Shown here: positions 1 through 38,875 of the stretch, piece after piece
Position numbering within the stretch: position 1 is the first letter of the stretch
How the letters are laid out: the number at the start of each line of letters is the position of its first letter
Source: a virus
IMG/VR virus record: IMGVR_UViG_3300014819_000024
Span: 1 to 38,875 of that record
Strand: one strand, 5' to 3'
Length of the DNA stretch: 38,875 nt
Program-made: the position numbers and the translations under genes
The notes under the pieces: generated by a model
The model's input: only the letters and a program-made list of their open reading frames with translations
What the model was told of the DNA's origin: nothing
Database searches by the model: none

Positions 1-188
1 GAGGTTATAAGCCCCAGTACATCCCCCCCCCCCCACCGCCTCCCCCGCCCCCTCCTGCTCCAGTTAGATTAGCAGGTGACGTAGGAGCAGAGCCTTCCTT
101 AGTTAATAAAAGGAAAAAGCCGTCTGCTCAAAGAGGCAGACAAGCCTTAGTCATTTCAAATGACCAAGCTATTAATTATCCAGAATAA
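1..188 (+). CDS. Gly/Pro-rich small structural-type protein, C-terminal part
   Basis: Open reading frame without a start in the window, ending at a TAA at 186-188. It reads a polyproline run, then APVRLAGDVGAEPS, then a basic segment and a C-terminus LVISNDQAINYPE. The frame matches the one that starts at 38800 and runs off the other end. Positions 30-51 are identical to the last 22 bases of the window and in the same codon phase, so the two pieces most likely form one protein of about 70 residues. Short MC-GGGG-PPPP proteins of this kind sit next to head and tail genes in many marine T7-like phages; their function is not known. The bases before position 30 differ from the other end, giving GYKPQYI instead of SYKAPVI. 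Confidence 0.7.
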   Translation, partial: GYKPQYIPPPPPPPPPPPAPVRLAGDVGAEPSLVNKRKKPSAQRGRQALVISNDQAINYPE

Positions 189-207
189 TTAAAAAGGAAA
201 ATATTTT

Positions 208-471
208 ATGATTGAATACGAAGCTTTAGGAAAATTCGGGGCTGAAACTATTACTAATAGTAATTCTGCTACCTCAAAAAATTATTGTGCTATTACAATG
301 CTTGAAGATACTATTTTTGCAACTCTTACAGCTAATAATTGGGTAGCTGGCTCAAACGGGTCAACTACTACTGGCTTAGTTTTTCCAAAGGGGCTAACAA
401 TTTTTGGAGCGTTTACAGCCGTTACCCTTACATCTGGAAAAGTTATTTGCTACAAAGGGGCTGGACTATAA
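208..471 (+). CDS. Small putative virion protein, 87 aa
   Basis: An 87-residue protein beginning MIEYEALGKFGAETITN, with a GGAAAA ribosome site about ten bases upstream. The composition is Thr/Ala/Gly-rich with alternating hydrophobic strands (for example LVFPKGLTIFGAFTAV) and no membrane segment or signal peptide, suggesting a compact beta protein. Similar short proteins occur beside structural genes in marine phages, where a decoration or tail-accessory role is plausible. Here it lies between the Gly/Pro-rich protein and a lectin-like protein, upstream of the portal, in an AT-rich stretch. No enzymatic motif is seen; the function is inferred from location only. Confidence 0.65.
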   Translation: MIEYEALGKFGAETITNSNSATSKNYCAITMLEDTIFATLTANNWVAGSNGSTTTGLVFPKGLTIFGAFTAVTLTSGKVICYKGAGL

Positions 472-521
472 TATTTTTTGGTCTTGTTTAGAACTATATT
501 TTTTCCTATAAATAGGAATCA

Positions 522-1475
522 ATGAGTCTCAAAAACTTAAATATTTTAAACACGGGTGATGCTACTGGGGTTGTCCCACAGACATACTCGATGAACTCCT
601 ACGCTCAAGCATATATTACAGCAGTAGAAACGGCTGATGGGCAAAGTCTTGAAACTTGGTACAAAAATGCAGTAAACAGGTTATTTATTGATTTATTAAG
701 AACTGGTGCAGTAACTCAAGCTTCATTAGATAGTTTAGCCCCAAATCTTTATATTCATTTATTTTGTGGTGCGAGATCGCTTACTGGAATGTTAATTCCT
801 CTTTTTCCAGCTTCTTTTGCTTCTATGAATAATGTAGGATTTGTTTTGGCTGATTACAACAGGAAAACAGGTTTAAAAGCTGGTGGAACAAAAAGGTTAA
901 CTATTGGAAACGATTATCCAAATAATATTACGGCTGGTGGGGGCTACTGGCCTAATGGTGTTTCTGATACTATGTGTGCTTATTGTAATCTAACTGAAAC
1001 ACATAGCGAACCGACTGAAAGCTGTTCATATATAACAACTAACACAGGCACAGCCCTTCAAGGAAGTGATATTTGGCTTGGGCAGTATTATAGTCCAACT
1101 AGGCTGGATTCTCGTAATTTATCAAGAGTTAGGGGTGGTTCTATTACTTCTAATAGTACACCAGCTAATGTAGTATCTACAGGCTTAACTGGATTTAGAA
1201 GAGTAGGGGAGTTAATTTCTGGTACTACTTATGGTGTTCGTAGGCAATCAAGAAATGGTTCAGTTAATAATCAAGCTATTTCATTGGGGTCTCCAGCTTC
1301 TAATTCAAATGGGTCTGGGTCTTTTAGCTTTTTTAATTCTGATATTCTTCTAACTGGGTTTTCAAATGGAAATTTTAGAATGAATGTTGTTGTTTTTGGT
1401 GCTACTAGTGCTTCACTTAGTCTTGAATCAAGTCTACTGACATTTTTAAACACATTAGACCAAAATAATTTTTAA
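522..1475 (+). CDS. Putative lectin-like (concanavalin/LamG-type) structural protein
   Basis: 317 residues. The middle contains the block IPLFPASFASMNN followed by DYNRKTGLKAGGTKRL (around residues 93-127), and the C-terminus has a strand-rich block (LLTGFSNGNFRMNV) followed by a final helix. This layout recurs in phage structural or receptor-binding proteins with a jelly-roll, LamG-like fold. No signal peptide, membrane span or catalytic motif is visible. The gene is AT-rich like the tail genes, and its stop codon overlaps the start of the portal gene by one base (TAATG), so the two are probably translated together. A role as an accessory tail or head fibre is inferred, not proven. Confidence 0.55.
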   Translation: MSLKNLNILNTGDATGVVPQTYSMNSYAQAYITAVETADGQSLETWYKNAVNRLFIDLLRTGAVTQASLDSLAPNLYIHLFCGARSLTGMLIPLFPASFASMNNVGFVLADYNRKTGLKAGGTKRLTIGNDYPNNITAGGGYWPNGVSDTMCAYCNLTETHSEPTESCSYITTNTGTALQGSDIWLGQYYSPTRLDSRNLSRVRGGSITSNSTPANVVSTGLTGFRRVGELISGTTYGVRRQSRNGSVNNQAISLGSPASNSNGSGSFSFFNSDILLTGFSNGNFRMNVVVFGATSASLSLESSLLTFLNTLDQNNF

Positions 1476-3061
1476 TGAAAACAGGAAAATCTTTATATTC
1501 TGAACTGGAACTAGCTAGAAGCACCTATCTTGACAGGGCTAGGGATTGCTCCGAGTTGACTATTCCTACTTTAGTTCCTCCTTCTGGCCACGGCTCTTCT
1601 ACTGAATACAGCACCCCGTTTCAAGGCATTGGAGCTAGAGGCGTGAACAACTTGGCTAGTAAACTGCTTTTAGCTCTTCTTCCCCCTAACCAGCCTTTCT
1701 TTAAATTCTCTATTGATGAGTTTAAGTTTAAGAAGCTCCAAGGCGACAAGACTCTTAAAGCAGAGATGGAGAAAGCTCTGGCTGGCGTTGAGAAAGCCAT
1801 TATGACGGATATTGAAACCTCGGCTGTCCGTGTGGCTACCTTTGAAGCTTTAAGGCATCTTCTAGTCGGAGGTAACTGCTTGCTGTATCTTCCTGCTTCT
1901 GGGGGGTTGCGTGTATTCAGACTTGAGAATTATGTGGTTAAACGTGATTCATTTGGTAATGTCTTGGACATTGTTACCCGTGAGAAGCTGTCTGTAACGG
2001 CTCTGCCAGAAGAAGCAAGGAGCATTGTAGCAAAAAGCGACTCTAACGAGCCTAACATTGAGTTGTTTACTTGTATCCACCGAAAAGGCGACAAGTGGTA
2101 TGTTTACCAGACAATCAAAGATGCAATTATCCCCGGCTCTGAAGGAGAATACGATTTAGACAAGCTTCCTTGGATTCCATTGAGGTTTATACGGGTAGAT
2201 GGTGAAGATTATGGTAGAGGCTTTGTAGAAGAGTATTTAGGAGATTTAAGATCGCTTGAAGCCCTTACTCAAGCAGTTGTGGAGGCTTCTTCCGCTTCCG
2301 CTAAAGTAGTGTTTTTGGTTCGTCCTAATGGGGTAACCAATAAAAAGATGCTGGCTGAAGCTCGTAATGGTGCAATCATCACAGGCGACAGGAATGACGT
2401 ATCTTGCTTGCAGGTAGAGAAACAAGCAGACCTTCGTATTGCTCAAAACGTAATGGAAGCTATTACCTTGCGTCTTGGTTATGCTTTCTTGCTTAATGCT
2501 TCTGCTGTTCGTAATGCAGAGCGAGTAACTGCTGAAGAAATTCGTTACCTTTCCAATGAGATCGAAACAGCCCTTGGAGGTGCTTATAGCGTCCTTTCTC
2601 AAGAGTTTCAGCTACCCTTGGTTTCACGGATTATGGATAGGATGCAACGACAGAACAGGCTTCCCAAGATTGACAATAAGATCATTAGGCCAGTTGTTAC
2701 TACTGGTGTTGATGCTTTAGGCAGAGCGAGTGACTTGAATAAGTTAGACTTGTTTGTGCAGGGCATCGCTTCGATTCTAGGCCCACAAGGGCTTGCTCAA
2801 TTCATTAACATGGACAATTACCTAACCAGAAGGGCTACAAGTCTTGGTATTGATATTGAAGGATTGATTAAAGATCAACAAGCAGTAGCTCAAGAAGCCC
2901 AAGGAGCTAACCAGAATGAGATGATGGCTCGCATGACGGAAGCTCTTGGCCCACAAGCTATTTCAACTGCTGGTCAGATTGCTAACGACAGCCCAGAATT
3001 TAAAGCTGGACTAGCCCAAGCCTTTAGCCAGTATCAGCAACAGCCTCAACCTAGTCAGTAA
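1475..3061 (+). CDS. Portal (head-tail connector) protein, T7 gp8-like
   Basis: 528 residues, close to the 536 of T7 gp8. The N-terminus has the family pattern: ARSTYLDRARDCSELTIPTL (residues 14-33), a PPSGHG segment, then TPFQGIGARGVNNLASKLLL (47-66) and LPPNQPFFKF. In T7, twelve copies form the ring at the capsid vertex through which DNA enters and to which the tail attaches. The C-terminus is Gln-rich. It starts at the ATG overlapping the upstream stop codon and is followed by the scaffold gene, the normal T7 order. Identity is secure from sequence pattern, length and context. Confidence 0.95.
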   Translation: MKTGKSLYSELELARSTYLDRARDCSELTIPTLVPPSGHGSSTEYSTPFQGIGARGVNNLASKLLLALLPPNQPFFKFSIDEFKFKKLQGDKTLKAEMEKALAGVEKAIMTDIETSAVRVATFEALRHLLVGGNCLLYLPASGGLRVFRLENYVVKRDSFGNVLDIVTREKLSVTALPEEARSIVAKSDSNEPNIELFTCIHRKGDKWYVYQTIKDAIIPGSEGEYDLDKLPWIPLRFIRVDGEDYGRGFVEEYLGDLRSLEALTQAVVEASSASAKVVFLVRPNGVTNKKMLAEARNGAIITGDRNDVSCLQVEKQADLRIAQNVMEAITLRLGYAFLLNASAVRNAERVTAEEIRYLSNEIETALGGAYSVLSQEFQLPLVSRIMDRMQRQNRLPKIDNKIIRPVVTTGVDALGRASDLNKLDLFVQGIASILGPQGLAQFINMDNYLTRRATSLGIDIEGLIKDQQAVAQEAQGANQNEMMARMTEALGPQAISTAGQIANDSPEFKAGLAQAFSQYQQQPQPSQ

Positions 3062-3096
3062 ATCAGTAAACAACACAACAAAGGAGTAAACACACA

Positions 3097-3855
3097 ATGC
3101 AAGCAGTTAGCACACCCGTAACTCAAGTACCTGCTGACGCACCTAATCAGCCTATTGCTGACCCTAGAGGTGGCGGTTTGATTCAGCAGGACAACCAAAC
3201 AACTACTCAAGAGGTTCGTCCTACTTGGCTTCCAGAGAAGTTTAAATCTCCAGAAGAAATGGCTAAATCCTATTCTGAATTAGAGAAACGATTCAGCCAG
3301 CCTAAACAAGATGCAACCAAGACAGACCAGCCTCAAGACGGAACCCAACAACCTGTAACTGGATTTCAAAAGTACAGCGAAGAGTACTTCTCTAACGGGA
3401 AGCTCTCTGATGAAACTTATACTGAACTGGAATCTAAAGGTATCCCTAAAGAATATGTAGATCAGTATATGAAAGGCTTTGAAGCAACCCAGCAAGCTGA
3501 GTCTAATGCGATTATTGCTGAAGTTGGTGGAGAAACAGAATTTAAAGCCATGAGTGAATGGGCGGGTGAAAACCTGTCTGAAGAGGACTTGAATATCTAT
3601 AATCAAGCCGTATCTAGCGGTAATAAAGAGCAAGCCTCTTTTGCTGTTAAAGGTATGTATGCTCGATTTAAAAGCGGTATTGGCGGGAGGGAACCAAGGC
3701 TCCTAGCTGGAGATACTAGGATTTCTGGCCCTAGTGATGTATACAGAAGCACAGCAGAAGTCGTTGAAGCCATGAAGAACCCCAAGTATAAATCTGATAA
3801 GGCATACCGAAAGGATGTTGAAGAAAAGCTTGGCAGGTCTAATGTATTCAACTAA
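3097..3855 (+). CDS. Capsid scaffolding protein, T7 gp9-like
   Basis: 252 residues, acidic and Gln/Glu-rich, without hydrophobic domains, as expected for a scaffold that is removed during maturation. Residues 43-66 carry WLPEKFKSPEEMAKSYSELE, the hallmark of T7-like scaffolds; the C-terminal half is helical with a KAYRKDVEEKL region near the end. It is shorter than T7 gp9 (307 residues). The start is supported by a GGAG ribosome site followed by an AC-rich spacer ending in ACACACAATG. It lies directly after the portal. In this genome three small membrane or lipoprotein genes separate it from the major capsid gene, which is not the T7 arrangement. Confidence 0.9.
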   Translation: MQAVSTPVTQVPADAPNQPIADPRGGGLIQQDNQTTTQEVRPTWLPEKFKSPEEMAKSYSELEKRFSQPKQDATKTDQPQDGTQQPVTGFQKYSEEYFSNGKLSDETYTELESKGIPKEYVDQYMKGFEATQQAESNAIIAEVGGETEFKAMSEWAGENLSEEDLNIYNQAVSSGNKEQASFAVKGMYARFKSGIGGREPRLLAGDTRISGPSDVYRSTAEVVEAMKNPKYKSDKAYRKDVEEKLGRSNVFN

Positions 3856-3866
3856 AGGAGATATAT

Positions 3867-4061
3867 ATGGAAAATAAAAAAGCAGGTTATAAAACTACAG
3901 AGTTCTGGTTGTCCGTAGTCGCCATGATTATTGGTGCTGTATCAGCCAGCGGTCTCATTCCCGCAGAAGGAGCTTGGCAACAGATTCTAGGGGTAGCCAC
4001 TACTGCCCTTGTTGCACTTGGCTATACTGGGGCAAGGCTGTCCCTCAAGAACAAAGAGTAA
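3867..4061 (+). CDS. Putative holin, small two-span membrane protein
   Basis: 64 residues with a short charged N-terminus (MENKKAGYKTTEF), one hydrophobic segment (WLSVVAMIIGAVSASGLIPA), a second (ILGVATTALVALGYTGA) and a basic tail (RLSLKNKE). This matches small phage holin-like proteins that form pores in the inner membrane. A clean GGAG site lies 8 bases upstream of the ATG. It begins a three-gene cluster with an overlapping membrane protein and lipoprotein, which supports a role in lysis. The position between scaffold and major capsid is unusual. No biochemical motif separates holin from other small membrane proteins. Confidence 0.6.
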   Translation: MENKKAGYKTTEFWLSVVAMIIGAVSASGLIPAEGAWQQILGVATTALVALGYTGARLSLKNKE

Positions 4062-4066
4062 CAATA

Positions 4067-4252
4067 GTGTGGTTGGCGATATTTCAAGCTCTTGCCTACC
4101 TAGTGCAAGCTTGGGTATCCACGTTGGCGGGGAGGGCTGTTCGTGAAGTTAAAGCTTCTGATGGCTCTCCCCCGCCTCTCTATATTCGTAGGGCTTTTAA
4201 CGACAGGGTGTGCGAGTTTAACCGACTCAAAAAAGGTAGTATTCGTAGATGA
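4067..4252 (+). CDS. Small membrane-anchored protein overlapping a lipoprotein gene; spanin-like
   Basis: 61 residues if translation starts at GTG 4067, which has an AAAGAG site 8 bases upstream. An N-terminal hydrophobic segment (WLAIFQALAYLVQAWVSTLA) is followed by a basic, Pro-containing tail ending RLKKGSIRR. Its 3' part overlaps the next gene by 110 bases in a different frame. An N-anchored inner-membrane protein overlapped by an outer-membrane lipoprotein recalls the Rz/Rz1 spanin pair, but the periplasmic part is far shorter than in lambda Rz and no long coiled coil is visible. The same frame is open upstream to 3974, but that part overlaps the holin gene and has no ribosome site. Confidence 0.45.
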   Translation: MWLAIFQALAYLVQAWVSTLAGRAVREVKASDGSPPPLYIRRAFNDRVCEFNRLKKGSIRR

Positions 4253-4427
4253 GTCTGGTGGGTTTGTTCGTATTGGGCCTAATGTAACTGGGCAAGTTTA
4301 TGTTTGGGATGGTGAGCATTGGGCATTGAGTGAGAACAAGATAAAGATTCCCGAAGGATGGTATACAGGTTCTGTAGGCGTAGATGCTAAAGAAGGGCTT
4401 GACAAAGCTCCTCAATCTAGTAAATAA
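4143..4427 (+). CDS. Phage lipoprotein, putative lysis accessory (o-spanin-like position)
   Basis: 94 residues from a GTG start with a strong GGAGG site 7 bases upstream. The N-terminus is a lipoprotein signal: basic MKLKLLMALPR, hydrophobic core, and lipobox LLTTGC at about residues 18-23, so the mature protein would begin at a lipidated Cys. The rest (VFVDESGGFVRIGPNVTGQ, then VWDGEHWALSENKIKIPEGWY) is a small beta domain seen in other phage lipoproteins near holins. It overlaps the preceding membrane gene in another frame. Probably an outer-membrane partner in lysis; an envelope protein acting in superinfection exclusion is an alternative. Confidence 0.6.
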   Translation: MKLKLLMALPRLSIFVGLLTTGCASLTDSKKVVFVDESGGFVRIGPNVTGQVYVWDGEHWALSENKIKIPEGWYTGSVGVDAKEGLDKAPQSSK

Positions 4428-4593
4428 ACACTCAAGTTTTGGAAAAGCTTTCCGAAGCCCCGACCCTCTGCGGAGGACAATCGCTGGTGCAACAGATTGA
4501 TATACCAGAGCGAACAACCAAGAATTGTTGGAGTTCGTTTTGAATCGTGTGATTTAATCGGGCTTCAACACAACAAAAGAAAGGGCTACTAAT

Positions 4594-5616
4594 ATGGCTC
4601 TAGCTACTAATACTCTCGCTCGTCCGGGTTCTAATCTACCCGCAGGAAGCGATAAAACGGAGCTTTTTCTTAAGAAGTTCGCTGGCGAAGTGCTGACGAC
4701 TTTTGAGACTGAAGCTTTATTTAAAGACCTCACAACGACTCGTACCATTGAGAACGGCAAATCTGCTCAGTTCCCCGTGGTCGGAACGGCTGTGACCAAA
4801 TATCATACCCCCGGTGATTCAGTCATCGAAGGTACGAACTACCTCAACAATATGTCGCACGTTGAGAAGGTCATCACAATCGAAGGATTGCTGACCTCCT
4901 CTGTGTTGCTGGCAAACATTGACGAAGCGATGAACCACTTTGATGTGCGTTCCATCTACTCGACTGAAATTGGTCGTGCTCTGGCAAAAGCCTTTGATAA
5001 GGCCGTTGCTCAAACAATCATTTCTGCTTCGAGACAAGCTAACAGCTTCGGAACCAACGGCCCAGACGGAGATGCTGGAACAGCTGATAGTTTTTCAGCA
5101 AACGCCAATTCAGTTGTAACCTCTAACTCTGGAACAGATGGTTCTGTTCTTGCTGGTGCTGTTCTGGCTGGATTGCGTAAGCTTGACGAGCGTGATGTGC
5201 CTTCGGATAGCCGATACATCGCTGTTCGCCCTGCCCAGTATTGGCTCTTGATTGATGCCCTCACAAAGGGTGACTTCAAGGCTCCTTATACTAGCAATTC
5301 GGGCGTGTTCGAGAACGGAAAGGTCGCTATGATCGGTGGTGCAACCATCGTAAAGAGCAACAACATTCCTTCTACGGACTTGTCGAGTGACACCACCATT
5401 CCTGCACAGGCTACTGGTGGGTCTCGCCGTCTTGATTATTCAAACACACAAGCTATTGTGTTCCATCCTGCCTCTACGGGTTGCGTCAAGCTCCTCGATG
5501 TGGCGGTTGAGAGCGAATACCAGATTGAGCGACAGGCGACCTTGATGGTTGCTAAGTACGCAGTTGGACACGGAGTTCTCCGTCCCGAAGCGTCTTACGA
5601 AGTTAAGTCTGCCTAA
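4594..5616 (+). CDS. Major capsid protein, T7 gp10-like
   Basis: 340 residues (T7 gp10A has 345). It shows the family pattern: an N-terminal arm, LKKFAGEVLTTFETEALFKD (28-47), TRTIENGKSAQFPVVGTA, HTPGDSVIEG, then HVEKVITIEGLLTSSVLLAN and the long helix STEIGRALAKAFDKAVAQTI. It forms the HK97-fold shell. Codons are clearly more GC-rich than in the tail genes, as expected for the most expressed product. A 166-base noncoding leader precedes it, ending in an AACACAAC-type stretch and a ribosome site (AAAGAAAGGG). A large terminator follows. No slippery extension like T7 10B was seen. Confidence 0.96.
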   Translation: MALATNTLARPGSNLPAGSDKTELFLKKFAGEVLTTFETEALFKDLTTTRTIENGKSAQFPVVGTAVTKYHTPGDSVIEGTNYLNNMSHVEKVITIEGLLTSSVLLANIDEAMNHFDVRSIYSTEIGRALAKAFDKAVAQTIISASRQANSFGTNGPDGDAGTADSFSANANSVVTSNSGTDGSVLAGAVLAGLRKLDERDVPSDSRYIAVRPAQYWLLIDALTKGDFKAPYTSNSGVFENGKVAMIGGATIVKSNNIPSTDLSSDTTIPAQATGGSRRLDYSNTQAIVFHPASTGCVKLLDVAVESEYQIERQATLMVAKYAVGHGVLRPEASYEVKSA

Positions 5617-5633
5617 TAATTAGGTACTCTAGG

Positions 5634-5734
5634 GGCCGTCAGTCAAGCTGTTCACATCCTCGGCAAACCAAAGGTTATTGTGTTTCCCTTTGGCGAGTGA
5701 AGTGAATTTAAGCTTGGCTGGCGGTCTCTTTTTT
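5634..5734 (+). terminator. Large structured terminator after the capsid gene
   Basis: A 15-base-pair outer stem (5634-5648 with 5712-5726, three G-U pairs, no mismatch) encloses nested shorter stems: TTCAC/GTGAA, CTCG/CGAG and CCAAAGG/CCTTTGG (5668-5674 with 5688-5694). The 3' arm is followed by TCTTTTTT. It lies just after the major capsid gene, where T7 has its terminator T-phi, and should lower transcription of the tail genes relative to capsid. Confidence 0.85.
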
Positions 5735-5749
5735 GTCTAAATTACCCTT

Positions 5750-6343
5750 ATGCCAGTAATTGCCTCCACAGAGCTAGATGCAATCAACACGATGCTGACC
5801 ACCATTGGTGAGTCTCCTGTAAATAGTATTAATGCTTCTACTGCCGATACTCGTATTGCCCAACTCATCCTTCAAGAAGTAGATCGTGCAACGCAGATCA
5901 AAGGATGGAATTGGAATACTGAAAAAGACGTTACCCTCACTCCTAATGTAAATACTAAACATATTACGCTTGCTAACAATGTTGTAAGAGCAAGCATAGA
6001 TAAACGAGAGTATACAGATATTGATGTTGTCCAGCGTGGAACACGGCTTTATGATAAAAAGAATAAAACATTTGATTTTAATTCAGTTATTAAAGCTGAA
6101 CTTGTTTATTTGCTTCCTTTTTCAGACCTGCCAGAACAAGCTAGATATTATATTGTAGTAAGGTCTGCTAGATTGTTTCAACAGAGAATGATTGGAGACA
6201 CAACTGGGTCGGCATTTAGCACAGAAGAAGAAACAAGTGCTTTTATGGCTCTACAAGATGCAGAGGACGAGACAGCAAACCACAATATATTTAATCAATA
6301 TGATGTTTCAAAAGTAATAGCTCATAGGCGTTACTTAATTTAA
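5750..6343 (+). CDS. Tail tubular protein A, T7 gp11-like
   Basis: 197 residues against 196 in T7 gp11. The N-terminus ELDAINTMLTTIGESPVNSI and the following ILQEVDRATQIKGWNWNTEK are diagnostic of this family, which forms the ring joining the portal to the tail nozzle. A later segment (LPFSDLPEQARYYIVVRSAR) is also typical. The start ATG lies 15 bases after the T-run of the capsid terminator, with no strong ribosome site. Tail tubular protein B follows after 5 bases. Confidence 0.93.
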   Translation: MPVIASTELDAINTMLTTIGESPVNSINASTADTRIAQLILQEVDRATQIKGWNWNTEKDVTLTPNVNTKHITLANNVVRASIDKREYTDIDVVQRGTRLYDKKNKTFDFNSVIKAELVYLLPFSDLPEQARYYIVVRSARLFQQRMIGDTTGSAFSTEEETSAFMALQDAEDETANHNIFNQYDVSKVIAHRRYLI

Positions 6344-6348
6344 TAGCT

Positions 6349-9300
6349 ATGGCTAGTAAACCATCCCAATCTAATTTAATTAGAACGTCTATTCCGAATT
6401 TAATATCTGGAGTATCCCAGCAAGCAGACGCTTTAAAATTAACTTCTCAAGCTGTTGAGCAGATTAACGGGGTGTCAAGTGTAGTGGATGGTTTGAATAA
6501 AAGGTACTCTACAAATTTAGTTAGCGTATTGAATTTTAACAAAGCTGGTTCTTCCCCTAGTTATCCTTATGCTTTTGATGGAACTAATAGCGGTAAAGCT
6601 ATATATCCAAAAGAAGAGCTGTTCTATCCCTTTACAATAGAAATTTCAGAAAATGAAAAATATTTGGGGTGCTTAAGCCGTCTTATTTATGATTATAATT
6701 TTGATGGGGATGAGCTATATGATTTTAATTTAAAAATTTTTGATACTGCTGGTAATGCAAAGTATGTAATTTATCGAAATGCAGATAAAAATGTTTTTAA
6801 AAAGTTTTTGAGATATGACTCTACTACTACTGAAAATCTAGGGTATTATTTTAATACAGATAAAAATAAATACAAAAACCTTTCTATTGCTGATTTTACT
6901 TTTTTGCTCAACAACGACAAAGTTGTAAAAATGGCTTCAAATGTCACTTCTAAAGCTACAACTCAATTAACTGGTGGTACGCAAGTAAATCAAGGTTTAA
7001 TTGTAGTAAAAACAGGTTATACAGGAAATAATAGACAACGTCCTAGCGGAGAAATTAACTGGTCTGTTAAAATTGTAGGCTCTTCTAGCGGAGTAGTTTT
7101 TGCTAGTGCTACTGGAAATAGTACTGAATGGAATCCAGATTCCGCTTCTTTAGGTGGAACTCCTTCTGTTATTGCCTCCTCTATAGCTACAAAATTAAAT
7201 GCTGGTGTAGTAGCTGGTTCTGGTTGGACTGGTGGAAATATTGCCTCAAATGGATATGTTGTAGCTATTCAACATCCTACTCAAGACTTTAAAATTGTGG
7301 TTGAAGATGGATACTCTGGAACTTTGTTTTACAGCGTAAAAGATAATGTTCAAAACTTCTCTGATTTGCCTCTTATTGCTCCGCATAGATTTAAGACAAC
7401 TATTGTAGGGCTTCCCACGGAGGAAGGAGACGAATATTATGTTGAACACACCAGCAATTCTACTGGAGCTACAGAGTATACTGGAGGAGGCTCGGCTACT
7501 AACCCTTTGGGTATTTTTGGTTTAAATGAAGGAACATGGTCTGAATCGGTGGCCTCTGGAATAAAATATAAATTAAATTCAGACACATTACCGCATTGTA
7601 TTGTAAAACTAAGCAACGACACTTTTTTGTTTACTCCTCTTGATGGTCATACAGCTACATATACTTTAGGAGAGGGTGGAACAAAAGAATTTGTATGTCC
7701 CTCTTGGGGAGACAGAAAAATTGGAGATTTAGAAACTAATCCAGACCCAGATTTTGTTGATAATAAAATTAACAACTTATTCTTTTATAAAAATAGACTC
7801 GGCCTCCTTTCAAAAGAAAGTGTATGCTTGAGCGAAGCTTCTGATTTTTTTAATTTCTTTAAAACCGCTGTTTCTCAAGTTTTAGATTCAGACCCCATTA
7901 TTTTAACATCAAATTCTAATAAAATTGGAGAATTGTTTCATGCTGTTCCTTTTTATGACAGAGTAGTTTTGTTTTCTGATAACTGCCAGTTTTCTTTGCA
8001 ATCCGATGGAGAATTGACGGCAAAATCGGCTTCTTTACAGCCAAGCACCTTTTTTCCTGTTAGCACTACTTGTGCTCCAGTAGCCAGCAAAAATAAAATG
8101 TACTTTGCAAGTAATGAAAATACTTTTTCTAATATTTATGAGTACTTTATAAACCCAAATACTATTCTTTTGGACGGATTAAATATATCTTCAAATATTC
8201 CCAACTATATTCCTTCGTTTGTTACTAATCTTTATTTAACAAATAATTACGATTTTATCTTTTGTAAAAGCTCTGGTTCAGATAACGAACTATTTGTTTA
8301 TAAATATTTTAATTCGGGTGAAGAAAAAATTCAATCTGCTTGGTCAAGGTGGTCGTTGCCTAAAAATAATAAAATTCTTCATTGTTGGTTTAAAAGCAGT
8401 ACATTTTTTGTTTTAACAGAGAGAAATGAGGATGTTACAACTAATTATTGTTTGTTTAGTATGAATTTAGAAGAACCTTTATCAACTTTAAAAATGGATT
8501 CTTTAAGGGACTTTGTTAATACTGACGGAGTTGACAAAACACCTTTTTCAAATGCTGATGGTAATTTTACTATTTTAACTTTTACAAGAGATTATTTATT
8601 TCCTTTAAGCCCCGCTAAAACTTTAACTAGCACTACGTTCTGGAAAAAAGCGGGAGCAGGGGGGTCAGTAGCAAACAATTTATATGACAAGTTATTTACT
8701 TTTAAATCTACTTCGCCAGTAACTACAGGTTTTAACATTCCTGCATCACCAAGCAGAGTTTATTCTCCTAAAGTTGCATTAGCAACTACAGCAACACAAG
8801 GTTTAAGCTTAAACCAAGGGTTTGATTTTTCCATTATATTAAATAAAAATAAAAATTTAGTTTTAAAGCGTTTGGCAGATTTAGAATTTAGAACAACGCA
8901 AGCCAGCACATCAATTACAATGACTCTTTGGTATTCTCAAGACAATACCACCTTTACTTCTTTAGGCTCAGTCACCGCTAATTCAAATTCTACATTTACA
9001 AACATTCAAAATTTAAGTTTTTTTCCTTTAGAGTTAAAATCAGATTTAAGTGGAGAAAGGACTCATTATTTTAAATATACTTTTCATAGTGCAACAAATC
9101 AGTCTATCGAGTTGAATTTTTACGGGCTTGCCTTTGAATATGTAGATTATGACGCTAGTGAGTATTTTAATATTTCAGAGTTAGGCACGACTGGAATTTT
9201 ATTTAATAAATCTCCATACAAAGTTATTACTGAAAATAATAAAGTTTATGACACTTATTATGTTTATTACAATTTAAGTAATGCCGTATCAGCTCCCGTT

Positions 9301-9777
9301 TCTGGAAATATAAAATATGTAGCTCACAATAAACTTTTAGTTAAAGAATCTGACTCAAGCATAATTGCTTCCGCACGTTATATTGGAATACCTTATCCTT
9401 TTGTTTATGAACTTTCTAGCCCTATTCTAAAAACTAGATCGGGAAGAGGGGAGTCAGCAGTAATAGATGGACGGCTTCAAATTAAAAATGGCATTTTATT
9501 GTTTAGTAATTCTCAATTCTTTCAAGTTGTCGTTTCACCAAAATTTAGAGACGCTTACAATTATACTTACTTGTACAATTTTATACCAAATTACATAGGA
9601 GTTAGCCCAACAAATTTAGATGTAATTAAAAGCAAAACAGGGTCGTTTTTATTTCCTGTTTATTGCAAATCGGACGAAGTAAAAGTTTTACTATTAAATA
9701 ATTCAGTTTTTAATTGTTGTCTACTAGGTCTTGAGTGGGAGGCTCTGTATAGTGCAAGATCAAAACGTATTGGCTAG
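6349..9777 (+). CDS. Tail tubular protein B (nozzle), T7 gp12-like
   Basis: 1142 residues, much longer than T7 gp12 (794). The N-terminal signature SIPNLISGVSQQADALKL is followed by SQAVEQINGVSSVVDGLNKR, typical of the nozzle that closes the tail tube. The rest is rich in beta strands, Asn, Ser and Phe, with strongly AT-biased codons, so the extra 350 residues probably form added surface domains. T7 gp12 is a hexamer and, with gp11, anchors the fibres. Assignment is secure at the N-terminus; the function of the extra length is unknown. Confidence 0.9.
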   Translation: MASKPSQSNLIRTSIPNLISGVSQQADALKLTSQAVEQINGVSSVVDGLNKRYSTNLVSVLNFNKAGSSPSYPYAFDGTNSGKAIYPKEELFYPFTIEISENEKYLGCLSRLIYDYNFDGDELYDFNLKIFDTAGNAKYVIYRNADKNVFKKFLRYDSTTTENLGYYFNTDKNKYKNLSIADFTFLLNNDKVVKMASNVTSKATTQLTGGTQVNQGLIVVKTGYTGNNRQRPSGEINWSVKIVGSSSGVVFASATGNSTEWNPDSASLGGTPSVIASSIATKLNAGVVAGSGWTGGNIASNGYVVAIQHPTQDFKIVVEDGYSGTLFYSVKDNVQNFSDLPLIAPHRFKTTIVGLPTEEGDEYYVEHTSNSTGATEYTGGGSATNPLGIFGLNEGTWSESVASGIKYKLNSDTLPHCIVKLSNDTFLFTPLDGHTATYTLGEGGTKEFVCPSWGDRKIGDLETNPDPDFVDNKINNLFFYKNRLGLLSKESVCLSEASDFFNFFKTAVSQVLDSDPIILTSNSNKIGELFHAVPFYDRVVLFSDNCQFSLQSDGELTAKSASLQPSTFFPVSTTCAPVASKNKMYFASNENTFSNIYEYFINPNTILLDGLNISSNIPNYIPSFVTNLYLTNNYDFIFCKSSGSDNELFVYKYFNSGEEKIQSAWSRWSLPKNNKILHCWFKSSTFFVLTERNEDVTTNYCLFSMNLEEPLSTLKMDSLRDFVNTDGVDKTPFSNADGNFTILTFTRDYLFPLSPAKTLTSTTFWKKAGAGGSVANNLYDKLFTFKSTSPVTTGFNIPASPSRVYSPKVALATTATQGLSLNQGFDFSIILNKNKNLVLKRLADLEFRTTQASTSITMTLWYSQDNTTFTSLGSVTANSNSTFTNIQNLSFFPLELKSDLSGERTHYFKYTFHSATNQSIELNFYGLAFEYVDYDASEYFNISELGTTGILFNKSPYKVITENNKVYDTYYVYYNLSNAVSAPVSGNIKYVAHNKLLVKESDSSIIASARYIGIPYPFVYELSSPILKTRSGRGESAVIDGRLQIKNGILLFSNSQFFQVVVSPKFRDAYNYTYLYNFIPNYIGVSPTNLDVIKSKTGSFLFPVYCKSDEVKVLLLNNSVFNCCLLGLEWEALYSARSKRIG

Positions 9778-9811
9778 TTATTCTAATGGGATTGTAGTTA
9801 GAAAAACCTTG

Positions 9812-10246
9812 ATGCCAGACGTAAAGTATATAGCCCCCAGACTCCGAAAAGCAGACCTTAGAGAACTTAAAGCTAACTCCCCAGCCAAGCCAGATATTGC
9901 CTTAATGACTAGTGTGTGGCTAAGTAACCCTTGTTATACCATTTGCGTATACGGGGAACCTATTGGTTTGTTCGGTTTATGCCCTCAAAAAGACGTAGGA
10001 GTTGTGTGGATGATGGGTACTGACAAGGTGTTACAAGTGAAACATACCTTTCTAAAGGCTTCTAAAGAGTGGCTTAACTATTTGCTTGAATTAAAGCCAG
10101 TTTTATTTAACTTCATACATGAAAAGAACACCCTACACATTAAGTGGTTGCGTTGGCTGGGCTTTTCAATTATAAGCAAAAAGGAAAATTTTGGTATAAA
10201 TGGAGAAACATTTTACGAGTTTGTGAGGATAAAAAATAATGTGTAG
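9812..10246 (+). CDS. Internal virion / acetyltransferase-like protein, T7 gp13-like
   Basis: 144 residues from ATG 9812 (T7 gp13 has 138), beginning MPDVKYIAPRLRKADLRELK. The pattern ICVYGEPIGLFGLCPQ followed by VVWMMGTDKVLQV, and a final segment where a Trp-Leu-Gly motif precedes an FVRI strand, is the GNAT-like fold shared by gp13-type proteins. The reading frame is open further upstream, with a GTG at 9752 behind a GGGAGG site and a TTG at 9731 inside the nozzle gene; family length favours 9812, while the ribosome site favours 9752. The gene overlaps the next one by 8 bases. Confidence 0.75.
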   Translation: MPDVKYIAPRLRKADLRELKANSPAKPDIALMTSVWLSNPCYTICVYGEPIGLFGLCPQKDVGVVWMMGTDKVLQVKHTFLKASKEWLNYLLELKPVLFNFIHEKNTLHIKWLRWLGFSIISKKENFGINGETFYEFVRIKNNV

Positions 10247-10874
10247 TCCAGCTTTAGCTTTTGCAGGTGTTGGCCTAGCTGTGGGGATTGCCCAGAGTTA
10301 TGCCCAATATCAGTCCCAGAGTGACTTTGCTAGTCAACAAGCTCAAGCTCAAAGTGACGCAATTAGGCAACAGCAGGAATATCAAAATAGACTTATTCAA
10401 TTAGAAGGTGAAAGATTCCAAGCTGAAAGTAATGCTATAAGGGCAAGACAACTTCAAGAACAACAGGCTCTTGCCAGACAGCAAGCCCAAGCTTCTAAAG
10501 AATTTAAGTCGGCACAGGCAACCGCTTTAGTGCAATCGGGTGAAGCTGGTGTTAGCGGTCTTTCTGTTGATTCTCTTTTAGCTGATTTTACTCGTCAAGA
10601 GCTAGGCTACCAAGAAGGCATCTTGAGGGAACGTCAGAATAAAGACGCATTTTATGAAGAACAACTTCGTCAGAACAGAATGGCTTCTGCCTTTAGTATG
10701 GCCGAAATGAACAGACCTATTACCTCACAGCCTATCGCTCAACCCAGCAAATCTGCTCTTGGCATCGAATTGCTTGGTAAGGGTGTTGGTGCTTATGGAG
10801 CTTATCTAAACTATGGTGGTGGCATGAGGCCAGAACGCAGTACCCCAAGGTCGGTACTAGCAATTCCTAGCTAA
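10239..10874 (+). CDS. Internal virion protein B, T7 gp14-like
   Basis: 211 residues (T7 gp14 has 196). A hydrophobic N-terminus (ALAFAGVGLAVGIAQSYAQY) is followed by a long Gln/Ala/Glu-rich helical region (about residues 25-150) and the EAGVSGLSVDSLLADF block typical of the family. In T7, gp14 is ejected and forms the pore in the outer membrane during DNA entry. It lies in the conserved order gp13-gp14-gp15-gp16. Family assignment rests on composition, length, the GVSG.S.D.LLADF motif and position. Confidence 0.88.
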   Translation: MCSPALAFAGVGLAVGIAQSYAQYQSQSDFASQQAQAQSDAIRQQQEYQNRLIQLEGERFQAESNAIRARQLQEQQALARQQAQASKEFKSAQATALVQSGEAGVSGLSVDSLLADFTRQELGYQEGILRERQNKDAFYEEQLRQNRMASAFSMAEMNRPITSQPIAQPSKSALGIELLGKGVGAYGAYLNYGGGMRPERSTPRSVLAIPS

Positions 10875-10877
10875 TTT

Positions 10878-13217
10878 ATGGCCGTAGAATTAGTCAATAG
10901 ACGGGGTGTAAGTGTAGGGCGATTACCTGCCCCAAACATCCCTGCTCCTGCTCCAGTTGTCCAAGTAGCTACTCCTAAAGCAACAGCCCCAGCGGAAGCT
11001 GTAAGGCCAGTACGTCCAGAGCAGAGTGAGCTAGGCCAGATTGCCAATTCTTTAGGCTTCTTTAACGAAAACCTTTTTAGCTTGGGTTCGGTATACACAC
11101 GAATCTCTAATAAAGAGAATTTAGAGCAGGGTCAGCAAATGGCTATGGAGGACATGGCTAAAGCTAGACAGATCACAAAGCTGGGCTTTAAGAAAGCTTC
11201 AGAGCAAGGCTTGATCGACCCCGGAGCCAACCCTTATATGCGTTTGGGTCTTTATGAGACTACGGGAAAGATTGCAGGGCAAGAATATCGTGAAGCCCTT
11301 CTCAATCGTAGGGACGAAGTAAACAGCCCCTACTCAAAAATTACTGAAGATCAGCTTATCGCTCAAGAGCGTCAGAAGTTTGCGGAACAGGTAGGGGAAA
11401 ACTTCTATGCACAACAGGGTTTTCTTTCTGAAGCTAACCAAGCTGAACAGAGCTTTAAAAATGCTGTTATTGGCGAGAAAGCTAAATTCACCCAAGCTGT
11501 AACTGAAGAAAAAGATGCTCTTGCTACCTCCAAGATTGTTTCTTCATTAAGCCGAGCAACTACTCCAGAAGATAAAACCAATGCTTTAAGTAGCTTGATG
11601 GAACTTTACAACAACAGGTCGCAGTATGCTCCAAATGTAAATGCTTTGACAGCTAGAGATGTGGGTAATGCAATTAGGTCTATAGCTAAAGATGACCCAA
11701 CAAAAGCCCAGCAAGTTTTAGATGAAGTTACTACTATGGTTGTTTCTCGTAGGGATGGGAGTACTGCTTCTTTTGGCGAAATATTGACACCAGTAGTTGA
11801 TGACCTTCAGAATATTATTGATTCATCCTTGGATAAGGAAGAGCGTAACTGGGAGCGTAATCAACGTAGAGAAAATTTTAGAGCTAATGTAGAGATTGAT
11901 TCTAATATCAAAAAGTTTGTGGATTCTGGGGCAAATCTATTAGATGACGCTATTGTTCCTAGTATTGTAGCCGAGGTAATGAAAACTAATCCTAATGCCG
12001 ATCTTGCTAGTGTTACACAGACAACTAGAGAAAAAATGGCACAGGTTTCTGCTCCAGACCAGCAACAAGCAATTAATTACGCTTACGAATTGGCAAAAAC
12101 AAATCCAAACGAAGCAATTCAGTTTGTTAGCGATGCTGAAGGTAAAACTATTTCTTGGGAAGCTAGTCAACAGCTAAAACAAGCTTTTACAAAGGCTAAC
12201 GACAACTTGCAGTTAATTAACAGCCCTGCTTCTAATTCGTATTATAAACTTTTGTCAGATGGCTTTAAAACAAATACAATGTTTGAGAATATGTCAGAAG
12301 CTGAACAAGAAGTATTTGTTCTCAACTCTAGGGCTGTTTTTGATTCTAACGTAGCCTCGTTTATTGAAAGTCTTGACCCAGCAATGCCTAACACAGAAGT
12401 AAATAAGTTACTTCGTCAAGAGCTTCCTAAAATTACAGAGAAAACTAAAAACGACTTGTTTAAGGTTCAAAACAAAAAAGCTTTGGAAACACAGGCATAC
12501 TTAAGCCCTCGTTTAAAAAATGAAATTAAAACTGGTGCTCAAGACCCTAAAGTAAACCCAGTAGCCGAATGGAAGCTTGCTTCTCTTGTGTTTCCAAATA
12601 CCAACCCGAACCCCAATGAGATTCTTTTGTCCCGCTGGGGTCGCCTAGAACAGCTACAGAACCAGCTAGATGTAACTGCCCAAGGCACAAAGATTCCAGA
12701 GTTTAGGCCAGAACAAGCTTTAAGGGAGCAGAGCGAACTGAAGCAATTCATGGCTAATAAATCTCAAAACTATTTGACCCAGCTTTCTAAGCTTATCAAT
12801 GCTGGTGGTGTTGAAGTTGCTGATATGTTTGGTGATGACCGCAACTCTGAATTTTACACCTTTACCCCAGAACAGACCGAAAAGTACAATGCCGACTACC
12901 TCAAGATTAAAAGTCGCATGGGCTTCTCGTCTACAGAGCTTTCTAGCGGTGTTACGTCTGATGGTATTAAGTTTGACCCTAAAACCCTGTCTACTGATGG
13001 AACGCTATTCTTTAAGTCCACGGCTGAAAGAGTTAAGGCTTGGGAAGATTACAGGAACGCAGTAAGGACTGATGCCAATGGATTCACTACTTTTGAAGGG
13101 TCTGCCCAAGGCTATTATATTCAAACTTTGATTGACTTGTATGGACTTAAAGACGAAGATTCCCTAAACAACTTTATTGCTAACCAGAAACTCAAGCTAG
13201 AACTACTAGGAAAATAA
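10878..13217 (+). CDS. Internal virion protein C, T7 gp15-like
   Basis: 779 residues (T7 gp15 has 747), almost all alpha-helical and Gln/Asn-rich. An N-terminal Pro/Ala-rich segment (APNIPAPAPVVQVATPKATA) precedes QSELGQIANSLGFFNENLFS and long helices. In T7, gp15 forms the periplasmic tunnel together with gp16. The start ATG is 3 bases after the gp14 stop and the next gene starts 2 bases after its end, so the three core genes are a tight unit. No catalytic motif is visible. Confidence 0.85.
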   Translation: MAVELVNRRGVSVGRLPAPNIPAPAPVVQVATPKATAPAEAVRPVRPEQSELGQIANSLGFFNENLFSLGSVYTRISNKENLEQGQQMAMEDMAKARQITKLGFKKASEQGLIDPGANPYMRLGLYETTGKIAGQEYREALLNRRDEVNSPYSKITEDQLIAQERQKFAEQVGENFYAQQGFLSEANQAEQSFKNAVIGEKAKFTQAVTEEKDALATSKIVSSLSRATTPEDKTNALSSLMELYNNRSQYAPNVNALTARDVGNAIRSIAKDDPTKAQQVLDEVTTMVVSRRDGSTASFGEILTPVVDDLQNIIDSSLDKEERNWERNQRRENFRANVEIDSNIKKFVDSGANLLDDAIVPSIVAEVMKTNPNADLASVTQTTREKMAQVSAPDQQQAINYAYELAKTNPNEAIQFVSDAEGKTISWEASQQLKQAFTKANDNLQLINSPASNSYYKLLSDGFKTNTMFENMSEAEQEVFVLNSRAVFDSNVASFIESLDPAMPNTEVNKLLRQELPKITEKTKNDLFKVQNKKALETQAYLSPRLKNEIKTGAQDPKVNPVAEWKLASLVFPNTNPNPNEILLSRWGRLEQLQNQLDVTAQGTKIPEFRPEQALREQSELKQFMANKSQNYLTQLSKLINAGGVEVADMFGDDRNSEFYTFTPEQTEKYNADYLKIKSRMGFSSTELSSGVTSDGIKFDPKTLSTDGTLFFKSTAERVKAWEDYRNAVRTDANGFTTFEGSAQGYYIQTLIDLYGLKDEDSLNNFIANQKLKLELLGK

Positions 13218-13219
13218 TT

Positions 13220-16200
13220 ATGGCTTTATTGTCTGAAAGCGAGCTACCTTCTCTAAATGCACCAGTACCCTCTATGGGTGCAACAGAGCCTCAAGTACCT
13301 ATGGCTCCAGCCCCAGATGCGGAAGAGGGTGTTCTAGGCACAGCTAATAGGATTGGAACGGCTTTCTTGAGGGGAGGGGCTAAAGGTATTGGCGAGATTG
13401 CTCAAGTAGCCTCTTTCGGCAAGATTGATGACAATTTCTTGAATGTGTTTGGTGAAAGCCAGACTGGGGGCGAGGAGCTTGCTGAAGGCATTGGTAACTT
13501 TGCTATAGGCTTCCTTCCTGCTGTGGGTGTACTTGGTAAAGTTGCTACAGCCACTAAAGCTCTTAAAGGCGTGGCTATGGCCGAAGCAGTTGGCTCTGTC
13601 CTTTCCAATAAGTTTGCACGGGGAACGATTGCTGGTGCTGTTACAGACTTTGGCTTCTTTGATGAGCATACCAAACGGCTCTCAAACATCGCTGAAGAAG
13701 CTGGTATTCCTTTTGCTGACCTATTGGCCCAAAGCGATTCTGACAGCGAGTTCGTTGCACGACTAAAATCAGCTTCAGAGGGGGTTCTTCTTGGAGGTGC
13801 AACAGAACTATTTATGGGTTCTGCTAAAGCCTTGTTTACAGCAAACAAAATGAAGCTGGCTGGTAAGTCTGCCAAGGAGGTTGTAGAAGCTCTTAAGAAA
13901 GACCCGTCCATTCAAGGGTCAATCAATATTCTGCGTACCGCTGAAGAAGATGCCCTAGCCCAAGCTAAAGCTGTTCCGACCTTGGCTACCGAGATGCAAC
14001 CAAACATGAAGAAGGGTACAAGACCAGACAGGGAATTGGGTGCTAATGCTGTCCCTGTGCCTGTAACTTCTGCTCCTATTAGCGAAGCCCAGCTAGGAAA
14101 GCTGTTTAATGTGTACTTGTCGGGTAACGGAGACCTAGTAGGTGAAGATATTGCCCGTGAAGCCCCCGATATTATTACAAGTATTAAGAATTTAAAGACT
14201 GGAAAAGAAGCTGAAGAGTGGTTTGGTGCTTTTGCTTCGGCTTTTGATGGTTTCCTTAAGAATCGTAAGGGCGGGGTGCTACCAGACGCAGTTAGGGCTG
14301 AAAAGGGGCTAAACTACCTTAAAGAAACTTTAGATGCCCGTGGTTTTGAGACCATTTTGGGTGGTGCTAGATCGTCTGCTCAGTTTGCCAGCCAGTTACC
14401 CGTGCTTACAGAGGCTTACAAGATAGCAAACACCCTATTCCATACTGCTTCAAAGAACGCTGTTGATGAATTTCTTGCTGAAATGCCTAACTTTAAGGGT
14501 TTTGCTGGCACAGCCAAGGCTCTAGCTGGTGAACTTCCTCCGTCTGCTCGGAGCTTCCTTCAAATTTTGGAAGCCCAGAAAGCGATGTCTGGATATATCA
14601 AACAGATTGGTGCTGGTGCATCTAGGACGCTACGGGTTTTCCGAAAAGACAACACAGCTCAAGCCATAGAAGAGATTCTAGGTTCTGGAAGAGAATTTAT
14701 TGGCAAGGATGCTCAAGCCTTGATGGGAGCTGTAAACTCAAAGGGTGGTCTTAAACGCCTTGAGGACTTGGCTATTAAGATCAAGTTGGCTGGCGACAAC
14801 GAGGTTGCATTTACAAAGCTTGTAGACGGCACTCGTACTGGCTTGGATAGACTGGCTACTTACACAATCAACGCCATGTTGAGCAAGGTAAGCACCTTTG
14901 CCACTATTCAGTTTGCCAGCAACAGCCTTACAAGCCTTTATTTGCCTTTGGAACGTGCAACAGGGGCTTTGTTTAGGGGTGACCTAGCCGAGGCTAAAAA
15001 CTCTTTACGAGTCATTGGTTATTACAATCGTTTAGCTGGGGAAGCCCGTAACTGGTTTGTAAAGTCTCTTAAAGAAGGACAAAGCTTTATTGGTTCTCAA
15101 AGCTCGGTTGCAGAAGCAGGTAAACAACAGGTTTTGGGTGGCGTGAAGTATCTCGAAACCAACGCCCCCATGCTTGCCAAGGCTCTAAATGGTATTGATG
15201 TGTTGCTTACCAGCCCTACTAGGTTTATGCAAGCGGTAGACGAAGGCTTTAAACAGCTTCATGTTCGAGCGTCTGCTTCTGCCTATCTACACGGGGAAGC
15301 CCTTGAAAAAGGACTTAAAGACCCTGCTCAGATTGTTGCCTATGTCGAAGAAGGATTAGCTAAGTTAGTCACGCAAGAAGGGGCTTTGAACAGCGAGTTG
15401 GCAATTCGTCAGCAAGCCCAGCGTATCGGGAAAGCTAGGGGGCTTAACAAGTTTGACATCGCAGACCTAGAAAACAATATGGTTACAGAGTATCAACCTA
15501 AACTTTCTAGGATTGAAAGCCTTGCTAAAGACTTTAGCCAAGAAGCCACATTTACTAGGCAGGGAGTGTTGAGTGCTGATGGTAAGACCTATGAAAAAGG
15601 CTTTTCGCAGTTAGTCAGCAATATTGCAAGTTCTTCTCCTTTGGTTCGCCTTGTTGCACTTCCTTTTGTCAATACGCCAATGAACCTAATGAAGATGGTC
15701 GGTCAACGGCTTTTCCCAAGCATTACAACCAATATCCCCGGCATTAAAGGGTTTCATAAGCAACTTATTAACGATATGGCTTCTGGAGACCCAGCGAGGA
15801 TGGCTTCAGCAGAAGGTCGCATCATTTTGGGTAATCTGCTTTCTGTTGGGGCGTTGATGACCGCTGGCTCTGGTGCAATTACTGGTTCTGGCCCTAGAGA
15901 CCCAGAAGAACTTAAGCTTCTTACTCAAACTGGCTGGCAAGCGAACTCTTTCCGCATCCCTACCCCAAATGGTGATAGTTACATTTCTTACGCCAAGCTA
16001 GACCCTTTCGCCAGCTTCCTCGGTATTACGGCTGATTTTGTGGATAAGATGAGCCAGTTAAGCGAAAATCACAGGCAAGACGGATTGCAGATGTTTGCAA
16101 CAGCTATCGGTATTGCTTTTGCTAAGAACATCACTAATAAAACATATCTTGCTTCCCTTAAGCAGTTTGATGAAGCCATCTCGCAACCAGATCGGTTTAT

Positions 16201-16864
16201 GGAGAAGTTTGTGCAGACAAAGGTAGGGTCGTTGGTTCCTTCTGCAATCGGCGGGTTGGCTCCCTTGTTCAACAACGAAGAGCTTGCTGAAGTTCGTACC
16301 ATTGGTGACGCTATTCTTTCTCGAATCCCCGGAGCTAACGCTGTAGAAAGCAAGAGAAACATTCTGGGCGAGAAAATTACCCGTAACTCTCCTTCTATTG
16401 TAGATTACCTTGTGCCTACTGCGGTATCTAAAGACAAGAATGACGCAGTTATAAACGAGCTTTCTAGGCTCCAGCACGGCTTCCGTAACCCCAGCACAAA
16501 GCTAAACGGGCTAGAACTGCTAGACTATTCTATGGAGAACGGGCAGACCGCTTATGACCGCTACATGGAGCTTACTGGGCAAGTTAAACTAGCTGGCAAG
16601 ACGCTACGCCAAAGCTTAGACAAGCTAATCAAAAGCAACCAGTACCAGAGGTTACCAGAAGATCGGCTTTACTCTGTTGATGATTCTCCTCGTATTTCTG
16701 AAATTAAAAAGGTAGTAAACAAGTACAGGCAACAGGCTAGGCTTCAGCTACAGCGTGAGCTTCCCAAAGTTAGACAGCAACTTCGAGTTGTGGAGCAGAT
16801 TAAGGAAGGAAGAAGGTCTGGTAGAAGTGTTGAAGGCTTGATTGAGTCGCTACAAGGGGTTTAA
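13220..16864 (+). CDS. Internal virion protein D, T7 gp16-like
   Basis: 1214 residues (T7 gp16 has 1318). The N-terminus is Pro/Ala-rich and then shows GTANRIGTAFLRGGAKGIGE and a Gly/Ala-rich hydrophobic segment (around residues 90-140) rather than the lytic transglycosylase domain that opens T7 gp16: no ESxGxxQ-type catalytic region was found. The middle and C-terminal parts (for example RFMQAVDEGFKQLHVRASAS, and PRDPEELKLLTQTGWQANSF near residue 900) match core proteins that form the DNA ejection conduit. Peptidoglycan cutting during entry must then come from another protein. Confidence 0.85.
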   Translation: MALLSESELPSLNAPVPSMGATEPQVPMAPAPDAEEGVLGTANRIGTAFLRGGAKGIGEIAQVASFGKIDDNFLNVFGESQTGGEELAEGIGNFAIGFLPAVGVLGKVATATKALKGVAMAEAVGSVLSNKFARGTIAGAVTDFGFFDEHTKRLSNIAEEAGIPFADLLAQSDSDSEFVARLKSASEGVLLGGATELFMGSAKALFTANKMKLAGKSAKEVVEALKKDPSIQGSINILRTAEEDALAQAKAVPTLATEMQPNMKKGTRPDRELGANAVPVPVTSAPISEAQLGKLFNVYLSGNGDLVGEDIAREAPDIITSIKNLKTGKEAEEWFGAFASAFDGFLKNRKGGVLPDAVRAEKGLNYLKETLDARGFETILGGARSSAQFASQLPVLTEAYKIANTLFHTASKNAVDEFLAEMPNFKGFAGTAKALAGELPPSARSFLQILEAQKAMSGYIKQIGAGASRTLRVFRKDNTAQAIEEILGSGREFIGKDAQALMGAVNSKGGLKRLEDLAIKIKLAGDNEVAFTKLVDGTRTGLDRLATYTINAMLSKVSTFATIQFASNSLTSLYLPLERATGALFRGDLAEAKNSLRVIGYYNRLAGEARNWFVKSLKEGQSFIGSQSSVAEAGKQQVLGGVKYLETNAPMLAKALNGIDVLLTSPTRFMQAVDEGFKQLHVRASASAYLHGEALEKGLKDPAQIVAYVEEGLAKLVTQEGALNSELAIRQQAQRIGKARGLNKFDIADLENNMVTEYQPKLSRIESLAKDFSQEATFTRQGVLSADGKTYEKGFSQLVSNIASSSPLVRLVALPFVNTPMNLMKMVGQRLFPSITTNIPGIKGFHKQLINDMASGDPARMASAEGRIILGNLLSVGALMTAGSGAITGSGPRDPEELKLLTQTGWQANSFRIPTPNGDSYISYAKLDPFASFLGITADFVDKMSQLSENHRQDGLQMFATAIGIAFAKNITNKTYLASLKQFDEAISQPDRFMEKFVQTKVGSLVPSAIGGLAPLFNNEELAEVRTIGDAILSRIPGANAVESKRNILGEKITRNSPSIVDYLVPTAVSKDKNDAVINELSRLQHGFRNPSTKLNGLELLDYSMENGQTAYDRYMELTGQVKLAGKTLRQSLDKLIKSNQYQRLPEDRLYSVDDSPRISEIKKVVNKYRQQARLQLQRELPKVRQQLRVVEQIKEGRRSGRSVEGLIESLQGV

Positions 16865-16867
16865 GCC

Positions 16868-19072
16868 GTGCCTAACACTTATACATCTTTTTCTTTAACT
16901 TCTGGAGCTAATACTAATGAATTTACAATTCCTTTTGTTTTTTTAAATGAAGTAGATGTAAAAATAAGATCAACTATTGTAAGCCCCAACGAATCTGTAA
17001 TTCCAAATGACAGAATTATAAATTGGACGTACACTCCATATTCAAGTTTTTCTCAAACATTTGTAAATGGAGAAACTACCTTACCTTTTGGTAACTATTC
17101 AGTAGTTTTTGAAAACGGCTCTTATAAGGTAAGATTTTCAAAAGCAACTTTTATAAGCGGGGTTTCTGTAACTTATAATATTTTAATTTATCGTGAAACA
17201 ACTATTTTAAATTCATCTTTTTTTAGAGATGGAAGTGCAATTCAAGCTAAAGATTTAAATAACATTACATTACAAAATTCTTATGTTTTAGAAGAAATTA
17301 AAGAATACAATCAACTATTAGATTCTTTTAATTTATCTTCTTTGTTGCAAGGAAAATTAGACAAAACAGGGGGTAGTGTAACTGGAAATATAACTACAAC
17401 TGGTTCTATTACTTTAACCAGCCCATCGCAAGGTTTAACAACCCCATCGGTTGCTTTAAATGGAGGAACAATATCTAATTTACCTACTCCAGCTAATTCA
17501 AGAGATGCAGTTAATAAAGCCTATGTTGATGCTTTAACTATTGTTGGTTCTCCATTAGTTATAACAGATAATTCTGTTACTGATTCTCACTTACGAAAGG
17601 TTACCGATCAGCAAGCTGTTACTACTGCTACTATACGAAATAGTGCTGTAACTGCTGAAAAACTGGCTACTGATTCTGTTATTAATTCAAAACTACAAAC
17701 CGATTCAATTTCTGCACGTTGTATTCAAGCAGGGAGCATAACAAATTCAAAATTGGCAGTAGATTCAGTAGCTAGTACAAATTTAATAGCTTCTTCTGTT
17801 ACTGAAGGAAAGATTCAAAACAACGCTGTAACATCTTCAAAACTAGGATTAAATGCTGTAACTAATACAATACTGGCAGATAATTCAGTTTCGGCTACTA
17901 AACTGCAAGATAATTCTGTTGTAGCTTCAAAAATTGCTGTTGCATCCATCGCTTCTAATAAACTATTAAATTCGCCCTTTCAATGGACAAGTGGGTCAGT
18001 TCCAACAATAGCTAATTCAGCTACAACTTTAACAATTCAACCTACGACAATTAATGCAACTGATTCTGTTTTAAATGTAAAAGAAATAAATGAAAATCCA
18101 GTATTGGGTTTTGCTAATTACGGCCCATTTTTCAATGCTAGTATGGGTGTTCCTCCTTTCGATCAATTTAATAAACTTAACGGGATACTACCTTTAAGCC
18201 AACAATCAAAAACTATTAAAACTAGTGATTACACTTATGATGCTCCTTTACAAAAAGTTTGGACAAAACAAGCTCCATATTGCAAAATAGTTGCAATTCC
18301 AGAAATTCCTCAGTACGCATACTCTAATGTAGTTAATACTTGGCCTTATAGATTAGGATTAAAAAATCCATATGTTAATGGAGAAGTTGGGTCTATTTCT
18401 ATGTTTGCTTACAGGCCAGCATTTCAAAGTAGAGGTGGTCATGGTCTTGCTGGAAATGTTTTTGGCGGTAACCACCAAATTACTCAACGAACTATAACAA
18501 CTTTACCATTAAATGCTGTTATTTTTAATAACAACCCAAATATTACGCTAGATACAGCAACAGGAATTATTGGATTAGTTAATAGAAATTCTAATGACGT
18601 TATTGAATATAATAGAACATTTTTAATAGTAATAACTGGAACAATTTCTACCACAGGATCATCTAATGGTAATTTTTTCATGAAATACCCAAGCCAAAGA
18701 TTTCAAACTTCTCCACTTACTTCAAATTCACCACATGAATCTTCAGTAGGTTATTTATATACTCCTAATAGTTCAACTGGCTCTTATTTAAGAAGTGCAT
18801 TTGATTTTCGTTCTGTATTTTCAACTAAAGAATCAATTACAAGTTTTAATATTCAATATTACTTTGACCATCCTACAGGTTTTTTTAATGGTAGCTATAC
18901 TACAAAAGTTTTTTTTGGAGATACATTGGCTTCTTGGAATCACAATAATCTACCTGCTCAATGGAGAAATTTTATACCTTCGGAAGGCGAGTCAAATTCT
19001 CTCTGGAATAACTATGCTGTGTGCGTCACTTTACTTGAAGTAAGTAATGTTGATTTATATAATAATATTTAA
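16868..19072 (+). CDS. Tail fibre protein with T7 gp17-type N-terminus
   Basis: 734 residues from a GTG start. The first 150 residues are the tail-binding domain of T7-like fibres: NTYTSFSLTSGANTNEFTIP, then VTYNILIYRETTILNSSFFR and GSAIQAKDLNNITLQNSYVL. A LDKTGGSVTGNI collar-type segment and NSRDAVNKAYVDAL follow (about 165-222). Residues 234-370 are a run of short repeats built on SVTxxKLxxNA-type units, likely an elongated beta shaft. The C-terminal half, AT-rich and unlike known enzymes, should carry receptor binding. No polysaccharide-degrading motif or chaperone domain was recognised. Confidence 0.9.
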   Translation: MPNTYTSFSLTSGANTNEFTIPFVFLNEVDVKIRSTIVSPNESVIPNDRIINWTYTPYSSFSQTFVNGETTLPFGNYSVVFENGSYKVRFSKATFISGVSVTYNILIYRETTILNSSFFRDGSAIQAKDLNNITLQNSYVLEEIKEYNQLLDSFNLSSLLQGKLDKTGGSVTGNITTTGSITLTSPSQGLTTPSVALNGGTISNLPTPANSRDAVNKAYVDALTIVGSPLVITDNSVTDSHLRKVTDQQAVTTATIRNSAVTAEKLATDSVINSKLQTDSISARCIQAGSITNSKLAVDSVASTNLIASSVTEGKIQNNAVTSSKLGLNAVTNTILADNSVSATKLQDNSVVASKIAVASIASNKLLNSPFQWTSGSVPTIANSATTLTIQPTTINATDSVLNVKEINENPVLGFANYGPFFNASMGVPPFDQFNKLNGILPLSQQSKTIKTSDYTYDAPLQKVWTKQAPYCKIVAIPEIPQYAYSNVVNTWPYRLGLKNPYVNGEVGSISMFAYRPAFQSRGGHGLAGNVFGGNHQITQRTITTLPLNAVIFNNNPNITLDTATGIIGLVNRNSNDVIEYNRTFLIVITGTISTTGSSNGNFFMKYPSQRFQTSPLTSNSPHESSVGYLYTPNSSTGSYLRSAFDFRSVFSTKESITSFNIQYYFDHPTGFFNGSYTTKVFFGDTLASWNHNNLPAQWRNFIPSEGESNSLWNNYAVCVTLLEVSNVDLYNNI
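17566..17970 (+). repeat. Short tandem repeats in the tail fibre shaft
   Basis: The translated segment repeats a 10- to 13-residue unit of the type (N/D)(S/A)VTxxKLxx; examples are NSAVTAEKLATD, NNAVTSSKLGLN, DNSVSATKLQDN and DNSVVASKIAVA. The DNA units are diverged rather than identical, pointing to old duplication under selection for fold. Such units form trimeric beta-helical or spiral shafts in phage fibres. Confidence 0.7.
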
Positions 19073-19078
19073 TTTTTT

Positions 19079-19288
19079 ATGACACACGATCTTCACAGAA
19101 ACATAGGACGCATTGAAGGCAAAATTGACTCTATTTTAGAGAATCAAAATGAGTTTAAAGCAACATTTAACAAACACGATGACAGGCTAAAACAACTTGA
19201 AGGCTCTCAAATGAAGGCTATGGGTGCATTTGGTGTACTGGTATTTGGGTTGAATTGGGTGTGGGATTACTTTAAAAGTAAACTATGA
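19079..19288 (+). CDS. Holin-like protein at the T7 gp17.5 position
   Basis: 69 residues: a charged, coiled-coil-like N-terminal part (IGRIEGKIDSILENQNEFKA, followed by NKHDDRLKQLEG) and a single C-terminal membrane span (MGAFGVLVFGLNWVWDYF) with a KSKL tail. T7 gp17.5, the holin, is 67 residues, also lies directly after the fibre gene and before gp18, and has one span. The domain layout also recalls XhlA-type haemolysin accessory proteins. It is a second holin candidate, separate from the 64-residue protein near the capsid gene. Its TGA overlaps the ATG of the small terminase gene (ATGAG). Confidence 0.65.
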   Translation: MTHDLHRNIGRIEGKIDSILENQNEFKATFNKHDDRLKQLEGSQMKAMGAFGVLVFGLNWVWDYFKSKL

Positions 19289-19569
19289 GTAATTCTGACG
19301 AAGTTTCAAAAATCATGGAAGAGCTTCATGTGGAGCTTGCCAACGAGTTCTTGCGTAGGGTCAAGATGGGTGATGCAACACCAGCAGACCTTAACGGAGC
19401 TAGGCAATTTTTGAGAGACAACGGGATTGATGCTGTAGCTATGCGTGGGTCGCCCCTTCAAAAACTAGCTATGGTATTGCCGTTTGAGGAACAACAAGTA
19501 ATAGAGGCTCCAACCAAGACTTTCAGCTTGCCAGCACCCGATCAAGTAGATAAGGCTGTTGCATTATGA
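19285..19569 (+). CDS. Terminase small subunit, T7 gp18-like
   Basis: 94 residues (T7 gp18 has 89). The N-terminal helix MEELHVELANEFLRRVKMGD, then ATPADLNGARQFLRDNGIDA, is the usual pattern of T7-like small terminases, which bind concatemeric DNA and direct the large subunit to the packaging site. It overlaps the upstream holin gene by 4 bases and the downstream HNH gene by 4 bases. Assignment follows from pattern, size and position. Confidence 0.88.
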   Translation: MSNSDEVSKIMEELHVELANEFLRRVKMGDATPADLNGARQFLRDNGIDAVAMRGSPLQKLAMVLPFEEQQVIEAPTKTFSLPAPDQVDKAVAL

Positions 19570-19790
19570 AGGCACGAGATTACAAGAAAGAATACAGGGA
19601 GTACCACGGCAACCCTTTGCAAATTAAACACAGGGCTAAACGCAACTCTGCCCGTAGGCTAATGATTCGTAAGTATGGTAAATCAAAGCTTAAGGGCAAA
19701 GATGTAGACCACAAAGACGGCAATCCTATGAACAACTCCCACGGAAACTTACGCATTACTTCTATAAAGTACAACAGAGCCAAGCATTAG
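19566..19790 (+). CDS. Small HNH-family endonuclease between terminase genes
   Basis: 74 residues. A basic N-terminal region (KARDYKKEYREYHGNPLQIK) is followed by the HNH core: DVDHKDGNPMNNSHGNLRIT (residues 46-65), with D47/H48, N53 or N56 and the following NLRI strand, ending NRAKH. The length and the KEYREYH start match small HNH proteins found next to the large terminase in T7-like marine phages. In other phages HNH proteins assist DNA cutting during packaging, so this may be a packaging cofactor rather than a homing enzyme. It overlaps the small terminase by 4 bases, which argues for joint expression. Confidence 0.75.
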   Translation: MKARDYKKEYREYHGNPLQIKHRAKRNSARRLMIRKYGKSKLKGKDVDHKDGNPMNNSHGNLRITSIKYNRAKH

Positions 19791-19814
19791 GCTCAATAAA
19801 ACACAAGGTGGTTC

Positions 19815-21491
19815 ATGCAACTAGACCCCAGACTAAAAGACTTCCGTAATTTTTTATACATGGCTTGGGGGCATCTAGGTCTCCCTACGCCTACAAAGGT
19901 TCAGTACCAGATTGCCGAGTACCTCCAGCACGGGCCAAAGCGGTGCGTCATTCAAGCCTTCCGAGGGTGTGGTAAAAGCTATGTTTCCGCTGGGTATGTT
20001 TTATGGAGGCTTCTTCTTGACCCCAAGCTGAACTTCTTAGTTATTTCAGCCAGCAAAAGCCGTTCTGACGATTTCTCTACTTTCTGTTTGCGTCTGCTAA
20101 GCGAAATGCCCCTGCTAGAGCACCTAAAGCCTACCGAGGAACAGCGTTGCTCCAAGGTCGCCTTTGATATTAATGGTGCTCCTGCTTCACAGGCTCCTAG
20201 CGTAAAGAGCATTGGTATCACGGGGCAAATTACAGGTAGCCGAGCTGATGTGATTATTGCAGATGACGTAGAGGTTCTTAACAACTCTGCCACCGAGGGG
20301 ATGCGACACAAGCTGTCGGAAACAATTAAAGAGTTCGATGCGGTTATCAAGCCTTTAGAGACCAGCAAAGTAATCTACTTGGGAACCCCGCAGAGCTACA
20401 ATAGTATTTACAAGATGCTTCCAGAACGGGGTTTTAAAACTTGTGTGTGGCCTAGCAGGTTTCCCACAGAAACAGAACGCATAGCTTATGGTGACTCGTT
20501 CTCTGTCGATTTGCGTGACGAGTTGCACAATGACCCCACACTACTAGGCAAGCCTACAGACCCCCAGCGGTTCAGCGAAGCCGACCTTATGGAGCGTGAG
20601 GCCAGCTATGGTCGCTCTGGGTTTGCGTTGCAGTTCCAGCTAAACACCAGCCTCTCCGATCACAATAGGTATCCCCTAAAGCTGTCTGACTTGATTGTAA
20701 TGACCCTTAACCCCGATATGGGGCCACAGAAAGCTGTATGGGCATCTAGTCCAGAGCTGGCATGGAACGAATTACCCAATGTTGGCCTCAACGGAGACAG
20801 GTTTTACAGACCAATGAGCATTGTAGAGCCTTGGGTTAAATACGATGGCTGTTGCATGAGCATAGACCCATCGGGTAAGGGCAGGGATGAAACAGCCTAT
20901 GCGGTGGTCAAGATGCTTCACGGACAGCTATTCTTGACTGAAATAGGCGGTTTAATGGAGGGTTATAGCCCTAAAAGCCTAGAGGCTCTGGCTGAAGTAG
21001 CCAAGAAGCATAGTGTTAATGCCGTCATTATTGAAGAAAACTTTGGTGGAGGTATGTTTACCAGCCTTATCAAGCCCGTGTTCGCCCGTATACACCCGTG
21101 CAACATAGAAGAAGTCAGGCACAGCAAACAGAAAGAGGCTCGTATTATTGATGTATTGGAGCCTGTTATGAGTAGCCATAAGCTGATTGTGGACTCTGAC
21201 CTAGTACGAAAGGACTATGCCGATTGCGATACAAGGGGGTTAGATTCTGCCCTTAAGTATAGCTTGTTCTACCAGATGAGCCGTATCACAAGAGATAGGG
21301 GTTCTTTATCCAACGATGATCGACTTGATGCTTTAGCGATGGCTGTGCAGTACTGGGTAGAGCAAATGGGCAGAGATACAGACTTGGCGTTGGTTGAACA
21401 AAAAGATCGACTTTTAGACGAAGAGCTTGCTAAATTTGCAGACAACGTATTTGGAAGAAAACGAAAACAACAAACTTGGATAAATAGATAA
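19815..21491 (+). CDS. terL: Terminase large subunit, T7 gp19-like
   Basis: 558 residues (T7 gp19 has 586). The ATPase half has Walker A FRGCGKS at 49-55 and Walker B VIIADDVE at 146-153, followed by YLGTPQSYNSIYK, the coupling motif region. The nuclease half begins at MSIDPSGKGRDETAYAVV with Asp351 as the first metal ligand, continues with VIIEENFGGG and ends with DDRLDALAMAVQYW, typical of the RNase H-like nuclease. It pumps DNA into the prohead and cuts the concatemer. An AAAACACAAGG leader with a GGTGG site precedes the ATG. Confidence 0.96.
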   Translation: MQLDPRLKDFRNFLYMAWGHLGLPTPTKVQYQIAEYLQHGPKRCVIQAFRGCGKSYVSAGYVLWRLLLDPKLNFLVISASKSRSDDFSTFCLRLLSEMPLLEHLKPTEEQRCSKVAFDINGAPASQAPSVKSIGITGQITGSRADVIIADDVEVLNNSATEGMRHKLSETIKEFDAVIKPLETSKVIYLGTPQSYNSIYKMLPERGFKTCVWPSRFPTETERIAYGDSFSVDLRDELHNDPTLLGKPTDPQRFSEADLMEREASYGRSGFALQFQLNTSLSDHNRYPLKLSDLIVMTLNPDMGPQKAVWASSPELAWNELPNVGLNGDRFYRPMSIVEPWVKYDGCCMSIDPSGKGRDETAYAVVKMLHGQLFLTEIGGLMEGYSPKSLEALAEVAKKHSVNAVIIEENFGGGMFTSLIKPVFARIHPCNIEEVRHSKQKEARIIDVLEPVMSSHKLIVDSDLVRKDYADCDTRGLDSALKYSLFYQMSRITRDRGSLSNDDRLDALAMAVQYWVEQMGRDTDLALVEQKDRLLDEELAKFADNVFGRKRKQQTWINR

Positions 21492-21496
21492 AGGCT

Positions 21497-22291
21497 ATGT
21501 CAGATTGGATTCTTAACAGATCAACAATGAAGTGGGAACGACCAGCTCCTTCCTTTAGTGCTCCTTTACCCACACCTTTCAAAGCCCCTCAAACCACCCC
21601 TACTCAACCACAGGTTGCAGAAAAAGCTCCCACAATGCCTCAAAATGAGCCTACAATGGCCTTAAAAGTGAACTTAAATAGTGACCAAGTAGATTCTCTT
21701 ACAGGCATCATTCGGGACTCAGCAAGAGCCATTATGAAAGCAGAAGGTGTTTCAGCCGTCCAATCTGGCCGTAAAGAGACCTTTGGCTTTCGAGAAGGCA
21801 ACCCCGGCTACCAAGAGGTCAGCCAAGCTGTGCAGAAGTTTGGTGCTAATAGCGAACAGGCCACCAATGCTGTAGCTAACCAGCTTTCTTCAAAGCTCAA
21901 GGTCGTAGGGCTACCTAATGTAACCGATGCTGGCATGATTGGAGCCATTATGTCTGTTGCACACATGAGGGGTGATTCGGGTGCTAGGGCTATTCTTAAC
22001 TCAATCGGTACTGGCTCTGACAAGATCGAGTTCAGCCGTAAGGACATCACACCAGAAGCCCTTAAGGTTTTGAATGGTATGAGTGCTGGCGAGTTCCATA
22101 CCAAGCTACGGCAAGCCAGAGAGCTGTATGACAAGACCCATTACTGGAACAAGACAGACAGCATCAAGATGGCTAATGGTAACACCCAGACAGGTAGATG
22201 GGGTGACCTCTTTGGTAAAGGGCTTATCAACCGCTACAATGATGAATATAAGACTTTCAGTAGGCTATCTAGTGGCTCCCCTACGGGGTAA
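21497..22291 (+). CDS. Putative endolysin / peptidoglycan hydrolase
   Basis: 264 residues. A Pro/Thr/Gln-rich N-terminal linker (about 1-60) is followed by a globular helical domain: IIRDSARAIMKAEGVSA, a G-F-REG-N-GY segment, then LPNVTDAGMIGAIMSVAHMR and a final RWGDLFGKGLINRYNDEYKT (about 236-255). The helical arrangement, the Glu after IMKA and the closing G-x-W-x-x-L-x-x-K-G-x-x-x-R pattern resemble phage muramidase or chitosanase-like lysins, and the place after the large terminase is common for lysis genes. A virion-borne cell-wall enzyme is an alternative, since gp16 here lacks a transglycosylase domain. No diagnostic catalytic set was confirmed. Confidence 0.5.
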   Translation: MSDWILNRSTMKWERPAPSFSAPLPTPFKAPQTTPTQPQVAEKAPTMPQNEPTMALKVNLNSDQVDSLTGIIRDSARAIMKAEGVSAVQSGRKETFGFREGNPGYQEVSQAVQKFGANSEQATNAVANQLSSKLKVVGLPNVTDAGMIGAIMSVAHMRGDSGARAILNSIGTGSDKIEFSRKDITPEALKVLNGMSAGEFHTKLRQARELYDKTHYWNKTDSIKMANGNTQTGRWGDLFGKGLINRYNDEYKTFSRLSSGSPTG

Positions 22292-22332
22292 CACAATATA
22301 AAGAAGATTTGTTACAAGCCTAGACTTAAGTT

Positions 22333-22356
22333 GTTTATAGTTAATAGTTTATAGTT
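22333..22356. repeat. Tandem 10-bp direct repeat, 14-bp period
   Basis: GTTTATAGTT occurs at 22333-22342 and again at 22347-22356, separated by AATA. It lies 20 bases upstream of a TATAGT hexamer and may be a binding site or part of a promoter. Confidence 0.7.
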
Positions 22357-22425
22357 TTCCCTTATGGGAATTGTCTGTATAGTAGAGGGAGACGATCTGA
22401 TTCTCCTTACTTAAACGAATCTTAA

Positions 22426-22466
22426 GGGGGTATAGTTTAAGGTCACTTTATGGGGGTAAGGGGGTA
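22426..22466. repeat. Three GGGGGTA repeats
   Basis: GGGGGTA is found at 22426-22432, 22452-22458 and 22460-22466 inside an otherwise AT-rich stretch. The G-runs stand out strongly. Two copies continue into TATAG or TATATAG. Confidence 0.7.
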
Positions 22467-22469
22467 TAT

Positions 22470-22506
22470 AGATTAATCATATATTAGAATAATGAGATTA
22501 ATCATA
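22470..22506. repeat. Repeated palindromic AGATTAATCATA box
   Basis: AGATTAATCATA occurs at 22470-22481 and 22495-22506, 25 bases apart. Each copy contains the perfect palindrome GATTAATC, typical of a dimeric protein binding site. Confidence 0.7.
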
Positions 22507-22596
22507 GATATACATTCTTTAAAAAATACTAGTAAGTAATAACCTATTCTAAACTTCTATAATAACATTTACATAACCAATGTATGATATATGTCC

Positions 22597-22625
22597 TTTA
22601 CAAAATGAATAAAGTTACTTAAAAA
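22597..22625 (+). promoter_or_regulatory. Sigma70-like promoter, predicted leaderless
   Basis: TTTACA (22597-22602), 17-base spacer, TAAAAA (22620-22625). Only 6 bases separate the -10 box from the ATG at 22632, so transcription would start at or next to the start codon. The -10 matches the consensus at 4 of 6 positions. Confidence 0.4.
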
Positions 22626-22631
22626 ACTTAA

Positions 22632-22778
22632 ATGCCTTTAGGACTCAACATTCAAAAAAACATTAAAGAACTTATGGCTGACAATAAGAAAAAAGGTAAA
22701 GCCAAAGGTGCTTCTGGTAAAAAACGTAGCATGGCTCAGATTCTTGCTATTGCTTATTCAAAAGGTCGTAGCAAATGA
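22632..22778 (+). CDS. Small basic phage protein, 48 aa
   Basis: 48 residues, very basic, beginning MPLGLNIQKNIKELMADNKK and ending in a KKRSMAQILAIAYSKGRSK motif. Motifs of the form KRS.xQ.xAIA.SK.R recur in small basic phage and bacterial proteins (DUF6496-like) and suggest nucleic acid binding. No Shine-Dalgarno sequence is present; a sigma70-like promoter ends 6 bases before the ATG. The stop overlaps the start of the next small gene (ATGA), so both are probably one unit. Confidence 0.6.
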   Translation: MPLGLNIQKNIKELMADNKKKGKAKGASGKKRSMAQILAIAYSKGRSK

Positions 22779-22906
22779 AAAAAGGTCTTTACTACAATAT
22801 CAACAGACGCAAGAAGCTAGGCATTAGCCGTAGCAAAAAGAACTCTACGATTGACCTTAAGATTTATAAGAAGATGAAGAATAAAACTGGCGGGTTTGCT
22901 AAATAA
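22775..22906 (+). CDS. Small basic phage protein of the MKKGLYYNI type, 43 aa
   Basis: 43 residues starting MKKGLYYNINRRKKLGISRS and rich in Lys and Arg throughout. Short proteins opening with KKGLY.NI.(K/R)R are common near the genome ends of marine T7-like phages and cyanophages; their function is not established, though DNA binding fits the charge. It overlaps the previous gene by 4 bases and ends one base before the next start. Confidence 0.65.
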   Translation: MKKGLYYNINRRKKLGISRSKKNSTIDLKIYKKMKNKTGGFAK

Positions 22907-22907
22907 T

Positions 22908-23162
22908 ATGTGTTCAGTATTGAATAATGCTTCCGCTGTTCGAGATAGGGTATTTTTAGAAATTAGCAACCAAGCCAAAGCACGGGGTCTAGGTGATGCT
23001 CAACAAACACAAACGGCTTCTGTTCCACAAGCTACAACAAGCCCTTTAGCTACTGATGCAGTTTCAGCAACCTCTCCAGCAAAACAGAAAAGAACTAGAT
23101 TGCGTGGAGTTTCTAGTTTAACTATACCTACTGAATCGTCTGGTGTAAATGTGCCTCAATGA
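22908..23162 (+). CDS. Unknown phage protein with MC start and RGVSSLTIP tail
   Basis: 84 residues starting MCSVLNNASAVRDRVFLEIS, a Thr/Ser/Ala/Pro-rich middle, and the C-terminus KRTRLRGVSSLTIPTESSG then VNVPQ. The C-terminus resembles that of the Gly/Pro-rich protein at the window ends (both have an Arg-rich stretch, L.I, then (I/V)N.P(E/Q)), and both begin MC, so they may be distant relatives with a structural role. An in-frame TTG lies 12 bases upstream, but ATG 22908 is preferred. The stop overlaps the next ATG. Confidence 0.55.
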   Translation: MCSVLNNASAVRDRVFLEISNQAKARGLGDAQQTQTASVPQATTSPLATDAVSATSPAKQKRTRLRGVSSLTIPTESSGVNVPQ

Positions 23163-23467
23163 AGATTGGCCCGTTGGAGTTTGAGGTCGTAGAGTACGAC
23201 TCCACTTCAGCATATAAAAAGCTTATGGGGAACGAAGGTTCCTCTGATATGTTCGGTATTTGCCAAACATACCCCAAGACTCAGATTCTCATTAACAGCC
23301 TTCAAGACCCACAAAGCAAGCAACTGACTTTGCTCCATGAAGTGCTAGAGGCTATTAACTTCCTTTACGAGATTAAGCTGTCAGAACGAGACATAAAGAC
23401 GCTTGAGGCAACACTAGGGCAAGTGCTTAAGGACAACCCTAGCTTTACCAAAGGGTTTATTACCTAG
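23159..23467 (+). CDS. Zincin-like phage protein with HEVLEAI motif
   Basis: 102 residues. The N-terminus (MKIGPLEFEVVEYDS) and the core TLLHEVLEAINFLYEIKLSE (57-76) followed by GQVLKDN match a phage family related to ImmA/IrrE-type metallopeptidases, in which an HExxHA helix normally binds zinc. Here the motif reads H60-E61-V-L-E64, so the second His is replaced by Glu; catalytic activity is doubtful or uses altered ligands. The function in phages is unknown. The gene end overlaps the oppositely oriented secreted protein gene by 8 bases. Confidence 0.6.
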   Translation: MKIGPLEFEVVEYDSTSAYKKLMGNEGSSDMFGICQTYPKTQILINSLQDPQSKQLTLLHEVLEAINFLYEIKLSERDIKTLEATLGQVLKDNPSFTKGFIT

Positions 23468-23732
23468 TCCCGCTACCAAAGTAATCGCTACCAACTTTGG
23501 TCGTATATGTACGAGGGCCGTAATAGCTGTCGCCCTGCTTAATGGTGATTCCACCAGCACCAAAATAGGTGTCACGAACTTTAGTCACTACACCTGTACT
23601 GGTAAAGGCTGTGTTGTTCACGATTGTAGTTGTACCTCTGGACTGATGGGACACACCTAAGAACTCAGACCAGTTATCTTCAGCCTGTAGGGTTGCGGTT
23701 AGGAAGGTTAAGATTAATAATAGTGTTTTCAT
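23460..23732 (-). CDS. Secreted 14-residue-repeat protein on the reverse strand
   Basis: 90 residues on the minus strand, the only confident reverse gene. A clear signal peptide (MKTLLLILTFLTATLQA, cleavage expected after residue 17) precedes EDNWSEFLG and four 14-residue repeats of the type T-x-x-x-x-(N/D)-(S/T)-x-(F/Y)-x-x-x-G, for example VTKVRDTYFGAGG and TTKVGSDYFGSGT. Proteins with such (N/D)T.F..(D/N)G units are small exported bacterial and phage proteins of unknown role. A good minus-strand promoter (GATAAT at 23741-23746) ends 8 bases before its ATG. The reverse orientation, separate promoter and export signal suggest a moron expressed independently, perhaps as a lysogenic trait. Confidence 0.7.
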   Translation of the reverse strand: MKTLLLILTFLTATLQAEDNWSEFLGVSHQSRGTTTIVNNTAFTSTGVVTKVRDTYFGAGGITIKQGDSYYGPRTYTTKVGSDYFGSGTR

Positions 23733-23740
23733 TGGTGTAG

Positions 23741-23769
23741 ATTATCCAGCATTTGTCCGAGTTAGTCAA
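23741..23769 (-). promoter_or_regulatory. Sigma70-like promoter for the reverse-strand secreted protein
   Basis: On the minus strand: TTGACT (complement of 23764-23769), 17-base spacer, GATAAT (complement of 23741-23746), each 5 of 6 to consensus. Eight bases separate the -10 box from the ATG, leaving no room for a ribosome site. Confidence 0.65.
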
Positions 23770-23803
23770 TAGGGTCACAGCAAGTAGTAGGGCAACTTAT
23801 GGG

Positions 23804-23831
23804 TTGACACTAAAAGCCTTAAGGATTTAGT
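23804..23831 (+). promoter_or_regulatory. Sigma70-like promoter, divergent from the reverse gene
   Basis: Perfect TTGACA (23804-23809), 16-base spacer, TTTAGT (23826-23831). The ATG of the next gene is 8 bases further, so the transcript would be leaderless or nearly so. It diverges from the promoter at 23741-23769. Confidence 0.6.
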
Positions 23832-23839
23832 GTGCCGAT

Positions 23840-24091
23840 ATGTCACAACCCGCAAGCGGTAAAAAGTATTCCAAGCTAGTCATTAACCCCAAGACTGGTC
23901 GAAAGAACAAGGTAAGCTACGGAGCTAGGGGGTACACAATCGCACCTTCCACAAGCCGAGGAGATAGCTATTGTGCCAGAAGCTATGGTCAAATGAAGAA
24001 GTTTCCAGCATCGGCTAAGAACCCTAATAGCCCCTTACGATTGAGCAGGGCTAAGTGGAAGTGTAGTGGTAGCGTAAGCAGACGTAGTTAA
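23840..24091 (+). CDS. Small basic Cys-containing phage protein, 83 aa
   Basis: 83 residues: KKYSKLVINPKTGRKNKVSY, GARGYTIAPSTSRGDSYCAR, then NPNSPLRLSRAKWKCSGS. The S-RGD-YCARS and LSRxKWKC blocks define a family of small basic proteins in cyanophages and other marine phages (domain of unknown function, possibly DUF6321). The two conserved Cys might bind metal. It is first behind its own promoter, with no ribosome site. The role is unknown; it lies near the genome terminus with the other small basic proteins. Confidence 0.65.
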   Translation: MSQPASGKKYSKLVINPKTGRKNKVSYGARGYTIAPSTSRGDSYCARSYGQMKKFPASAKNPNSPLRLSRAKWKCSGSVSRRS

Positions 24092-24653
24092 GGGGTCTTA
24101 AGATTTTGGTGAAAAAATCTGAGAGAGTATTAACGTGAATTACTGGTGCGTTTTCCCCCATCGACTTTTTTAGGAAAGTTTTCAGCGGTCGATGCCATGT
24201 CGGGCCTCTATCAGCTCCAGCCGTTGCACGACTGATGCAACCAGAAAAAAGACGGGCAGGAATTGGGCAAGCAGGACAGGCTCTAGCAGGGGAGTGAACG
24301 GATTAAGAATGTTTACACCGCCGATGCAACGCCGTCCCAGCTTGTAGAAAGAGGAAACGGGATTGATGTGGGAAGCAGGGGAGTTTTCTGGGCTTTGCTT
24401 ATTGTGAAACGCTTGCAATCGTGACGCATGAAAAACTTTTTCGTGTTTTTTTATTATACCTTGTAACTATTAAAAAAGCATAAACCAACCATAAACACAC
24501 CTACTATCATTTCTCTATCACTCTTTTTTGCTTGCCAAAAACTCAAATCGACAAGGTGAGCCGTAAATGGCCTTAGAAACGCTCGACACCGCTTCCCGCT
24601 ATCCTCTATCTAGAAACACACTAAATATCTTTTCATAAAGAGATAAATATCCC
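24092..24653. other. Intergenic region with GC-rich patch, possible ncRNA
   Basis: About 560 bases without a convincing forward gene. It holds an AGATTTT/AAAATCT hairpin (around 24110-24130), a diverged copy of the AATTAC..GTGCGTTT repeat (24138-24153), a CATCGAC/GTCGATG dyad (24159-24165 with 24188-24194), a GTTGCA/TGCAAC hairpin (24223-24241) and an intrinsic terminator at 24427-24452. Bases 24181-24420 are 53 percent G+C by direct count, clearly above the AT-rich flanks. A reverse frame (24182-24418, TTG start, 78 residues with one hydrophobic segment) is open there but has no ribosome site; it is left uncalled. A structured RNA or a transferred fragment are both possible. Confidence 0.45.
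24427..24452 (+). terminator. Intrinsic terminator
   Basis: Stem CATGAAA with TTTCGTG (7 pairs, one G-U) around the loop AACTT, followed by seven T (24446-24452). It would insulate the next promoter from transcripts started at 23804. Confidence 0.65.
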
Positions 24654-24682
24654 TTGACACACTTCACGCTCTCCAGTATCTT
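24654..24682 (+). promoter_or_regulatory. Strong sigma70-like promoter of the amidoligase operon
   Basis: Perfect TTGACA (24654-24659), 17-base spacer, TATCTT (24677-24682; 4 of 6). The ATG of the first small gene follows after 6 bases, so the start of transcription falls on or beside the start codon. It is the best host-type promoter in the window and heads an operon that closes at the terminator 26949-26984. Confidence 0.75.
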
Positions 24683-24688
24683 CACCTT

Positions 24689-24790
24689 ATGCAAGACGAA
24701 ATCTGGACGCTCCTAACCTTTGGAATCCTCTGCGGAGTAGCAGGGTTTTTTTGGGGTGCGGTTTATGTCCTAACAAATAGAAAGAAATAA
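24689..24790 (+). CDS. 33-aa single-span membrane peptide, first gene of the operon
   Basis: 33 residues: MQDEIWTLLTFGILC, hydrophobic through GVAGFFWGAVYVL, and a basic tail TNRKK. One membrane span with a positively charged C-terminus, so the tail should lie in the cytoplasm. No ribosome site; the ATG is at the predicted transcript start. It lies 7 bases before the amidoligase gene. A second 33-residue membrane peptide follows the amidotransferase gene, so the two enzymes are bracketed by small membrane proteins. It could anchor or regulate them; no homologous family is recognised. Confidence 0.6.
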   Translation: MQDEIWTLLTFGILCGVAGFFWGAVYVLTNRKK

Positions 24791-24797
24791 AAACACA

Positions 24798-25763
24798 ATG
24801 AAAAACACACTATACAAAAAAGCACTACGATGGGGAGGCTTAGATATGTCCTCCTTTGATACTCCAACTAAAATGACCATTGGCCGTAAACTGAAATTTA
24901 TGGCTAGGCAGTCCCGTTTAGATACTACGGACTTCCCTCCGGGCGTTCCCGTAAAACAGCTTGGCAACTTTCAACGCTCTGCCGTATGGCTTTGGTCTGC
25001 TATGCAGGAGAAGAGAAAGACACACCGCCCACTCCTTCCCGTGATGCAACGGGAGCTGGGAATCCGTGACCTGCTCAACATTCAGAGCCATAGGGGTGAG
25101 TTTGTAGGAGTTGAATTGGAGTTTTTACTGCCAAGGCAGGTAAATTCCTCGACCCTACGCACTAGCAAATTCATCGCCCTAACTAGTGATGGCTCTATTT
25201 GTCCTCCTAGTGGCTACATTGGCCTAGAGGCTAATGTGGTTTATGTGCGTGGAGTGAGTGAAAATAGGCTAGATAAATTCTGCGAAAAACTAGCTCTATC
25301 ACAAGCACAGGTAAACAAATCCTGCGGTTTGCATATTCACCTCGACCAACGCAACGTATCACGGGCAACCGCTTGGAGACGATACCACCGCCTAGTGTCG
25401 GCTCTCCCTTGGCTTAAACTCGCAGTCCCTCCCTCTAGGATAGGGAATAGCTACTGCCGTTTAAATTGTGAAGGGGAGAATCCCGAAAACTATGACCGCT
25501 ATATGGCAATCAACTGGAAAGCCTACACCGAACACGGGACAATTGAAGTACGCCTCTTAAACGGGACGACTTCAGCCGACAAGATTAAGCATTGGGTATC
25601 CCTTTGCATAGGTGCAAGCAGGAACACACTTCCCACGATTGACGCTATGATGAATTGCAACGAAATCCCACGGGAGGCTAAAGAGTGGTATATGGCAAGA
25701 AAACGAAAGTTCTATCCCGACAACAACGCAAGCGGGATGAGTGAAGAAGGCTCAGAAGATTAA
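24798..25763 (+). CDS. Amidoligase, glutamine-synthetase fold (Amidoligase_2 type)
   Basis: 321 residues. After a basic N-terminal region (1-95) the enzyme core begins at GEFVGVELEFLLP (100-112), the metal-binding GVE.E motif of the GS-like COOH-NH2 ligases. SCGLHIHLDQRN (175-186) gives the second metal-binding segment, and RYMAIN (234-239) with HGTIEVRLLNGT (246-257) supplies the family's conserved Arg and Asn/Gly region. These enzymes use ATP to join a carboxyl to an amine, making amide or isopeptide bonds on peptides, proteins or small metabolites. The target here is unknown. A class II glutamine amidotransferase follows after 32 bases, a pairing known for this family, in which ammonia from glutamine may be the amine donor. 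The leader is AC-rich without a clear ribosome site. Confidence 0.85.
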   Translation: MKNTLYKKALRWGGLDMSSFDTPTKMTIGRKLKFMARQSRLDTTDFPPGVPVKQLGNFQRSAVWLWSAMQEKRKTHRPLLPVMQRELGIRDLLNIQSHRGEFVGVELEFLLPRQVNSSTLRTSKFIALTSDGSICPPSGYIGLEANVVYVRGVSENRLDKFCEKLALSQAQVNKSCGLHIHLDQRNVSRATAWRRYHRLVSALPWLKLAVPPSRIGNSYCRLNCEGENPENYDRYMAINWKAYTEHGTIEVRLLNGTTSADKIKHWVSLCIGASRNTLPTIDAMMNCNEIPREAKEWYMARKRKFYPDNNASGMSEEGSED

Positions 25764-25795
25764 ACACAACAACCAATTAAGAAAGAAAAAACACT

Positions 25796-26521
25796 ATGTG
25801 CATAGCAATCGTAAAAACTAAGAACGCAAAGATCAGCAGAAAGCACCTCGAAAACTCTGCTCAAAGTAATCCAGACGGGTTCGGCATAGCGTGGGCAGAC
25901 GGGCAACGCCTACGCACCTTTAAGACGATGAAGGCGGGAGAGTGGATTGACAAAATTATGACGCTGGAGAAGGCAACCGCTATCATTCACGCCCGTATCA
26001 CTACGCACGGGGCGACAGACTTGGAAAACTGCCACCCGTTCAGAGTCTCGAAAGGTATGGCTTTCATTCACAATGGATGCCTTCCAATATCCACCGCCGA
26101 CAAGCCAACACGCTCAGACACTTGGCACTTCAATCAGAAAGTGATGCAACCACTAGTACGGGACACGGGGGCGATTACTCCACCGCTTGTCGAAATGCTT
26201 CACGAGTACGCCAAGGGGTCAAAGTTATGCTTCCTAAACTATACTGGTAAATTCATTATCATAAATGAATCTGCTGGGCACTGGTCTGGGGGCGTTTGGT
26301 ACTCTAACAGCTCCTACAAAAACTCGTGCGATTGGTGGAAAACTGGGGGTTATACTTGCCCACCCTCTTACTACGGACGCTCGCCCGTGCAAATCATCCC
26401 GTCCTCTGGGGGCGTTGTCCCGATTGACGATGATGATGCCGTAGAAAGGCTCATAGAAGCTGATTCGATTAAGAAATGGGAACAGCAATCATTCCACAGC
26501 ACCGAAGGGGCGTGGGAATAA
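25796..26521 (+). CDS. Class II (Ntn-type) glutamine amidotransferase-like protein
   Basis: 241 residues beginning MC, so Cys2 becomes the N-terminal nucleophile after Met removal. Family motifs follow in order: NPDGFGIAW (25-33), HARITTHG (65-72, glutamine-binding Arg67), NCHPF (78-82), HNG (92-94, oxyanion hole) and SDTWHF (107-112, with Asp108). The later LCFLNYTGKFIIINES block is also typical of the Ntn fold. It should release ammonia from glutamine or catalyse a related transfer. No synthetase domain is fused, so the partner is probably the amidoligase just upstream. The C-terminal 70 residues (Gly, Tyr and Asp-rich) are not recognised. Its stop overlaps the next start. Confidence 0.85.
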   Translation: MCIAIVKTKNAKISRKHLENSAQSNPDGFGIAWADGQRLRTFKTMKAGEWIDKIMTLEKATAIIHARITTHGATDLENCHPFRVSKGMAFIHNGCLPISTADKPTRSDTWHFNQKVMQPLVRDTGAITPPLVEMLHEYAKGSKLCFLNYTGKFIIINESAGHWSGGVWYSNSSYKNSCDWWKTGGYTCPPSYYGRSPVQIIPSSGGVVPIDDDDAVERLIEADSIKKWEQQSFHSTEGAWE

Positions 26522-26622
26522 TGCAAACCAACCAGAACGACCTATGGGCAGGAGTTAAAATTCTAATCGTGCTGGGGTGGCTCTTCGTGGGTCTTGTTAG
26601 CTACATAAAAAACAACAAATAA
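26521..26622 (+). CDS. 33-aa single-span membrane peptide downstream of the amidotransferase
   Basis: 33 residues: MQTNQNDLWAGVK, hydrophobic ILIVLGWLFVGLVSYI, basic tail KNNK. The ATG overlaps the amidotransferase stop by one base (TAATG), so translation is coupled. It has exactly the same length and layout as the first peptide of the operon: MQ start, polar N-terminus, one span, basic end. Sequence identity is low, so the two are analogues or old duplicates. Likely an inner-membrane partner of the enzyme pair; function unknown. Confidence 0.6.
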   Translation: MQTNQNDLWAGVKILIVLGWLFVGLVSYIKNNK

Positions 26623-26641
26623 AAAAAGGAGAAAACACACA

Positions 26642-26935
26642 ATGAAACACAACGCCTACTATAACCACAATGAACAACGCACTTATGTCGAGATTGCCAG
26701 CAATCCCGATATGCCACCGCAAAATCATTCAATCCACAAGCCGTTCACACTCACGAAAGGGGTGGACGCTGGGAAAGTTGTTGAGGGAATCCCGTTGCTC
26801 TGCGGTGACTGCGGTGCTCCTGCAAAATATGTAGTCATAAATCATAACCCTTACGCCCGTGATTGTTCGGGAACTTTGAAAATAAATGACGTAAAGGAGT
26901 GGCTTTATTGCGGGGTCTGTAGCATAGGTGGATAA
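26642..26935 (+). CDS. Zinc-ribbon protein, last gene of the amidoligase operon
   Basis: 97 residues with two CxxC knuckles, CGDC at 54-57 and CGVC at 90-93, plus a lone Cys75; the spacing suits a zinc ribbon. The N-terminal half is Asn/His-rich (MKHNAYYNHNEQRTYVEIAS), without hydrophobic segments. A GGAG site and AC-rich spacer precede the ATG; the leader is nearly identical to that of the scaffold gene. It ends 13 bases before a strong terminator. It could be a nucleic-acid- or protein-binding partner, or the substrate of the amidoligase. No closer family is recognised. Confidence 0.65.
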   Translation: MKHNAYYNHNEQRTYVEIASNPDMPPQNHSIHKPFTLTKGVDAGKVVEGIPLLCGDCGAPAKYVVINHNPYARDCSGTLKINDVKEWLYCGVCSIGG

Positions 26936-26948
26936 TTGATGCAACAAG

Positions 26949-26984
26949 CGGGGGCGGGGTTCCAATCCCTTCCCCCGTTTTTTT
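26949..26984 (+). terminator. Strong intrinsic terminator closing the amidoligase operon
   Basis: CGGGGG (26949-26954) pairs with CCCCCG (26972-26977); an inner GGG/CCC stem extends it around the loop TTCCAAT region; seven T follow (26978-26984). It defines the 3' end of the unit that begins at 24654. Confidence 0.88.
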
Positions 26985-27005
26985 GTGCCTAGATGCCTAA
27001 TACAA

Positions 27006-27053
27006 CCACAACAGCTTGTGGCCTAGCCAAACCAGCACCACAACCCCTTGTGT
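27006..27053. repeat. Two tandem hairpins with the same CCACAA arms
   Basis: CCACAA-CAGC-TTGTGG (27006-27021, perfect) and CCACAA-CCCC-TTGTGT (27038-27053, five pairs). Centres are exactly 32 bases apart, about three helical turns. Confidence 0.7.
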
Positions 27054-27172
27054 TGAAAATCCAGAAAAATCCACTTTTCTTACTCTGTAAGGAATATAAA
27101 AAGATAAATATAATAAGATATGATATATAGAAATACTACTTTATTTATGAAATAAATAAGAAGATATATATA

Positions 27173-27206
27173 TATGATAGATATATATGATAGTGACTTA
27201 TGATAG
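27173..27206. repeat. Three TATGATAG iterons with exact 13-bp period
   Basis: TATGATAG begins at 27173, 27186 and 27199. Copies are identical and the period is constant. They close an AT-rich tract, a layout typical of initiator or regulator binding sites. Confidence 0.75.
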
Positions 27207-27227
27207 CGAGCCACATTTGGCTGGCAA

Positions 27228-27319
27228 TTACCTGTGCGTTTTACCTGTGCGTTTATAAGATGTGCTTATACTTTTCAAACAGAGTGTTTTTCCCTTTGCT
27301 TTTAATTACCCGTGCGTTT
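27228..27319. repeat. Three TTACCYGTGCGTTT direct repeats
   Basis: Copies at 27228-27241, 27241-27254 and 27306-27319; the first two are identical and share one base, the third has C for T. Start distances are 13 and 65 bases. A fourth, diverged copy lies at 24140-24153, before the amidoligase operon. All are noncoding. Confidence 0.8.
27254..27270. promoter_or_regulatory. TATAAG-N5-CTTATA dyad, operator or recombination-core candidate
   Basis: A perfect inverted repeat with 6-base arms and a 5-base centre, set between repeat copies two and three. TATAAG is also a near-consensus -10 hexamer, so a protein bound here could block transcription. Confidence 0.5.
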
Positions 27320-27324
27320 ATGTT
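27296..27324 (+). promoter_or_regulatory. Weak sigma70-like promoter candidate for the integrase operon
   Basis: TTGCTT (27296-27301), 17-base spacer containing the third TTACCCGTGCGTTT repeat, TATGTT (27319-27324), then 8 bases to the ATG at 27333. Matches are only 3 of 6 and 4 of 6, but spacing to the start codon equals that of the other early promoters. Confidence 0.3.
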
Positions 27325-27332
27325 CTGCTGAT

Positions 27333-27503
27333 ATGAAACACATAGCAATAACCAAAGACAACTACTACAACCTACGCCTCCTATACGAGAACAGCATATC
27401 GGCTGGTAAAAAACCGAATGATGTAGTCGTGTGGAAGGGAACTGAAATGCTTGTCGGCTACTTAAAGTATGTCGTTGAGTACATGAAAGGAATCGTCCTT
27501 TGA
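27333..27503 (+). CDS. Small phage protein upstream of integrase, 56 aa
   Basis: 56 residues: MKHIAITKDNYYNLRLLYEN, then KPNDVVVWKGTEMLVGYLKY and VVEYMKG. Short phage proteins with an NY..L...Y...I..GK...V.(W/F)KG.E.LV.YLKY(V/L).EY pattern are widespread and of unknown function. As the gene immediately before integrase, a regulatory or excisionase-like role is possible, but no winged-helix motif is evident. The ATG at 27333 is chosen over an in-frame upstream start at 27312, which falls in the repeat. Stop and integrase start overlap in TTTGA. Confidence 0.6.
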   Translation: MKHIAITKDNYYNLRLLYENSISAGKKPNDVVVWKGTEMLVGYLKYVVEYMKGIVL

Positions 27504-28483
27504 ACGGCTCCATTCAATCAGCAGGGGATTCATTTAATGTATCCTTCACAACCAAAGGCAAGCGTATACGCAGACGCTTCGGTTCGATGACGCAAGCTGA
27601 AGGTTACCTTATGGACTTACGCAGGGCTTGTTTAGCAGGGAAGCCTTTGCCAGAGACCGAGAGAAACCTTACGACTTGGCAAGAACTCAAAGACCAGACC
27701 TACACCCTTGTTTGGAAGGGAGCCAAAAGCGAGAACACAAGCAAGCTCAACAGCGACCATGTAGTGCGTTACTTCGGTGCTAGTACACCTGTAGCTCACT
27801 TCACGCAAGGAGACCTAGACAACTGGGTGGTATCCTTAAAAGCTCTAGGCAACTCAGATGCGACCATAAACCGCAAGCTGTCTTGCTTAAGTCGTATGCT
27901 TCGCTTCGCCCTTGAAAGAGGATTGGTAACCAAAAGGTTTATCTTTCCGATCAAGAAGGAAACCAAAGGCAGAATCCGCTACATCACCGCCGAGGAAGAG
28001 GCTGTAATCTTATCCAAGGCAAGCGACAAGCTGAAGCCTTTGTTTATCTTCTTGCTCTACACGGGGGCAAGAGTTGGTGAAGCCTTGAAGCTGACTTGGG
28101 CTGACTTCAACTGGACAAACAAGGTGGTCACATTCTGGGATACCAAGAGTGGCGAAAGCAGGAGCATCCCGATGACAACTAGTTTAGTCTTTGTTATGAA
28201 CGAGCTGATGGAGGTTGGAGGGGATAGCCCTTTCGGTCACATTAAGCAGTTTGAGGTGAACAGGGCTTGGACAAGCATACGAGACCAGATGGGCTTGACG
28301 GATGACAAAGAGTTTGTCCCGCACTCCCTTCGTCATACTTGTGCAAGCAGACTTGTTCAACGAGGCGTGCCGATTGTAGTTGTCAAAGAATGGCTGGGAC
28401 ATAAAACAATTCAGATGACAATGAGGTATGCACACCTAGCCCCAACAAACTTACTGGAAGCAGTAGGAGCATTGGAAACTTGA
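27500..28483 (+). CDS. int: Tyrosine recombinase / phage integrase
   Basis: 327 residues from a TTG start, with AAAGGA about 9 bases upstream and a 4-base overlap with the previous gene. An N-terminal arm-binding-like part (KGKRIRRRFGSMTQAEGY) is followed by a SAM-like core-binding domain (about 60-150) and the catalytic domain. The active-site set is complete: R191 in TGARVGEAL, K216 in DTKSGESR, H275 and R278 in PHSLRHT, H301 in WLGH and Y310 in MRYAHL. It should integrate the phage genome into the host chromosome and assist excision. A T7-like phage carrying it upstream of RNA polymerase resembles integrative marine podoviruses. The attachment site was not identified. Confidence 0.93.
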   Translation: MNGSIQSAGDSFNVSFTTKGKRIRRRFGSMTQAEGYLMDLRRACLAGKPLPETERNLTTWQELKDQTYTLVWKGAKSENTSKLNSDHVVRYFGASTPVAHFTQGDLDNWVVSLKALGNSDATINRKLSCLSRMLRFALERGLVTKRFIFPIKKETKGRIRYITAEEEAVILSKASDKLKPLFIFLLYTGARVGEALKLTWADFNWTNKVVTFWDTKSGESRSIPMTTSLVFVMNELMEVGGDSPFGHIKQFEVNRAWTSIRDQMGLTDDKEFVPHSLRHTCASRLVQRGVPIVVVKEWLGHKTIQMTMRYAHLAPTNLLEAVGALET

Positions 28484-28484
28484 T

Positions 28485-28619
28485 ATGGACAAGCCAACAC
28501 AAGATAAGCCCGAACTCAAAAAGCCTAATCCTATTCGAGTATGGACTAAAGAAGAAGAGGAGTGGGATGATGAGATTCGTAGACAATGCAAATGGGACGA
28601 GGACAACTGCCGAAAATGA
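28485..28619 (+). CDS. Small acidic-charged protein, 44 aa
   Basis: 44 residues, MDKPTQDKPELKKPNPIRVW followed by a Glu/Asp-rich stretch and a CKWDEDNCRK end. Highly charged, with two Cys near the C-terminus and no hydrophobic segment. The ATG is 1 base after the integrase stop and the TGA overlaps the start of the next gene (ATGA type). Function unknown; small acidic early proteins may act on host enzymes, but that is only a guess. Confidence 0.5.
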   Translation: MDKPTQDKPELKKPNPIRVWTKEEEEWDDEIRRQCKWDEDNCRK

Positions 28620-28855
28620 AACAACTAGAAGCAATAACAACGGAGGTAGATGTAGTGAAAATTGAAACAAGCAGGAGACTTGAGTGGCAAGACGACTTGC
28701 TAGGTCAAGCCTTAGAGAACCTAAAGAAAATGAACATGGCTTTGCCCAATGGATTTTGGAAAGAGCTTCAACTGATCTGTACCCAAGTCGATTCAGCTAG
28801 GCTGATTGGCAAGGAGACGATTAACCAACTCAAAGGGAAACAGGTTGCACAATGA
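28616..28855 (+). CDS. Hypothetical early protein, 79 aa
   Basis: 79 residues, MKQLEAITTEVDVVKIETSR, predicted mostly helical, with LEWQDDLLGQALENLKKMNM in the middle. No recognised motif or membrane segment. The chosen ATG overlaps the preceding TGA; its own TGA overlaps the next ATG. Part of the coupled operon between integrase and RNA polymerase. Confidence 0.55.
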   Translation: MKQLEAITTEVDVVKIETSRRLEWQDDLLGQALENLKKMNMALPNGFWKELQLICTQVDSARLIGKETINQLKGKQVAQ

Positions 28856-29091
28856 TAACCAATGGTGTTGAGCAGAAACCTACAACAATGGCTATGCTTG
28901 AACTTGCTGACAGGATTCATTCGCATCCTTCGGGAAGTACATGGGTCGTTCCTTCTGGATTTTCTGTGTGGAAGCCCCAACGGAATAGTAAAGTTGTGCA
29001 AGTAGTAGGTGACAACAGCGAAGTGAACGGAAGGCTCAAGCGAATTTTCATGGAACTTGGCTGGTCAGTTGTTGAGAGGGAGCTTTTGTAA
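28852..29091 (+). CDS. Hypothetical early protein, 79 aa
   Basis: 79 residues: MITNGVEQKPTTMAMLELAD, then HPSGSTWVVPSGFSVWKP, QRNSKVVQVV, and a C-terminal helix (LKRIFMELGWSVVERELL). It looks like a small mixed alpha/beta domain. No known family recognised. It is linked by overlapping start and stop codons to the genes on both sides. Confidence 0.55.
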   Translation: MITNGVEQKPTTMAMLELADRIHSHPSGSTWVVPSGFSVWKPQRNSKVVQVVGDNSEVNGRLKRIFMELGWSVVERELL

Positions 29092-29264
29092 TGTGCAAAA
29101 CAATAACCGATCTAACAATTTACCTACTGCTAATTCTTTTTGGCTCTATAGGGCTAGGAGTTGGCTTATTGCTTCTTTGTTTTCTCTGGTGGTTAGGAGA
29201 AAGATTTGTAGACGGAATAAAAGAAGAACTAGAAATTAGGAGATACAATGACAAAGACTTATAA
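29091..29264 (+). CDS. Small single-span membrane protein, 57 aa
   Basis: 57 residues. MCKTITDL is followed by one long hydrophobic segment (about residues 9-35, including YLLLILFGSIGLGVGLLLL) and a charged tail with EELEIRRYNDKDL. The ATG overlaps the upstream stop by one base (TAATG), and its 3' end overlaps the next gene by 17 bases. An inner-membrane early protein; a role in superinfection exclusion or host-membrane effects is possible but unsupported. Confidence 0.5.
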   Translation: MCKTITDLTIYLLLILFGSIGLGVGLLLLCFLWWLGERFVDGIKEELEIRRYNDKDL

Positions 29265-29424
29265 ATTTATAAAGCAACTCACAGATTCCTATGGACGCTT
29301 CATTCAGAAGTGGGGAGTCTTTGAGCAGGTACTTGAAGCAGGTATCTTTAAACCCCGTGTGCATGAACGGCTATTGAAATCATTCGACAGCCTTCGAGAA
29401 GCGAGCTTACATTTATCCAAATGA
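29248..29424 (+). CDS. Hypothetical early protein, 58 aa
   Basis: 58 residues, basic: MTKTYKFIKQLTDSYGRFIQ, then a helical region ending LLKSFDSLREASLHLSK. A GGAG site lies 5 bases upstream of the ATG, stronger than for the neighbouring genes. No recognised family. The TGA overlaps the next ATG (ATGA). Confidence 0.55.
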   Translation: MTKTYKFIKQLTDSYGRFIQKWGVFEQVLEAGIFKPRVHERLLKSFDSLREASLHLSK

Positions 29425-29708
29425 GTACCATCGAAGTCCCGTTTAGGGATGTTTATTACATGAGCCACGGGGATGCAGAAACAGCCCAGTACATTAACGG
29501 AGTTGCAACCTTTGAGGCGGTTAAGGATAAGGAGTGTCCCCTTCGTTATGTAGAGTGCAACGATGTATGGGCAAGCTCGCCACTAGGTGCTTACCAAGTC
29601 GATGTAGATACGGATGAGCATAGGAAGCTGGTTCGTATAGCCGTTGAGGATGATGAAAAGGTTTGGAAGTCGGCCAAAAAGATTGCTAAAGCAAAGAAGC
29701 TCATTTGA
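29421..29708 (+). CDS. Hypothetical protein before RNA polymerase, 95 aa
   Basis: 95 residues, acidic overall with a Lys-rich end (SAKKIAKAKKLI). It opens MSTIEVPFRDVYYMSHGDAE and continues with a segment rich in Val and Asp. No known motif. Its TGA overlaps the TTG start of the RNA polymerase gene, so polymerase translation may depend on it. Confidence 0.6.
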   Translation: MSTIEVPFRDVYYMSHGDAETAQYINGVATFEAVKDKECPLRYVECNDVWASSPLGAYQVDVDTDEHRKLVRIAVEDDEKVWKSAKKIAKAKKLI

Positions 29709-31963
29709 GTTTAACGCAAACACAACTAGACCATAAGGCAGTATACGAAGCCCAGCTAAAGAGAGACAAAGCCAAGGCTAGGAATGTCTCGACTGGCAGG
29801 GAGAGTTTGTCTGGTGGTCAAGGCTTCTTGCTACGACATTCAGTTGCTTCAGTAGCAGAAACAATAGCCTTGTGGATTGATAAGGCCCAGACTTCACCCG
29901 GCCCCAAGCACAAGTCAGTTGCTTTAATGGTGCAACTAAAACCTTTGGAGCTTTCGGCCCTTACCTGTCGGGCGGTGTTGAATGGTATCTCCACCCAGAG
30001 AACCTTTGCCTCTGTAGCCTTTGAACTAGGTAGGCTTGTAGAGCACGAGGCTAGGCTTAAGGAAAGCCCCAGTAAGGAATGGAACTTAATCAAGAGAAGG
30101 ATGAAGCTACGCAAGGGGCATCGACACAAGATGCAGACGGCTTTCCGTGGGATGAAAAACAAGACTACAGCTTGGGGTACGATTGAGAAGGCATCAGTCG
30201 GTGGTGTACTTATTGAACTCTTTATCAAAAGCACAGGGCTGTGCGAGGTCATCACCACAATATCTGGTAAGGCGAGGCTTAACTACATTGTTGCATCTAA
30301 ATCCTGTTCCGAGTGGATGAAAGAGTTTGAGGGAACTGAGGTGCTTCGGCCTCTTATGCTCCCAAGGGTAGAGGCTGGTTCAGACCCCAATGCTTTTTGG
30401 GTTAAGTGCAGGTCAAAGAAGCAGGAAGCCCTTTACAAGACCCAGCCAGAAAGCGTCCGTAATTGCGTACAAGCTATGCAACAGGTGGCATGGAGGATTA
30501 ATACAGATGTGCTGGAGGTGCTGGATACCTATTACAAGAATGGGCTAGAGATTAATGGGGAACCCGTGAACTGCCACAAGGAGGTGATTAAGGAGAACTT
30601 GGATGCTCTTACCCCAGACCAATCCAAGGCCAGAATCAAGGGGATGTGGAGGTCACACACTTACAATGTTTGGAACAGAGCTAGGGGCTACTTCATTACC
30701 CAACAGATTCTCATGGCTAAAGAACTCCAAGGCCAGCCCTATTACTTACCTGTGCAACTAGACTTTAGAGGACGAGTGTATTACCTACCGACCCATATCG
30801 GGCCACAGCGGGATGACATATCGAAAGCCTTGGGTGATTTTAACGAAGCTGTGCCTTTGACTGAGGATGGCAAGTACTGGTTTAAGGTAGCTGGTTCTGC
30901 TCACTTTGGGTGTGACAAGGTTAGCTACGAGGAGCGTGTAGCGTGGGCTGAATTGCATGATAGCGATATTAGAAAGGTTGTTGCTGACCCTTACGGGTAC
31001 AAGTGGTGGCATGAAGCAGACGAGCCTTGGCAATTCTTGAGGTGGTGCTTTGCTTGGGTTAAAGGAGCTGAAAGGTATCCCGTATGCCTAGACGCTACGA
31101 GCAACGGCTTACAGATTCTTTCTCTACTTACAGGCGATGCAGAGACAGCTTTACTTACCAATGTCCTACCCAGCGATGTACCCAAGGACATTTACGGGGC
31201 TATAGCCCTAAAGGTACAACACTACCTATTGGGTACTTCGGGGGAGCTGGCAACCTTCTGGTTGCACCAAGGATGCAACAGGAAGCTGGTAAAAAGGCCC
31301 GTTATGACCATTCCGTATGGGGTATCTAGGTATGGAATGTCCCAACAGCTCATGGAACAAACCAACTGCTCTATAGTCCAAGGGCTTTACCTAGCTGATT
31401 TGATAATCAAAGCGTTGGGTGAACTAGTGCAAGCTCCACAAGAGACTATGGTTTGGCTGAAACAACTAGCTAAAATACCAACGGACAATGGCTGTCCTAT
31501 GGTATGGGTCAGTCCTTCTGGTTTTCCTGTATATCAGCCCTATTTCGTCAGTAAGTCCAAGTCCGTTAAGTTGCGTATCGGTGACACAATTAGGTACATG
31601 AACTTAACCAACAAGATAACCAGTAAGGTTGACAGGGACGCACAGATCAACAGCTTCGCCCCGAACTTCATTCACAGCCTTGATGCCAGCCTTGTTCACA
31701 TTTCCGTAGAAAGAATGAATAAGGAAAACATTACCAGCCTTTTTACAATTCACGATTGTTTTGGTTGTCACGCAAGTCGAGTACCTGCTATGAGGAAAGC
31801 TGTAGCAGAAACTATGAGGGACATATTTAAACAGCCTTTACTGAAAGCATTAAAGACAGAGGTAGCTTCATCTATTAGTTTACCTTCTAACTTCATTTTA
31901 GAGCCTTGCTATGGGGGTTTTCCCGTTGACCAAATAATCAAAAGCCTGTATCTTATTAAATAA
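29705..31963 (+). CDS. Single-subunit RNA polymerase, T7 gp1-like
   Basis: 752 residues from a TTG start (T7 has 883). Catalytic motifs are all present: DFRGRVYY (353-360), motif A CLDATSNGLQ with Asp463 (T7 D537), motif B RKLVKRPVMTIPYG with Lys530 and Tyr538 (T7 K631, Y639), and motif C TIHDCFG with His683 and Asp684 (T7 H811, D812). The missing length is mostly in the N-terminal promoter-binding region. It should transcribe the late genes from phage promoters, which could not be recognised here. It sits at the end of the coupled operon containing integrase. Confidence 0.96.
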   Translation: MSLTQTQLDHKAVYEAQLKRDKAKARNVSTGRESLSGGQGFLLRHSVASVAETIALWIDKAQTSPGPKHKSVALMVQLKPLELSALTCRAVLNGISTQRTFASVAFELGRLVEHEARLKESPSKEWNLIKRRMKLRKGHRHKMQTAFRGMKNKTTAWGTIEKASVGGVLIELFIKSTGLCEVITTISGKARLNYIVASKSCSEWMKEFEGTEVLRPLMLPRVEAGSDPNAFWVKCRSKKQEALYKTQPESVRNCVQAMQQVAWRINTDVLEVLDTYYKNGLEINGEPVNCHKEVIKENLDALTPDQSKARIKGMWRSHTYNVWNRARGYFITQQILMAKELQGQPYYLPVQLDFRGRVYYLPTHIGPQRDDISKALGDFNEAVPLTEDGKYWFKVAGSAHFGCDKVSYEERVAWAELHDSDIRKVVADPYGYKWWHEADEPWQFLRWCFAWVKGAERYPVCLDATSNGLQILSLLTGDAETALLTNVLPSDVPKDIYGAIALKVQHYLLGTSGELATFWLHQGCNRKLVKRPVMTIPYGVSRYGMSQQLMEQTNCSIVQGLYLADLIIKALGELVQAPQETMVWLKQLAKIPTDNGCPMVWVSPSGFPVYQPYFVSKSKSVKLRIGDTIRYMNLTNKITSKVDRDAQINSFAPNFIHSLDASLVHISVERMNKENITSLFTIHDCFGCHASRVPAMRKAVAETMRDIFKQPLLKALKTEVASSISLPSNFILEPCYGGFPVDQIIKSLYLIK

Positions 31964-31964
31964 T

Positions 31965-32210
31965 ATGACAACAAAATACACATTCACGAGTGAGGACACA
32001 GAGAAAGGGGAATCTTTTGGATTTCCTAGAGCAAAAACCACTATTGAATTTGAAGCCAAGGATATTTTTGAAGTCCTTGAAGGCTTTCAGCAATTCTTAA
32101 AAGGTAGTGGTTTTGAGCTTACTGGTCGTCTTGACTTCGTGAATGATAATGATAGCCTTCAGCCGAACCTGCCGGGGTTTTCATTGGTGACCCAAGCAGG
32201 GGACAACTAA
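31965..32210 (+). CDS. Small phage protein between RNA polymerase and SSB, 81 aa
   Basis: 81 residues: TTKYTFTSEDTEKGESFGF, then IFEVLEGFQQFLKGSGFELT and GRLDFV. The last part matches short phage proteins with a VLE.F..FL.G.GF...G.LD pattern found next to replication genes in T7-like phages. Function unknown. The ATG follows the polymerase stop by one base. Confidence 0.65.
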   Translation: MTTKYTFTSEDTEKGESFGFPRAKTTIEFEAKDIFEVLEGFQQFLKGSGFELTGRLDFVNDNDSLQPNLPGFSLVTQAGDN

Positions 32211-32242
32211 ACACACCAAAACACAGAAAGGTAAAACACAAC

Positions 32243-32884
32243 ATGGATAAGAAGTATAATCGTGTACGTTTGACCAGCCCAAAGGGGGTGGCGATGTACC
32301 CAAAGCTCAACAGAGCAGATACTAAATTCAACGAAGATGGTGTTTATTCTACGAAACTTTTAGTTTCCAAAGAAGAAGCCAGTTCGTTTGTTCAGTCAGT
32401 AAAACAACTCCTCAAAGAATATTACGAGGAGACTTGCAAACAGCAGAAGAAGAATAAGCTCAAGCTCGCAGACTACCCTTGGAAAGAAAACGAGGATGGT
32501 GACAAGCTAGAGATTAACTTCAAACTGCCAGCCAAGGTCAAGACCAAGAATGGGGAAAGCATCGAGATGCGTCCCGCCTTGTTCGACAGCAAAGGTTCGC
32601 CCTGTGACAAGCTGATCGGTGGCGGTTCCACAATCAAGATTGGCTGTGAAGCTAGTCCGTGGTTTGTACCAGCCTTGGGAGTTGGGGTAACCCTCCGTCT
32701 CCGTGCTGTGCAAGTGATCGACCTCAAAGAGCCTTCTTCTGGTGGCTCTAGCTTTGAAAGCTTCGGCTTTTCTTCGGAAGAAGAGGGCTTCGTAGCTCAA
32801 GGCGAAACATTCCCAGAACTAACCAAACCCAAGGAGTCCTCAAATGTATCGAGCAAAACGCCCGAACTACCAGAGGACTTCTAA
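32243..32884 (+). CDS. Single-stranded DNA-binding protein, T7 gp2.5-like
   Basis: 213 residues (T7 gp2.5 has 232). The N-terminal OB-fold region reads KKYNRVRLTSPKGVAMYPKL, with DGVYSTKLLV, and the core GCEASPWFVPALGVGVTLRL is diagnostic. The C-terminus is acidic and ends PEDF, the aromatic-ended acidic tail that contacts DNA polymerase and helicase. The leader AGGTAAAACACAACATG is identical to that of DNA polymerase. It overlaps endonuclease I by 41 bases. Confidence 0.93.
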   Translation: MDKKYNRVRLTSPKGVAMYPKLNRADTKFNEDGVYSTKLLVSKEEASSFVQSVKQLLKEYYEETCKQQKKNKLKLADYPWKENEDGDKLEINFKLPAKVKTKNGESIEMRPALFDSKGSPCDKLIGGGSTIKIGCEASPWFVPALGVGVTLRLRAVQVIDLKEPSSGGSSFESFGFSSEEEGFVAQGETFPELTKPKESSNVSSKTPELPEDF

Positions 32885-33233
32885 ATATAGAAGTAGTCTC
32901 GAAGTCCAGATTGCGTCCCAGCTTGAAAAAGCTGGGGTGCAGTTTGGCTACGAAACTATTCGACTAAAATATCAAAGAATATGTCATTACATTCCAGACT
33001 TTATACTTCCAAACGGAGTATTAATCGAGGGAAAGGGGTGGTTCACACCGCAGGACAGGAGCAAGCTACTCCTCCTAAAGAAGCAAGACCCAAGTTTAGA
33101 CATCCGATTGGTTTTTTTCAAGTCTACAGCTCGTCTAAACAAGAAGTCCCAGACCACCTACGCAGAGTGGTCAACGACAAACGGGTTCCTTTGGAGTGAA
33201 AAAGTAATTCCGCAGGAATGGCTGACTTTATAA
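32844..33233 (+). CDS. Endonuclease I (Holliday-junction resolvase), T7 gp3-like
   Basis: 129 residues (T7 gp3 has 149). Catalytic residues are visible in order: Glu20 in RSSLEVQ, Asp52 in IPDFILPNG, and Glu62 with Lys64 in LIEGKGWF. It resolves branched DNA and helps degrade host DNA. It begins inside the SSB gene (41-base overlap) and its end overlaps the start of primase-helicase by 16 bases. Confidence 0.93.
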   Translation: MYRAKRPNYQRTSKYRSSLEVQIASQLEKAGVQFGYETIRLKYQRICHYIPDFILPNGVLIEGKGWFTPQDRSKLLLLKKQDPSLDIRLVFFKSTARLNKKSQTTYAEWSTTNGFLWSEKVIPQEWLTL

Positions 33234-34813
33234 GACATACAGAGTGTAGTAAGTGTGGCTCATCAGATGCCCGTGCAGAGTATTCTGATGGGTCAGCTTA
33301 CTGCTTCTCTTGCACCGCATATTCTAAAACTAACGGGGAGATAAAGGAGAAACCAAACATTTATATGGCTAACTTAATAGATGGTAGTGTTACTGCTTTG
33401 ACCAAACGCAACATCCACATGGAGACCTGTCAGAAGTTTGGCTACAAGCTAGGCGAGTTTAACGGCAAGCCCGTCCAGATCGCAGAGTACAAGGACAAAG
33501 AGGGCAACCCAGTAGCCCAGAAGCTACGCTTTCCTAACAAGGACTTTATGATTCTTGGAGAAGCCTCTGAGATGACCTTATACGGCCAGCATTTGTTTAG
33601 GGATGGTGGCAAGATGCTTGTCATTACTGAAGGTGAGATTGATTGCCTTTCCGTATCACAAGCTCAAGGCAACAAGTGGCCTGTAGTATCCATTCCTACT
33701 GGTGCTCAATCTGCTACCAAGGCCCTTCGTAGAAATATAGATTGGGTTGAGAAGTTTGAGAAGGTCGTGTTCATGTTTGATATGGATGAAGCAGGTAAGA
33801 AGGCTTCAAAGGAATGTGCATCTTTGTTGAGTCCGGGGAAAGCTAGGATTGCTTCGTTGCAGATGAAGGACGCTAACGAGCTACTTGTAGCTGGCAGAGG
33901 GCCAGAGATTATTGATGCTATATGGAGTGCTAAAGAGTTTAGACCAGATGGAATCGTAGGGGGCAACGAGCTTTGGGATTACATTACTAAGGTTGACCTA
34001 GAGGAATCTGTATCCTACCCCTACGCAGGTGTATCGGCTATGACCCACGGGCTTCGTAAGGGCGAGCTGGTTACCATTTGTGCTGGTTCTGGTATAGGTA
34101 AGAGCCAGTTCTGTAGGGAGATTGCCCATTGGCTTCTACGCAACAACAAGAGCATTGGCTACATCGCCCTTGAGGAATCTGTAAGGCGTACAGCATTGGG
34201 CATTTTAGCGATTGAAGCCAGCAAGCCGTTGCACCTAAAGCCAGACAGCATAAGCCAAGAAGAGCTAAAGAATTTATTTAATGGTACGATTAGCCAGAAG
34301 TTTTTTACCTATGACCACTTTGGTTCTTTGGATTCGGATAACCTGCTCAACAGAGTGAGGTACATGGCTAGGGGTTGTGGCTGTGAGTACATCGTCCTCG
34401 ACCACTTGAGCATCGTGGTATCTGGTATGGGTGACGGAGACGAGCGTAGGCTCATCGACAACACAATGACCAAGCTTCGTAGCCTTGTGGAAGAGCTAAA
34501 GATCGGGATGATTCTTGTGTCCCACCTTAAGCGTCCAGAAGGCAGGGGGCATGAAGATGGTGCAACCACCAGCCTGTCACAGCTTCGAGGCTCTGCTGGT
34601 ATTGCCCAGCTTTCAGACATTGTGATTGGCCTAGAGCGTGACCAGCAAGCCGAGGGCAACGATAGGAACATTACTAGTGTTCGTATTCTTAAGAATAGGT
34701 TTACTGGAGAAACTGGTATTAGTTGTCGCCTTGAGTACAGCAAGGAAACAGGTCGGCTTAAGGAGATTGCTATTCCCGATTCAGAGGTTGAAGTCCCAGA
34801 AGAGTTGGAATAG
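33218..34813 (+). CDS. Primase-helicase, T7 gp4-like
   Basis: 531 residues (T7 gp4 has 566). A zinc-finger with Cys10, Cys13, Cys29 and Cys32 recognises primer sites. The TOPRIM primase core follows with EGEID (138-142) and DMDEAG (188-193). The helicase domain has Walker A GSGIGKS (290-296), a Walker B-type YIVLDH near residue 395 and the H4-type SHLKRPEG near 433. It unwinds DNA and makes primers at the fork. All functional motifs are intact. Confidence 0.96.
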   Translation: MADFIRHTECSKCGSSDARAEYSDGSAYCFSCTAYSKTNGEIKEKPNIYMANLIDGSVTALTKRNIHMETCQKFGYKLGEFNGKPVQIAEYKDKEGNPVAQKLRFPNKDFMILGEASEMTLYGQHLFRDGGKMLVITEGEIDCLSVSQAQGNKWPVVSIPTGAQSATKALRRNIDWVEKFEKVVFMFDMDEAGKKASKECASLLSPGKARIASLQMKDANELLVAGRGPEIIDAIWSAKEFRPDGIVGGNELWDYITKVDLEESVSYPYAGVSAMTHGLRKGELVTICAGSGIGKSQFCREIAHWLLRNNKSIGYIALEESVRRTALGILAIEASKPLHLKPDSISQEELKNLFNGTISQKFFTYDHFGSLDSDNLLNRVRYMARGCGCEYIVLDHLSIVVSGMGDGDERRLIDNTMTKLRSLVEELKIGMILVSHLKRPEGRGHEDGATTSLSQLRGSAGIAQLSDIVIGLERDQQAEGNDRNITSVRILKNRFTGETGISCRLEYSKETGRLKEIAIPDSEVEVPEELE

Positions 34814-34830
34814 GGTAGGTAAAACACAAC

Positions 34831-36669
34831 ATGAAAACACTTATATTTGATTTAGAATCAGATCACCTAGTCGAAAAGACTACCAAGATTCATTGTCTGG
34901 TAATTACAGATATGGATTCTGGTGCAACCACAAGGTACAACCAACAGCCTAACGGCAACTCTATTGAAGCTGGTATCAAAGAACTAGCTAGTGCCGATAG
35001 GATTATAGGCCACAACATAATCGGGTTTGACTTGCTTGTTCTTAAGAAGCTCTATAGCTGGTTCGTACCGCCAAAGGTGATAGAGGATACTTTGGTTCTG
35101 ACTCGGCTCATTTGGCCCGACCTAAAGGAGAATGATTTCTCTAGGCTTAACGCTGGCTTTCCCAAAGAGATGATTGGTTCTCATTCGCTTAAGGCTTGGG
35201 GTATCCGTATTGGATTGCAGAAGGGTGACTTTAAGGAGAACAACAGCTTTGAAGTATGGACTCCAGCTATGGAGGATTACTGCGTACAAGATGTAGCCGT
35301 TACCTTGAAGCTCTACAGACTTATCCAGACCAAGAATCCATCTAAAGCAAGTGTCGAACTAGAGCATGAGTTTGCAAAGATAATGCAGAATCAAGAATCT
35401 TACGGCTTTAAGTTTGACCACACCAAAGCTGAAGCTCTTTGTGCTTTACTTCAGAAGAAGAGGGCAGAGATCGAGGCGAATATGCAAGCGGTGTTTCCTC
35501 CCGATGAGGAAGAGATGAAGTCTAACTTATGGGTAACGCAGGACGGAAAAGAATGGACAACCAAGAAGTCAGCAGTACAGGCTGGTTACAAGGCAAAGGA
35601 CATTGTTAAAGGTGGCAAGAAAAAGAAAATCATCCCGTTCAACCCCGGAAGCAGAGACCAGATCGCAAACCGCTTCATCAAAAAAGGCTGGAAGCCCCAA
35701 GAGTTTACACCAGATGGCAAACCAAAAGTTGACGAACAAGTGCTTACGGCTCTTGAAAGGATGGGCTTCACAGAGGCCAAACCTCTCTTAGAATACTTAC
35801 TTGTATCCAAGCGACTAGGCCAGCTTGCAGAGGGTAACGAGGCTTGGATGAAGCTGGTTAAATCTGATGGTCGTATGCACGGCAGGGTAATCACTAACGG
35901 AGCCGTAACTGGTCGTTGCACACACCGAGGGCCAAACATGGCTCAAGTACCCAGAGTAGGGTCAGCTTATGGTGAAGAGTGCCGTAGCCTCTTTGTAGCT
36001 ACAAATGGCTGTAAGTTGATTGGGGCAGATGCCAGCGGTATTGAGTTGCGTTGCTTGGCTCACTTTATGGCTCCTTATGACGGAGGTAGCTACGCCAAGG
36101 TGCTTCTCGAAGGAGACATCCACACAGCTAATCAACAAGCCTCTGGACTTCCTACACGCAACGATGCCAAGACCTTTATCTACGCTTTTTTGTACGGAGC
36201 AGGGCCAGCCAAGATTGGTAGCATCATCAACAAAGGCGAAAGGGAAGGCCGTAAGATTATTGACCAGTTCCAGACTAAGCTCCCAGCCATTAAGAGGCTT
36301 AAGGATGCCGTTGAGTTAGCAGTAAACCAAAGGGGCTACTTGATCGGTCTGGATGGCAGACATCTACCCGTCCGTTCTGCTCACGCTTCTTTAAATGTGC
36401 TTCTTCAGTCAGCAGGGGCTTTGATTATGAAGAGGGCAACCATTAATTTAGTTAGATCGCTGAAGATGAGGGGCTTTGAGTTTGGTAAAGACTACGGAAT
36501 TGTAGCCCACATCCACGATGAGATGCAGATTGAGGCTAAATGTGGAATTGAGGAGTTAGTAGGCCGTACAGCAGTAACTTCTATAAGACAAGCTGGGCTT
36601 GATTTTAAGTTTCGTTGCCCTCTTGACGGAGAGTTTAAAATCGGCTCTAATTGGGCAGAGACCCATTGA
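34831..36669 (+). CDS. DNA polymerase, T7 gp5-like (family A)
   Basis: 612 residues (T7 gp5 has 704). The 3'-5' exonuclease has FDLESDHL (Asp7, Glu9), HNIIGFDLLVL (Asp67) and YCVQDVAVT (Asp154). Polymerase motif A is GADASGIELRCLAHF (Asp400), motif B RNDAKTFIYAFLYG (Lys447, Tyr451) and motif C IHDE (Asp563). The thumb insertion that binds thioredoxin in T7 is reduced to about 50 residues (222-270) with a GGKKKK stretch and no resemblance to the T7 loop. The SSB-type leader precedes it. It is followed directly by a homing endonuclease gene. Confidence 0.96.
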   Translation: MKTLIFDLESDHLVEKTTKIHCLVITDMDSGATTRYNQQPNGNSIEAGIKELASADRIIGHNIIGFDLLVLKKLYSWFVPPKVIEDTLVLTRLIWPDLKENDFSRLNAGFPKEMIGSHSLKAWGIRIGLQKGDFKENNSFEVWTPAMEDYCVQDVAVTLKLYRLIQTKNPSKASVELEHEFAKIMQNQESYGFKFDHTKAEALCALLQKKRAEIEANMQAVFPPDEEEMKSNLWVTQDGKEWTTKKSAVQAGYKAKDIVKGGKKKKIIPFNPGSRDQIANRFIKKGWKPQEFTPDGKPKVDEQVLTALERMGFTEAKPLLEYLLVSKRLGQLAEGNEAWMKLVKSDGRMHGRVITNGAVTGRCTHRGPNMAQVPRVGSAYGEECRSLFVATNGCKLIGADASGIELRCLAHFMAPYDGGSYAKVLLEGDIHTANQQASGLPTRNDAKTFIYAFLYGAGPAKIGSIINKGEREGRKIIDQFQTKLPAIKRLKDAVELAVNQRGYLIGLDGRHLPVRSAHASLNVLLQSAGALIMKRATINLVRSLKMRGFEFGKDYGIVAHIHDEMQIEAKCGIEELVGRTAVTSIRQAGLDFKFRCPLDGEFKIGSNWAETH

Positions 36670-37050
36670 GTGAGACAACCTAGTGAAATTGAACTTTCGT
36701 ATCTTGCTGGTTATTTTGACGGGGAAGGCTGTATCCATGTTTCAAAAATTGGAGCCAGAGTTATTTCTATTAAATCGTGTTATCCAAAAGTTGTTCAAAA
36801 ATTTCATAAAATTTACGGAGGGTGGTGTAAAAAAATGCCTAACATATCTAAAAAGAAACAATGGAGGCATTTTTATAATTTTAGGGCATACGGAAATGAT
36901 GCCCTCGATGTTGTCAACAGCTTATTCCCATTTCTGCGTGAGAAAAAGGAGCAAGCTAGATTGTTTATTAAATATAGCAACTCAAAGGATGCTCATACTA
37001 AAGCCCAGTATGCTATCCAAATTAAAAGTTTAAAAAAAGTAAAATACTAA
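36670..37050 (+). CDS. LAGLIDADG homing endonuclease
   Basis: 126 residues from a GTG immediately after the polymerase stop. The N-terminus has one LAGLIDADG helix, YLAGYFDGEGCI (11-22), with the acidic metal ligand at its end; VSKIGARVISIKSCYPKVVQ and the C-terminal REKKEQARLFIKYSNSK also fit the family. A single motif implies action as a dimer. Its AT-rich codons differ from the flanking polymerase and exonuclease genes, pointing to separate acquisition as a free-standing mobile gene. No intron in the flanks is apparent, since both neighbours are intact. Confidence 0.85.
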   Translation: MRQPSEIELSYLAGYFDGEGCIHVSKIGARVISIKSCYPKVVQKFHKIYGGWCKKMPNISKKKQWRHFYNFRAYGNDALDVVNSLFPFLREKKEQARLFIKYSNSKDAHTKAQYAIQIKSLKKVKY

Positions 37051-37054
37051 ATTT

Positions 37055-37798
37055 ATGAAAAACACAAAAAACACAATACTAATAGATGGTGATTGGCTTG
37101 CCTTCTGGCATACAATTACCAATGAATACCCCTGTGATTGGGGCAACGATATGTGGACTCTCCACGGAGATGTCAAAACAGCTACGCAGACCATTACTGC
37201 GTTTCTTGCTGAGCTAAAGGAAGAGCTGAAGGCCGATAGTATCAAAGTAGCTCTGTCCGACAGCACCAACTGGAGAAAAAGGATTCTCCCTACCTACAAG
37301 GAAAGTCGTAAGAAAATCAGAAAGCCTCTTCTTTACCCACGGGTTAGAGAATGGCTGGTTGCAGAGTATAAGGCCGAGATGCAACCAACCTTGGAAGCAG
37401 ACGACTTGCTAGGTATCTGGGCTACTGAACTAGATGGTAAAGCTATAGTTGTTGGCGAGGATAAAGACTTTAAACAACTTCCAGCGAAGCATTATAACCC
37501 CCACAAAGCTGAAGAAGGCGTGATTGAGGTATCCAAAGAGCAAGCCGATTGGTGGCATCTATTTCAAGCTCTTACGGGCGACCAGACAGACGGCTACACG
37601 GGTCTGGTAGGCTGTGGCCCAAAGACCGCTGAGAAGATACTTGGGCCTGTTGGCTCTAAAGGGCTATGGGATAAGGTTCTTAAGGCTTATGCAAAAGAAG
37701 GTTTCCCAGAATCAGAAGCCTTGGTACAAGCTAGGGTTTCTCGTATCTTGAGAAAAGGTGAATACAAGAACAATGAGGTAATACTATGGCAACCTTGA
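37055..37798 (+). CDS. 5'-3' exonuclease, T7 gp6-like
   Basis: 247 residues (T7 gp6 has 300). The family pattern is LIDGDWLAFW at the start, KVALSDSTNWRKRILPTYKE for the arch region, LEADDLLGIWA and VGEDKDFKQLP for metal-binding Asp/Glu, and TGDQTDGYTGLVGCGPKTAE for the helix-hairpin-helix segment. It degrades host DNA and removes primers. It overlaps the next gene by 13 bases. The short AAATTT leader carries no obvious ribosome site. Confidence 0.93.
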   Translation: MKNTKNTILIDGDWLAFWHTITNEYPCDWGNDMWTLHGDVKTATQTITAFLAELKEELKADSIKVALSDSTNWRKRILPTYKESRKKIRKPLLYPRVREWLVAEYKAEMQPTLEADDLLGIWATELDGKAIVVGEDKDFKQLPAKHYNPHKAEEGVIEVSKEQADWWHLFQALTGDQTDGYTGLVGCGPKTAEKILGPVGSKGLWDKVLKAYAKEGFPESEALVQARVSRILRKGEYKNNEVILWQP

Positions 37799-38088
37799 GT
37801 GTATACATAAGCGGAGCTATGACTGGACTACCAGATCACAACTACCCTTCGTTTCACGCTAAAGCTACTGAATTAAGAGCTAAAGGGTACATAGTCCGTA
37901 ACCCAGCGGAGAACTTTGACGGGGATACTACCCTACCAAGGTATATGTATCTAAAGGAGGATATTAAGAACCTTTTAAACTCTGATCGTATTGTATTCCT
38001 TCCGGGGTTTGAAAGAAGTGCCGGGGCTTTACTAGAGGCTTTGGTTGCACGGGAATGTAATATAAAGGTTTTAGAGGGAGATTTATGA
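37786..38088 (+). CDS. DUF4406 protein, nucleoside deoxyribosyltransferase-like fold
   Basis: 100 residues: VYISGAMTGLPDHNYPSFHA, then GYIVRNPAENFDGD and DRIVFLPGFERSAGALLEAL. YISGPMTG-type starts and the LPGWE.S.GA..E central motif define DUF4406, a Rossmann-like relative of nucleoside 2-deoxyribosyltransferases. A role in nucleotide metabolism is likely but unproven. It starts inside the exonuclease gene with a GAGG site, and its stop overlaps the next ATG (ATGA). Confidence 0.8.
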   Translation: MATLSVYISGAMTGLPDHNYPSFHAKATELRAKGYIVRNPAENFDGDTTLPRYMYLKEDIKNLLNSDRIVFLPGFERSAGALLEALVARECNIKVLEGDL

Positions 38089-38231
38089 TATTTATTTTAA
38101 TTCTTTTGCTTGCCAGTTGTTCTCCTGTTACTAAAGAACAGCAAGAAATATCAAAATATCCAAATGTTCCTACTTATGGAGTTGTCTTTGAAATTCAACA
38201 AGAGGAGAAAAAATGGAATCAAGAGAAGTAA
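38085..38231 (+). CDS. Small lipoprotein, 48 aa
   Basis: 48 residues: MIFILILLLASCSPVTKEQQ and a charged tail rich in Glu, Gln and Lys. The hydrophobic start ending in the lipobox LLASC predicts lipidation at Cys12. It starts within the stop of DUF4406 with an AGGGAG site upstream and ends inside the next gene (19-base overlap). A small phage lipoprotein here could act at the envelope, for example in superinfection exclusion; nothing further can be said. Confidence 0.6.
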   Translation: MIFILILLLASCSPVTKEQQEISKYPNVPTYGVVFEIQQEEKKWNQEK

Positions 38232-38593
38232 TTGTAAAAGACTCTGGTAAAAGACAGAACTTTAATACTGGGTCTGTAAGAGACACCAACGAGAATAAAG
38301 GTCGATTTGACCTGCTTCCTCCTTACGCCTTGTTTATGTGGGCGAGGCAACTTGAAGAAGGAGCCAAGAAATATGCTTCTCGCAACTGGGAAAAAGGCCA
38401 ACCTTTAAGTCGCTATGCTGATTCTGCGTTGCGTCATTTAACAAAACATCTTGCTGGCATGAGGGACGAAAGGCATGACGTAGCTTGTCTTTGGAACATT
38501 GGGGCGATGATAGAAACAAAACATAGGATTGATAAAGGCTTACTGCCAAAGGAGTTGGATGATTTGCCAAAGGAGGATTATGGCTGGCTATAA
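38213..38593 (+). CDS. MazG-like dATP/dGTP pyrophosphohydrolase (DUF5664)
   Basis: 126 residues. After a polar N-terminus, GRFDLLPPYALFMWARQLEE (30-49), then GAKKYASRNWEKG and a helix with SALRHLTKHLAGMRDERHD match the DUF5664 nucleotide pyrophosphohydrolase family; Glu48/Glu49 and Glu89, Asp92 are the expected metal ligands. Relatives remove dATP or dGTP in phages. It has a strong GAGGAG site 5 bases upstream. No PurZ-type gene is present, so a modified-base role is not indicated. The 3' end overlaps the next gene by 14 bases. Confidence 0.8.
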   Translation: MESREVIVKDSGKRQNFNTGSVRDTNENKGRFDLLPPYALFMWARQLEEGAKKYASRNWEKGQPLSRYADSALRHLTKHLAGMRDERHDVACLWNIGAMIETKHRIDKGLLPKELDDLPKEDYGWL

Positions 38594-38795
38594 AATTATT
38601 AGTAAAAGTGAAAAAAATGTTGACGAATTTCCAAAAGTCTCTAAAACTTTACTAGATGTGTTGCACCAAATGGTTCCCGAAAGATGTCCAGATTCTAGTG
38701 AATCTGATCGGGATATTTGGATTTATAGTGGTCAGCGTCAAATTGTAAGATTCTTACAAACAAAATTTGACGAGCAACAGGAAATAGGGAGATAA
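38580..38795 (+). CDS. Hypothetical phage protein, 71 aa
   Basis: 71 residues from ATG 38580, with an AGGAGG site just upstream inside the preceding gene: MAGYKIISKSEKNVDEFPKV, a helical middle, and IWIYSGQRQIVRFLQTKFDE near the end. No family recognised. An upstream in-frame start is open to 38529, but the ribosome site fixes the ATG. It precedes the Gly/Pro-rich protein. Confidence 0.6.
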   Translation: MAGYKIISKSEKNVDEFPKVSKTLLDVLHQMVPERCPDSSESDRDIWIYSGQRQIVRFLQTKFDEQQEIGR

Positions 38796-38799
38796 ATTT

Positions 38800-38875
38800 A
38801 TGTGTATGGGAGGAGGAGGAGGAGGAAGTTATAAAGCACCAGTAATCCCGCCACCCCCACCGCCTCCCCCGCCCC
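38800..38875 (+). CDS. Gly/Pro-rich small structural-type protein, N-terminal part
   Basis: Starts MCMGGGGGGSYKAPVIPPPP and runs off the window in a polyproline tract. AGGGAG lies about 10 bases upstream. The final 22 bases equal positions 30-51, so the gene continues in the first 188 bases in the same frame. Joined length is about 70 residues. Small MC-Gly-Pro proteins of this form are common beside portal and head genes of T7-like phages. Confidence 0.7.
   Translation, partial: MCMGGGGGGSYKAPVIPPPPPPPPP

Follow-up and report, generated by a model that had tools for sequence, protein, structure and literature searches.

An integrase-carrying podovirus of the T7-like kind carries, 2 kb behind its terminase gene and on the strand opposite the late genes, a small gene under purifying selection that codes for a predicted exported protein with four 14-residue repeats. 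The phage is the IMG/VR record IMGVR_UViG_3300014819_000024, analyzed here over its whole 38,875 bases (the window). In the reading we favor, with about an even chance of being right, the gene is an accessory unit of the moron type, transcribed by the host polymerase into a leaderless mRNA, and its exported product would alter the envelope of the carrier cell. The repeat-protein family is new as far as our searches go, and the kind of gene, a phage moron, is an ordinary one.

The record encodes head-tail genes and two enzymes that place it among known phages:
27500–28483, plus strand: tyrosine integrase (Pfam PF00589, E 2.7e-28).
29705–31963, plus strand: T7-type single-subunit RNA polymerase, a marker of the phage class (Pfam PF00940, E 6.8e-80).
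The window phage is a member of an integrase-bearing clade of T7-like podoviruses, and it is potentially temperate because it encodes a tyrosine integrase. No tRNA genes or Rfam families are present within the window. The terminases nearest to its own, from Rhizobium, Pelagibacter, Pseudomonas and uncultured phages, share only 55–59% identity, too distant for a host to be named.

An earlier note on this DNA had described a 90-residue minus-strand open reading frame (ORF) with four 14-residue repeats, and both the frame and the repeats are present:
23460–23732, minus strand: coding sequence of the predicted exported repeat protein (P0001), 90 aa, ATG to TAA, an open reading frame intact in 12 further virus contigs.
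23682–23732, minus strand: predicted Sec signal sequence, residues 1–17, cleavage after LQA, recognized by inspection and by relaxed constraint.
23595–23636, minus strand: repeat 1, GTTTIVNNTAFTST, residues 33–46, from self-alignment.
23553–23594, minus strand: repeat 2, GVVTKVRDTYFGAG, residues 47–60, from self-alignment.
23511–23552, minus strand: repeat 3, GITIKQGDSYYGPR, residues 61–74, from self-alignment.
23469–23510, minus strand: repeat 4, TYTTKVGSDYFGSG, residues 75–88, from self-alignment.
The protein consists of the predicted signal, MKTLLLILTFLTATLQA, followed by the predicted mature part, EDNWSEFLGVSHQSRGTTTIVNNTAFTSTGVVTKVRDTYFGAGGITIKQGDSYYGPRTYTTKVGSDYFGSGTR; the signal is clear by eye, and its cleavage was placed by inspection at MKTLLLILTFLTATLQA/ED. 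When the protein is aligned with itself from residue 33, an offset of 14 scores best, followed by 28, and none of 5000 composition shuffles does as well. The same offset emerges independently as the best in P0002, a 54%-identical relative (0/5000 shuffles as good). The predicted mature part comprises 73 residues (7.9 kDa, pI 8.4) and is rich in threonine (13) and glycine (11). The window protein contains no cysteine and hence no lipobox; P0002 has one cysteine, in the signal region, in a context that by eye is not a lipobox. AlphaFold models of the full-length window protein and of the mature part of a relative (L027) are poor, with pLDDT values of 44.8 and 44.0, too low to establish a fold. 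Both models place about two short strands in each repeat, a hint at this pLDDT of 44–45 that is compatible with a row of small beta-hairpins.

The 12 other IMG/VR contigs that carry the gene code for proteins of ~54–97% identity to that of the window. Nine contigs form a close group at 91–97% identity, and three (L027, L028 and L102) form a second group that is 54% identical where measured (L027 and L028). Frameshifts in relatives, which the earlier note had singled out as evidence that would count against the gene, are absent; all 13 records, the window included, are open and without internal stops. For the nine close sequences used in the rate comparison (36 pairs, leaving out L005 as a near-duplicate of L004 and the three members of the second group as too distant), dN/dS is 0.075 overall, with a mean dN of 0.033 and a mean dS of 0.44. 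The remaining five frames contain 4–13 stops each in every one of these sequences. By these measures, the minus-strand ORF at 23460–23732 is a real gene under purifying selection. Constraint is unevenly distributed, with dN/dS of 0.40 in the signal sequence versus 0.04 in the mature part, the pattern expected of an exported protein that is selected for its mature part; this contrast agrees with the predicted export. Between the window and L027, the repeat protein is 54% identical, whereas the terminase is 84%, the convergent 102-residue protein 75%, an amidoligase-like protein 87% and a glutamine-amidotransferase-like protein 91% identical. Judged from these alignments, the repeat protein is changing faster than its neighbors over the long term, yet is tightly held inside the close group.

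The earlier note had also given the gene a promoter of its own, and a good candidate lies just upstream:
23741–23769, minus strand: sigma70-like promoter, TTGACT-17-GATAAT, matching 10/12 consensus bases, with the -10 box ending 8 nt before the ATG.
A plain promoter scan of 22200–24900 gives no excess over chance (five sites against 5.2 expected), so the case for the promoter is one of position and of conservation in relatives. Counting both strands, the window has 1,028 ATGs, of which only two are preceded by a promoter with at least 10/12 consensus bases, a spacer of 17 nt and a -10 box ending 6–8 nt ahead. The best promoter in each of the 13 sequences that carry the gene has its two boxes 17 nt apart, with the -10 box ending 6–8 nt before the ATG. 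The distance is 8 nt in the window, L006 and L007 (type A), 6 nt in L001–L005, L008 and L009 (type B) and 7 nt in L027, L028 and L102 (type C); the match to consensus is 10/12 in type A but only 9/12 in types B and C. Transcription usually starts ~7 nt past the -10 box, which at this spacing suggests that the message begins at the ATG or within two bases of it, with a leader of ~0–2 bases. The gene has no Shine-Dalgarno sequence, in contrast to a match of at least four bases at 17 of 30 plus-strand starts, which we picked from the ORFs of the window.

The promoter layout persists although the DNA around it differs. A blastn comparison with six type-B relatives shows the same break in every one: homology with the window runs up to the ATG (23732), ends precisely there and returns only at 24087–24091, while the DNA of the ORF itself is 86–94% identical. 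Alignments of the 60 bases upstream of the ATG, scored against shuffles for six of the 13 sequences, give types A and B scores of -3 to 2, within the shuffle range (maxima 3 to 6). Types A and C are clearly related in this region (scores 19 and 22, shuffle maximum 2), though their proteins are 54% identical. Types B and C score 3 to 7, with shuffle maxima of 2 to 7 and 2.7–3.9 standard deviations above the mean, and because of this weak resemblance the type-B upstream DNA may be strongly diverged and not replaced outright. In either case the alignments indicate that sublineages have exchanged or remade the DNA ahead of the start codon, with recombination at that codon as the probable route. 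We take the identical layout despite differing upstream DNA as a sign in the sequence that selection maintains independent transcription by a host-type polymerase. The type-B spacer also contains a 16-base dyad, TACAAAC-NN-GTTTGTA, with small variants, found at one site each in six of the eight records searched; the two without it belong to types A and C. As the dyad is confined to one related lineage, we make no claim for it as a regulatory operator.

The distribution of the gene was followed through terminase loci, taking the best 80 of 183 matches. Among these, 17 loci have a terminase at least 84% identical; ten extend to the site and all ten carry the gene, and the other seven stop less than 1 kb past the terminase. 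A profile of the repeat protein matched none of the 63 loci in this set with terminases of at most 60% identity. Inspection of 26 cousins revealed no similar exported repeat ORF downstream of the terminase; 20 of these have at least 3 kb downstream, and the gene, absent from all 20, is extra relative to related phages. Integrase is encoded in eight of the 13 gene-bearing records. The five without it measure 4.3, 4.3, 7.9, 9.9 and 25.6 kb, and from its coordinates the 25.6-kb record appears to stop short of the place where integrase is expected. Thus, the gene is a fixed possession of a small integrase-bearing clade. Morons are often scattered among phages. The suggestion in the earlier note that this is a moron gains from the host-type promoter, the opposite strand, the predicted exported product and the integrase of the phage, and loses from the fixed presence in the clade. 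Peptide-pattern searches of genome_contigs with the repeat-protein gene found no prophage of the window phage in bacterial genomes.

Searches of Pfam, NCBIfam, PHROG, PADLOC and PDB returned no fitting family (the best E value, 0.08, is a chance match in PDB), and against Pfam the window protein matches no family even at E 10. It has no match at E 10 in a collection of 50,697 phage records, no sequence relationship to any known exclusion or defense family in Pfam, PHROG or PADLOC, and only three plasmid matches, at E 5–9; its relative has none on plasmids. Among the literature titles and beginnings of abstracts listed, none describes such a protein. Two apparent carriers proved to be chance matches: in L101 a 774-aa ORF occupies the strand opposite the match, and L236 has a 227-aa ORF there.

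In cellular genomes, a peptide-pattern search of genome_contigs found no relative. None of 51 repeat-pattern stretches is a relative in frame, many being unrelated conserved enzymes or stop-containing frames; one, L135, is a 94-aa frame rich in glycine, histidine and tyrosine that lacks the other features of the 14-residue repeat family. A four-unit period-14 pattern occurs in 19 of 398 Pseudomonadota genomes, with a backward control at a similar rate, and the matches listed appear to be other repeats. Profile searches covered samples of 6, 369, 385, 300 and 296 genomes, with a few genomes entering twice. None of 369 genomes in the gammaproteobacterial sample matches at E 0.01, and samples of Alphaproteobacteria, Burkholderiales and Bacteroidota yielded no relative. 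Matches at E 0.1 in 6/385, 7/300 and 4/296 genomes are below chance expectation, and no repeat protein is among the alignments listed for them. The profile recovered all 13 known records when these were supplied; an empty result carries little weight when the sample includes no known positive.

The minus-strand gene faces a plus-strand neighbor and in some relatives is followed by a second minus-strand ORF:
23159–23467, plus strand: convergent 102-aa ORF, phrog_1233-like (ORF list and PHROG match), overlapping the 3' end of the repeat-protein gene by 8 bases.
L003:3217–3369, L008:3753–3905 and matching places in L004, L005 and L009, minus strand: 51-aa ORF, 94–100% conserved.
The 51-aa ORF starts one nucleotide past the stop of the repeat-protein gene in these five of 12 relatives and is absent from the window and the other seven. 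It has weak matches only, to phrog_19220 (E 0.002, unknown function) and to one phage sequence (E 0.05). Its presence in some relatives suggests that the minus strand carries a small operon that gains or loses genes, as accessory modules do.

Several other explanations were weighed. The earlier note saw in the repeats a likeness to small exported bacterial proteins and hence capture from a host. A captured exported repeat protein, carried for the benefit of the host, would account for the predicted signal sequence and the tandem repeats, but peptide patterns, repeat patterns and profiles all failed to reveal a cellular relative, which leaves the claimed resemblance unsupported and gives capture a small chance. 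Since the searches were limited in reach, an unsampled host may yet have a relative, and the host may lie outside the collections. A very slim chance attaches to the idea that the RNA and not the protein matters, the minus-strand promoter yielding an antisense RNA against the convergent late genes. The convergent arrangement with its 8-base overlap invites it, as does the lack of any terminator-like site on the minus strand of 22200–24900 in a scan for simple hairpins followed by T. However, the strong protein-level selection on the mature part speaks for a protein, and five relatives have an ORF of ~150 bases between the two genes.

The position behind the terminase also suggests a helper of lysis or release, such as a spanin-like or anti-holin-like envelope protein, since T7-like phages keep their lysis genes there, near the right end of the genome. 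The predicted export signal would suit such a role, to which we assign a slight chance; the gene lies on the strand opposite the late genes under its own host-type promoter, has no lipobox, and was not found in the inspected cousins, which also must lyse. A more serious rival, possible though on the unlikely side, is a protein of early infection with no role in the lysogen. The host promoter would fire upon DNA entry, needing no phage RNA polymerase, and the exported product would remodel the envelope of the infected cell, for example to counter a second phage or an envelope reaction of the host. This explanation is serious because an integrase suggests but does not prove lysogeny, and because two relatives map as permuted circles. 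T7-like cyanophages reportedly show integration without lysogeny, to go by the title of one paper (PMC8776855). Lysogens of LUZ100, a related T7-like phage, could not be confirmed (PMC10134795). Against an early role, the gene follows the late module, is on the opposite strand and thus falls outside the usual early operon.

The moron-type reading may be set out as follows. The gene would be a self-contained transcription unit, read by the RNA polymerase and housekeeping sigma factor of the host in the direction opposite to the phage genes. With such a promoter, the product could be made without the phage RNA polymerase, either in lysogenic cells or within the first minutes after infection. It would be exported via Sec and, after removal of the signal sequence, left in the periplasm or on the cell surface as a basic, cysteine-free protein of ~8 kDa with four beta-hairpin-like repeats. 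These hairpins would most likely bind an envelope or surface component, the target being a guess, and alter the carrier cell. The likeliest gain to the phage would be the exclusion of competing phages, again a guess. Envelope proteins of integrating phages often exclude competitors, and for that reason exclusion is placed first among the benefits. As a function taken alone, exclusion is rather unlikely; fixed presence and strong purifying selection in the close group are unlike many exclusion genes, which change fast. Less likely again is the full version, in which a previously undescribed family of secreted proteins with 14-residue repeats, made in integrase-bearing T7-like phages from a leaderless host-polymerase message, covers or plugs a target in the envelope and keeps competing phages out as a dedicated lysogenic-conversion module.

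Phage morons and lysogenic conversion genes, as a class, resemble this gene in having their own host-type promoter, an orientation opposite to their neighbors and an accessory product predicted to act on the envelope. The repeat-protein gene differs in being fixed in its clade and not scattered, in having no known relative and in lacking a detected terminator. Ltp of the Streptococcus thermophilus phage TP-J34 and SieA of P22 are reported to be phage-encoded envelope exclusion proteins, and an exclusion role here would be by analogy with them. Ltp is a lipoprotein, unlike the cysteine-free repeat protein, for which the searches gave no sequence link to any family. The short beta-hairpin repeats of choline-binding-type and MORN proteins combine a turn with a Tyr-Tyr/Phe-Gly strand, as here; the repeat protein differs in its period of 14, and PDB has a single MORN chain, which scores E 2.9. 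According to the LUZ100 report, LUZ100, Pasto and HTVC019P are T7-like phages with temperate features that, like the window phage, encode a T7-type RNA polymerase and a tyrosine integrase (PMC10134795). The LUZ100 integrase is 36% identical to that of the window, and in the LUZ100 stretch compared, the annotated genes behind the terminase are all on the plus strand, unlike the minus-strand gene here.

The recognition of temperate features in T7-like phages is only beginning, and what the carrier gains from such phages is largely open. A conserved gene with a host-type promoter and a predicted exported product offers a concrete candidate for a function of this kind, and the same predicted leaderless layout in two unlike upstream regions is a good argument, for one drawn from sequence, that independent transcription is selected. 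If the exclusion reading were true, a secreted-repeat protein would form a lysogenic-conversion module in a phage group generally held to be strictly lytic. Otherwise the gene is one among many orphan accessory genes of phages.

Several further features lie in the surrounding DNA. An 83-aa ORF (23840–24091, plus strand) occurs behind the gene in the window, L006 and L007 and before the convergent pair in L102; a short-motif search of nine loci did not reveal it in the other six. The C-terminal part of this ORF has a weak match to the end of phrog_10346, also at the C-terminus. The amidoligase-like gene and the class-II glutamine-amidotransferase-like gene adjoin at 24798–26521 (plus strand), and the pair possibly modifies a peptide or a surface. 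Behind a 97-aa ORF, a strong GC hairpin with a run of T after it was noted by eye at 26940–26990 (plus strand); its right arm somewhat resembles the 3' end of a tRNA, and the hairpin is a candidate terminator or attachment core. The two near-complete relatives that map as permuted circles, and not as inserted prophages, measure 39.3 and 38.6 kb. They are broken at ~27100–27300 (near 27.2 kb), just upstream of integrase, and the ends of one overlap by ~120 bases on the window; the shared break points to genome ends, an attachment site or an assembly break at an AT repeat. The motif TTACCTGTGCGTTT occurs on the plus strand at 24140–24153, 27228–27241, 27241–27254 and 27306–27319, with 0–2 mismatches, and on the minus strand at 25301–25314, five matches against 0.25 expected by chance. 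The sites ahead of integrase and the one at 24140 have counterparts at corresponding positions in relatives, and the sites are candidates for integrase arm sites, repressor operators or promoters of the phage polymerase.

Follow-up and report, generated by a model that had tools for sequence, protein, structure and literature searches.

We found that a T7-like phage carries an amidoligase gene (AL) and a class II glutamine amidotransferase gene (GAT) in a self-contained locus between its TerL and RNA polymerase (RNAP) genes. We tentatively read it as a moron-like accessory locus, whose cargo would be two enzymes that together form amides at the expense of glutamine, with the cell envelope as their probable target. 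Our comparisons establish the anatomy, conservation, linkage and cargo exchange of the locus, and active sites compatible with the proposed chemistry. Morons are prophage cargo with their own promoter and terminator. Both elements are predicted at this locus and its content is exchangeable: like a moron, it is a self-contained, exchangeable unit, but it differs from morons in that two small membrane-peptide genes (TM1 and TM2) stay constant while the cargo changes. The constant frame would thus consist of a host-type promoter, TM1, TM2 and the terminator, with the main cargo inserted between TM1 and TM2 and a few small genes, which vary, following TM2 ahead of the terminator.

The window, by which we mean the whole stretch of DNA analyzed, is a virus record of 38,875 bases. 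It encodes a T7-type single-subunit RNAP, a gp2.5-like SSB, endonuclease I, a primase/helicase and a T7-type small packaging protein, all of which bear out an earlier, sequence-only reading of the phage as T7-like, together with a DNA polymerase, an exonuclease, a portal protein, TerL and a tyrosine integrase (Pfam Phage_integrase, 2.7e-28; PHROG integrase, 5.8e-63). TerL is closest to those of Rhizobium phages and HTVC019P-like pelagiphages (55–59%), and the RNAP shares about 30% identity with those of LUZ100 and pelagiphages. The phage, whose integrase the sequence-only reading did not mention, is probably temperate, and it groups with the integrase-bearing T7-like phages that have been discussed for LUZ100. 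LUZ100 and HTVC019P, which are T7-like with temperate features, share its T7-like gene order and an integrase upstream of RNAP; unlike the window, neither is among the AL or GAT tblastn matches listed. A prophage search for the host, in the form of a scan of one genome collection, returned only a distant Bacteroidota MAG contig, and PADLOC gave no match to an anti-phage defence family above noise.

The sequence-only reading had placed an amidoligase, an amidotransferase and a zinc ribbon between one promoter and one terminator. We recovered all of these where it had put them, at 24654–26984, together with TM1 and TM2 (Table 1).

Table 1. Features of the AL-GAT locus and of the neighboring unit, with positions in the window.
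Feature	Position	Strand	Evidence
Sigma70-like promoter, TTGACA-17-TATCTT	24654–24682	+	Consensus match 10/12; conservation of TTGACA
TM1, 33-aa single-span membrane peptide	24689–24790	+	dN/dS; presence across relatives
AL, amidoligase with a predicted GS fold, 321 aa	24798–25763	+	Pfam Amidoligase_2; invariant residues; fold matches
GAT, class II (Ntn) glutamine amidotransferase, 241 aa, Cys2 nucleophile	25796–26521	+	Pfam GATase_4; invariant residues; GlmS-like fold
TM2, 33-aa single-span membrane peptide	26521–26622	+	dN/dS; presence across relatives
Zinc-ribbon protein, 97 aa (CGDC...CGVC), in the variable slot after TM2	26642–26935	+	Copy in L003
Intrinsic terminator	26946–26984	+	Folding energy; hairpin in relatives
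Neighboring unit: 56-aa ORF (27333–27503) and tyrosine integrase (27500–28483)	27333–28483	+	Pfam, PHROG

A scan of the whole region found 10 sigma70-like sites versus 12.5 expected, that is, no excess, so we rely on conservation as support for the promoter: of 9 aligned relatives, 8 retain TTGACA, and most have TAnnTT at the −10. Six nucleotides separate the −10 element from TM1; because the TM1 ATG begins 7 nt past the −10, the mRNA is predicted to be leaderless. The terminator has a predicted folding energy of −24.8 kcal/mol (z = −3), and a similar hairpin and T-run follow the slot in all eight of the other aligned relatives. The hairpin survives substitutions; both sides of the stem are altered in L100, for example. 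Within the AL-GAT unit, we saw no convincing phage-type promoter repeat, and a search of the window for tRNA genes returned none.

TM1 and TM2 were missing from the program-made list of open reading frames. Mean dN/dS values were about 0.12 for TM1, 0.09 for AL, 0.06 for GAT and 0.08 for TM2 (a single comparison gave 0.03 for the zinc ribbon), which points to purifying selection on all four genes of the series, and we conclude from the alignments that TM1 and TM2 are real genes. The TM2 start overlaps the GAT stop (TAATG), and an additional in-frame ATG lies at 26476. Both peptides are present in every close relative that covers the site. Beyond the close lineage, scans with TM1 and TM2 gave nothing except one weak partial match to TM1 (L121).

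We then asked what the peptides are tied to. A sister genome (L100, IMGVR_UViG_3300032281_000336), 98% identical to the window in TerL and 97% in the integrase, keeps the promoter, TM1, TM2 and the terminator, but between TM1 and TM2 it carries a 44-aa ORF, a DUF932 gene (4e-24) and a GP88 gene (6e-25). Because L100 retains both peptides around unrelated cargo, TM1 and TM2 appear to belong to the locus and not to the enzymes. This contradicts the sequence-only reading, in which the membrane peptides were fixed partners of the pair. That reading had also proposed looking for the peptides and the zinc ribbon beside the pair in other phages: the peptides proved to be confined to this lineage, and we rejected them as general AL-GAT partners since no such family recurs among 34 tabulated loci. 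L100 is the one sister genome from which the swap between TM1 and TM2 is known. A distant T7-like relative (L093, 2098–2943) has a GP88 gene of the same family between TerL and integrase.

The zinc ribbon, also put forward as a fixed partner, fared no better. It has no Pfam match, and among seven relatives that cover the site only L003 has a related copy (97% identical); the others have other small genes or none. One or two zinc-ribbon genes of differing kinds occupy the slot after TM2 in the window, L001, L003, L004, L007 and L086, another small gene is found in L004 and L005, and nothing sizeable is present in L002, L006 and L100. As the slot content varies among relatives, we dropped the zinc ribbon as a constant component.

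The enzyme genes, too, seem to have moved. L001 is only distantly related to the window in RNAP (about 51%), integrase (58%) and ORF 21497 (65%) but is close in AL (87%), GAT (91%) and TM1 (88%), and L006 is 92% identical in RNAP but 72% in AL. The history of the cassette therefore differs from that of its neighboring genes. It seems to have been exchanged independently of the backbone, in a pattern that fits recombination as a unit. One could go further and see in the promoter, TM1, TM2 and terminator a dedicated cargo-exchange frame of T7-like temperate phages, in which the peptides are under selection and the enzymes are swapped; TM1 and TM2 would then perhaps carry whatever cargo is present to the membrane, or be exclusion proteins themselves. 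We regard this extension, which is based on one clear swap, as somewhat doubtful; in the literature searched, we found no description of an exchange frame with constant membrane peptides. The frame offers a natural comparison: near-identical phages differ in cargo, so TM1 and TM2 can be examined both in the presence and in the absence of AL and GAT.

The assignment of AL to the amidoligases is upheld by its profile matches: it matches Pfam Amidoligase_2 with E = 2.5e-16 (60.8 bits versus a curated cut-off of 22), and its best PHROG is amidoligase (1.2e-15). It carries the motifs GVELEF (104–109), CGLHIHLD (176–183) and HGTIEVRLLNGT (246–257), and with them the metal and nucleotide residues of the family (G.E.E, CG.H.H, E.R). 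G104, E106, E108, D131, E144, H179, R214, E250 and R252 are invariant in 44 aligned ALs with overall identities down to 13%. The predicted model has a moderate mean pLDDT of 64.5 (about 80 in the core); the first ~100 residues are specific to the lineage and poorly modelled. With this moderate-confidence model, the best matches among solved structures were GS and, second, YbdK (E 2–3e-3, TM-score 0.35). In GS chemistry, ATP gives an acyl phosphate, which the amine then attacks.

GAT had likewise been assigned correctly to the class II amidotransferases. It matches Pfam GATase_4 above the curated cut-off (E = 1.1e-7), although its top PHROG match is to a family whose function is unknown, and glutamine amidotransferases follow as weaker matches. 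The model exceeds a pLDDT of 90 across most of residues 1–170, and its top fold match is the GlmS glutaminase domain (1xff; E 8.8e-7, probability 1.00), with EgtC lower in the list. The motifs Cys2, HARITTHG, NCHPF, HNG and SDTWHF are present, and C2, R67, T70, G72, H92, N93, G94 and D108 are invariant in 33 aligned GATs. Class II glutaminase chemistry is well established for the family. Homologues lacking the GVE.E glutamates of AL or the Cys2 of GAT would have spoken against the sequence-only reading; instead, these residues are kept in all 44 and all 33 relatives, respectively.

Are AL and GAT partners? We scanned 2.9 million viral contigs for relatives of GAT and obtained 61 loci, of which seven are close relatives of the window phage, all with AL. 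In 52 of the 54 distant loci, an iterated profile found AL upstream of GAT on the same strand, mostly abutting or overlapping it and in a few cases up to about 0.6 kb away (e.g., L068 and L070). Many of the 54 are near-duplicates, so independent cases are fewer. The same order is found in phages MEP402, Marvin and Ottawa and on one Bacteroidota MAG contig. Since 52 of the 54 distant loci show this arrangement, with AL ahead of GAT, we consider the pair a genuine module; the partnership claimed by the sequence-only reading stands, and related phages do not, as a rule, carry the genes apart. Across the 34 tabulated loci, no other gene family is a recurrent neighbor of the pair. At the L063 locus, AL is abutted by a RimK-like ATP-grasp gene, and two genes past GAT there is a phiEco32-type COOH-NH2 ligase gene; L048 also has a RimK-like ATP-grasp gene near the pair. 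In L066 (1414–4745) and L067 (1698–4846), a GAT-like gene lies on either side of AL. In the majority sequences of L019–L058, the distant ALs are Cys-rich in the N-terminal region and the distant GATs in the C-terminal region; the window AL and GAT are without these regions, and separate zinc-ribbon genes occupy the slot.

Phages were already known to carry AL-GAT pairs, and the window holds a compact version in a T7-like phage that is probably temperate. A published pair is that of the OM43 phages MEP401/MEP402 and more than 30 metagenomic relatives (PMC10580990): as in the window, a class II GATase comes immediately after Amidoligase_2 on the same strand, and the catalytic motifs are the same (GAT 41% identical), but the backbone is that of Zobellviridae, AL is longer and there are no flanking membrane peptides. 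Mycobacterium phage Marvin (gp105–gp106) and Arthrobacter phage Ottawa (gp65–gp66) also have an amidoligase gene followed by a GATase gene, but are actinobacterial phages of low identity (26–30%). RIO-1, LUZ24, tf and phiEco32-type podoviruses carry cassettes termed “peptidoglycan modification”, a role that is a published hypothesis for these related cassettes (Hardies 2013 and Iyer, as relayed in PMC5498523). The RIO-1/LUZ24-type cassettes resemble the window in that an Amidoligase_2 and a class II GATase are found in their early or metabolic gene sets, but they also include ATP-grasp, gamma-glutamyl cyclotransferase and/or COOH-NH2 ligase genes, and it is on these that the peptidoglycan case for the larger cassettes is built. 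In UFV-P2, a phage of this group, an HNH gene lies between AL and GAT (table in PMC3890496). None of the three was found beside the pair or among the scanned window genes (Pfam on part of them). AL-GAT pairs are widespread in phages and have repeatedly been guessed to modify peptidoglycan; with only two enzymes, the window cassette is the simplest form in which that guess could be tested.

How might the pair act? In the reading that we prefer, GAT would free ammonia from glutamine via its N-terminal Cys2, the ammonia would pass to AL, and AL would activate a carboxylate with ATP and couple it to ammonia or a different amine, yielding an amide. The likeliest target would be a carboxylate of the host envelope, such as one in the peptidoglycan stem peptide, because related cassettes are read in this way and their very different hosts share peptidoglycan. 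The altered cell surface would work against later phages. Our literature search found no biochemical studies of the pair, and we rate the envelope reading modestly above its rivals. In one of these, AL would act in the manner of YbdK and gamma-glutamylcysteine ligases, linking an amine to glutamate or an amino acid, and an EgtC-like Ntn enzyme would hydrolyze a gamma-glutamyl bond, with no feeding of ammonia. The YbdK fold match, a weak match to TIGR02050 (E 0.05) that is the only NCBIfam match of AL, and the presence of EgtC among the fold and NCBIfam matches of GAT (2.2e-4) are consistent with such a glutamylation pair. However, GlmS-type glutaminases outscore EgtC for GAT in both sequence and fold, GAT keeps every class II glutaminase motif, and there is no obvious need for a ligase to be paired so tightly with its own hydrolase; we find this scheme rather unlikely. 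It is quite improbable that the pair modifies a small molecule or an encoded small peptide in a RiPP-like route. Such roles have been proposed for GS-like amidoligases (Iyer 2009, as reported in citing papers), and two small peptides do flank AL and GAT. Yet both peptides are retained where AL and GAT are missing, and no comparable membrane-peptide family is found beside the pair in distant phages, which argues against their being dedicated substrates.

The remaining rival concerns timing. In HTVC019P and LUZ100, no more than about 0.7 kb separates TerL from the right genome end; by synteny with these phages, the cassette would plausibly lie at the left, early end of the genome and be expressed right after entry. 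A pair expressed first, from its own host-type promoter between TerL and RNAP, could amidate or conjugate a protein of the host, for example its RNA polymerase or one that serves in defence, and the genome end that the nearest T7-like relatives have soon after TerL would suit host takeover. However, the adjoining integrase and the exchangeable cargo fit lysogeny or an accessory role equally well, the left-end placement is drawn from synteny, and no protein target is indicated. We consider takeover unlikely. Contig ends from three metagenome samples cluster near 27.17–27.18 kb; we rejected this cluster as the physical genome end because the stretch is AT-rich and strain-variable and one contig has a 123-base terminal overlap.

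The terminator may double as an attP core, which we mention as a lead only. The L006 terminator (6866–6900) has GGTTCAAATCCTGCCCCCG in common with apparent initiator tRNA-Met 3′-end fragments on plasmids; its 3′ arm resembles a tRNA 3′ end, 19 bases match these fragments, and the window copy is more diverged. The fragments were recognized by eye, and ARAGORN reported no complete gene there. If the terminator is the attP core, the cassette would stand at one end of the prophage. The window hairpin (26938–26984) has a T-loop-like loop. Three copies of TTACCYGTGCGTTT, at 27228, 27241 and 27306, lie upstream of the 56-aa ORF and the integrase and are visible in relatives too; they are possible regulator or integrase arm sites.

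Elsewhere in the window, an HNH endonuclease gene adjoins TerL (19566–19790), and a LAGLIDADG-like ORF below the Pfam cut-off lies between DNA polymerase and exonuclease (36670–37050). A C-rich repeat is common to both record ends (1–60 and 38815–38875), and a repetitive gene may therefore have been split where the record was cut. At 37786–38593, a DUF4406 gene lies near a gene with a dATP/dGTP diphosphohydrolase N-terminal domain, which suggests changes to the nucleotide pool.
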